Assembly: GCA_003224525.1 (NCBI GenBank)
Contig: QHZB01000190.1
Location: 1 to 37,134, forward strand
Direction of reading: 5' to 3'
DNA from: Acidobacteriota bacterium
GTDB lineage: Bacteria; Acidobacteriota; Terriglobia; Acidiferrales; UBA7541
Length of the DNA: 37,134 nucleotides
This document shows positions 1-37,134 of the stretch, in pieces. The translations under genes and the position numbers were made by a program. The notes beneath the pieces are model-generated. The model was not told the origin of the DNA. It worked only from the letters and a program-made list of their open reading frames with translations, and searched no databases. Numbering within the stretch: the stretch's first letter is position 1; the number at the start of each line of letters is the position of its first letter.

Positions 1-97
1 CGTAGTTTTCCTTGAGCCACGGAATAATGATGGAGGTATCGAGTCCTCCGGAGTAGGCGAGCACAACTTTTTTAGGTTTGTTCAATTGCGCTTTCAC
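1..97 (-). CDS. argG: Argininosuccinate synthase, N-terminal fragment
   Basis: Only the first 32 codons lie in the window; the gene runs off the left edge. The translation begins [20 protein letters not shown] and continues [12 protein letters not shown]. The AYSGGLDTS segment is the ATP-pyrophosphatase P-loop of argininosuccinate synthase, which condenses citrulline and aspartate with ATP in the penultimate step of arginine synthesis. The start is a GTG preceded by AGAGGA at a good Shine-Dalgarno distance. It follows argF by 99 bp on the same strand, which fits the last visible gene of the arginine operon. The truncation comes from the window boundary, not from the gene. Confidence 0.93.
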
Positions 98-130
98 AAT
101 TCCTCTCTTGCGTTTTGGTGTTGCCTGAAC

Positions 131-153
131 GGGGCACAGGAATCCTGCGCCCC
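131..153. repeat. 23-nt near-perfect palindrome between argF and argG
   Basis: This 23-nt stretch has arms GGGGCACAGG and CCTGCGCCCC, which pair over 10 positions with one A:C (or, on the other strand, G:U) position and a 3-nt centre. In the transcript of the arg operon it would form a very stable hairpin. No U-run follows, so it does not look like an intrinsic terminator. It could be a dispersed REP-like palindrome, an mRNA-processing or stabilising structure between argF and argG, or an attenuating stem. The choice cannot be made from one copy. Confidence 0.6.
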
Positions 154-196
154 TACAGAGAAAATTCGATGCGAGGCGATAACTAGCATCGATAGA

Positions 197-1147
197 TCAG
201 AATAAAGTATGCAGGATGGCTTTCTGCACGTACATGCGGTTTTCGGATTGATCGAGGACGACCGATTGCGGGCCGTCGAGTACTTCCGAGGTGACTTCCA
301 ATCCGCGGTGAGCCGGAAGACAGTGCATAAAGACGGCGTCCGGCGCGGCAAGTGACATGAGTTCTGGATTCACCTGGTAAGGCTGGAACACCGCGGCACG
401 CACTTTCTCCTCGGCTTCAAAGCCCATGCTGGTCCACGAATCGGTATAAACGGCTTGCGCGTCGCTCACCGCTTCGCGCGGATCGGTCATCAATTCGATC
501 TTGGCCTTCGTTTCGCGGGCCACGCGCTTGCCATCGGCGACAACTTCAGGCAGGGGCGGGTATTCCGACGGCGTCGCGACGCGCAAGTGAACGCCCAGCC
601 GCGCAGCGAGGTAGATCAGAGAATGGCAGACGTTGTTGCCGTCGCCGACGTATGCGAGCTTGAAGCCGCGCAATGCGCCGAATTTCTCTTCCAGGGTAAA
701 GAAATCGGCCAGCGCCTGGCAGGGATGAAACTTGTCGGAGAGCGCGTTGATCACGGGGATGCTGGCGTTCGCCGCCATTTCCTCGAGGACACGCTGATGG
801 TAAACGCGAGCGACGATGCCCTGCACCCAGCGCTCGAGGTTGCGCGCCACGTCGGCGATGGACTCCCGTGCGCCGAGAGAGGCGGATGCCTGCGTGTGGT
901 CCAGAAAAACAACGGAACCACCCATACTCTGGATGCCGACGTCGAAGGTGACCCGCGTGCGGAGCGAGGGCTTCTCAAAAATCAGCGCGATGAACTTGCC
1001 GTGGAGCGTTGAGGCGTAACGGCCCGGGCGGGCCTTGATATCCGCCGAGAGATGGAGCAATTCGCGCGTGTGCGCGGGGCTCCACTCCGCTCCGGTGAGG
1101 AGATCATTCGACAAAGAAACAGGTGCAACGAGAGTCGTGGTGGTCAT
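197..1147 (-). CDS. argF: Ornithine carbamoyltransferase
   Basis: The 316-residue protein has the normal length for anabolic ornithine carbamoyltransferase, which makes citrulline from ornithine and carbamoyl phosphate. The carbamoyl-phosphate loop reads EKPSLRTR (residues 58-65), where Leu replaces the usual Thr of STRTR. HPCQALADF lies at 141-149, the ornithine-binding SMG motif at 240-242 (context DSWTSMG), and the catalytic HCLP motif at 275-278. The SMG loop argues for ornithine over acetyl- or succinyl-ornithine, but that is inference. The ATG lies 4 nt after the argD stop with AAGGTGA just upstream, so translation is probably coupled to argD. Confidence 0.95.
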   Translation of the reverse strand: MTTTTLVAPVSLSNDLLTGAEWSPAHTRELLHLSADIKARPGRYASTLHGKFIALIFEKPSLRTRVTFDVGIQSMGGSVVFLDHTQASASLGARESIADVARNLERWVQGIVARVYHQRVLEEMAANASIPVINALSDKFHPCQALADFFTLEEKFGALRGFKLAYVGDGNNVCHSLIYLAARLGVHLRVATPSEYPPLPEVVADGKRVARETKAKIELMTDPREAVSDAQAVYTDSWTSMGFEAEEKVRAAVFQPYQVNPELMSLAAPDAVFMHCLPAHRGLEVTSEVLDGPQSVVLDQSENRMYVQKAILHTLF

Positions 1148-1151
1148 TTTT

Positions 1152-2510
1152 TCACCTTACCGCGGCAAGGGCAACGCTCTCAGGATTCGCGGACTTGCCG
1201 GAATCCGAAGCAGAAGCCTGCTTTGGAGTAATTGCAAGAACGAGTTCAAAGAGCCCGAGAAATTCGCGTACCTGCGCGCGGGTGATGACGAAGGGCGGCA
1301 AGAGGCGCAACGTGAAATCGTGAGTGCAATTGATCAACAAACCGCGCCGCATGGCCTCGCTGACGAAAGGCGCGCCTTCGCTGGAGAGTTCCACGCCGAT
1401 CATCAGGCCTTCGCCGCGGATTTCGCGGATGAAGCCGAATTTGGCGGCAAGCTTCGTGAGGCCCTCGCGGAGCTCTGCGCCGCGCAAGCGGATATTTTCG
1501 AGGAGCTCTTCGTCCTCGACGATATTGAGGAACTCGAGGGCAACGGCACAAGCCAGCGGGCCGCCGCCAAACGTGGTGCCATGCATCCCGGGAGAGACGC
1601 GAGAAGCAACATCCTCCGTGGTGAGAATGGCGCCGAGCGGAAGGCCGGCAGCGAGAGGCTTGGCGATCAAGACGATGTCCGGATTCGAAGAGAACTTCTG
1701 ATAACCGAAAAAGCGGCCGGTGCGGCCGAGTCCGCATTGAATCTCATCGGCGATCAAAAGAGCGCCGTGCTGCGAGGCGAGTGAGCGAGCGCGATTCCAG
1801 AAGGCTTCGCTGATGGGATAGATCCCGCCTTCGCCCTGGATTGTTTCCAGAAGGATGCCGCAAACGGTATCGTCGAATTTCGCCTCCAGATCAGCGACGT
1901 CGTTGAAACGCACGAACTCCGCTCCGGGGACGACCGGCGCGAAGGGCAACCGGTACTTTTCCGTGGAAGTAACGCTGATGGCGCCGAACGTGCGTCCATG
2001 AAAGGAATTCTCCAGCGCCAAAAAGCGGTGCTTCTTCGCGGTCGTTCCGGGAGCCTCGTCAGCTTTGCGCCCGAAGAGGCGCGCGAGCTTCATCGCTCCG
2101 TCAATGGCCTCTGTGCCGCTGTTCGAAAAAAAGACGCGGTCCATCCCCGACCATCCGGCGAGTTTGCGCGCGAGCGGGCCTTGGTAGGCGTTGTGATAGA
2201 GGTTCGAGAAGTGAATCGCGCGCGCGGCTTCACGACGAATCACCCGCACGATTCTCGGATGCACGTGACCGAGCACATTCACGGCGATGCCGCCCAAGAA
2301 ATCGAGATACTTCTTGCCAGTGGTGTCGTAGATGTAAGCGCCGCGGCCGTGGGTCATGACCACCGGCTGGCGTTTGTAGGTAGGCAGGAGGAACTTCTCG
2401 GCATCGAGCAGGCGCGTATCGGGTTTTGTCCTTTGCGCAGACAGATACTGGGGCTTGCGCACGGAACGCGACGGAGACTTCTTCTTGTTCTTGGACGAAG
2501 TACCCATCAT
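1152..2510 (-). CDS. argD: Acetylornithine aminotransferase (class III)
   Basis: This 452-residue PLP aminotransferase converts N-acetylglutamate semialdehyde to N-acetylornithine. It shows the class III features: SNSGTEAIDGAMKLAR (129-144), the cofactor-binding Asp in ADEIQCGLGRTG (Asp255), and the Schiff-base Lys in IAKPLAAGLPLGA (Lys284). About 40 basic residues precede the fold, making it longer than typical ArgD. Two tandem ATG codons stand at the start; the upstream one forms an ATGA overlap with the argB stop, so 2510 is preferred. It lies inside the arg operon. A role in lysine synthesis as well (DapC activity) is known for some ArgD proteins and cannot be excluded. Confidence 0.93.
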   Translation of the reverse strand: MMGTSSKNKKKSPSRSVRKPQYLSAQRTKPDTRLLDAEKFLLPTYKRQPVVMTHGRGAYIYDTTGKKYLDFLGGIAVNVLGHVHPRIVRVIRREAARAIHFSNLYHNAYQGPLARKLAGWSGMDRVFFSNSGTEAIDGAMKLARLFGRKADEAPGTTAKKHRFLALENSFHGRTFGAISVTSTEKYRLPFAPVVPGAEFVRFNDVADLEAKFDDTVCGILLETIQGEGGIYPISEAFWNRARSLASQHGALLIADEIQCGLGRTGRFFGYQKFSSNPDIVLIAKPLAAGLPLGAILTTEDVASRVSPGMHGTTFGGGPLACAVALEFLNIVEDEELLENIRLRGAELREGLTKLAAKFGFIREIRGEGLMIGVELSSEGAPFVSEAMRRGLLINCTHDFTLRLLPPFVITRAQVREFLGLFELVLAITPKQASASDSGKSANPESVALAAVR

Positions 2511-3358
2511 GCCGCCGATAGAGCCGCTTGCGCGGAGGACAAAGGGACACGGAGGACGCGTGTTCCAGGGATCGCGGCCACTCCATCTTTGGTGGATGCT
2601 TCCGCCGCGTGCGATGCCAGCAACAAAGCGCTGGGCGAAGTGCCGCCGACGATGCGGACTTCACGGACACCACCTTCGATGGCACGCTTGGCGGCTTCGA
2701 GCTTGAGGACCATGCCGCCAGAAACGACGCGGGATTGGACCAGGCTCTCGATCTCTTCGCAGGTGACGATCGAGAGAACTCTCTCCCCGTTGAGGACGCC
2801 GGCGACATCCGTGAGATAGATCAACTGATCGGCGCTGAGATATTCCGCCGAGGCCGCGGCCATGTGGTCAGCATTGATATTGTAAAGTTCGTTGTCCGAG
2901 CCCATGCCGAGGCAAGGGGCAACGGGCACGAGGCCTTCGCGCCAGAGGGAGTCAATAAACCGGGCGTTCAATCCGGTGAGATAGCCTACGAAACCCAGGC
3001 TACCCTCGACTTCGTTGTGGACCATGGGCTCCGCGACGAAACACCGAGCGTCCGCGGCAGAAATGCCGATTGCAGGCTGGCCCTCCGCAGAAATCGCGGC
3101 GGCCAGCTTCTTATTCAGCAAACCGGCGAATACCATGACGGCCACGTCGCGCGTTTCGCGGTCGGTGACGCGCAAACCGGCGATGAACTTGCTTTCGATG
3201 GCCATGCGCTTGAGGGTGGCAGTGAAAAGACGGCCGCCGCCGTGCACGACGAGAATTTCATGGCCCTGCTGCGCGAGCGCCGCGACCTGCTGCGCGAGAG
3301 AGCGCACCGTGGCGTCGTCTTCAAGCAATGCTCCTGCGAATTTGATTACGATTCTCAT
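2507..3358 (-). CDS. argB: Acetylglutamate kinase
   Basis: The 283-residue protein belongs to the amino-acid kinase family and phosphorylates N-acetylglutamate. Visible motifs are the N-terminal MRIVIKFAGALLED (phosphate-binding Lys, with AG where GG is usual), VVHGGG, GLRVTD, the substrate motif INADHMA, YLTDVAGV, and the GGMVLKLEAA segment with its catalytic Lys. The open frame extends further upstream, but the ATG at 3358 overlaps the argC stop as ATGA and gives the expected N-terminus, so the longer form is rejected. Because a LysW-like carrier protein is encoded elsewhere in the window, a LysZ-type role was considered, but nothing here favours it. Confidence 0.93.
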   Translation of the reverse strand: MRIVIKFAGALLEDDATVRSLAQQVAALAQQGHEILVVHGGGRLFTATLKRMAIESKFIAGLRVTDRETRDVAVMVFAGLLNKKLAAAISAEGQPAIGISAADARCFVAEPMVHNEVEGSLGFVGYLTGLNARFIDSLWREGLVPVAPCLGMGSDNELYNINADHMAAASAEYLSADQLIYLTDVAGVLNGERVLSIVTCEEIESLVQSRVVSGGMVLKLEAAKRAIEGGVREVRIVGGTSPSALLLASHAAEASTKDGVAAIPGTRVLRVPLSSAQAALSAA

Positions 3359-4386
3359 TGAAGTGAGGTCTGCTCCTCTATTCCCAACATATGGTTGAAA
3401 TTCTGTACGGCTTGGCCGGCAGCGCCTTTTCCAAGATTGTCGAGGCACGAGATGATGACCAGGCGGCGTCCAGACTTGGCCAGTGCGAATCCGATGTCGC
3501 AAAAATTGGTGTGAGCGACGTGCTGCAACTCCGGTAACGTGCCGGCGGCCCAGATACGAATCATGGAACGGCCGGCGTAGAACTTGCGGTAGAGCGACTC
3601 GACGTCTGCGGCGGTCTGCGGCTCGCCGAGCGTGACGTAGATGGTGGAAAGAATGCCGCGCGCGAGAGGCAGCAAGTGCGTTGAGAAAACAACTTGCGAC
3701 TCGCTCAGACCGGTGTGTTCCAGAATTTCCGGGGTGTGGCGGTGCGTGAAAAGGCTGTAGGCTTTGAAATTTTCATCCACTTCGACGAAGTGGAGATCGC
3801 GGCGAGGATTTTTGCCCGCGCCGCTGGCGCCGGACTTGCAATCGCAAACGACGCCGGCGCCGGAAGCAAGCAAGCCTGCTTGGCTAAGAGGCCGGAGGGC
3901 AAGAATCACGCTGGTCGCATAACAGCCCGGGTTCGCAACCAAACGAGCCTTGGCAATTTCGCTCGAGTAGAGCTCAGGAATGCCGTAGACAGCTGCGGTG
4001 AGCCATTCGGCGTGGGGCGCGGCTAGGTTGTACCAGGAAGTAAAAGTTTCCGCCTGGCGAAAGCGGAATGCTCCACTCAAATCAACGACGCGGAGACCCG
4101 CCTTGAGCAAAGCCGGCGCCAATTCCGCAGAAACCTCATGGGGAGTCGCAAGAAACGCGGCGCCCGCGCTGCTTGAAGTAATGGCGTCAACCGAGAGAGT
4201 TCGGAGTGGCGCTTCGCCCCATCCACGGAACTGGGGAAAGAGTTCGGCGAGGCATTTCGCGCCGTTCGTTTCGCGAACGTAGAAGACCGGCGGCGGAAGA
4301 GCGGGGTGGCGAAGAAGAAGCCGCGCCAACTCGAGACCGGTGTAGCCGGTGACGCCCACAACCGCGACTTGGCGCGGATCTCTCAT
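3355..4386 (-). CDS. argC: N-acetyl-gamma-glutamyl-phosphate reductase
   Basis: The 343-residue protein reduces N-acetylglutamyl phosphate to the semialdehyde with NADPH. The N-terminal Rossmann segment reads VGVTGYTGLELARLLLRHP. The catalytic Cys is Cys155 in NPGCYAT, and the GASGAGKNPRRDLHF and FTHRHTPEI segments (histidines near 214-216) are typical of ArgC. Its ATG overlaps the argR stop by 4 nt and its stop overlaps the argB start by 4 nt, so the three are one transcript. Confidence 0.95.
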   Translation of the reverse strand: MRDPRQVAVVGVTGYTGLELARLLLRHPALPPPVFYVRETNGAKCLAELFPQFRGWGEAPLRTLSVDAITSSSAGAAFLATPHEVSAELAPALLKAGLRVVDLSGAFRFRQAETFTSWYNLAAPHAEWLTAAVYGIPELYSSEIAKARLVANPGCYATSVILALRPLSQAGLLASGAGVVCDCKSGASGAGKNPRRDLHFVEVDENFKAYSLFTHRHTPEILEHTGLSESQVVFSTHLLPLARGILSTIYVTLGEPQTAADVESLYRKFYAGRSMIRIWAAGTLPELQHVAHTNFCDIGFALAKSGRRLVIISCLDNLGKGAAGQAVQNFNHMLGIEEQTSLQ

Positions 4387-4832
4387 TTCACCAGGGCTTC
4401 GATCTTTTTCTGGAGGGACTCACGGGATTTCTTGTTGGGCGTGATGATGAGGACGGTATCGTCACCCGCAATGGTTCCGGCAATTTCCGGGAATTTAGCT
4501 CCATCGACGGCGGCAGCCAAAGGCTGTGCGCCGCTCGGAGGCGTCTTCAAAACGAGGAGATTTTCCGCGGGGCGGATATCGAGAAGAAATTCGCCGAGGG
4601 CCCGGGCGAGCGGGGGCAGAGGCGCGGGCTCCTCGGGCAACGCGGTGGAGGACTTGTAGCCTTCGTGCGTCTTTATCAGCCGGAGTTCCTGGACGTCGCG
4701 CGAAAGGGTGGCCTGAGTAACGCGGAGTTTTTGCGCGGCCAGCCCGCGGCGCAGCTCTTCCTGATTTGCAATCCGTTGATCGGACACCAAGCGGAGGATC
4801 TGACCGTGACGAAATGTCTTGTGCGTGTTCAT
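4383..4832 (-). CDS. argR: Arginine repressor ArgR
   Basis: The 149-residue protein is the arginine-sensing repressor. Its N-terminal winged helix contains the recognition segment TQATLSRDVQELRLIK. Its C-terminal domain has AGTIAGDDTVLIITP, the arginine-binding and hexamerisation motif with the paired Asp residues. ArgR uses L-arginine as corepressor and binds ARG boxes. An upstream in-frame ATG at 4892 was rejected because it lies in the promoter; starting at MNTHKTFRHGQIL matches family length. No strong Shine-Dalgarno is visible. It heads the arg operon, and a palindromic ARG-box-like site lies 25-38 nt upstream, so it probably represses its own operon. Confidence 0.94.
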   Translation of the reverse strand: MNTHKTFRHGQILRLVSDQRIANQEELRRGLAAQKLRVTQATLSRDVQELRLIKTHEGYKSSTALPEEPAPLPPLARALGEFLLDIRPAENLLVLKTPPSGAQPLAAAVDGAKFPEIAGTIAGDDTVLIITPNKKSRESLQKKIEALVK

Positions 4833-4856
4833 GCGGTAGCAAGGGCATATTGCCCC

Positions 4857-4870
4857 TGTATTTTTATACA
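4857..4870 (-). promoter_or_regulatory. ARG-box-like operator
   Basis: TGTATTTTTATACA is a perfect inverted repeat (TGTAT, four T, ATACA) with the same 14-bp geometry and AT-rich centre as ARG boxes (known consensus TGAATnnnnATTCA). It overlaps the -10 element of the argR promoter, where bound ArgR would block RNA polymerase. The two arms differ from the consensus only at the third and matching twelfth base. Confidence 0.72.
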
Positions 4871-4892
4871 CGCGACTGCATACTCCTGTCAA
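4863..4892 (-). promoter_or_regulatory. Sigma70-type promoter of the arg operon
   Basis: On the minus strand, TTGACA (4892-4887) is followed after 18 bp by TATAAA (4868-4863). The predicted start of transcription, near 4856, leaves a short leader that begins with a small GGGCA/TGCCC hairpin (4843-4855) before the argR ATG. The -10 element lies inside the ARG-box-like palindrome. Confidence 0.75.
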
Positions 4893-5041
4893 TGAAATTC
4901 ACAAACTTTTCCGGAGCAGGCCGCCGTCCAATGGCGCGGGACGCGGGACAAGCGAGTCATGTAAGATTCGTACTACCCGCGCGATGCACACTGGATTTTC
5001 CACGCCGGGGATGTAACCTATCGTTCAGCGCCATCGGCCTT

Positions 5042-5389
5042 ATGGGAACGTCTTGTCAAATTGCGGGATGCCACAACGATACGCCACCGGCACTCGCCGA
5101 GCGGCGGTTCTGCGTTCTGCACTTCACGCTTACGCTGGAGACCAGCTGCTCGGAGATGCGGCGGGAGACGGCGCTGGGCAACGCGCCGCAGGAACGACTG
5201 CGTGAAATCATGAAGTTCATCACCGAGAACGGGGAATGCCTGGCGCGCGTAGCGACCAGCGGCCTGCACCTGACGGACGACCTGAAGGCGCGAATATTGA
5301 GCACTTTCCTTACGCTGATGAATCTGCGTGAAAACCTGGACCGTTCGAACATGCGGAGTTCGTTTGGACGCTCCGGGCACATTCGATAG
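5042..5389 (+). CDS. Small conserved Cys/His protein of unknown function
   Basis: This 115-residue protein is divergent from argR. Its N-terminus has a Cys/His pattern that could bind one zinc ion: Cys5, Cys10 with His11, then RRFCVLHF with Cys24 and His27. The rest is predicted to be helical (ERLREIMKFITENGECLARV and later DDLKARILSTFLTLMNLREN). I have the impression of similar N-terminal C-x4-C...C-x2-H proteins in Acidobacteriota, but I know of no function. The start at 5042 puts the Cys motif at the N-terminus; in-frame upstream codons reach into the argR promoter and are unlikely. No clear Shine-Dalgarno is seen. A cytosolic regulatory or scaffold role is a guess. Confidence 0.68.
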   Translation: MGTSCQIAGCHNDTPPALAERRFCVLHFTLTLETSCSEMRRETALGNAPQERLREIMKFITENGECLARVATSGLHLTDDLKARILSTFLTLMNLRENLDRSNMRSSFGRSGHIR

Positions 5390-5702
5390 CGAAAGCGGCG
5401 GGAGTCGCGGCATGCAAAAGAGGGTGTAAGTTATCAGTTTTAAGTTTTTAGTAAGAGGGAAGAAGAGGCTGTGTTTTCTTGATGTATTTTCTTGATGTAT
5501 TCTCTTGATGTTTTCTCCCTCGGTATTCTCTGTTTGTTTTCTGTCTATGTTTTCCTAGTTTTCGTTTTCTCCGTTTCTCCAGTCCCCAGTACTTCAAGGT
5601 CGAAGCGGTCTTATGGCAGAATTTTGTATTGCGCGCCCCATGGAAATGGGAAACCGAGGATAGTTGTTGAAAACACTTGTAAGCGGTTGTGAAAAGGAAG
5701 GA
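5390..5702. other. Non-coding gap with T-rich tandem repeat
   Basis: These 313 bp lie between the stop of the small Cys/His protein and the stop of the ThiF-like gene, which converge here. No convincing gene is present: a 66-codon plus-strand frame at 5492 has low-complexity, T-driven composition. The composition (long T/C runs) differs sharply from the flanking GC-rich genes. A 13-bp tandem repeat lies at 5474-5512, and a string of TTTTAAGTTTTTAG-like sequence at 5434-5452. No hairpin with a T-run typical of an intrinsic terminator was found. Confidence 0.6.
5474..5512 (+). repeat. 13-bp tandem direct repeat, three units
   Basis: The unit TTTTCTTGATGTA occurs at 5474-5486 and 5487-5499 exactly, and with two mismatches (TTCTCTTGATGTT) at 5500-5512. 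It looks like a slippage-prone microsatellite in non-coding DNA. Protein-binding iterons are a possible alternative without support. Confidence 0.85.
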
Positions 5703-6731
5703 TCAGGCGCCAATGTACCTGGCGTAGAGTGAGCGCGCCACGGCGGGATCCGTGGTGCCCGTGAGGATGGCGCGGCCGTCGGCGAAGACGGTGATTTCGT
5801 AAGGCGCAATTCGGAAGCGAAGCAGAAAATCGTTCTGACGCACGTCGTCGACGAGAGGCTTCAAGCGATGTCCGAGAACGCCGAGGTCGAGAGCCCGGGT
5901 GCGTTCATGAATCTGAACGGAATCGCGACCGCACATGGTGATGCGGGGCTGGGCTTCCCCTCCAAGATAGGTGAAATCACGCCTGGCGCAGGCGCGGCAT
6001 CCGGGATGGCGCGCCACACCGATGGATTGCATGCGGCCGCTCCAGACGTCGCAAGAAAGCAAGCGCCCATGAAGAGCCTCGGGGTGGCCGGAAAGGAGTT
6101 TTAAGGCTTCAGCGGCTTCCAGCGAGGCGATCAGATTGACGATTGGCCCGAGGACACCGATGGTGTCGCAGGTTTCCTCGAGGCCCTGGGCGGCGCTGCC
6201 GGTTTCGAGGAGACAGGCAAGACAAGCCGTCACACCAGCACGAATGGTCATGGTCAGGCCGTAACTGGCGACGCCCGCTGCGTAGATCCAGGGCCGTCTG
6301 GATTTCACCGCAACATCGTTCATTAAGAAGCGAGTTTCGAAATTGTCGGTGCCATCGAGGAGCAGATCGACTCCCCCGAGAAGAGCTTCGGCGTTGCGCG
6401 CGCTGAGATCGGCGACGATCCCTTCGACGGCGACGCCCGAATTGATCGAGCGCAGCTTGCGCTCGGCGGCGACGGCCTTTGGAAGAACGTTGAGAGCGTC
6501 GGACTCATCGAAGAGGGTCTGCCGCTGCAAGTTCGAGGGCTCAACGAAATCGCGGTCGATGATTCTTATGTAACCGACTCCGGCGCGAACGAGAAGATTG
6601 GCAGCAGCGGCGCCGATTGCGCCGCAGCCGACGATGGCCGCGCGGGAGGCGAGCAGCCGCTGCTGCCCTTCCGGGCCAATCCCAGCGAAAAGCATCTGGC
6701 GCGAGTATTTTTCCTGGAGAGAATCGTTCAC
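5703..6731 (-). CDS. ThiF/MoeB/HesA-family adenylyltransferase (E1-like)
   Basis: This enzyme of about 342 residues belongs to the E1-like superfamily that adenylates the C-terminal glycine of ubiquitin-like sulfur carriers (ThiS, MoaD). The start of the domain reads NDSLQEKYSRQMLF. A glycine-rich nucleotide loop VGCGAIGAAAANLL, the Arg motif DRDFVEPSNLQRQ, DGTDNFETRF and the putative catalytic Cys in ETCDTIGVLGP follow. Two CxxC pairs (CLAC and CRAC) form the structural zinc site. After the zinc site comes an extra domain of about 75 residues ending TTDPAVARSLYARYIGA. No ThiS or MoaD gene is nearby, so thiamine versus molybdopterin use is open. The frame continues upstream into the divergent TamA-like gene; GTG 6731 is preferred, GTG 6755 is possible. 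Confidence 0.85.
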   Translation of the reverse strand: MNDSLQEKYSRQMLFAGIGPEGQQRLLASRAAIVGCGAIGAAAANLLVRAGVGYIRIIDRDFVEPSNLQRQTLFDESDALNVLPKAVAAERKLRSINSGVAVEGIVADLSARNAEALLGGVDLLLDGTDNFETRFLMNDVAVKSRRPWIYAAGVASYGLTMTIRAGVTACLACLLETGSAAQGLEETCDTIGVLGPIVNLIASLEAAEALKLLSGHPEALHGRLLSCDVWSGRMQSIGVARHPGCRACARRDFTYLGGEAQPRITMCGRDSVQIHERTRALDLGVLGHRLKPLVDDVRQNDFLLRFRIAPYEITVFADGRAILTGTTDPAVARSLYARYIGA

Positions 6732-6846
6732 GAAAGGTACGGCCCCGACAGGCACAGCGGACGCGCCTGCTAAGCTACATGATAGCGCCAAAGTGGACAA
6801 GGCAGGCAACGCCGCTGTGCTACCCTTCGTCTGAGCGAATGGAAAC

Positions 6847-9800
6847 ATGAAATCGGGCGTGGCCAATGGATTGCGAGGCATTTTCGCACTTGTGCTTCTG
6901 ACGGGAGCCGCGCCGACGCGCGCGCAGGCGCCGCCAGGCACTTCCGTGGCAAGTATTGAGAAGGAAGAACCAAAGATAGCGGCGACCCGTATCGTCAAGG
7001 AAGATGGCCAAGTTCTGTCCGAGGCACCCTCCGGAATCGCCGTAGATACCGGCAAGGCGCTGGACCGAGGAAAAATCGCGGATAGCTTGCGGGCGCTTTA
7101 CCGAACGGGGGATTACGCCGATCTAAAAGCGGTTGTGACGCCGGTAGCGGATGGAGTGCGACTGGATTTCGTAGTACGGGAGAATTTGTTTTTTAACCAG
7201 GTGCGCATCGAGGGTCTCACCGCGCCGCCCAGCGAGGCTTCGGCAGCCGCCGCGATGCAGCTGACTCTTGGGCAAACGTACCGGCAGGTTGCCGTCAACG
7301 AAGCGCTGGAGCGGTTGCGAGAGACGCTTCGTGAAGAGGGCTTGTATCTGGCAGAAGTTTCCGCGGAAACGGTGCCGCACGCGGAGACGCATCAGATGGA
7401 CATTGTTGTGCACGTAAAGCCCGGCCCCCGCGCACGCGTGGGAATCATCCAGTTGAAAAACGGCACGGAGTATCGCGATTCCGAAATCCTCTCTCGATTG
7501 AAGATGAAAGCGGGCAGCCAGATCACGTCGGCCCGACTGCAGCGCGGGACGGATCGCATCCGGAAATATCTGGTCAAGAAGGGGCACCTGAGCGGGCGAG
7601 CCGGAGTGCACCGGGGCGACTACGATGCCGCAAAGGGCACGATTCTTCTCGACTTGGAGGTGACGGAAGGACCGCTTGTGAAGGTGACCTTGACGGGCGC
7701 GAAGTTTTCCAAAGGGGAGCTGAAAAAACTGATCCCCATCTATCAGGAAGGAGCCGTTGACACGGATCTCCTGGAAGAAGGGAAACGCAATGTTCGCGAG
7801 CGGCTCGAACGACTGGGGTATTTCGACGCGGAAGTGAATTACACGACCGAAACGCATGAGGTGAAATCGGATCATAGCGCGGCGCGCGGCACGGAAGAGA
7901 TCATTACATACCGGGTCGAACGGGGCGATCGCCACAAACTGATGGGAATAGAAATCACCGGGAACAAGTACTTCGACACCGAATTGCTGCGAAGCCGATT
8001 GCAAATCTTCGGCGGCGCCTTCGGTTCGGTGGGACGGTTCAGCCGAAGACTGGTCGATTCGGACGCGCAATCGATGCGCAGTCTCTATCAAGCGAACGGG
8101 TTTCTCGATGCCAAGGTCGAGCAACAGATTGAAGACAACTACAAAGGCAAAGAGGGCGATTTGCTTATCCGCTTCGTCGTTCAGGAAGGGAAACAGACGC
8201 GCGTCGCTTCCCTCTCGATCGAGGGGAATCGCGCCTTCAAGGAAGATGAGCTTCTCGGCGTTATCGGCTCGACTCCGGGGCAACCGTATTCCGATTTCGG
8301 CGTAACGACAGATCGGGACAACATTCTGGCGCTTTATTTTAATGAAGGATTTCCCGAGGCGAGCTTTTCGGCAACGGCGGAACGCATCTCCGCCAGTCTG
8401 GCGACACAGAAAGCGGACGCGGGGGGGAGCACGACTGCTTCGCAGGACCATAGAAAAAAAGAGCCGAAGGAAGAAGAGTCCCAGCCGGCGATTGAGCAGG
8501 CCGAGGCGGTGCGGCTCGCCTACCACATCCAGGAAGGTCCGCAAACGCGCGTGAGGCGCATTCTAATCGAAGGCTACGAGCACACGCGACTGGGAGTGAT
8601 CCATCGAGAGGTGCACATCAAAGTCAAGGAACCGCTCCGGGAAGGGGACGTCGTGGAATCGCAAAGGCGTCTGTACAACCTCGGGATCTTCAATCGCGTC
8701 ATGATCGAACCGCAGAATCCGAACGGAACGGATCCTGAGAAGGACATCGCCATTCTCGTTGAGGAAGCCAAGCGCTACACGGTGGCCTACGGCGGCGGAT
8801 TCGAAGTGCAGAGGCTCGCCAGCACGACGAGCCCGACCGGGGCACAGATCCAGGCGGCTCCTCGCGGGATTCTTGAGGTCAGCAAGTTGAATCTTACCGG
8901 GCGCGGGGACTCGCTGTCCTTCAAACTGCGTGGCAGCACCTTGCAGGGGCGGGCTTTGCTGGGGTATTCGGCGCCGAACACCTTTGCTACTCCACATTTG
9001 AGCTTTCAGGCGGCCGCATTTGCGGAAAAAACGCGCGACATCAATACGTTTACGGAGGAGCGCTACGAGGGTTCGGTGCAATTGACCGATCAAGTCACGC
9101 CGCTGACGACGGCGCTCTATCGATATACCTTCCGCCGGGTTCTCGTCACCAATCTCAACATCCTGAGCGAGGAAATTCCGCTGTTCAACCAGCCGACACT
9201 GGTTTCACAATTCGGAGTGACTTGGTTCCGCGATTCGCGCGACAATCCCGCCGACGCTTCGAAAGGCAGTTTTAACAGCGCCGACTTCAGCGATGCCGAT
9301 ACTCACTTTGGTTCCAGCGCCAGCTTTCTGCGTTTTTTCTTTCAAAATTCCACGTACTACCCGATCAAGCGCCGATTCAGTTTCGCGCGTTCCACGCGAT
9401 TGGGCATCCTGGTACCTTATCGCGACACGGTTTCCCTAAGTTTCCCGGCGCCCACCCCGGGGCAGTGCCTCCCCGGTACGGCGCCTTCAGGAGCGACCTC
9501 AACGATCATTCCCCTACCGGAGCGTTTCTTTGCGGGCGGCGGGACGTCGCTGCGCGGGTTCGCGCTCAATCAAGCGGGACCGCGCGATGCGTGCACGGGT
9601 TTCCCGGTCGGTGGCCAGGCTATACTCGTGCTCAACCAAGAATTCCGTTTCCCGATGCGCTTGCCGTTTATCGGGACGTCGCTTGGCGGCGCGATTTTCT
9701 ACGACGGCGGCAACGTGTACAGCCGGCTGAGCCGGATCTCTTTCCGGGCGATGCTGCCGGCGCCCACATTCTCGCTGCAAAATCCGGCACTACCTGCGGG

Positions 9801-10062
9801 ACCAACGAACGTGCCCGTGTGCGCCACAAACTGCGCGAATGAACTCAATTACTTCGCTCACACCATCGGTTTGGGCGTGAGATATAAGACCCCGGTGGGT
9901 CCGATTCGAGTTGATTTTGGTTATCAGCTCAATCGCCCATCGTTTGTTATTCCGATACAGTGTCCAAGCAATGCCACGAAGTGCCAGGTTGGCTCGCTGG
10001 GCCAGCAAAGCACACGACTCCCCGGCTTTCAAATCTTTTTCAATCTGGGGGCCAGCTTCTAG
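6847..10062 (+). CDS. BamA/TamA-superfamily outer-membrane protein with about seven POTRA-like repeats
   Basis: The 1071-residue protein has a signal peptide (residues 1-26, ending TRAQA). About seven POTRA-like repeats follow (roughly 45-112, 114-193, 195-277, 278-360, 362-448, 450-565 and 567-642), recognised by recurring segments such as VRIEG..., LRxxLxxxGYxxAxV and a closing hydrophobic strand followed by EG. A Lys/Glu-rich insert interrupts the sixth (about 520-552). The C-terminal part is an Omp85 beta-barrel with the hallmark loop GGGTSLRGF and ends in a C-terminal Phe (LGASF). Omp85 proteins insert or translocate outer-membrane proteins. The TamB gene two genes downstream suggests a TamA-like partner; BamA has five POTRAs and proteobacterial TamA three. 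Its TAG stop overlaps the next GTG by one base. Confidence 0.88.
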   Translation: MKSGVANGLRGIFALVLLTGAAPTRAQAPPGTSVASIEKEEPKIAATRIVKEDGQVLSEAPSGIAVDTGKALDRGKIADSLRALYRTGDYADLKAVVTPVADGVRLDFVVRENLFFNQVRIEGLTAPPSEASAAAAMQLTLGQTYRQVAVNEALERLRETLREEGLYLAEVSAETVPHAETHQMDIVVHVKPGPRARVGIIQLKNGTEYRDSEILSRLKMKAGSQITSARLQRGTDRIRKYLVKKGHLSGRAGVHRGDYDAAKGTILLDLEVTEGPLVKVTLTGAKFSKGELKKLIPIYQEGAVDTDLLEEGKRNVRERLERLGYFDAEVNYTTETHEVKSDHSAARGTEEIITYRVERGDRHKLMGIEITGNKYFDTELLRSRLQIFGGAFGSVGRFSRRLVDSDAQSMRSLYQANGFLDAKVEQQIEDNYKGKEGDLLIRFVVQEGKQTRVASLSIEGNRAFKEDELLGVIGSTPGQPYSDFGVTTDRDNILALYFNEGFPEASFSATAERISASLATQKADAGGSTTASQDHRKKEPKEEESQPAIEQAEAVRLAYHIQEGPQTRVRRILIEGYEHTRLGVIHREVHIKVKEPLREGDVVESQRRLYNLGIFNRVMIEPQNPNGTDPEKDIAILVEEAKRYTVAYGGGFEVQRLASTTSPTGAQIQAAPRGILEVSKLNLTGRGDSLSFKLRGSTLQGRALLGYSAPNTFATPHLSFQAAAFAEKTRDINTFTEERYEGSVQLTDQVTPLTTALYRYTFRRVLVTNLNILSEEIPLFNQPTLVSQFGVTWFRDSRDNPADASKGSFNSADFSDADTHFGSSASFLRFFFQNSTYYPIKRRFSFARSTRLGILVPYRDTVSLSFPAPTPGQCLPGTAPSGATSTIIPLPERFFAGGGTSLRGFALNQAGPRDACTGFPVGGQAILVLNQEFRFPMRLPFIGTSLGGAIFYDGGNVYSRLSRISFRAMLPAPTFSLQNPALPAGPTNVPVCATNCANELNYFAHTIGLGVRYKTPVGPIRVDFGYQLNRPSFVIPIQCPSNATKCQVGSLGQQSTRLPGFQIFFNLGASF

Positions 10063-10712
10063 TGCGCGCGCCGGCGAGTGGTGTTCTGCTGGTCTCGCTG
10101 CTCATGACCAATGCGGCGGGATTACCGGCGTCGCAGGAGATCGTGGACCGCGTTGCCGCGCGAGTTGAGAACGACATCATCCTATTCAGCGAGATCCGGT
10201 TGCTCAGCCGGTACCAGGAATTCCTTGACGGAAAATCGGAAACCGATGCCCAGATTCTCGACCGGTTGATCGATCAGTGGATGGTGCGAACTGAGGCAGA
10301 CGTATCGCGTTTCCCGCACCCTTCCGAAGCCGAGATTGACCGGAGCCTGGAGAGTTTAGAGAAGTCGTTCACCTCGGCGGAGCAATACCAAGCAAGGAAA
10401 AAGCAGAGCGGGTTGAGCGATTCGGAAGTGCGCGGAATCGCAGCGTCGCAACTGTACTTGAGCAACTACCTCGACTCTCGCTTTCGCCCTTCCGTGCAAG
10501 TCGATCCCAAAGCAATTGAAAGTTTTTATGAAAATGCAGTCGTGCCGCAGGCCAAAGCGCGCGGGCAGGAGCCACCGTCGCTGGATGCCGCGCGCGATGC
10601 TATCCAGGAAGCTCTGGTGCAGAGTGGAATCAATGACCAGGCCGAGAAGTGGCTGAAGGAGAACAGGGCGCGCCTGCACATCGAGATTCTCCTGGGTGGA
10701 GGGTCGAAATGA
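10062..10712 (+). CDS. SurA-N-domain periplasmic chaperone lacking a PPIase domain
   Basis: The 216-residue protein starts at a GTG inside the TAGTG junction with the upstream barrel gene. A signal peptide (residues 1-23) is followed by SQEIVDRVAARVENDIILFSEI, the typical start of SurA/PpiD-type N-terminal chaperone domains. The rest is helical, and the last helices (INDQAEKWLKENRARLHIEI) match the C-terminal part of the SurA core. No parvulin domain is present, so it is presumably a pure chaperone for unfolded outer-membrane proteins in the periplasm. It sits between the Omp85 and TamB genes, and its stop overlaps the TamB ATG as ATGA. A longer frame from 9960 lies inside the barrel gene and is rejected. 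Confidence 0.85.
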   Translation: MRAPASGVLLVSLLMTNAAGLPASQEIVDRVAARVENDIILFSEIRLLSRYQEFLDGKSETDAQILDRLIDQWMVRTEADVSRFPHPSEAEIDRSLESLEKSFTSAEQYQARKKQSGLSDSEVRGIAASQLYLSNYLDSRFRPSVQVDPKAIESFYENAVVPQAKARGQEPPSLDAARDAIQEALVQSGINDQAEKWLKENRARLHIEILLGGGSK

Positions 10713-13700
10713 CGAGCGAGACCCGCCGCCGGAAGTGGCGCTGGCTGCGTCACGTCGCCTGGATTCTCGGCGCAAAGATCATCCTGATCGTCACGGGCCT
10801 GATGATTTTCTTCGGAAGCGGCGCGGGCAACCCGCTGTTGAGCCGCCTGCTGGTAAGCCGTTTGGAACAGATGACCGGCGGCAAGGTTGAGTTGCGCGCT
10901 CTGTCAATTCAATGGCTTGCCATGCGGGCAACCATCAAGGGTCTGGTGATCCACGGGAAGGAGCATGCCGGCACGGAACCTCTTCTTACCGCGGAGGAAG
11001 TGCAGGCAGGTCTGCGCATCGATTCCTTCTGGGGCCGCAGAGTTTCGCTGGACGAGCTAGTCCTCCAAAAGCCGCACGTGCACATCCGCGTTGAAAAGAA
11101 CGGTACGACAAACGTGCCCATGCCTCCACGGCCTACTTCTACACATAAGCCATTGCGCGACACGCTATTCGAATTGCATATCCGGCGCCTGCTGCTCTCC
11201 GACGGGTGGATCCTGTACAACGACACAAAGACACCGATCACGGTCCATGGAGGAGATCTTCTGCTTACGCTAGATGGCGGCGGGACGCCGGACCATCCTT
11301 TATACCTCGGCAACCTTGCCTGGCATACCATGTTCACGTCCAAGCCCTACGTGCCCCTGCAGGTGGGTCTATCGGCGAAATTCACGCTGCGGCGCGATGG
11401 CTTTACGCTGGAGCAGGGTGCGCTCAGCGCGGGGCACTCGCATCTTGACGCACAAGTGGAAATGAAGAACTTCTCGAATCCGCAATGGAGTTTCCGGTAC
11501 CGCGGCTGGGTCGATCTGCTGGATTTCAGGGAAACCCTGCACGAACCCACGGTGCCGACGGGGCGGGTCGATGTACGCGGAGAAGGGCAGTTCGCCAGCG
11601 GCCAGTACAAGGGGAGCGGGAGTTATTCCGGACAGAATATCGCGCTACCGTATTTGGTCTTTCATGCGACTGGCCTCACTAGCCGCGGCAGCTATCGAAT
11701 CGACAACCGTGGCCTGGATGTGCCGGATTTCTTTGCCGGAGCTTTCGGCGGGAGGGTAACGGGACGGGTGACGATGCGTTTCGACGGGCTGCAATTCAGG
11801 GCAGACACTCATGTGCAAGATGTGAGACTTGCGGCAGTTCTGCCGGCTATCGAGCATCGCAACTTCCCGATCGACGAACTGCACTGGGACGCACGGATGA
11901 CCGCGGACACGGTGGAAACCTGGAACGGTCCCTTCCTGCACTTCGAAATCTCCGCGAAGACCGTCTGGGAGACTCCAGAAAAGTTAGCGGAAGACCATCA
12001 ACCGGTGAGCGCTGCCTGGAAGTTTCGCTATCGCCACGATCCCCACATCCTGACAATCGATTCGGGTGAATTTGAAACGCCGTCGTCGCGTGGAAGTATC
12101 GACGGCATTCTTGCTTCGCGCAACACCGCACTGAACGTGCGATTCGAAACGGGAGCGATAGAAACCTACAAGGATTTCATTGATGCCCTTCGAGGTGCTG
12201 AGCCTCGTTCTTCCGAGGCAGCAAAACCAATCTGGGGCAGCGCACGATGGGATGGCAAAATCGCCGGAGCCTCCGGCGGTTCTGTATTTCAAGGACACCT
12301 ACGCGGGGAACGCGTGCGCTACGACGGCGTCTTCCTGGACTATCTCGACGGCGATCTCATTTACTCACCTTTCGAATTCACTTTGGTGCGTGGGCACGCC
12401 CGGCGGGGCGAGATGGAAACGGATATGGAAACCAAGCTTTCCCTGACCAACTGGAGTTTTCTGCCGGAGAACAACTGGACAGCTGAAGTCAATTTCGAAA
12501 AAGTTCCGGTCGAAAGCATCGAGCAGCTGCTGGGGTTGAGGTATCCGGTGAATGGATCGTTGACGGGCCAGTTTCACGGGCGAGGCACTCGGAGGGATCC
12601 CAGCATCACAGGGCTGTTCGATCTCGCCGATGGCGCCATGTATGGACTTTCCTTCAATCGTCTCCGAGGACAATTGGAGGTCTCGCCGGATGAGGCACGC
12701 ATCGCGGACGCGGAGCTGCGGTTCTTCCCGCCCGGAAAAGAAAATGGGCGGGGCGCGGGAATTATCACCGGTTCAGCTGGTTACCGCTATGAGGATCAGA
12801 CGATTTCCGCTGACCTCGTGGGCGCGGCGTTGCCGCTGGAAAATTTTGAAAAATTACAGTCGACGCGCTTGCCTGTGGGCGGTCAGGTGAGTTTCCGACT
12901 GAGGGCCAATGGCCCGGTGAAAACGCCGCTTGGCGAGGGGACATTTCGAGTCGTGGACCTCCGAATTGGCCAGGTGATTGTCGGCAGTTTCGACGGCAAA
13001 CTGACGTCAGACGGCCTCACGGCACACCTGGGATTTAGCTCCGCCATGACCACGGGTGAGGTCTCGGGGGGCTATACGCTCGGACTTGCCGATCCCTACG
13101 CGCTAAGTGGAAAAGTTTCGATCAAGAACATTGACCTGGACCCCTTCCTGCTCACCGCTTTGCATTTGAAAGAATTCAGCGGCCATGCAAATGCAGATGG
13201 TGACATTTCGCTAAACGGTTCGCTGAAGCAGCCGCAGAGCATCATCGTGGATGCGAATCTCTCGCGCCTGGCAATGAATTACGCCAACGTGCGGCTGGAA
13301 AACACGGGCCCGGTTCATTTCCGATCGACGAAGGACAGCCTGGAGATCGACCCGGTGACGCTGCGGGGAGTGGACACCAATCTGCAGATTGTGGGTTCGG
13401 TGCAGTTTGCCGGGCGCCGAGCCGTCGGATTGCGCCTAAATGGCGCTATGGACCTGCGGCTCATCAGCGGTTTTGTGCCGAATCTCGACGCACGAGGTCC
13501 AGCGCAAATCAACGCTTCGTTCGAAGGGACATTGGAACGACCGCGCATCACCGGCCGCGTGCACATCGAAAACGCTTTCGCCCGCGCCGCGGATTTCCCC
13601 GCGGGGCTCAGCGCGATCAAGGGCGACGTGGTATTCGATGCGACGCGACTGTACTTCGAAAATATGAGCGCGGAATCAGGGGGAGGCACGCTGCATCTTT

Positions 13701-14716
13701 CGGGGAACGTGAATTACGCGGAGAGTCCGCTTCGCTACGACGTCAGCGTTCGTACCGATCGCGTGCGGATTCGCTACCCGGAGGGCATGAGTTGGCTCGT
13801 CGGAGGCTCGCTCCGGCTGACCGGGACGACGGCAGCCGGGGTGCTCTCCGGGAAGGTGACGATCGAGCGCGTCACTCTCACACAGGGCCTGCAAGTTGCC
13901 GGCATGCTGGTTTCGGCGAAGGAAGGCATTGGCAGCCCCACCACGAGTTCATCGTACCTTCGCAACTTGCAATTCGACGTCGAAGCCGTCTCGGCACCCG
14001 ATGCGCGCATGGAATGGCCTGGCGCGGAACTACAAGCGGATGCGAATCTTCGCGTGCGGGGAACCTGGGAGCACCCCATTCTCCTGGGACATATCCACAT
14101 CCTGTCCGGCGATTTGTATTTCGCGGGCAACCGTTACCGTGTTACACGCGGAGATTTGAACTTCGCCAATCCCTTCCGTCTTGATCCGGTTTTGAATGTG
14201 GAAGCAACAACGACGATTCAGCAATATGAGATCACACTAAATTTCAATGGTCCGGCCAGTAAACTCACGCTGGCGTACCGCTCCGATCCCCCCCTTCCGG
14301 CCAACGACATCATCACGTTGCTTGCCCTGGGGCAGACCAGCTCTGAGGGGGCCGCGCGCAGTGGCGGTACGTCACAGAGCGGAACAGCGGGTGCTTCTGC
14401 GATTCTCTCGGAAGCGATTTCCAGCCAACTAGGCGGTCGCCTGGAGCGCTTGTTTGGGATAACGCGCTTCCGTGTGGATCCCGGACTTTCGGGGGTAGGT
14501 TCAACGGGCTCGCAACAAAACGCGGGGTCGCGCGTGACCGTCGAGCAACAGATTACGCGAAATCTCACGATCACTTATGTTTCGAATGTGAGCTCGACCC
14601 AGCAGCAGGTCATTCAAGTGGAATACAACGTGGACCGAAACGTCTCCATTGTCGGGTTGCGCGATCAGAACGGAACGCTTGGAATCGACATAAAGATCAA
14701 AAAGCGCTTTCCTTGA
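10709..14716 (+). CDS. tamB: TamB/DUF490 translocation and assembly protein
   Basis: At 1335 residues it has the size of TamB-type AsmA-like envelope bridges. A basic N-terminus (MTSETRRRKWRWLRH) leads into a single membrane anchor (about residues 17-38). A long beta-rich, repetitive periplasmic region follows, with a C-terminal DUF490 domain: EITLNFNGPASKLTLAYRS, then PPLPANDIITLLALGQ, ILSEAISSQLGGRLERLFG and YNVDRNVSIVGLRDQNGTL. TamB proteins span the periplasm and work with TamA-type Omp85 proteins, or move phospholipid to the outer membrane. The ATG overlaps the stop of the SurA-N gene, so all three envelope genes are probably cotranslated. Confidence 0.93.
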   Translation: MTSETRRRKWRWLRHVAWILGAKIILIVTGLMIFFGSGAGNPLLSRLLVSRLEQMTGGKVELRALSIQWLAMRATIKGLVIHGKEHAGTEPLLTAEEVQAGLRIDSFWGRRVSLDELVLQKPHVHIRVEKNGTTNVPMPPRPTSTHKPLRDTLFELHIRRLLLSDGWILYNDTKTPITVHGGDLLLTLDGGGTPDHPLYLGNLAWHTMFTSKPYVPLQVGLSAKFTLRRDGFTLEQGALSAGHSHLDAQVEMKNFSNPQWSFRYRGWVDLLDFRETLHEPTVPTGRVDVRGEGQFASGQYKGSGSYSGQNIALPYLVFHATGLTSRGSYRIDNRGLDVPDFFAGAFGGRVTGRVTMRFDGLQFRADTHVQDVRLAAVLPAIEHRNFPIDELHWDARMTADTVETWNGPFLHFEISAKTVWETPEKLAEDHQPVSAAWKFRYRHDPHILTIDSGEFETPSSRGSIDGILASRNTALNVRFETGAIETYKDFIDALRGAEPRSSEAAKPIWGSARWDGKIAGASGGSVFQGHLRGERVRYDGVFLDYLDGDLIYSPFEFTLVRGHARRGEMETDMETKLSLTNWSFLPENNWTAEVNFEKVPVESIEQLLGLRYPVNGSLTGQFHGRGTRRDPSITGLFDLADGAMYGLSFNRLRGQLEVSPDEARIADAELRFFPPGKENGRGAGIITGSAGYRYEDQTISADLVGAALPLENFEKLQSTRLPVGGQVSFRLRANGPVKTPLGEGTFRVVDLRIGQVIVGSFDGKLTSDGLTAHLGFSSAMTTGEVSGGYTLGLADPYALSGKVSIKNIDLDPFLLTALHLKEFSGHANADGDISLNGSLKQPQSIIVDANLSRLAMNYANVRLENTGPVHFRSTKDSLEIDPVTLRGVDTNLQIVGSVQFAGRRAVGLRLNGAMDLRLISGFVPNLDARGPAQINASFEGTLERPRITGRVHIENAFARAADFPAGLSAIKGDVVFDATRLYFENMSAESGGGTLHLSGNVNYAESPLRYDVSVRTDRVRIRYPEGMSWLVGGSLRLTGTTAAGVLSGKVTIERVTLTQGLQVAGMLVSAKEGIGSPTTSSSYLRNLQFDVEAVSAPDARMEWPGAELQADANLRVRGTWEHPILLGHIHILSGDLYFAGNRYRVTRGDLNFANPFRLDPVLNVEATTTIQQYEITLNFNGPASKLTLAYRSDPPLPANDIITLLALGQTSSEGAARSGGTSQSGTAGASAILSEAISSQLGGRLERLFGITRFRVDPGLSGVGSTGSQQNAGSRVTVEQQITRNLTITYVSNVSSTQQQVIQVEYNVDRNVSIVGLRDQNGTLGIDIKIKKRFP

Positions 14717-14773
14717 GCGGAAAACTATCCTTTGGGAAATTCCCTCAGACCGGAAGTGGAGTGGACTCGCAGC

Positions 14774-15418
14774 TCAGGGCTGAGAAGGGCCCTGGGCCTG
14801 CACTTGCTGCTTTGGCTGGACCTGCGGCCCGGCATGCGGCTTCGTGAGGCGAGCTTGCGCACCGACCCCCCCGGGGAACTGTTTACGCAAATCCTGCATT
14901 ACGTCGCGCGCCACGCGCAGACTGACCGCGTGACCCGCGGAATTGGACTCCGCGGAAACTTTCGGCATTTCCGCCGCGTATTTCTGGCCTAGCGGTGAGC
15001 CGTAGAACTGCAACAAACCTTTGATTTCATCTTCGGTGAAATGCTTGTCGTAGATGGCTACGAGTCCATCGGTCATATCATCGGGATTGAACTTCTTCTG
15101 ATAGCTATCCATGAAGGCGTTGATGAAGGCTTGGCCGCGGTCATTATCGGGCACGGTGGCCAAAAGACTTTCACGATACTGTTCGGTGCTTTTGGCGGTG
15201 GCCTCTTCTAAGGCATCCCGCACGCCCAGCAATTCCATCAGGGAGCGAATATCGGCATCCTTTGCTGGATCCATGGGTTTCGCCGGCGTCTGTGCTCCAT
15301 TGTCCTGTACAGCCGTCGCGCTTTGCGGCGCTGCTTGCACGGGGTTCTGCGATGCTCCCTGAATCACCAGGAAGAAGGTGCCAAGGTAAATAATGATCAA
15401 TGCAAGGACCGCTTTCAT
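14774..15418 (-). CDS. DUF2059-family secreted protein
   Basis: This 214-residue protein has an N-terminal signal or membrane segment (MKAVLALIIIYLGTFFLVI). A Gln/Ala/Pro-rich linker is followed by a helical DUF2059-like domain: LMELLGVRDALEEATAKS..., FNPDDMTDGLVAIYDKHFTEDEIKGLLQFYGSPLGQKYA and a conserved VARDVMQDLRKQF. The C-terminal tail is Pro/Gln-rich. The function of DUF2059 is not established. ATG 15418 begins the signal peptide; the frame extends 14 codons upstream without a better start. It converges with the tamB gene (57 bp between stops) and is divergent from the permease. Confidence 0.82.
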   Translation of the reverse strand: MKAVLALIIIYLGTFFLVIQGASQNPVQAAPQSATAVQDNGAQTPAKPMDPAKDADIRSLMELLGVRDALEEATAKSTEQYRESLLATVPDNDRGQAFINAFMDSYQKKFNPDDMTDGLVAIYDKHFTEDEIKGLLQFYGSPLGQKYAAEMPKVSAESNSAGHAVSLRVARDVMQDLRKQFPGGVGAQARLTKPHAGPQVQPKQQVQAQGPSQP

Positions 15419-15582
15419 GACTGCCTCCGTGGCCGCTTCGCTCGTGTTTGCGCCACACATACGATTTTAGGAAGAGCCGAGCAACGGCGCGACTGATTCG
15501 GGGGACAGTGGTGCCGCGTTGTTCACCGGCCTAACGTTCAGGTCCAGGAACAGGAAATGAATTTCTGCTACGATGCCTCGCC

Positions 15583-17025
15583 ATGAACAAGACGGAAATA
15601 AGCGATGGCGCAATAGATGAGGTGGCTGCGCCAGTAGAAGTCGTCGAGCGCGAAGCGGGCCTGCAGCGCAAACTTACGCCCGGGCAACTGGCCATGATCG
15701 GACTGGGGAGCACGATCGGCACGGGTCTATTTTTGGGAAGCGCCATTTCCGTGAAACTTGCGGGGCCGGCGGTGATTCTAAGTTTTGCCGGTGCCGCGTG
15801 CATCGCGGTGACGATGATGCTGGCGCTTGCGGAGATGGCGGCGGCGCACCCGGCGGCAGGATCGTTTGGACTCTATGCGGAGATGTACCTGCATCCGTGG
15901 GCAGGATTCGCGATTCGGCTGACGTATTGGTTGTGCATGATGGTGGTGGTGGGCAGCGAAGTGGTAGCTGCGTCAATCTACTGCAAATATTGGTTTCAGG
16001 GGACTCCATCGTGGGTTTGGATTGGATTGTTCTCCGCGCTGATCCTCTACGTCAATTGCACCAGCGTCGGAAATCTTGGGACTTTTGAGTATTGGCTTTC
16101 GATGATCAAGGTAGTGACCATCGTTGCGTTTCTGACGCTGGGAACGGCGCTGTTGTGGGGCGTGGGATTTCCAAAAGTAGGCTTCGCAAACTACTCGGCT
16201 CACGGCGGTTTTCTTCCGAATGGATGGAAAGGTGTTGGGCTGGGGGTAGTTTTGGGTCTTTTCAGTTTTTTTGGAATCGAGGTTGTGGGAAGCACGGCAG
16301 GAGAAGCCGCTGATCCAAAAGCGGCGGTCCCGAAGGCGCTGCGCAGAACACTCATCGTGTTAGTGCTTTTTTACGTTGCTGGCCTTGCTCTCGTTGTTGG
16401 TATCGTGCCGTGGGCGCAGATCGGCCTCGGCGAAAGCCCGTTCGTACGCGTGTTTCAGACCGTGGGTATCCCCGCCGCGAGCCACATCATGAATTTCGTT
16501 GTTCTTACCGCGGCGCTTTCCAGCGCTGTCGCCAATTTGTATTTTGCGGCGCGGCTGGCTTTTTCTTTGTCGCGCGGCGGATATCTTCCCGCGGCGCTTG
16601 GACGGTTAAGCGGAAAGAACATGCCGGTGATTGCGGTGCTGGCTTCGGCGGGAGGAATGGCTGCGGCGCTCGTGTTGTCGGAGTATTTTAAGGACTCACT
16701 TTTCGTTTTCATGATCGGGCTGAGTTCGTTTGGAGCGCTGTTCGCGTGGCTGATGACGTTGCTCACGCACCTGGCTTTCCGCCGATTCCAGGAAAGAAAT
16801 GCACGGCCCTACTTGCGATTGGGGCCGCGCGGGCCGTGGTTGTCACTGGCGGGATTGGGAGGAGTGCTGGCCGTCTTGCTATCCACCTGGTGGGTTCCGG
16901 GATTTCGCATTACCCTGCAGGCCGGCGTGCCTTGGCTCGCACTCGTTACGACGGGCTACTGGATCTGGTCACGCGCCGACAGGAATTCCTCTGGTAGCAC
17001 TGAACAGACGGATAAACAGCCTTAG
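15583..17025 (+). CDS. APC-superfamily amino-acid permease
   Basis: The 480-residue protein is a polytopic transporter of the amino acid-polyamine-organocation superfamily (AAT type), expected to have 12 transmembrane helices. The first helix carries the substrate-binding signature IGLGSTIGTGLFLGS. Further family features are LALAEMAAAHPAAGSFGLYAE and LFSFFGIEVVGSTAGEAADPKAAVPKALR, close to those of GABA, proline or aromatic amino-acid permeases. The substrate cannot be told from sequence. It is a proton-coupled importer by family. The gene stands alone; no clear Shine-Dalgarno is visible before the ATG. Confidence 0.92.
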   Translation: MNKTEISDGAIDEVAAPVEVVEREAGLQRKLTPGQLAMIGLGSTIGTGLFLGSAISVKLAGPAVILSFAGAACIAVTMMLALAEMAAAHPAAGSFGLYAEMYLHPWAGFAIRLTYWLCMMVVVGSEVVAASIYCKYWFQGTPSWVWIGLFSALILYVNCTSVGNLGTFEYWLSMIKVVTIVAFLTLGTALLWGVGFPKVGFANYSAHGGFLPNGWKGVGLGVVLGLFSFFGIEVVGSTAGEAADPKAAVPKALRRTLIVLVLFYVAGLALVVGIVPWAQIGLGESPFVRVFQTVGIPAASHIMNFVVLTAALSSAVANLYFAARLAFSLSRGGYLPAALGRLSGKNMPVIAVLASAGGMAAALVLSEYFKDSLFVFMIGLSSFGALFAWLMTLLTHLAFRRFQERNARPYLRLGPRGPWLSLAGLGGVLAVLLSTWWVPGFRITLQAGVPWLALVTTGYWIWSRADRNSSGSTEQTDKQP

Positions 17026-17902
17026 CCCAAGTTTCCGGGTTATCGGCCCCTCGTGGCCCAGCAAGTGCAGAAAACATCAAGCCTGGTGCGGCTATGAAGC
17101 CTATCGGAAGCCCCGGCCGGCGTAGTTACTAACGCGCCTTCCAGTCGTTCAATCGGAAAATTTCGGCCAGGCGGCTGCTTATGGGTGTCGGCTCGGTGTA
17201 CGTGCTGGCCGCACGAAGGCGGCCCGCCTTCCCCGCAATCGGGGCATAGAGATTGATGACTTCGCAGATCGAGGACAGTTCCCGGCAGAGGGCCTCCAGA
17301 CTGAGCTCCAGACCGGCCCGGCGGGCTTCGCGGTGCAGCAGCCCGGCCAGGGTCAGGGCCATCACGCAGTACGGAGCATGAACGCGGATCTTCTGATCGG
17401 TCCAGTGATACAGGGGCTGCCAGCCGACGAGGTAGGGATTCTTCATGGTGCGGAAGGCGGCCTCCACATGATGCTGACTGCGGTAAGCCAGAATGATCTC
17501 CTCCGTGGTCCACTGGTGGTTATCGGTGAACAACCATACCCTCCGCCCAAAGCAAATCGACGACGGATGAACTGGCGGCGTTTACAAGGAGTCCACCGGC
17601 TCACACGTGGGTTCCTTGTTCAAATCAATACTTCCGATAACCGGTAGATGATGGCAAAGCCTGAGGCCGACAAGGACCCCCATCCTCAAGCGTGGACCGG
17701 AGCTCCTCTTCACATTTTTTTTGAGCGTCGGGGCAAAGGAAACTACGCCCGGGTAGGAAGGGATACGGCCTGAGAATCCTCCAGTTTATCGTAGAGTCCC
17801 TGACCCATCGCCAGTTCGACATATTCGCCCAAGACATATCGTTTGCTCACGGCCAACCTCTGGCCGCATTATACAAGCTAAATTGGTTTCTCGGCAGCTA
17901 GG
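17026..17902. other. 877-bp gap holding a transposase remnant
   Basis: Between the permease and the kynureninase-like gene the only recognisable coding sequence is a minus-strand transposase C-terminus (17129-17581). The flanks, 17026-17128 and 17582-17902, have no convincing gene. The 9-mer GGTTATCGG occurs at 17038-17046, inside the remnant at 17518-17526, and inverted at 17634-17642. The outer pair is arranged as inverted repeats and may mark the ends of the element. Confidence 0.6.
17129..17581 (-). pseudogene. Transposase C-terminal remnant, probably IS1634 family
   Basis: About 150 codons remain from the C-terminal part of a DDE transposase. The recognisable stretch runs from GRRVWLFTDNHQWTTEEII through YRSQHHVEAAFRTMKNPYL and HWTDQKIRVHAPYC to the stop. 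The FTDN and HVEAAFRTMK blocks (with the catalytic Glu of the DDE triad) resemble IS1634-family transposases. Upstream, the frame hits a stop at 17582-17584 and the N-terminal two thirds are missing, so the gene is dead. The family name is from memory of motif layout and should be read as probable. Confidence 0.72.
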
Positions 17903-19108
17903 GTGACGCAAGTGGGAGCCGATATAGATCCACTTCTGAAGTGGCGCGGGGAATTTCCGATCCTAGACCGCACTACTTACATGATCAGCAATTCGCTGGG
18001 CGCGATGCCTCGTGGCGTGTACGAGGGATTGCGCGGGTACGCGGATTCCTGGTCGGATCGCGGCGTTCGCGCATGGGAGGAGGGCTGGTGGGAAATGGCC
18101 GTAGGAGTAGGCGACCAGATCGCGCCGCTCATCGGAGCGGGCCCGGGCGAGATTTCACTCCACCAGAATGTGACGCTCACCCAGGCGGTGATTTCGTCTT
18201 GCTTTGACTTTCGCGGCCCGCGCAACAAAGTCGCCATGGTCGAACTGGAGTTTCCTTCGATTCAGTACTTCTACCACGAGCAACGCCGGCTCGGCGCCCG
18301 CGTCGAAGTCGTTGCGACTCCGGACCAAATTCGCATTGATCTGGACAAGCTGCTCGCGGCTATCGATGAAACCACGCTGCTTGTGCCGATTTCGCAGGTT
18401 CTTTTCCGAAGTGCCTCGATCGTTGACGCGCCTGCCATTATTGAGCGGGCCCACCGCGTCGGCGCGCACGTGATTCTCGATGTTTTTCAGGCTGCGGGAT
18501 CAATCCCCATCGACGTGCGCGGCCTGGGTGTTGATTTTGCGGTAGGCGGAGTCCTCAAGTGGTTGTGTGGCGGACCGGGTGTCGCTTATCTCTACGTCCG
18601 CGAAGATTTGCGCACCAAGCTGCGCCCTGCGCTCACGGGGTGGATCGCGCACCGCCGCCCATTTGCTTTCGAAACCGGGGCCATCGAACCTCGCGACGAC
18701 TCCTTCCGCTATCTGAACGGTACTCCACAGATTCCCGCACTCTACGCGTGCCAGCCCGGACTGGACATCGTCAACAAAGCCGGCATCGGGGCCATCCGCG
18801 ACAAATCCATGCGCATGACCTTGCGCCTCATCGAAGGCGCTCGTTCTCGCGGCTGGCGCGTGAACACACCAGAGAATCCTGCGGAACGCGCGGGGACGGT
18901 CTCGGTCGAATGCCCGCATGCCTACGAGGTTTCCCGGGAACTCCTCGCCCGGGACATCATCGTCGACTACCGTCCCAAAGCCGGTGTGCGAGTCTCGCCA
19001 CACTTCTACAATCGCGAGGATGAATGCGACTTTACCCTCGCGCAAATGGACGAGATCCTGAAAACAGGCGCGTGGAAAAAACATGTGGCGGCGGTTACGC
19101 ATGCTTGA
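17903..19108 (+). CDS. Kynureninase-like PLP enzyme (aminotransferase class V fold)
   Basis: The 401-residue protein has the fold-type I, class V layout: NSLGAMPRGV near residue 31 (compare the GNSLG motif of kynureninase), the cofactor-binding Asp193 in VILDVFQAAG, the Schiff-base Lys219 in GGVLKWLCGGPGVAYLYV, and a C-terminal HFYNREDECDF segment as in kynureninases. Kynureninase cleaves kynurenine to anthranilate and alanine. No other tryptophan-degradation gene is nearby, and related class V enzymes (cysteine desulfurase, isopenicillin-N epimerase types) cannot be excluded. The start is a GTG with a weak ribosome-binding site. It overlaps the pcm start by a few bases. Confidence 0.78.
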   Translation: MTQVGADIDPLLKWRGEFPILDRTTYMISNSLGAMPRGVYEGLRGYADSWSDRGVRAWEEGWWEMAVGVGDQIAPLIGAGPGEISLHQNVTLTQAVISSCFDFRGPRNKVAMVELEFPSIQYFYHEQRRLGARVEVVATPDQIRIDLDKLLAAIDETTLLVPISQVLFRSASIVDAPAIIERAHRVGAHVILDVFQAAGSIPIDVRGLGVDFAVGGVLKWLCGGPGVAYLYVREDLRTKLRPALTGWIAHRRPFAFETGAIEPRDDSFRYLNGTPQIPALYACQPGLDIVNKAGIGAIRDKSMRMTLRLIEGARSRGWRVNTPENPAERAGTVSVECPHAYEVSRELLARDIIVDYRPKAGVRVSPHFYNREDECDFTLAQMDEILKTGAWKKHVAAVTHA

Positions 19109-19760
19109 GAACAAAGATTACGCACCACAGTGTGCGGAAATGATTGAAAAGCAGTTGCGCCGTCGCGGCATTAGCGATGAGGCCGTTCTTGCGGCGATGA
19201 CGGCAGTGCCGCGGCACGAATTTGTGCCTGGAGAGCTTCGCTCGCGCGCTTATGAGGACGTGCCGTTGCCCATCGGCGGGGGTCAAACCATTTCGCAACC
19301 CTACATGGTAGCCGCCATGACCGCAGCGTTGCATTTGCAGCCAGGCGACCGGGTTCTGGAAATTGGCACGGGCTGTGGCTATCAGGCTGCCGTGCTGTCA
19401 CGTTTGGCCAAGGGAGTTTTCAGCATCGAGCGGCGGCCGGAGCTTGCTTCCGCTGCTTCCGCCACGCTTGCTCGGCTCGGCTACCCCAACGCGCATGTTC
19501 ACTGCGGCGACGGCACGCTCGGCCTGCCGGACCTCGCTCCGTTCGACGCCATCCTTGTTGCCGCTGCCGCTCCTGCGGTTCCGAAGCCGCTCCTTGCTCA
19601 GCTTGCCGATGGCGGCCGCATGATTGTCCCTGTGGGGGACGCGGAACATCAGGAATTGCGGCTCATCGAAAAGCACGGTGATGCATTCTCCACAAAGATG
19701 CTGGAAGGATGCCGATTTGTGCCCCTCGTCGGCTACCACGGCTGGCAGGAACCATCGTAA
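19101..19760 (+). CDS. pcm: Protein-L-isoaspartate O-methyltransferase
   Basis: The 219-residue SAM-dependent enzyme methylates L-isoaspartyl residues in aged proteins and so starts their repair. Family features are GGGQTISQPYMVAAMTAAL, the SAM-binding VLEIGTGCGYQAAVLSRLA, and the C-terminal MIVPVG...FVPLVGYHGW. The ATG at 19101 overlaps the end of the kynureninase-like gene; an ATG six codons upstream (19083) is an alternative. It ends 2 bp before the glycosyltransferase start, which suggests one transcript of three genes. Confidence 0.94.
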   Translation: MLENKDYAPQCAEMIEKQLRRRGISDEAVLAAMTAVPRHEFVPGELRSRAYEDVPLPIGGGQTISQPYMVAAMTAALHLQPGDRVLEIGTGCGYQAAVLSRLAKGVFSIERRPELASAASATLARLGYPNAHVHCGDGTLGLPDLAPFDAILVAAAAPAVPKPLLAQLADGGRMIVPVGDAEHQELRLIEKHGDAFSTKMLEGCRFVPLVGYHGWQEPS

Positions 19761-19762
19761 CG

Positions 19763-20503
19763 ATGAGCTCCACGGTTCCCGATCTCTCCATTATCATTCC
19801 CTCTTACAATGAGGAATCGCGCCTTCCGGCTACGCTGGAGCGGATTGCGGCATACCTTTCGACCTATGGGCGCGAAGCGGAAATCCTGGTCGTGGACGAT
19901 GGCTCGAAGGATGGCACAGCCGCGGTGGCGGAATATTTTCGCATCAAGATTCCCACGCTGCGCGTGGTTTCGAATGGCGTCAATCGAGGCAAAGGCTACA
20001 GCGTACGCCATGGTATGCAGGAAGCGCACGGCCGCATCGCACTTTTCACGGACGCGGATCTATCCGCGCCGATTGAGGAAGCCGGCAAACTCATCGACGC
20101 TCTGGACACCTATGACGTGGCGATTGGCTCCCGGGCGATGGACCGCAGCCTGATCAGCGTGCATGAGTCTCCTTTCCGCGAGTTCGCCGGAATCATTTTC
20201 AATAAGATTGTGCGAAGCATCTTGTGGCTGCCGTTTGTCGATACCCAGTGCGGTTTCAAAGCGTTCCGGCGCGAACGCTGCGGCATCATCTTTGAGCAAC
20301 AGACGATTGAGCGATTCGGGTTCGACCCGGAATTGCTGTTCCTGGCGCGGCGTCATGAATTACGAGCGGTTGAAATTCCCGTGCGCTGGGGGCATTCGCC
20401 GGCCACGAAAGTGAGCATGCTGCACGACAGCATTCAGATGTTTATTGACGTATTCACGATCCGGTGGAATTCGCTGCGGGGACGATACCCGCGGAAAGCC
20501 TGA
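19763..20503 (+). CDS. Family 2 glycosyltransferase, dolichyl-phosphate glucosyltransferase-like
   Basis: The 246-residue protein has a GT-A fold: LSIIIPSYNEESRLPATLER at the N-terminus, EILVVDDGSKDGT, the NRGKGYSVRHGM segment typical of Alg5/DPG-synthase-type enzymes, the DxD motif in LFTDADLSAP, and TQCGFKAFRRE with ERFGFDPELLFLARR. Such enzymes transfer glucose or another sugar from a nucleotide sugar to polyprenyl phosphate at the membrane. No C-terminal transmembrane helices are visible, unlike many bacterial relatives. It begins 2 bp after the pcm stop. An UppS-like prenyl synthase lies about 1.2 kb downstream, so a polyprenyl-phosphate link is possible but not shown. Confidence 0.9.
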   Translation: MSSTVPDLSIIIPSYNEESRLPATLERIAAYLSTYGREAEILVVDDGSKDGTAAVAEYFRIKIPTLRVVSNGVNRGKGYSVRHGMQEAHGRIALFTDADLSAPIEEAGKLIDALDTYDVAIGSRAMDRSLISVHESPFREFAGIIFNKIVRSILWLPFVDTQCGFKAFRRERCGIIFEQQTIERFGFDPELLFLARRHELRAVEIPVRWGHSPATKVSMLHDSIQMFIDVFTIRWNSLRGRYPRKA

Positions 20504-20514
20504 ATCGTGCGTTC

Positions 20515-20533
20515 TACTTTACAGTATAAAGTA
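20515..20533. promoter_or_regulatory. 19-bp inverted repeat, candidate operator 1
   Basis: TACTTTA (20515-20521) and TAAAGTA (20527-20533) form perfect 7-bp arms around a 5-bp centre. The site lies directly upstream of a TTGACA -35 box and about 40 bp before the membrane-protein gene whose neighbour encodes a winged-helix regulator. It shares length and 12 of 19 positions with a second site at 21612-21630, which supports a common protein binding both. Confidence 0.65.
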
Positions 20534-20534
20534 C

Positions 20535-20563
20535 TTGACAAACCTGATTCCATGCGGTAGATT
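20535..20563 (+). promoter_or_regulatory. Sigma70-type promoter for the membrane protein/regulator pair
   Basis: TTGACA at 20535-20540 is a perfect -35 box. After 17 bp comes TAGATT (20558-20563), a 4/6 match to TATAAT. The ATG at 20571 would leave a very short or no leader. The inverted repeat at 20515-20533 abuts the -35 element. Confidence 0.55.
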
Positions 20564-20570
20564 TTTTCCT

Positions 20571-21185
20571 ATGGCGACCACTGGTCCGCTTCGCTCTCCG
20601 CAACGCCTGCCCATCCCCATCGACGCTCGCGCCGCCGATCATCTCCGCTACATCCGCGAAACGATGGAGAGCGCCGCCGAATTTACAGCTCTGCCCGGCT
20701 GGGGCGGCGTGGCTATGGGGGTCACGGCGCTGGTGGCCGCGTTTGCGGCCTCGCGGCAGACCGCCGCTCGCGCCTGGCTGGCCGTCTGGCTGATCGAAGC
20801 CTTCGTGGCCGTGGCCATTGCCGCGCCTGCTGCGGCCACAAAAGCACACCGCGCCAACTCCGCGCTTTTCTCCGGGCCCGGCCGCAAATTCCTTCTTAGT
20901 TTTGCGCCGCCGATTGTCGTCGGCGGCCTGTTGACCTTCGCTCTCTATCACGCCGGCATCCTTGCCGCGCTGCCGGGTGTTTGGCTTTTGTTGTATGGGA
21001 CCGCCATTGTTACGGGTGGGGCGTTCTCCGTACGCGTTGTGCCGGTGATGGGTTTGTGCTTGATGTTGCTCGGCGGTGCTGCACTTTTCGCGCCGGCAAT
21101 TTGGGGAGATGCATTCATGGGTGCGGGCTTTGGGGTCGTGCAGATCGGCTTCGGCTGGTGGATCGCCCGGCATTATGGAGGCTAG
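20571..21185 (+). CDS. Membrane protein of unknown function
   Basis: The 204-residue protein has a soluble N-terminal stretch (IDARAADHLRYIRETMESA) followed by about six hydrophobic segments, including GVTALVAAFAAS, WLIEAFVAVAIAAPA, APPIVVGGLLTFALY, ALPGVWLLLYGTAIV, MGLCLMLLGGAALFAPA and GAGFGVVQIGFGWWIA. I do not recognise a named family, though I associate such proteins paired with small winged-helix regulators with Acidobacteriota. The regulator gene begins 11 bp after its stop, so the two are cotranscribed. The frame extends upstream to 20445, but ATG 20571 follows the promoter and gives a normal N-terminus. A sensing or stress role is conjecture. Confidence 0.75.
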   Translation: MATTGPLRSPQRLPIPIDARAADHLRYIRETMESAAEFTALPGWGGVAMGVTALVAAFAASRQTAARAWLAVWLIEAFVAVAIAAPAAATKAHRANSALFSGPGRKFLLSFAPPIVVGGLLTFALYHAGILAALPGVWLLLYGTAIVTGGAFSVRVVPVMGLCLMLLGGAALFAPAIWGDAFMGAGFGVVQIGFGWWIARHYGG

Positions 21186-21196
21186 CGGGAAATCAG

Positions 21197-21589
21197 ATGG
21201 CTAAGTCGTCTACAGCGCATCAAGAACGTCTGCAGCGGTCACGCGAGCGGGGCACCTCCTTGGAAGCCATCCGCAATCCGGCGCGGGAAACCGCCCCGGC
21301 GGATCTGGACCGGCTGATTCACGAACGCATCCGCCTGGGTATCGTCAGCGCGCTGGCGGTTAACCGCTCGCTGACTTTCAACGAGCTCAAAGCGCTGCTG
21401 AAAACCACCGACGGCAACCTGAGCGTTCACGCTCGCAAGCTGGAAGAAGCCGATTACATCGTGTGCACGAAATCTTTCGACGGGCGCTTGCCGAAGACGG
21501 AATATCGCCTGACGGCGGCGGGGCGTCGGGCACTGGAGCGCTACTTGAATCATATGGAAGCGCTGATCCGCGCGACGCGCGAAGGCTGA
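21197..21589 (+). CDS. Small winged-helix transcriptional regulator
   Basis: The 130-residue protein has a basic N-terminal extension (about 40 residues) and a winged helix-turn-helix domain of the MarR/PadR-like 'winged helix DNA-binding' type. Helices run from HERIRLGIVSALAVNRSLTF through NELKALLKTTDGNLSVHARKLEEADYI, the wing from CTKSFDGRLPKTEYRLT, and a last dimerisation helix RRALERYLNHMEALI. It has no ligand domain. Cotranscribed with the membrane protein, it is the natural candidate to bind the 19-bp inverted repeats at 20515 and 21612. The ATG at 21197 follows GCGGGAAATCAG; the longer frame from 20981 overlaps the membrane protein and is rejected. Confidence 0.88.
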   Translation: MAKSSTAHQERLQRSRERGTSLEAIRNPARETAPADLDRLIHERIRLGIVSALAVNRSLTFNELKALLKTTDGNLSVHARKLEEADYIVCTKSFDGRLPKTEYRLTAAGRRALERYLNHMEALIRATREG

Positions 21590-21611
21590 ACGGCAAAAAT
21601 TTTTGTCTTGT

Positions 21612-21630
21612 CACTTTGTATTGCAGAGTA
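21612..21630. promoter_or_regulatory. 19-bp imperfect inverted repeat, candidate operator 2
   Basis: ACTTTG (21613-21618) and CAGAGT (21624-21629) are inverted repeats with one mismatch around TATTG, within a 19-bp window beginning C and ending A. It aligns without gaps to the operator candidate at 20515-20533 (12 of 19 identical, both with ACTTT...AGTA edges). It lies between the regulator stop and the UppS-like start, 34 bp upstream of the latter, and would place that gene under the same regulator. Confidence 0.58.
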
Positions 21631-21664
21631 GTTTACGAAGCTTCCTCCGCGGCGGAGAAAGAAC

Positions 21665-22423
21665 ATGCTCATGCATCATCTAACGGTACCGCCGATTCCC
21701 ACGGCGCCGCCGGCCATTGCCCAGGCTCCGCGGCTCCACGTAGCGATCATCTCGGACGGCAATGGCCGCTGGGCGACTTCGCGGGGCTTGCCGCGCTCCG
21801 CCGGTCATCGCGCCGGAGCCGAAGCAGCTCGTCGAGTCATCGAAGCCGCGCCCCGCTTCGGCATTCGTACACTGACTCTTTTCGCGCTTTCCTCCGCGAA
21901 TTGGAAGCGTCCGGCTGCCGAGATCCAGGCGATCATGCGGCTGCTTCATGAATACCTTCTTACAGAAACGACGCAGTGCATCACCGAAGGAGTGCGGCTC
22001 AGCATCATCGGGCGCCGGGATCGCTTGCCCGACACGCTCCGCCAGACCATCGTGGATTCGGAAGCCGCCACGGCAAAGGGCGCGCGTCTGCACCTTCGGC
22101 TCGCGGTGGATTATTCCGCCCGCGAAGCCATTTATCACGCGGCCTGCCGCTTTTACAAAGTCACGGAGCTTTCGCCCGAATCGTTCAGTAATGTCCTCGC
22201 CGAAGTACACCGCGGCGGCTCAACGGAAGTTGACTTGCTGATTCGTACCGGCGGCGAGCAACGGCTTTCCGATTTTCTGTTGTGGGAATGCGCTTTCGCG
22301 GAATTCGTGTTTCTGCAAAAAAGATGGCCGGAGTTTACCGCCGCCGATCTGGATGCGGCCGTGAAGGAATTCAGCAGACGGGAACGCACTCGCGGTGCAC
22401 TGCCGGATGCCATCGCCGAGTAA
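21665..22423 (+). CDS. UppS-like cis-prenyltransferase
   Basis: The 252-residue protein belongs to the undecaprenyl-diphosphate synthase family, which elongates farnesyl diphosphate with isopentenyl units in cis. Catalytic Asp and diphosphate-binding residues are present in HVAIISDGNGRWATSRGLP and GHRAGAEAARRVI. The second block reads TLFALSSANWKRP where most enzymes have SENW, so the Glu is replaced by Ala. The C-terminal RTGGEQRLSDFLLWECAFAEF and WPEF are conserved. The altered motif and a Pro-rich N-terminal extension (about 20 residues) suggest a paralogue with different chain length, but that is inference. The ATG has GGAG 9 nt upstream. Confidence 0.88.
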   Translation: MLMHHLTVPPIPTAPPAIAQAPRLHVAIISDGNGRWATSRGLPRSAGHRAGAEAARRVIEAAPRFGIRTLTLFALSSANWKRPAAEIQAIMRLLHEYLLTETTQCITEGVRLSIIGRRDRLPDTLRQTIVDSEAATAKGARLHLRLAVDYSAREAIYHAACRFYKVTELSPESFSNVLAEVHRGGSTEVDLLIRTGGEQRLSDFLLWECAFAEFVFLQKRWPEFTAADLDAAVKEFSRRERTRGALPDAIAE

Positions 22424-22453
22424 TTTGAATTAAGTCAGGGAAGAGAACAAATC

Positions 22454-23170
22454 ATGCCGGAATTTGTGCCGCACTATGCCCCGGTGGTCGTGTTCCTATT
22501 CCTTGGCACCGTTTTGTTGATGGCGGCCAGTTTTTCGTACTGTTCTACGACGCCGCCCGCCGCTCTTCGTTCTTCGCAAGGCTTGGTGCGGGCGCAGCAC
22601 TTGCGATTGCCGCTGGATATTTCATCCTTCTGAGCGGCGTTTCGTTCGCGAGCAGCGAAGAGGTTTTACCTCCCGGCGGCTGGAAATATTTCTGCGAAAT
22701 CGATTGCCACCTTGCTTATTCTCCTTGGCGTGCAAACAGCCGCGGCGCTGGGCCCGGAGATGCAACAGGTTTCCGCACACGGTGAATTTGTCGTTGCTCG
22801 AGTAAGGACCTGGTTTGACGAGCGCACCATCTCCGCCCATCGCGGGAATGGGCCGCTGACGCCCAACGGCCGCAAGCTCGTACTTGTCGATGGCGATGGG
22901 CGAAGCTTCGGACCATCGCCGGAGGGTCAGGCAGCCATTGCCCGTTTTATTGGCTTCTCCACCCCGCTCACTACGCCGCTCCGACCCGGCGAGTCCTACA
23001 CGACGGATTTCGTCTTCGAGTGTCCCCAGGGATGCTCGCGGGCTCCGGCTCTCAATCACCGAGACGACCCTGAAACCCGGCTGGTCATCGGGCACGAAAA
23101 CAGCCTCTTCCACAAGAAGATTTACTTTGGGGTTGATTCCGCAGCATCACTGACGAAGTCTGCTCGATAA
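22454..23170 (+). pseudogene. Membrane-anchored protein gene split by two frameshifts
   Basis: Three consecutive frames read as one protein. Frame A, from ATG 22454, encodes MPEFVPHYAPVVVFLFLGTV..LLMAAS (a membrane anchor) and would stop at 22633. Frame B takes over near 22528 with QFFVLFYDAARRSSFF, a second hydrophobic segment and KYFCEIDCHLAYS, stopping at 22783. Frame C takes over near 22720 with LGVQTAAALGPEMQ and RGNGPLTPNGRKLVLVDGDG and stops at 23170. The combined product would be about 235 residues. The family's function is unknown to me. The T5 run at 22531 marks the first shift. Either the gene is decaying or the assembly has two indel errors; the coding-like texture in all three parts leaves both open. 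Confidence 0.75.
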
Positions 23171-23221
23171 ACTGCTCAGAATAAGCAGGTTGTCGGTGCG
23201 CCCCGCACCTCTTCCTACCCC

Positions 23222-23248
23222 TGACATTTCACCCTGCGTCGTCGTCTA
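23222..23248 (+). promoter_or_regulatory. ECF-type promoter candidate upstream of the sigma gene
   Basis: TGACATTT at 23222-23229 and CGTCTA at 23243-23248 resemble the -35/-10 pair of many extracytoplasmic-function promoters (a -10 with CGTC). The spacer between TGACAT and CGTCTA is 15 bp. Its place just before an ECF sigma gene suggests autoregulation. The predicted transcription start would fall close to the Shine-Dalgarno of the ATG at 23266. Confidence 0.5.
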
Positions 23249-23265
23249 TACGCTAGGAGCCAGGA

Positions 23266-23946
23266 ATGGGAACTATGGGACTTGCGCTGCCTTGGAAGGC
23301 TAGAATCTCTTCTACGCCGCGCGAACGGGGGACGCGAGTGGAACCTTCCGAGCACTTTGCCGGTGGCCACCACCCGGCGGTCGTGGATGCGCCGAGTGAG
23401 GATGCCGCACTGGCCGCTGCCTGCCGGTCCGGTGATCTGCGCGCCTACGAGCGTCTGTATGCCATGCATGGTGCACGCATGAAGAACCTGGCGCGGAATG
23501 TTCTTGGCAATCCCATCGACGCCGAAGACGCCGTGCAGGAGACATTTCTGAAAGTGCATCGCAGCATCGCCAGCTTTCGCGGCCAATCGAGTTTCATCAC
23601 CTGGACTTACCGGATCCTGATCAACACCTGCTACGACGCGCGGCGCAGCCGGCTGCGCAAAAAAGAAGTCGCGAACGAAGATTCCGAGGAGACGCCGCGC
23701 CATGAACCACGCGCGCCTGGAGCGCACCCTGCTCTCCGCATGGCGCTGGAGCGCGCGCTCGCCAAGCTCACGCAACACCAGCGCGATGTTTTTCTCTTGT
23801 ACGAGGTCGAGGGTTTCCGCCATGCGGAGATCGCCGGGATGCTGGAATTGACCGAAACGGCCTCGAAGAACACGCTTTTTCAGGCGAAGAAGAATCTTCG
23901 CCTGATGCTTGAACCTCCGCGCAGCAGCGCTGCGGAGGCACGGTGA
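23266..23946 (+). CDS. ECF RNA polymerase sigma factor
   Basis: The 226-residue protein has both conserved sigma regions and no others. Region 2 runs about 55-125 (LRAYERLYAMHGARMKNLAR, DAEDAVQETFLKVHRS, SSFITWTYRILINTCYDARR). Region 4 runs about 165-215 (ALERALAKLTQHQRDVFLLY, FRHAEIAGMLELTETASKNTLFQAKKNLR). It would redirect RNA polymerase to envelope-stress promoters on release from its anti-sigma partner. ATG 23266 has AGGAG 7 nt upstream; GTG 23338 is a shorter alternative that fits better if the promoter at 23222 is real. Its stop overlaps the anti-sigma GTG. Confidence 0.93.
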   Translation: MGTMGLALPWKARISSTPRERGTRVEPSEHFAGGHHPAVVDAPSEDAALAAACRSGDLRAYERLYAMHGARMKNLARNVLGNPIDAEDAVQETFLKVHRSIASFRGQSSFITWTYRILINTCYDARRSRLRKKEVANEDSEETPRHEPRAPGAHPALRMALERALAKLTQHQRDVFLLYEVEGFRHAEIAGMLELTETASKNTLFQAKKNLRLMLEPPRSSAAEAR

Positions 23947-24614
23947 AAAACATGAACGTCACCTGCAACGATCGCGATCGGATTTTCGAAGATGGCACGC
24001 TCGCCGAATGGGCGGCGCTGGAAGCACACGCAACCACCTGCCCGCCCTGCGCGGAAGAGCTTGGTGCCTGGAAATCGCTGAGCTTTGCCGCACAAGAGCT
24101 ACGCGACTATACCGAAAGCCCTGCACTCTGGCCGCGCATTGAACGCGCCCTTGCCGAGGAGGCAGAGCGGAAGACCCTGCGAGCCGAGCGCCGGGGCTGG
24201 TTTTCCTTCTTCCGAAATATTCCGATTGGATGGCAGACTGTGGCGGCTAGCGCTTTCGTTCTGGTTCTGACGATCTCTGCGGGTTGGTTCTACCTGCATC
24301 CGCCTAGGAATGGGCAACCAGGAGACCAATCGCTTCTGAAGAGCAAGGCTCTCAAGGAAGTCGAGAGTGCGGAAACCACCTACGTGCAGGCCATCGACAA
24401 GCTCGCGGCGGAGGCCAAGCGGCAACTCGACAATCCTGCAACGCCGCTGCTTGCCAACTATCACGAGAAATTGCTGGTACTGGATAGCGCGATCGCCGAC
24501 CTGCGCGCGCAAGCAGGAATGAATCCCTCGAATGCGCAACTGCGCCAGCAGTTGCTTGCCATGTATCAAGAGAAGCAGCACACCCTTGAGGAAGTCTTGG
24601 AGACTAAACAATAA
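23943..24614 (+). CDS. Membrane-bound zinc-finger anti-sigma factor
   Basis: This 223-residue protein begins at a GTG overlapping the sigma stop (ATG 23952 is an alternative). The N-terminal cytoplasmic domain has the ZAS motif His29-x3-Cys33-x2-Cys36 in EAHATTCPPC. A single transmembrane helix follows (about 97-117, TVAASAFVLVLTISAGWFYL). The periplasmic part is about 100 residues and strongly helical, probably coiled coil (SAETTYVQAIDKLAAEAKRQ, YHEKLLVLDSAIADLRAQAG, LLAMYQEKQHTLEEVLETK). Coupling to the sigma gene makes it that factor's cognate inhibitor. The stop TAA overlaps the next ATG by one base. Confidence 0.9.
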   Translation: MKNMNVTCNDRDRIFEDGTLAEWAALEAHATTCPPCAEELGAWKSLSFAAQELRDYTESPALWPRIERALAEEAERKTLRAERRGWFSFFRNIPIGWQTVAASAFVLVLTISAGWFYLHPPRNGQPGDQSLLKSKALKEVESAETTYVQAIDKLAAEAKRQLDNPATPLLANYHEKLLVLDSAIADLRAQAGMNPSNAQLRQQLLAMYQEKQHTLEEVLETKQ

Positions 24615-26263
24615 TGATTCGCAATCTAAGCGTTTTCCGGAGAGAGCCGTTGCGTCTGGCAGCAGTTGCGGGACTGCTCTCCCAGATGCTGCTCTTCACG
24701 GCCAAGCCCATAACCGCCGCAAGTCCCGCGCAGGAACAAGTGTCGAAGGATTTTCAGCAGACGGTGACACTCGGCGCCGGCCAGTCCGTGCGCGTCGATC
24801 ACAAGTTCGGTAGCGTCAGGCTCCACGGTGAGTCCGGCCGCGACGTCAAGATTTCTGCCACAATCCGCGCGCAGGCCAGCTCGCGCGAGGAAGCAGAATC
24901 CTTCGCGCAAAAAATCAAGATCGAGGTGCAGCAGACCGGCGAAGGGGTCCGCATCAAGACGATCTATCCAGAGGAAGAGAAAAAATGGTTTCACTCCAGC
25001 AAGAACTCTTCATGGTCTGTCAGTTATGACATTGGGATGCCATCCGACGCCCCGATTACCGTGCGAAACAGTTTCGGGAGTGTTGATGTAGCAGGAATTC
25101 ACGGGGCCGCAGATGTTGAGAACGGCTACGGCACGCTCACCGCCCGTGACACCGGTGCCGGCCGGTGGAACAATGCCTTTGGGAGCATCGACCTCACTGG
25201 GGCCGGCGGAAATGTCTCCGTGAGCGACAACAACGGCTCCGTGCGGGTGTCTGACGTAAAGGGCACTCTCGAAGTACGCAATCGTTTTGGCAGCGTCACC
25301 ACACGAAGCATTCAGGGCGCGGTGACCATTACGGGCGGCAATGGCGCGGTTGCTTTGACGGATGCCGCCTCCGCAAACATCACAACTTCGTTTGGGAGCG
25401 TCGACGCACGGAATATTCGCGGCGATCTTTCTGTGCGCGACAACAACGGAAACGTCGAGATTTCCAACGTTGGCGGCGCCACCGACATCACGGACAGTTT
25501 TGGCAACGTCAGTTTTAGCGATGTACATGGCCGCGTGAATTGCACCACAAACAATGGCCGGGTCAAGGGCAGCTCGGTGACGGGGGGCTCCGTGACCATT
25601 CGCGATTCCTTCGGCAACATTGAGCTGGACACCATCAGCGGTGCTGTAGACGCCGAAACCTCCAATGGAAGAATCACGGTGCGCGACGCACGCGGGAGCG
25701 TCACGCTAAAGTCCTCCTTTGGCGCCATCGAAGCTTCGAACGTTCCGAAGGGAATTCGCGCCATCACGGGGAACGGGGGCATCACGCTCACCGACATCGG
25801 CGGAGATACTTTTGCCAAGACCAGTTTCGGAAGTGTTTCAACGGAACGGATCAACGGCAATCTGACGGTGGAGAACAGCAACGGCTCGGTCACAGCAAGA
25901 AGCGTGACGGGCGACGCCGGCGTGAGGACCTCTTTTGCGGGAGTCACACTGGAAACGGTTGGCGGGCGGATTACGGTCGACAATCAGAACGGAGCGATCT
26001 CAGTCACGGCCGTGCGTCCGGCCAGCGGTTGCCGCGACATTTCGCTCAAGACATCGTTCTCATCCATCCGCGTGCGCGTTCCCGAGGGCTTGGGCTACAA
26101 CCTCACAGCAAGGACTTCTTTCGGCCGGATTTCCTCCGAATTGCCGGTCACTTCGACGGGCAGCATCGGTGGCGATACACTGAACGGCACCATCGGCTCG
26201 GGCGGCTGCCAGCTTCAACTCACTGATTCCAACGGAAGCATCGAAATCGCAAAAGCTCCCTGA
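24614..26263 (+). CDS. Secreted DUF4097-family beta-solenoid protein
   Basis: The 549-residue protein has a signal peptide (to about residue 36). It consists mostly of DUF4097-type repeats of about 20 residues that alternate between a SFGSV/SFGNI type and an NNGSV/NGRI type, giving a 40-residue super-repeat running from about residue 150 to 470. A right-handed beta-helix or solenoid at the cell surface or in the periplasm is likely. The last part contains two Cys residues (RPASGCRDISL and GSGGCQLQL) that could form a disulfide. The one-base overlap with the anti-sigma stop puts it in the sigma operon, so it may be its chief target or sensor. DUF4097 has no established biochemical role. Confidence 0.88.
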   Translation: MIRNLSVFRREPLRLAAVAGLLSQMLLFTAKPITAASPAQEQVSKDFQQTVTLGAGQSVRVDHKFGSVRLHGESGRDVKISATIRAQASSREEAESFAQKIKIEVQQTGEGVRIKTIYPEEEKKWFHSSKNSSWSVSYDIGMPSDAPITVRNSFGSVDVAGIHGAADVENGYGTLTARDTGAGRWNNAFGSIDLTGAGGNVSVSDNNGSVRVSDVKGTLEVRNRFGSVTTRSIQGAVTITGGNGAVALTDAASANITTSFGSVDARNIRGDLSVRDNNGNVEISNVGGATDITDSFGNVSFSDVHGRVNCTTNNGRVKGSSVTGGSVTIRDSFGNIELDTISGAVDAETSNGRITVRDARGSVTLKSSFGAIEASNVPKGIRAITGNGGITLTDIGGDTFAKTSFGSVSTERINGNLTVENSNGSVTARSVTGDAGVRTSFAGVTLETVGGRITVDNQNGAISVTAVRPASGCRDISLKTSFSSIRVRVPEGLGYNLTARTSFGRISSELPVTSTGSIGGDTLNGTIGSGGCQLQLTDSNGSIEIAKAP

Positions 26264-26275
26264 TCGTGCGTCCCG

Positions 26276-26749
26276 TTATTTTGCGGCCCGCCGCGCTCGA
26301 TCCATCGCGAACGCTTTCTTCAGGACGCGTGTCGCAGTCTCCGTCAGATGAAATCGGGTAAGTTCCTCTTCGCGCGCGAAAGCGACATCGGTTACATCAC
26401 TCCCTGCGCGGGGATCGCCGCCGATTCGTTCGCAAAGATAATCCGCAATGACGAAGTGAAATCGCGGTCTGCGTTTGACGTCAGCGCCAGCTGACCCATC
26501 CTCCAGGTAAACACGGTCGAATAGCTCGATCAGCTCAAGGACGCGAACCTCGATTCCGGTTTCTTCCAGCAATTCGCGAGCAACCCCTTCTTCCAAACTC
26601 TCACCGAGCTCCAGTGTGCCGCCCGGAATTGACCATTCACCAAGCAACGGCTCGCTGCCGCGGCGGATCAGCAGCGTGCGGCCCTGATCGATAATCACGC
26701 CGCCGATACCGACGACTGGCCGGTCGGGGTATTCTCTGGAAGTGGTCAT
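26276..26749 (-). CDS. Nudix hydrolase
   Basis: The 157-residue protein carries a complete Nudix box, G-x5-E-x7-RE-L-x-EE-x-G-I, from Gly44 to Ile66 (GTLELGESLEEGVARELLEE then TGI). Such enzymes hydrolyse nucleoside diphosphates linked to another group, typically ADP-ribose, NADH or oxidised nucleotides; the substrate here is unknown. The N-terminus PVVGIGGVIIDQGRTLLIRRG fits ADP-ribose pyrophosphatase-like relatives. The stop lies 12 bp from the end of the convergent DUF4097 gene. Confidence 0.93.
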   Translation of the reverse strand: MTTSREYPDRPVVGIGGVIIDQGRTLLIRRGSEPLLGEWSIPGGTLELGESLEEGVARELLEETGIEVRVLELIELFDRVYLEDGSAGADVKRRPRFHFVIADYLCERIGGDPRAGSDVTDVAFAREEELTRFHLTETATRVLKKAFAMDRARRAAK

Positions 26750-26810
26750 TCAAAAGGTCCTTCTGCACATGATGCGATGACGTTCAAAGCAGTGCCGGCA
26801 CGCACGGGAG

Positions 26811-26837
26811 TTGACTTCACGCGTCGCGGTATATAAT
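26811..26837 (+). promoter_or_regulatory. Promoter candidate of the LysW-like gene
   Basis: TTGACT at 26811-26816 and a perfect TATAAT at 26832-26837 are separated by 15 bp, which is short. The -10 element is strong. Transcription would start near 26844, immediately before the hairpin at 26847-26876. Confidence 0.5.
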
Positions 26838-26846
26838 ACGCTGCAC

Positions 26847-26876
26847 AGTGGCGGGCACGATCCTCGTACCCCCACT
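26847..26876 (+). promoter_or_regulatory. 5'-leader hairpin of the LysW-like gene
   Basis: A 30-nt stem-loop: AGTGG pairs with CCACT, then (after a bulged C) GGG with CCC, a C:A mismatch, and ACGA with TCGT around a TCC loop. It would sit at or within a few bases of the 5' end of the mRNA, about 30 nt before the GTG. No T-run follows, so it is not a terminator. A role in mRNA stability or translational control is inferred. Confidence 0.55.
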
Positions 26877-26905
26877 TTGCAAACGACAATACGGAGGGTG
26901 GAGCC

Positions 26906-27154
26906 GTGATCCGTTGCCCTGAATGTTCCGCCGAAATCGATGTCGACGAAGACGAAGTCGAAGAAGGCGAGATCCTGAGTTGTCCCGAGTGCGAATCCGA
27001 ACTCGAAGTCTCGCAGACCCATCCCGTCCACCTGAATCTCATCGCCGATGATTCGGACGAAGAGGACGACGAGGAAGATGAAGGCAAGACTGGAGAAAAT
27101 GGCGACCTCATCGACGACGATGACGAGGACGACGAAGAAGAAGACGAGGAGTAA
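26906..27154 (+). CDS. LysW-like zinc-ribbon protein with acidic tail
   Basis: This 82-residue protein begins with GTG, with GGAGG upstream. The first 35 residues are a zinc ribbon with CxxC pairs Cys4/Cys7 and Cys26/Cys29, and the spacing and IxV...GEILSCPECESELEV segment closely match LysW, the amino-group carrier protein of alpha-aminoadipate lysine and some arginine pathways. Canonical LysW ends in EDWGE, its terminal Glu carrying the substrate. Here the ribbon leads into an acidic tail (residues about 49-82) made largely of Asp and Glu and ending EDEE, so carrier function is uncertain. No lysX, lysY or lysZ gene adjoins it. It could instead be an acidic chaperone-like or DNA-mimic protein. 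Confidence 0.8.
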   Translation: MIRCPECSAEIDVDEDEVEEGEILSCPECESELEVSQTHPVHLNLIADDSDEEDDEEDEGKTGENGDLIDDDDEDDEEEDEE

Positions 27155-27225
27155 CAGGCACGCCCCACCCCGCCTGGCATCCTCCAGTGCTCGTGCCACC
27201 ATCTAAGTTTCGAAGGAGCAACCTA

Positions 27226-27681
27226 ATGCGACGCGCGCAGTGGATGACGATTCTCTGCACGGCGGCGCTTGTCGCTTCGTTCAGTGCGGCATTTGGACGG
27301 GCCCAGGACCCTGTGCCACCGCTGCCTGGGACCGCCGCCAGTCCGCAAGCTCCTGCGGTCACGCCGAGTAAACCGGCCAGGAAAAAATACAGCCACGCAA
27401 ATGATTTCTTGATTCGCGGAACCGTCTTTACGGACAAAGCCCTTTCCTTTCCGGGCGTGCAGCTTCGCATCCGGCGGGCAGGAGAGAAGAAATTCCGCTG
27501 GGAGAGCTACACGAACTCGCGCGGTGAATTTGCAGTCCGTGTGCCTCAGGGCTCAGACTATGAGATGGTGGTTCGCGCAAAGGGTTTCGCGGAACAGGCG
27601 CGGACCATCGATGCGAAAACCGGCGGGAACGAGGAAAGCATGGTGTTCCGAATGCAGCCGACTGCAGGAGGCAAAGGATGA
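27226..27681 (+). CDS. Secreted carboxypeptidase-regulatory-like protein A
   Basis: The 151-residue protein has a signal peptide (about 1-27, ending FGRAQ), a Pro/Ala-rich linker, then a single beta-sandwich repeat of the carboxypeptidase regulatory (CarboxypepD_reg) type: DFLIRGTVFTDKALSFPGVQ, SYTNSRGEFAVRVPQGSDYE and VVRAKGFAEQARTID. Such domains are found at the N-termini of TonB-dependent receptors; here it stands alone. ATG 27226 has AAGGAG 8 nt upstream. Its stop overlaps the start of the next gene as ATGA. Confidence 0.82.
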   Translation: MRRAQWMTILCTAALVASFSAAFGRAQDPVPPLPGTAASPQAPAVTPSKPARKKYSHANDFLIRGTVFTDKALSFPGVQLRIRRAGEKKFRWESYTNSRGEFAVRVPQGSDYEMVVRAKGFAEQARTIDAKTGGNEESMVFRMQPTAGGKG

Positions 27682-28040
27682 ACGTGCAGCGGCGCATTTG
27701 CGGTCTAGTAACGGTTCTCTTGCTCTTTGCAGCCGTTGGTGTGGCTCAGGACAAGAAGCGCGAAGCTCAGCTCCGCACGGTGCGCGGCGTGGTGGCAGAC
27801 AAGTCCGATAGCCCACTTTCCGGCAGCGTGGTTTTTCTGAAAAACGTGCGCACCAATTCCGTCCGCAGCAGCTATACCGATGACACCGGCAACTACCGTT
27901 TCAGCGGCCTGGATCCCAATGCCGATTACGAATTGCATGCGGAAAAAGAAGGCGCCAAATCCCCAACCCGTACGGTCTCCAGCTTCGACAGTCGCAAGGA
28001 CATCGTTCTGAATCTCAAAATCGACAAGAAAAAGAGCTGA
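27678..28040 (+). CDS. Secreted carboxypeptidase-regulatory-like protein B
   Basis: The 120-residue protein is probably a paralogue of the preceding gene. It has a signal peptide (to about residue 23, GVAQ), then one regulatory-type beta-sandwich: TVRGVVADKSDSPLSGSVVF, SSYTDDTGNYRFSGLDPNAD and a C-terminal strand LNLKIDKKK. The ATGA overlap with its partner implies cotranslation. Function is unknown. An adhesin, periplasmic binding or folding role is possible. Confidence 0.82.
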   Translation: MNVQRRICGLVTVLLLFAAVGVAQDKKREAQLRTVRGVVADKSDSPLSGSVVFLKNVRTNSVRSSYTDDTGNYRFSGLDPNADYELHAEKEGAKSPTRTVSSFDSRKDIVLNLKIDKKKS

Positions 28041-28265
28041 CCTTAGTTTCCTGCCCTCGGGCGAGCTATCTTTGCCGGCTGCCCGGCAGTGCTCGCGCGG
28101 TGCCGAAACCATCAGTGACTGAGGCGAAGTCCTGCTTTTAGCTCGCGTGAGGGTAAAACCCTTTCTCCATCCAGCGAATCTAAGTTGGGACCTAGCATTA
28201 TGGAAACGGGGTCATCCCTTTTGCTACTGGAATGCAAGTCTCCAGGGAGATAATTGGAGTTATCT

Positions 28266-29072
28266 ATGGTCAGCCAAAATGGGATGCAGCGTCTCCTGGT
28301 GCTTTCAGGTCTGATCGGACTAATGATCGTCGTTGCGCCGGCGTTGGCGCAACCGCAAGAATTCCAGCAGCCCGCCCCGGTTCCCTCGAATCCGCAAACA
28401 ACGGACAAGAAGGTCGGCAAGGATGATAAAGACAGACAGCGCGGGACGGTTGGGAAGAGCAAACTCGAGAAAGATACAGGAACCGTCAACGATCGCATCT
28501 TCGAGGTTCTGCCCAACTATGGGACAGTCGAAAACGCCAAAGAGCTTCCGCCGCTCACAACCGGCCAGAAATTCAGGTTGGCGACCGCCGGCGTTTTCGA
28601 TTGGGGGGCTTATCCCTTCAACGGCATCCTCTCGGGAATCGCCCAGGCAAAGAATGATCCGAAAGAGTGGGGACAAGGATGGGACGCCTATGGGAAACGT
28701 TATGGCGCATCCTTCGCCGACAACAGCATCGGCACCTATATGACGACGGCGATCTTCCCCAGCTTGCTCCATGAAGATCCGCGGTACTACCAGTTGGGAA
28801 ACGGGCGCTTTGCTCACCGGGCCTACCATGCTATCAACCGGCTCTTTGTCGTTCGGACCGATTCAGGACGCGAACGCTTCAACTTCTCGGAATCGGCGGG
28901 CAATGCAGCGGCAGCGGCGATCTCCAATGCCTACCATGTTCCGGAGGATCGCACGGCCTCACGAAACGCCACTACATTTGCCTTTCTGATTCTGTATGAC
29001 GGCCTGGACAACGAATTAAAAGAATTCTGGCCGGATATTCGCCGCAAAGTGTTTCATAAGAATACGCCGTAA
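28266..29072 (+). CDS. Secreted protein of unknown function, found beside a TonB-dependent receptor
   Basis: The 268-residue protein starts at ATG 28266 with GGAG 10 nt upstream; an earlier TTG is possible. A signal peptide ends near VAPALAQ. A Lys/Asp-rich linker (about 40-60) precedes a conserved region with the motifs FDWGAYPFNGILSGIAQA, LLHEDPRYYQLG, NFSESAGNAAAAAISNAYH and a C-terminal IRRKVFHKN. I recognise these motifs from acidobacterial hypothetical proteins but know of no function. It is probably periplasmic or outer-membrane associated. A fossil of the same C-terminus occurs at 31976-32020. Confidence 0.8.
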   Translation: MVSQNGMQRLLVLSGLIGLMIVVAPALAQPQEFQQPAPVPSNPQTTDKKVGKDDKDRQRGTVGKSKLEKDTGTVNDRIFEVLPNYGTVENAKELPPLTTGQKFRLATAGVFDWGAYPFNGILSGIAQAKNDPKEWGQGWDAYGKRYGASFADNSIGTYMTTAIFPSLLHEDPRYYQLGNGRFAHRAYHAINRLFVVRTDSGRERFNFSESAGNAAAAAISNAYHVPEDRTASRNATTFAFLILYDGLDNELKEFWPDIRRKVFHKNTP

Positions 29073-29261
29073 TTCGGCTCGACTTGCAGTCAGCAAGAGG
29101 GTTTGCGCAGTATTGGCGCACTAGTAGGTCATTCGGCACAAGGGCGAAACCGTAACGCAACTCCCGGAGGGCTTCGGGGTTTGAATCATCAGTCGAGGGT
29201 GGAAAAAGAGTCTTCGCCCGAGAACTTCTTTTTTCGGCTTCGGAGACTGACCGCAACCATA

Positions 29262-31826
29262 ATGAAAATAGCTCGAAGAGTAGTGTTCCCTGCTTGCTGC
29301 GCGATTTCTATCGCGGTGCTGCTGCTCGCCTATCCGACTTTCGCTCGGCAGCCACAGGATGCAAATTCAAACGTTCCCAGGGCCTCTGTTACTGGCAGGG
29401 TCACTGTAGTCTCCGGGGAGGGGGCCACCAATAGCCTTGCCGGAGTAACCTTGAAATTGATGGGTCCGTCCGTGGGACCCGCCCCCCAATCGACAGTGAC
29501 CGATGCGGAGAGCCGCTATGAGTTCACCCATCTTGCCGCCGGAACCTACACACTGGAAGCGAGTGCCGATGGCTTTAAGCCCTGGTCCGCTACGATAACC
29601 CTCCGGGCCGACCAGGCGTTTGTCAAAGACGTCGTTCTGCAGATTAATTCCGTCAATCAGCAAGTCGAAGTTCAAGGAGAGGCCGCCGAAATTGCCACGC
29701 AGAATGTAGCGATAACTGCCACGGTCAACACCGATCAATTGGAGAGTCTGCCTTTGCCTACCCAGAAATTTACAGAGGCTTTGTCTTTGATTCCTGGTGT
29801 CATTCGGACTTCCACGGGCAAGCTGACGTTCAAGGGCCAGGCTGAAAGCCAGGGGATGCTGGTGGTGGACTCGGCGGAAAACGTGGATCCCGTCTCGGGA
29901 AGCTTCTCGATTCCCATTCCTGTCGACATCATTCAATCCATGACCGTTTACAGTTCGCCTGAGAGTTCTGAGTACGGAGGTTTTTCAGGTGGCCTGACGA
30001 CGATCGAAACGAAGCCTCCCTCCGGCACATGGGATTACAAGCTGCGGGATTTCATCCCGGCATTCCGGGGAAAGAACGATCACCTCGTTGGTCTTGCTAA
30101 CTGGACGCCACGATTTGAGTTCGGTGGCCCAATTATCAAGAACAAAATGAATTTCTCCGAAGAGGTCACCTACGAATTGCGGAGACAGCCTGTGCGCGGG
30201 CTGTCGTTTCCGGAGAATGAGATCAAGACGCGAAGCGTCACGTCCTTCACGAATCTTCAGCTGATACTTTCGCCTCGGCATGTGCTGAACTTCAACGTCA
30301 ATGTTTTCCCCCTGGAACTCGACTTCGCCAACATCAATGCGCTGATCCCGCAAACCGCGTCCACGAACTATGGCCGTAGCGGAGTTTCCATCGGCTTCTC
30401 CGATTCCTATCAGCTCGTCTCAGGAGCATTGCTGAACACCATGGTTCGGTACACCCGCTTCGATAGTAACGCCCGCGGGCAGGGACCCGCCAACATGGAA
30501 ATCTCACCCGAAGGGTGGGGCGGCAATTACTTCAATAGTTGGAACCGGAAGGCCAACCAATTGGAAGTCTTGCCCGCCTATCAGCTCTCGGCGAAGTCCT
30601 GGCACGGTAGCCATGAAGTGAGGTTTGGAACCGACATCTTATATCGTAACTATGACGGTACCGGCACATCTCATCCCATTGAGCTGCTGGCGCAGGATGG
30701 CGCGGTTGCCGAACGGATGGACTTTCAAGGCGCGGGCCTGTTGAGCGCATCGGATGCGGAGGTCGCGGAGTTTATCCAGGATCACTGGACTCTGAACGGC
30801 CACTTGACGCTCAACTTCGGAGCACGCTTGACCAGTCAATCCATCGGTCGCGATGCCGCCTTCGCGCCGCGTATCGGCGCCGCCTATTCGCTGAATGAAG
30901 GAAAGACCGTAATTCGCGCCGGTGCTGCCGAGGTCTACGGCCACGTCCCGTTGCTTGCGGCAGACTTCACCAGCAACCAGGCGCGCGTACTCCGTTTCTT
31001 CGACTCCACGGGCGTGCTGATAGGCCAGCCCGTCGTTCTAGTAAATTCCTATCTTCTTTCGGGCGCGCCCCCAAGTGCGCCCGGCGTGGCGCGCGACCCT
31101 GGATCAAGCCCTCGCACGTTTAGCTGGAATGTCGTGCTTGAACACCAAGTGCGCAAGAATCTTAACCTCCGGGCTAGCTATCTTGATAGCCGCACCGTGG
31201 ACCTCTTTTTTCTGGATCCGGTGCTCAATACCGCCGGAGGAGGCGGATTGCTGGCTCTGAAGAACACGGCAGTTTCACGGTATCACCAGGCTGACATCAC
31301 CGCTCACTATCGCCTGGGCGAGCGCGCCGATATGAGCCTGTCCTACACCTGGAGCCACGGGCGCGGTGACCTCAACCCGCTCTCGGATACTCTTGTCCCT
31401 TTCCAGGTTCCGGTAATTCGACCGAACGTTAGGGGTATCCTGTCCTCGGACGTTCCCCATCGCGTTGTAGCCTCGGGATTCTTCCGTCTTCCCTGGAAAA
31501 TGGTTATTAGCCCTGTAGCTGACGTGCATTCGGGATTGCCATTTTCAAACGTAGACGTTCTGCAGAACTATGTCGGCGTGCCCGATGACCAGCGTTTCCC
31601 CTTTTACTTCTCGCTTGACGTAAGGCTTTACCGGGAGTTTGCCGTCCACATTCCGCGCACGGAGCGTTCCAAGACGCACAAGGTTCGTCTCGGCGTATAT
31701 TCGACCGACATCACGAATCGCCAAAACCCACACGATGTATATAACAACGTCACGTCTCCCATCTTTGGCGAGTTCGCGGGCTTCCAGCGGCGTTACACCG
31801 GCCTCGTATTAGATCTGATTCAGTAA
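29262..31826 (+). CDS. TonB-dependent receptor, Oar-like
   Basis: The 854-residue outer-membrane protein has a signal peptide (to about residue 30, TFARQ), an N-terminal carboxypeptidase-regulatory beta-sandwich (about 40-130, with YEFTHLAAGTYTLEASADGF), a plug domain (about 145-240, with LPTQKFTEALSLIPGVI and VDIIQSMTVYSSPESSEYGG) and a C-terminal barrel (about 250-854). The barrel has repeated amphipathic strands such as HVLNFNVNVF and HYRLGERADMSLSYTWSHGR. It is shorter than many acidobacterial Oar-like receptors. Ligand unknown; polysaccharide or siderophore uptake, or a Plug-domain export role, are all possible. The start at 29262 gives a normal signal peptide. Confidence 0.88.
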   Translation: MKIARRVVFPACCAISIAVLLLAYPTFARQPQDANSNVPRASVTGRVTVVSGEGATNSLAGVTLKLMGPSVGPAPQSTVTDAESRYEFTHLAAGTYTLEASADGFKPWSATITLRADQAFVKDVVLQINSVNQQVEVQGEAAEIATQNVAITATVNTDQLESLPLPTQKFTEALSLIPGVIRTSTGKLTFKGQAESQGMLVVDSAENVDPVSGSFSIPIPVDIIQSMTVYSSPESSEYGGFSGGLTTIETKPPSGTWDYKLRDFIPAFRGKNDHLVGLANWTPRFEFGGPIIKNKMNFSEEVTYELRRQPVRGLSFPENEIKTRSVTSFTNLQLILSPRHVLNFNVNVFPLELDFANINALIPQTASTNYGRSGVSIGFSDSYQLVSGALLNTMVRYTRFDSNARGQGPANMEISPEGWGGNYFNSWNRKANQLEVLPAYQLSAKSWHGSHEVRFGTDILYRNYDGTGTSHPIELLAQDGAVAERMDFQGAGLLSASDAEVAEFIQDHWTLNGHLTLNFGARLTSQSIGRDAAFAPRIGAAYSLNEGKTVIRAGAAEVYGHVPLLAADFTSNQARVLRFFDSTGVLIGQPVVLVNSYLLSGAPPSAPGVARDPGSSPRTFSWNVVLEHQVRKNLNLRASYLDSRTVDLFFLDPVLNTAGGGGLLALKNTAVSRYHQADITAHYRLGERADMSLSYTWSHGRGDLNPLSDTLVPFQVPVIRPNVRGILSSDVPHRVVASGFFRLPWKMVISPVADVHSGLPFSNVDVLQNYVGVPDDQRFPFYFSLDVRLYREFAVHIPRTERSKTHKVRLGVYSTDITNRQNPHDVYNNVTSPIFGEFAGFQRRYTGLVLDLIQ

Positions 31827-32056
31827 GGCCCCGCAGTTGCCGCGGTTGTGTAGTTGCTCCTCGAATCGCTCCAGCCAAGTTTTTTCGCTTGGAGCGACTG
31901 CGCGGCTTGGTGGCGAGTCGGTCCGCTCGCCTTATTTTCGACGCCGCATTTCAATTGGAAAATGTCCAGTGAAGGGAATTAGGGCCGGCTATTAGTCGCA
32001 AACTCTTTCACAAGAATACGAGCTTGCTCGGCGGTCGCCTGCCGTATGCGAATGCC
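31827..32056. other. Gap between the receptor and lipid kinase, with a hairpin and gene fossil
   Basis: These 230 bp lie between two convergent genes. A stem-loop at 31867-31896 pairs CGCT and CCAAG with CTTGG and AGCG around a T-rich loop. A short segment at 31976-32020 encodes remains of a protein C-terminus. Nothing else is recognisable. Confidence 0.6.
31976..32020 (+). pseudogene. Fossil of the 3' end of the 28266-type gene
   Basis: Translation of 31976-32020 gives ELGPAISRKLFHKNT. It matches ELKEFWPDIRRKVFHKNT, the C-terminus of the protein encoded at 28266-29072, allowing a three-residue gap. At the DNA level, the last 24 bases (cgcaaa...aatacg) agree at 21 of 24 positions with 29043-29066. 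A TGA lies just upstream in the same frame, so only a remnant remains. It suggests a second, now-deleted copy of the gene flanked the receptor on its downstream side. Confidence 0.6.
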
Positions 32057-32998
32057 CTATCGCCGGGCGGGAGACAAGACTTGAACCGCCCTCGGCACCA
32101 CTTCGATTTCCACCGGCGTTGTTCCGATGATCTCACCGTCTCCGTGGAACATGCAGGGCCGGTCCGTGGTGAGCCGCACGCGTTGGGGGCGCCAGCGTTT
32201 CACGCGTGAGGTTCGAAGTTCACCGCTCCTCATCAGCCGCGGTAGCAGCCACAATACTCCGAACGTGCCGATATCTTCGATCAGGACAACGTGGAGCGAC
32301 CCGTCATCAAGAGCTGCTCCAGGGGCCAACCTCAGACCGGCCCCATAGGTTGGGGAATTCAACACAGCGGCCAGCAATGCCTTCGCTTCCCACGGGATGA
32401 GAGTGCTCCCCGGAAAGTCGATACGGACTTTGAGGGGCACGTACTCCACCAGCGCGCGTAGCGCCGACGCAAGATAACGCGATCGACCGGGAAACCGGCG
32501 GTAAGCGCCGTTCGCATAGCGCGCTGCCTCCGCGTCAAGTCCAACGCCACCTCCCCCTGCATACAAGCGCGTTCGCCCTTCGGCCGTTCGCACTTTCACC
32601 AGGTCCACAAAGCGTGGATTGCCACGCAGGATGGCTTCAGCCGCTTTGAGGGGATCGTCTGGCAACCCAAGCGCGGCGGCGAAATCATTTCCTCCTCCGA
32701 CGGGGAGGATACCCAAGAGCGCCTCCGCCCCGAATACCGCATTCGCTAGCGCCTGAAACGTTCCGTCCCCACCCATCGCAAAAAGCACGCGCTGTCCTTG
32801 CGAAATGGCATTTTGCACGGACGACTCGAGTTCCGCGGCACTGTTCGTCATAGCAAATTGCGCATGAACATGGAACGATTCGAATAGTCTCTGGATCCGT
32901 CCCAGATAAGAACGTGCCCGGCCTCCGCCGGCTACCGAATTGACAAAAACGACGACAGTAGACTCACGCAGAATGGGCGCTTCCGCCTGATCATTCAT
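32057..32998 (-). CDS. Diacylglycerol/lipid kinase family protein
   Basis: The 313-residue protein belongs to the DagK/YegS/sphingosine-kinase family. FVNSVAGGGRA opens the kinase domain, and the nucleotide-binding signature AMGGDGTFQALANAVFG is followed by ILPVGGGNDFAAALGLP. The C-terminal beta-sandwich contains LNSPTYGAGLRLAPGAALDD and DGSLHVVLIED, and MFHGDGE. The enzyme phosphorylates a lipid hydroxyl; diacylglycerol, undecaprenol and others are possible. ATG 32998 has AGGAG 7 nt upstream, so the longer frame from 33103 is rejected. Confidence 0.92.
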   Translation of the reverse strand: MNDQAEAPILRESTVVVFVNSVAGGGRARSYLGRIQRLFESFHVHAQFAMTNSAAELESSVQNAISQGQRVLFAMGGDGTFQALANAVFGAEALLGILPVGGGNDFAAALGLPDDPLKAAEAILRGNPRFVDLVKVRTAEGRTRLYAGGGGVGLDAEAARYANGAYRRFPGRSRYLASALRALVEYVPLKVRIDFPGSTLIPWEAKALLAAVLNSPTYGAGLRLAPGAALDDGSLHVVLIEDIGTFGVLWLLPRLMRSGELRTSRVKRWRPQRVRLTTDRPCMFHGDGEIIGTTPVEIEVVPRAVQVLSPARR

Positions 32999-33186
32999 GC
33001 TTCTTCTCCTCAGCTTCAACCAATAGATACGTGTGAACTCCTTCCCACGGAGCCCTCTCCAGATCTTTTCGAGTATTTCATCCGCGGGATGCGAGCCGAG
33101 CATACTATCTCTGAACCCATCTGGCCTGCCGCTGGATGTAAGGCGAGTCTAAGGTTCCGATCCGAAAAGTTTTTCTGGCGGCCCTA

Positions 33187-33492
33187 GTGCTTCTCGCCGT
33201 CTACGGGGTTTGTTACACACTCGATTTGGAGAAAAGCGCTCTGCTTGCACTCTGGCTCTCCGTTTTTTTGTTCGCGAAACTCGGGGGATCCAAGAGGAGT
33301 ATCGCAGCTGCGGGCATTGCCGCGGTGATGCTTGCATGGTTCTTGCCCCCGAATGGCTCGCTCACTGTCACCGGCGTGGATAATCGCTTGGCCCTGGCGC
33401 TCTTCGTCCTAGGAACGGTCGTGGACAGCAGAGTCGTTGAAGGAAATCAGTGGCTCAAGCGCTGGATAACGACGTCGGATCCGGATCGCTAG
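33187..33492 (+). CDS. Small integral membrane protein, possibly a remnant
   Basis: The open frame runs from 33142, after a TAA, to the stop at 33492. The best start is GTG 33187, giving 101 residues; an ATC near 33160 stands where a start codon would be expected after AAGG. Three hydrophobic segments (LLALWLSVFLFAKL, AAAGIAAVMLAWFLPPNG and DNRLALALFVLGTVV) recall one half of a KdpD-type DUF4118 membrane domain, but the resemblance is weak. No kinase domain follows. It may be a decayed sensor gene or a free-standing membrane peptide. Confidence 0.45.
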   Translation: MLLAVYGVCYTLDLEKSALLALWLSVFLFAKLGGSKRSIAAAGIAAVMLAWFLPPNGSLTVTGVDNRLALALFVLGTVVDSRVVEGNQWLKRWITTSDPDR

Positions 33493-33505
33493 GGGGCGCA
33501 AAGAT

Positions 33506-33580
33506 TGGTGCCGGCGGGGGGAATCGAACCCACGGCCTAGGGATTATGAGACCCTCGCTCTTCCACTGAGCTACGCCGGC
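33506..33580 (-). tRNA. tRNA-Met (CAU anticodon)
   Basis: The 75-nt gene folds into a cloverleaf with encoded CCA: acceptor GCCGGCG/CGCCGGC, D-arm GCTC/GAGC, anticodon stem AGGGT/TCCCT with loop CTCATAA (anticodon CAT), 5-nt variable loop, and T-arm GTGGG/CCCCC with TTCGATT. The 1:72 pair is G:C, so it is not the initiator type. It may be elongator tRNA-Met or a lysidine-modified tRNA-Ile2; the sequence alone does not decide. Two mismatches are seen: T31:T39 in the anticodon stem and T50:C64 in the T-stem. Confidence 0.9.
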
Positions 33581-33595
33581 ATGACGCAGTTCTTT

Positions 33596-33625
33596 ATGCT
33601 ACGGATTCGCCAGCAAAAGTGTCAA
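33596..33625 (-). promoter_or_regulatory. Promoter of the tRNA gene
   Basis: On the minus strand TTGACA (33625-33620) and TAGCAT (33601-33596) are separated by 18 bp. The predicted start lies about 9 nt before the mature 5' end of the tRNA, which is normal for an isolated tRNA gene. Confidence 0.65.
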
Positions 33626-33649
33626 GACGTCGTTGTACCTGGTAGTGGC

Positions 33650-35521
33650 TCACCAATTTCCAATTTTTGCATTTATCGGTCTTTGGGTCCGATTAGGGCG
33701 TCCGGTCGATGGCGGAGTGGGCGCTAGGGTGGAACCAGTGGAGGGGGCCCTTTGTTTGGCGACCCATTCGTGGACGCGATTCTCGAGGGCGTCCAGGGGG
33801 AGGGCGCCGCCGGCGAGAACCTCATCATGGAAGGCGCGGAGATTGAACTTGTCGCCGAGTTGGTCTTTGGCATATTCGCGAAGCTTGAGAATCTCCATTT
33901 GGCCGATCTTGTAGCCAAGAGCCTGAGCGGGCCCGGCGATGTAGCGGTCGGTTTCGGACTGGACACTGACTTCGTCTTCGCCGGAGTGCTCGTGAAAAAA
34001 ATCGACGACTTGCTGGCGCGTCCAGTGTTTGTAGTGAATGCCGGTATCCACGACGAGACGAACGGCCCTGAGCATGTCCGCCGATAGAAGGCCGTAGTAG
34101 CTATACGGGTCCTGGAAAAAGCCCACCTCTTTGCCAAGACGCTCGGAGTACAAGGCCCAACCTTCGACATAGGCGGTAAGGAATTCGTTTTGCCGGAAGG
34201 GCGGCAGGTCCGGCATCTCCTGAGCAATAGCCATCTGCATGTGATGGCCGGGAACACCTTCGTGATAGGAGGTGGCTTCGATGTCGAGTAGGGAGCGCTT
34301 CGTAAATTCACCGGTGTTGACCATGACATGGCCAGGACGCGAGCCGTCCTGGGCCGGAGACTGATATTGGGCGCCGGGAGCCCCGTTCTCGCGGAATTCT
34401 TCAATCGGCAAGACCTCAAGTTTGGCCTTGGGCAAACGGTTGAAGAGATCGGGAAGCTTTGCGTACATCTGGCCGATGTACTTGCGGTATAAATCGAGAA
34501 TCTGCTGGCCGGATTGGCCGTGCAATTTAGGGTCATTGGCGACGGCAGCTTTGAAAGATTTCAGGTCCTTGTAGCCAAGCTGGTGGGCGACGGCAAGCAT
34601 GCGCCCCTCGATCTCTTTCACTTGGGCGAGCCCGATCTGATGAATTTCTTCGGGCGCGAGATTGGTGGTGGTGCTCTGTTTTACGAGAAAGGTGTAGTAG
34701 GCCTCGCCGTTGGGAAGGGACGAAATCCCGGGTTCGGTGCGCCCCTTCGGGACGTACTCATCGCGGACGAACGTGGTGAAGCGGGCGTAAGCGGGTAAGA
34801 CGGAATCCCGAATGACGGCAAGGCCGGCATCACGCAGGCGCTTCTGATCGGATTCGGAGATAGTCTTGGAAAAGGTGAAAAAGGGCTGAGCAAATGGAGA
34901 CTTTCCCGCTTCCTTTGCGGCGAGAGCGTTGCACTGGTCCAGGACTTTCTCCAGCAAGAAACGCGGCGGCATCAATTTATCGTTCATGCCATTGCGCATC
35001 TGGATGGTGGTCTGATCCAGAAGAATCGGAATCTGTTTGAGACGGGAAACATAGTCCTCATAGTCTTTGACAGACTGAAAAGAGAGCACGTTGACAAGCT
35101 GGGGCAAAAAAACCTGGATACCGTTCTGCTGGTCCACCGGCATTTCCCATTCTTTGAAGCGAGCGCCCTCTACTTGCATCTTGAGGTCCCGAACCATCAG
35201 AGCTTTGTTGAGCGCCTCTTGCTCGGGGAAGCCGGAAGTATCGGTAGCTTCGAAGCGAGTGAGGAATTTCCGAGTCTCCTGCAGATCCTTGTCGATGGCT
35301 TCCTGAGAGAAGTCGTCGAGTTTGTCGTTCCAGCGCTTGTCTCCCAGGTAGGAAGCGAAGAGCGGACTGGTGCGCAGCCTGTATTCCCACTGCTCGGCAA
35401 GAAGATCGTTGAGCGCCTTGCGCCGTGATTGGAGGGGGGATGGAGATTGCGCGGCAGTAGAGAGGGAACAAAGCATACAGAGGATCAAAGCAACGCAAGT
35501 TCGAAGTCTAGGAAAGCGCAT
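33650..35521 (-). CDS. DUF885 metallopeptidase-like secreted protein
   Basis: The 623-residue protein has a signal peptide (to about residue 24, LSTAAQ) and spans a full DUF885 domain. The zinc-binding motif is YHEGVPGHHMQ near residue 421, with a downstream Glu in AYVEGWALYSERLG near residue 450. DUF885 proteins are zinc-peptidase-like and often predicted to be periplasmic or lipoprotein hydrolases; the substrate is not known. ATG 35521 follows AAGGAG. The gene starts 33 bp after the stop of the glycosyltransferase on the same strand, so they may be cotranscribed. The C-terminal tail is rich in Pro, Thr and Arg. Confidence 0.9.
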   Translation of the reverse strand: MRFPRLRTCVALILCMLCSLSTAAQSPSPLQSRRKALNDLLAEQWEYRLRTSPLFASYLGDKRWNDKLDDFSQEAIDKDLQETRKFLTRFEATDTSGFPEQEALNKALMVRDLKMQVEGARFKEWEMPVDQQNGIQVFLPQLVNVLSFQSVKDYEDYVSRLKQIPILLDQTTIQMRNGMNDKLMPPRFLLEKVLDQCNALAAKEAGKSPFAQPFFTFSKTISESDQKRLRDAGLAVIRDSVLPAYARFTTFVRDEYVPKGRTEPGISSLPNGEAYYTFLVKQSTTTNLAPEEIHQIGLAQVKEIEGRMLAVAHQLGYKDLKSFKAAVANDPKLHGQSGQQILDLYRKYIGQMYAKLPDLFNRLPKAKLEVLPIEEFRENGAPGAQYQSPAQDGSRPGHVMVNTGEFTKRSLLDIEATSYHEGVPGHHMQMAIAQEMPDLPPFRQNEFLTAYVEGWALYSERLGKEVGFFQDPYSYYGLLSADMLRAVRLVVDTGIHYKHWTRQQVVDFFHEHSGEDEVSVQSETDRYIAGPAQALGYKIGQMEILKLREYAKDQLGDKFNLRAFHDEVLAGGALPLDALENRVHEWVAKQRAPSTGSTLAPTPPSTGRPNRTQRPINAKIGNW

Positions 35522-35554
35522 CTGTGCTCCTTGTTCCGCTTGTTTGGGATAGGG

Positions 35555-36865
35555 TCATGCAGTTCCCGCAGAGAGATCCTGCGAAGTGGCTACGGTAATG
35601 GCTTTCGGCCCAAAGAGCAGAAACCTCGCGCCGAGCGCAGCGAGGACGATAATTTCCGGATCGATTAGGTGCCGGTAGCGAATCTCAGGATGGGTGAGAT
35701 AAAAGATCAATGGATAGATGGCCAGGACGAGCAAATAAGGGAGAGTGACTTCACGCGAGATCTGAAACGCTTGCCAGATGCCCACGAGCATCAGCATGGT
35801 TAAGATAAACGTCAGGAAAATATTGCCGGGGTAATGGAGTTCAACTTCCAGGTTAGCTGTGTCGAGGTTCCAGAACGCGGTCCACATGTAAACAAATCTT
35901 CGCAAGCACATCACAGCGAAAAAACTCGGATGCCCCGAGATGAATCCGATGGCCTGGCGCCGCTTTTCTTGCATAAAACGAATTTCGCCGAGCCGCACAT
36001 ATTCATCCAGTGAGTTCTCAGTGATGGAAGGATGGGGCGAGTCATCGGACGGGCTCAGGGTATAGCCGTCATTGCCGACCCAAACCTCAAGCCAGAAATT
36101 GTCCCGCAGCGGGATGAACTGATGAAAAGCCCGGTAATTACGCACTTGCCAAGGCAGAAGAATAGCCGCGCACCCGAGCGCCATCAGGAAGGCGGTGGCA
36201 AGCCATACACGGCGGCTGCGCCACAGAGGAGAGATCGACCAGCCAGCCAGAAAAGGGAAAAGAGTCAATAGCGAAGCGTTGGACAGCGCCGCGAAACCCC
36301 ACAGCGCGCCGTAACCCAGCCAAGCCCAGCGGTTTACCGGTTGCTTCTTGATCTTGAGCGTCCAGAAAAAGAGAACCGCCAGCAGCAACGTGCTCAGGCT
36401 CGTTTCCCAGACGAATGAACTCGAAATGTAAATGGAATAAGGCAGCAGAGCCCATATCCAGCATGCGGCCATCGCCACGCTACGCCCAAAGCTGTATTGC
36501 GCCATGAAAAATAGCGGGATACAGACGAGCGCGGAAAACAGACAGTTTAAGCCCAGAATGACAAGAGCGGAGGCCTTGCTGTAAATCCCGAACAGTTTGA
36601 ATGTGGCAGCGAGCAGGTAAGGATAGAGGGGCGTCATCCAGGCTGTGGACCCCGTTTCCGCCGAAAAAGGGCTGGAATAGCCATGTCCGGCGGCGATAGA
36701 GCGCGCAATTCGTCCCACTTCAAAGCCGAATAATAGGTGGTCCCGGAAATTGTTCCACGTATTAGGGTAGAGGAAGGCCATGAAGAAGAGGCGCACCGCC
36801 AAAGCCAAGAGGGTGATGGCCGGCAGCAATTGCCAAAGGCGTTTTTTTTCTGCGGCGTCTTTCAT
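35555..36865 (-). CDS. Membrane glycosyltransferase (ArnT/PMT-like, GT39/GT83 type)
   Basis: The 436-residue polytopic protein has about ten or more hydrophobic segments. The first periplasmic loop contains the acidic residues expected of lipid-linked-sugar glycosyltransferases (the NNFRDHLLFG segment near residue 40). A later loop contains HQFIPLRDNFWLEVWVGNDG, and the C-terminal segment contains YLTHPEIRYRHLIDPEI, a positively charged motif conserved in this superfamily. Such enzymes use polyprenyl-phosphate sugars as donors to modify lipids or proteins. Acceptor unknown. ATG 36865 gives MKDAAEKKRLWQLLPAI; the frame extends 68 codons upstream without hydrophobic character and is probably untranslated. 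Confidence 0.82.
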   Translation of the reverse strand: MKDAAEKKRLWQLLPAITLLALAVRLFFMAFLYPNTWNNFRDHLLFGFEVGRIARSIAAGHGYSSPFSAETGSTAWMTPLYPYLLAATFKLFGIYSKASALVILGLNCLFSALVCIPLFFMAQYSFGRSVAMAACWIWALLPYSIYISSSFVWETSLSTLLLAVLFFWTLKIKKQPVNRWAWLGYGALWGFAALSNASLLTLFPFLAGWSISPLWRSRRVWLATAFLMALGCAAILLPWQVRNYRAFHQFIPLRDNFWLEVWVGNDGYTLSPSDDSPHPSITENSLDEYVRLGEIRFMQEKRRQAIGFISGHPSFFAVMCLRRFVYMWTAFWNLDTANLEVELHYPGNIFLTFILTMLMLVGIWQAFQISREVTLPYLLVLAIYPLIFYLTHPEIRYRHLIDPEIIVLAALGARFLLFGPKAITVATSQDLSAGTA

Positions 36866-37134
36866 GACTCTTATCGCTTCGGCGCAGTGCTTTATAAGCT
36901 GCCACACGGTTCGGGGCGGTGATTCTACCCGAAATTCCTTTTTTAGTCTTGTGGCAAGGAGAAACGCCAGCGGTTCCGCATCGAGCTCAGGAAGAACGTG
37001 AGAGTAGGTAGGTTGGTGAAGGTTTTGAGCATTTTTAGGCAGGCGACAGAAGGGACGGCTAATTCGCACGGCTTTTTCGAGGGCGGAACTGAGTTAGCAG
37101 CACCATTCGAGGGTTCCACAAGCAGGAAGATCGC
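36866..37134. other. Right-hand end, no gene seen
   Basis: These 269 bp lie upstream of the membrane glycosyltransferase and run to the window edge. No convincing gene, RNA or repeat is visible. A TTTATA at 36891-36896 (TATAAA on the minus strand) might be a -10 element of the glycosyltransferase, but no matching -35 box is seen. Confidence 0.5.

Follow-up and report, generated by a model that had tools for sequence, protein, structure and literature searches.

A soil Acidobacteriota genome carries three overlapping genes, all on the forward strand at 6847-14716, for three proteins: an Omp85 protein whose arm has seven POTRAs, a SurA-like protein and a TamB protein. They lie in the window, the whole stretch of 37,134 nucleotides that was analysed. 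Together they may form a TAM-like machine with a dedicated SurA-type holdase, a reading that we regard as evenly balanced; its docking site, the handover of clients and a protein cargo are putative. TamB and Omp85 are also found fused in one open frame in relatives. This by-product may matter more than the main finding.

The three genes and their proteins

The Omp85 and SurA-like genes are joined by TAGTG at 10060-10064, and the SurA-like and TamB genes by ATGA at 10709-10712 (Table 1). The first stop-start overlap is kept in 26 of 27 loci (the window and L035-L060, the exception being L054) and the second in all 27. Chance or a misreading of the gene set was rejected because the overlaps are conserved across these loci.

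Table 1. Coordinates of the genes and of the features within them
Feature	Position	Strand	Description
Omp85 protein gene	6847..10062	+	1071 aa, seven-POTRA arm and Omp85 barrel domain
Likely Sec signal peptide of Omp85, residues 1-27	6847..6927	+	Hydrophobic from residue 4; cleavage point by eye
P1, residues 34-112	6946..7182	+	AF2 fold; no Pfam match when scanned alone
P2, residues 113-191	7183..7419	+	PF07244 3.8e-9; AF2 beta-alpha-alpha-beta-beta
P3, residues 192-273	7420..7665	+	PF07244 2.4e-7; AF2
P4, residues 274-358	7666..7920	+	PF07244 2.7e-11; AF2
P5, residues 359-446	7921..8184	+	PF07244 5.7e-12; AF2; best match BamA POTRA3
P6, residues 447-562	8185..8532	+	PF07244 2.8e-10; AF2; best match BamA POTRA4
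P7, residues 563-641	8533..8769	+	PF07244 5.8e-8; low pLDDT in AF2; best match BamA POTRA5
Omp85 barrel domain	8770..10059	+	PF01103 on residues 682-1032; last residue F
SurA0 gene	10062..10712	+	216 aa; starts at a GTG that overlaps the stop codon of Omp85
Likely SurA0 signal peptide	10062..10130	+	Cleavage point inferred
TamB gene	10709..14716	+	ATG start, 1335 aa
TamB N-terminal membrane anchor, about residues 16-34	10754..10810	+	Best 19-residue hydropathy 2.33 at residue 16

The Omp85 protein matches PF07244 (3.9e-60, in six stretches) and PF01103 (4.5e-41). It stays below the cut-offs of the TamA equivalog NF047950 (85.1 bits against 625) and of PF17243 (15.3 bits against 26). Whereas BamA has five POTRAs, seven segments, P1 to P7, span residues 34-641 of this protein. 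Scanned alone, each of P2-P7 exceeds the PF07244 cut-off and P1 gives no POTRA match in Pfam. AlphaFold2 (AF2) folds P1-P6, with block pLDDT mainly between 70 and 90; P1 contains one helix, and P2-P6 are beta-alpha-alpha-beta-beta. A linker insertion in P6 (around 517-550) has low confidence, and in this model, the alignment of which is shallow, pLDDT is under 50 for P7 and for the greater part of the barrel. The count of seven thus takes P1 from AlphaFold2 alone and P7 from Pfam alone.

Because the repeats of the Omp85 model align in several registers, the correspondence between POTRAs was taken from domain HMMs. It is clear for P1, P5, P6 and P7 and not clear for P2-P4. On E. coli BamA the P1 HMM scores best at residues 22-79 (POTRA1, 30.7 bits; next 21.8 at 348-420), P5 at 161-261 (POTRA3, 45.0 bits), P6 at 255-360 (POTRA4, 36.7 bits) and P7 at 344-420 (POTRA5, 49.2 bits). 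In TamA the P1 profile matches the third POTRA, not the first.

The second protein was named SurA0, a secreted SurA core of 216 residues without PPIase domains. The Pfam scan showed no Rotamase match in it and SurA_N only below threshold, and it fails the SurA equivalog model NF008038 (25.1 bits against a cut-off of 394). The best PDB matches of its AF2 model (pLDDT 87.7) are SurA chains in BAM complexes (8pzv_F, Z 12.8, rmsd 4.1, 164 aligned); residues 24-212 align with 21-428 of BAM-bound SurA 9hg5_F (Z 12.4), and phmmer matches SurA0 to SurA 2pv3_A (E 0.00029). The top Z of 12.8 lies within the range flagged as doubtful for helical folds, but the match was accepted because SurA entries top both fold lists and the sequence search also finds SurA. 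SurA0 has the SurA core fold, an N-domain plus the C-terminal helix. Both PPIase domains are absent, and a short linker joins the two core parts in 23 aligned members. A decayed SurA was rejected: a similar module of about 200 residues ends the frame in the 40 further loci listed, and among 27 close sequences 33 positions are invariant.

After the likely SurA0 signal peptide S-Q-E-I-V-D aligns with A-P-Q-V-V-D of E. coli SurA. SurA0 keeps the N-terminal segment by which SurA is known to bind to POTRA1 of BamA. A review (PMC13067283) assigns this binding to the N-terminal six residues of SurA.

The third protein matches PF04357 (9.5e-48, best stretch residues 985-1334) and combines this domain with an N-terminal anchor and an Omp85 partner encoded alongside. 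The first-pass annotation had described three genes joined by TAGTG and ATGA, about seven POTRA-like segments ahead of the barrel, a PPIase-less SurA between Omp85 and TamB, and TamB as the third gene, and was confirmed in each respect.

SurA0 and the long POTRA arm in Acidobacteriota

The survey was an even draw of 99 Acidobacteriota genomes, 88 with TamB. SurA0, counted from profile hits of at least 85 bits running to near the profile end, is present in 54 of the 99; G088 (12-156) was included for its place on the TamB contig. Those excluded, drawn from the matches listed, the weakest being unlisted, were G021 (84.6 bits, 38-218, in a 381-aa frame), G092 (61.4, 43-215), G020 (60.8, 11-207), G010 (48.6, 59-224) and PPIase-type hits ending at about 172-175, such as G019 and the second hit of G095 (88 bits). 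In the Pseudomonadota control, G311 (71.3 bits) and G383 (63.7 bits) span nearly the whole SurA0 profile.

SurA0 lies within 7 kb of TamB in 35 of the 54 genomes, a linkage that spans families. It is immediately 3' of Omp85 in all 28 fetched loci with both genes and immediately after it in 22 of 23 loci of a second set, while TamB is downstream of the pair in 9 of the 35 linked genomes and upstream in 26. Since SurA0 follows Omp85 while TamB changes side, it stays with Omp85 rather than TamB. A set of 40 loci was picked by hand, so as to cover different families, out of 170 genomes in which there was a hit. The gene set recurs in many Acidobacteriota.

The presence of SurA0 coincides with a long arm. 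An arm of at least 530 residues was found in 50 of the 53 TamB genomes with SurA0 and in none of the 35 without it (a set that becomes 32 if G020, G021 and G092 are counted as SurA0). P1 and P2 are covered by at least 50% in 49 of the 53 against 3 of the 35. The pattern has exceptions: in G004, G020 and G047, with no called SurA0, coverage extends to all seven POTRAs of a compact arm (70-73% for P1), and G034, G062 and G096 have SurA0 and no long arm beside TamB. Few evolutionary events underlie the co-occurrence: the tree yields 2 independent pairs if only supported branches are used and 4 if all are, a number too small for a sign test.

It is possible but unlikely that SurA0 is a general periplasmic holdase serving BamA too, the shared operon then reflecting common envelope regulation rather than a dedicated complex. 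Such a role would fit the 19 of 54 genomes in which SurA0 is not within 7 kb of TamB (some of these on short contigs), the unrelated neighbours of its lone copies, for example DNA ligase, HrcA, DAP epimerase and aldolase, and the three other Rotamase-domain proteins in the window's genome. Against it, in loci with both genes SurA0 comes straight after the long-arm Omp85, also where TamB switches side, and the long arm is missing from all 35 TamB genomes without SurA0.

Fusions of TamB and Omp85

TamB and Omp85 are encoded in one open frame in 25 of the 88 TamB genomes; on a quick tree the state changes three times or more. The five fusions inspected have a membrane anchor at one end and the barrel at the other, and the fused chain is predicted to span both membranes. 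P3 is the first POTRA in 20 of the 25. Two fusions (G029, G042) keep all seven, and both of these genomes have SurA0 on another contig. Between the TamB end and the first POTRA residue that aligns lie 11-65 residues. As the two share one open frame, the fusion fits a TamB C-terminus adjacent to the first POTRA, and it lends indirect support to a physical complex of the TamA-TamB type.

Accounts of how TamB contacts its partner in the outer membrane differ. According to experiments that PMC11341756 cites, residues close to the C-terminus of TamB lie on the N-terminal POTRA of TamA; predictions in that paper, and for Borrelia in PMC13382580, put this C-terminus on the barrel gate. Natural fusions restrict the possible geometry and allow a one-protein test. 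In searches of the open-licence PMC library, no title or abstract start shown named a natural TamB-Omp85 fusion.

A lipid mover, in which TamB is an AsmA-like lipid bridge and SurA0 an assembly factor for very large partners rather than a holder of clients, appears quite improbable. The TamB N-terminus does match DUF748/YhdP models, which we take to represent the AsmA-like group, and the SurA0 gene overlaps those of TamB and Omp85. However, no SurA0 was found in the DNA stretches fetched around fusions, though the fused chain is even larger.

The proposed machine and known systems

In the TAM-like machine proposed here, TamB would be anchored in the inner membrane, span the periplasm and engage the N-terminal end of the POTRA arm of Omp85, which would sit in the outer membrane. 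The arm appears to retain a BamA-like P1, on which the N-terminal strand of SurA0 would dock in the manner of E. coli SurA on POTRA1 of BamA. SurA0 would hold either outer-membrane clients in the unfolded state or parts of the machine itself, and would pass these to the window Omp85 rather than to BamA. Docking on P1 is putative, suggested by the long-arm co-occurrence, the best match of P1 to BamA POTRA1 and the kept N-terminal segment; for the extra POTRAs as docking site, as first proposed from sequence, the support is indirect. The fuller reading, an ancestral-type TAM with a dedicated SurA on BamA-like POTRAs plus lineages in which a single-chain TamB-Omp85 bridges the envelope from inner-membrane helix to barrel, falls just short of an even balance. 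If true, an operon chaperone tied to a BamA-like first POTRA would suggest SurA-type delivery beyond BAM.

The first-pass annotation had stated that a dedicated SurA-N chaperone between TamA and TamB is not part of the textbook system; the rest of the arrangement is published. Heinz et al. 2015 (PMC4494059) describe duplicated seven-POTRA BamA-type proteins in an operon with TamB in Acidobacteria and propose the duplicated BamA-TamB operon as the origin of TAM. The window resembles that operon, which pairs a second BamA-type Omp85, some with seven POTRAs, with TamB. A seven-POTRA Omp85 and TamB operon is thus known, but the SurA-like gene is unmentioned in PMC4494059; the words SurA, chaperone, fusion and fused are absent from its text. 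That study did not decide whether the divergent internal POTRA is a real one, whereas here P3 and P4 exceed the Pfam cut-off and are folded by AF2. In the searches of the open-licence PMC library, no title or abstract start shown named a SurA-like gene within an operon with TamB.

The window shares with the TAM of Proteobacteria its Omp85 and TamB, and the E. coli genes overlap too (tamA ends at 9116 and tamB starts at 9113 of L109). TamA, however, has three POTRAs according to PMC11341756, and no surA lies within the E. coli tamA-tamB stretch. The same paper reports that assembly by E. coli TAM in vitro was unaffected by SurA, which, like the match of the P1 profile to the third POTRA of TamA, speaks against the proposed machine. 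With the E. coli BAM-SurA complex the window has in common the SurA core fold, the N-terminal segment and a BamA-like P1, but SurA0 is without both PPIase domains and TamB is not part of BAM-SurA. In the Borrelia BamA-TamB hybrid (PMC13382580) a BamA-type Omp85 is similarly proposed to work with TamB; unlike the window it has five POTRAs and separate genes, and the word SurA occurs once in the text.

A second BAM, in which Omp85 is a BamA duplicate that works together with SurA, TamB being incidental, is very hard to credit: the BamA equivalog TIGR03303 is passed (321.1 bits against 297.15) and the profile aligns with E. coli BamA in P1-P2 and from P5 to the barrel, but TamB linkage across families, the repeated fusions and the presence of another, BamA-type protein in the genome argue against it. 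This second Omp85 (L002) lies on another contig (C396), the end of which truncates it ahead of its first POTRAs. In the tree it falls with E. coli BamA and not with the window Omp85. On this ground the window Omp85 was rejected as the sole or canonical BamA, and a separate BamA-type gene, as raised in the first-pass annotation, was found.

Genes of the set and the POTRA arm

The window is the entire contig G000:C156 of a 6.5-Mb genome. The three genes of the set lie on the same + strand and, as the first-pass annotation had read them, are joined by overlaps, here of the stop-start kind; the two junctions are kept in 26/27 and 27/27 close loci. The closest named relatives across the full length of the Omp85 protein are gp2 Acidobacteria MAGs, with identity up to 87%. 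A record titled Betaproteobacteria (L046) holds the entire acidobacterial operon with a 68% identical Omp85 and is probably a misnamed MAG. The window's genome encodes a further Omp85 of at least 835 aa (L003, G000:C259), which clusters with its BamA-type Omp85 (L002) in a quick tree, and a patatin-type Omp85 protein (L004, G000:C351), which we take from its sequence motifs to be PlpD-like.

Residues 34-641 of Omp85 split into seven segments, P1-P7 from the N-terminus. Scanned singly, P2-P7 each scored above the Pfam POTRA cut-off and P1 gave no Pfam POTRA match. AlphaFold2, with 24 aligned sequences, folded P1-P6, P1 having one helix only; pLDDT was below 50 for P7 and most of the barrel. Thus six POTRA-like folds are visible in the predicted model and a seventh is supported by Pfam, which bears out the earlier count of about seven. 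Heinz et al. 2015 (PMC4494059) leave undecided whether a divergent internal POTRA is genuine, whereas in this protein both P3 and P4 score above the Pfam cut-off and are folded by AlphaFold2.

Single-domain profiles built from 61 long-arm proteins were run against E. coli BamA. The P1 profile matched POTRA1 best (30.7 bits; second best 21.8), and P5, P6 and P7 matched POTRA3, POTRA4 and POTRA5. P2 and P3 were best on POTRA4 and the P4 match was weak, so the assignment of P2-P4 is ambiguous. E. coli BamA aligns to the whole-protein profile over P1-P2 and then from P5 onward, as if two POTRAs had been inserted in mid-arm.

Genes of the window's set and frames joining TamB and Omp85 in fetched loci
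Feature	Locus	Strand	Length	Remark
Omp85 protein	window	+	1071 aa	first gene of set
SurA0, SurA-like protein	window	+	216 aa	second gene, stop-start overlap
TamB	window	+	1335 aa	third gene, stop-start overlap
Single open frame of TamB plus Omp85	L113, L114, L120, L123, L125-L144		2019-2441 aa	
Contig-cut TamB-Omp85 frame	L182		1558 aa	
Omp85 first, TamB second, one open frame	L198:176-6775	+	2200 aa	G426, Pseudomonadota draw

SurA0 and the Omp85 that it follows

The SurA0 model has a mean pLDDT of 87.7, with 176/216 residues at 90 or more. The best solved structures for it are of SurA bound to the BAM complex (8pzv_F, Z 12.8, rmsd 4.1, 164 aligned); in 9hg5_F, also BAM-bound SurA, SurA0 residues 24-212 align with 21-428. 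A PDB sequence search also retrieves SurA (E 0.00029). The residues S-Q-E-I-V-D-R of SurA0 align opposite A-P-Q-V-V-D-K of E. coli SurA, which we take to be the start of the mature protein. According to a 2026 review (PMC13067283), the first six residues of SurA bind BamA POTRA1 via beta-augmentation. Three other Rotamase-domain proteins are encoded in the window's genome; by our reading, one is PpiD-like with two matches, one is SurA/PrsA-type, and there is a third.

Relatives of the single SurA0 sequence were found in 170/297 Acidobacteriota genomes. In an even draw of 99, the window's own included, SurA0 was counted if a profile match of at least 85 bits reached near the profile end; G088 (12-156), on a TamB contig, was retained. 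TamB is present in 88/99 genomes and SurA0 in 54/99, 53 of these 54 also having TamB. The SurA0 profile found nothing above 81 bits in 100 Pseudomonadota genomes, while the matches counted in those 54 score 85-257 bits; this control is the phylum of the Maritalea record, assigned by name.

In 35 of the 54 genomes SurA0 is on the same strand as TamB and no more than 7 kb from it. SurA0 immediately follows Omp85 in 28/28 loci holding both, hand-chosen across families, and in 22/23 of a second set, where L150 has some 0.5 kb between the two genes; in L160, the one exception, about 4 kb separates them. TamB is downstream of SurA0 in 9 of the 35 linked genomes, which are all nine drawn from the window's class, and comes first in the other 26. 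Thus SurA0 keeps company with Omp85 while TamB switches side. The Omp85-SurA0-TamB order also occurs beyond the window's class (L078, G188), which suggests either several origins of this order or an older one. SurA0 stands without Omp85 or TamB in 12 of 40 chosen loci. Six stretches with a lone SurA0 and no TamB or Omp85 match (L076, L077, L080, L081, L084, L097) have unrelated genes as neighbours: FAD oxidoreductase, DNA ligase, DAP epimerase, EPSP synthase, HrcA and aldolase.

The arm was measured on the Omp85 adjoining or fused with TamB in the 88 TamB genomes, and was called long at 530 aa or more, or where a contig-cut gene begins in P1. Long arms occur in 50/53 genomes with SurA0 (the exceptions being G034, G062 and G096) and 0/35 without (Fisher p 2e-21, descent ignored). 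When genomes are scored instead by P1 and P2 coverage, 49/53 and 3/35 qualify (p 3e-16, descent ignored); those three (G004, G020, G047) have compact arms, with P1 covered 70-73%. The other 32 without SurA0 lack P1-P2, and 22 of them have an Omp85; in the remaining 10 this profile finds none beside TamB. Among the 88, no family mixes genomes having SurA0 and a long arm with genomes having neither. The Omp85 tree holds only two supported independent pairs, so the association is one of co-inheritance with few independent tests.

TamB-Omp85 fusions

Each of the 24 TamB frames listed at 2000 aa or more in the 99-genome draw also matches the Omp85 profile, with TamB at the front and Omp85 at the end. 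Fusions occur in 25/88 TamB genomes from 18 families, the contig-cut G035 included; in G064 the barrel end falls in another frame. TamB, POTRA and Omp85 domains were confirmed by Pfam in 4/4 scanned. The five inspected have an N-terminal anchor and a C-terminal barrel: each begins with a strong hydrophobic helix (19-residue hydropathy 2.6-3.0, elsewhere at most 1.5) and ends in F. From the end of the TamB match to the first Omp85-aligned residue the gap is 11-65 residues. The POTRAs begin at about P3 in 20/25 (arms 412-462 aa) and at P4 in G009; P1-P2 are retained in G029 and G042, and the register is ambiguous in G011 and G039. The G059 fusion sits on one contig of 6.0 Mb, which makes an assembly error unlikely in that case.

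In a quick tree, starred branches place the G029/G042 pair and the G009 fusion among unfused seven-POTRA proteins. At least three changes between fused and separate states are needed in that clade, and the tree does not distinguish fission from fusion. Six genomes have a fusion plus a separate long-arm Omp85 (G009, G026, G028, G054, G064, contig-cut, and G093). The stretches fetched around fusions, some cut by contig ends, held no SurA0. The Omp85 profile finds none next to the TamB genes at L111, L121, L124, L170, L180, L183-L185, L188, L189, L191, L193, L195 and L197, although a very divergent Omp85 could escape it; the set takes in every one of the seven drawn genomes of f24.

TamB was found in 99/150 genomes of a Pseudomonadota draw, and its eight longest TamB frames, all fetched, included no TamB-first fusion. 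One of these eight, L198, has the two in the opposite order in one frame, which could be a real fusion or an assembly-lost stop.

Known parts and a possible docking site

Duplicated Acidobacteria BamA proteins, some with seven POTRAs, are placed in an operon with TamB and taken as the likely origin of TAM, the TamA-TamB system, by Heinz et al. 2015 (PMC4494059). The seven-POTRA Omp85-TamB pair is already known. The words "SurA", "chaperone", "fusion" and "fused" are absent from the text of PMC4494059, and the open literature searched gave no description of the SurA0 partner or the fusions; as far as that search can tell, both are therefore undescribed. The fusions are possibly more surprising than the main finding.

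SurA0 may dock on P1, the BamA POTRA1-like domain missing from most fusions. That it is a chaperone dedicated to this Omp85-TamB machine we regard as evenly balanced. Against it count the lack of effect of SurA on E. coli TAM in vitro, reported in PMC11341756, the 19/54 SurA0 genes unlinked to TamB, and the three genomes with a compact seven-POTRA arm and no called SurA0.

PMC11341756 cites experiments in which residues close to the C-terminal end of TamB map to TamA's N-terminal POTRA, and the paper's own result fits contact with the first strand of the barrel. The fusions favour a TamB end close to the first POTRA and limit the possible separation; TamB-barrel contact in them would require the arm to fold back.
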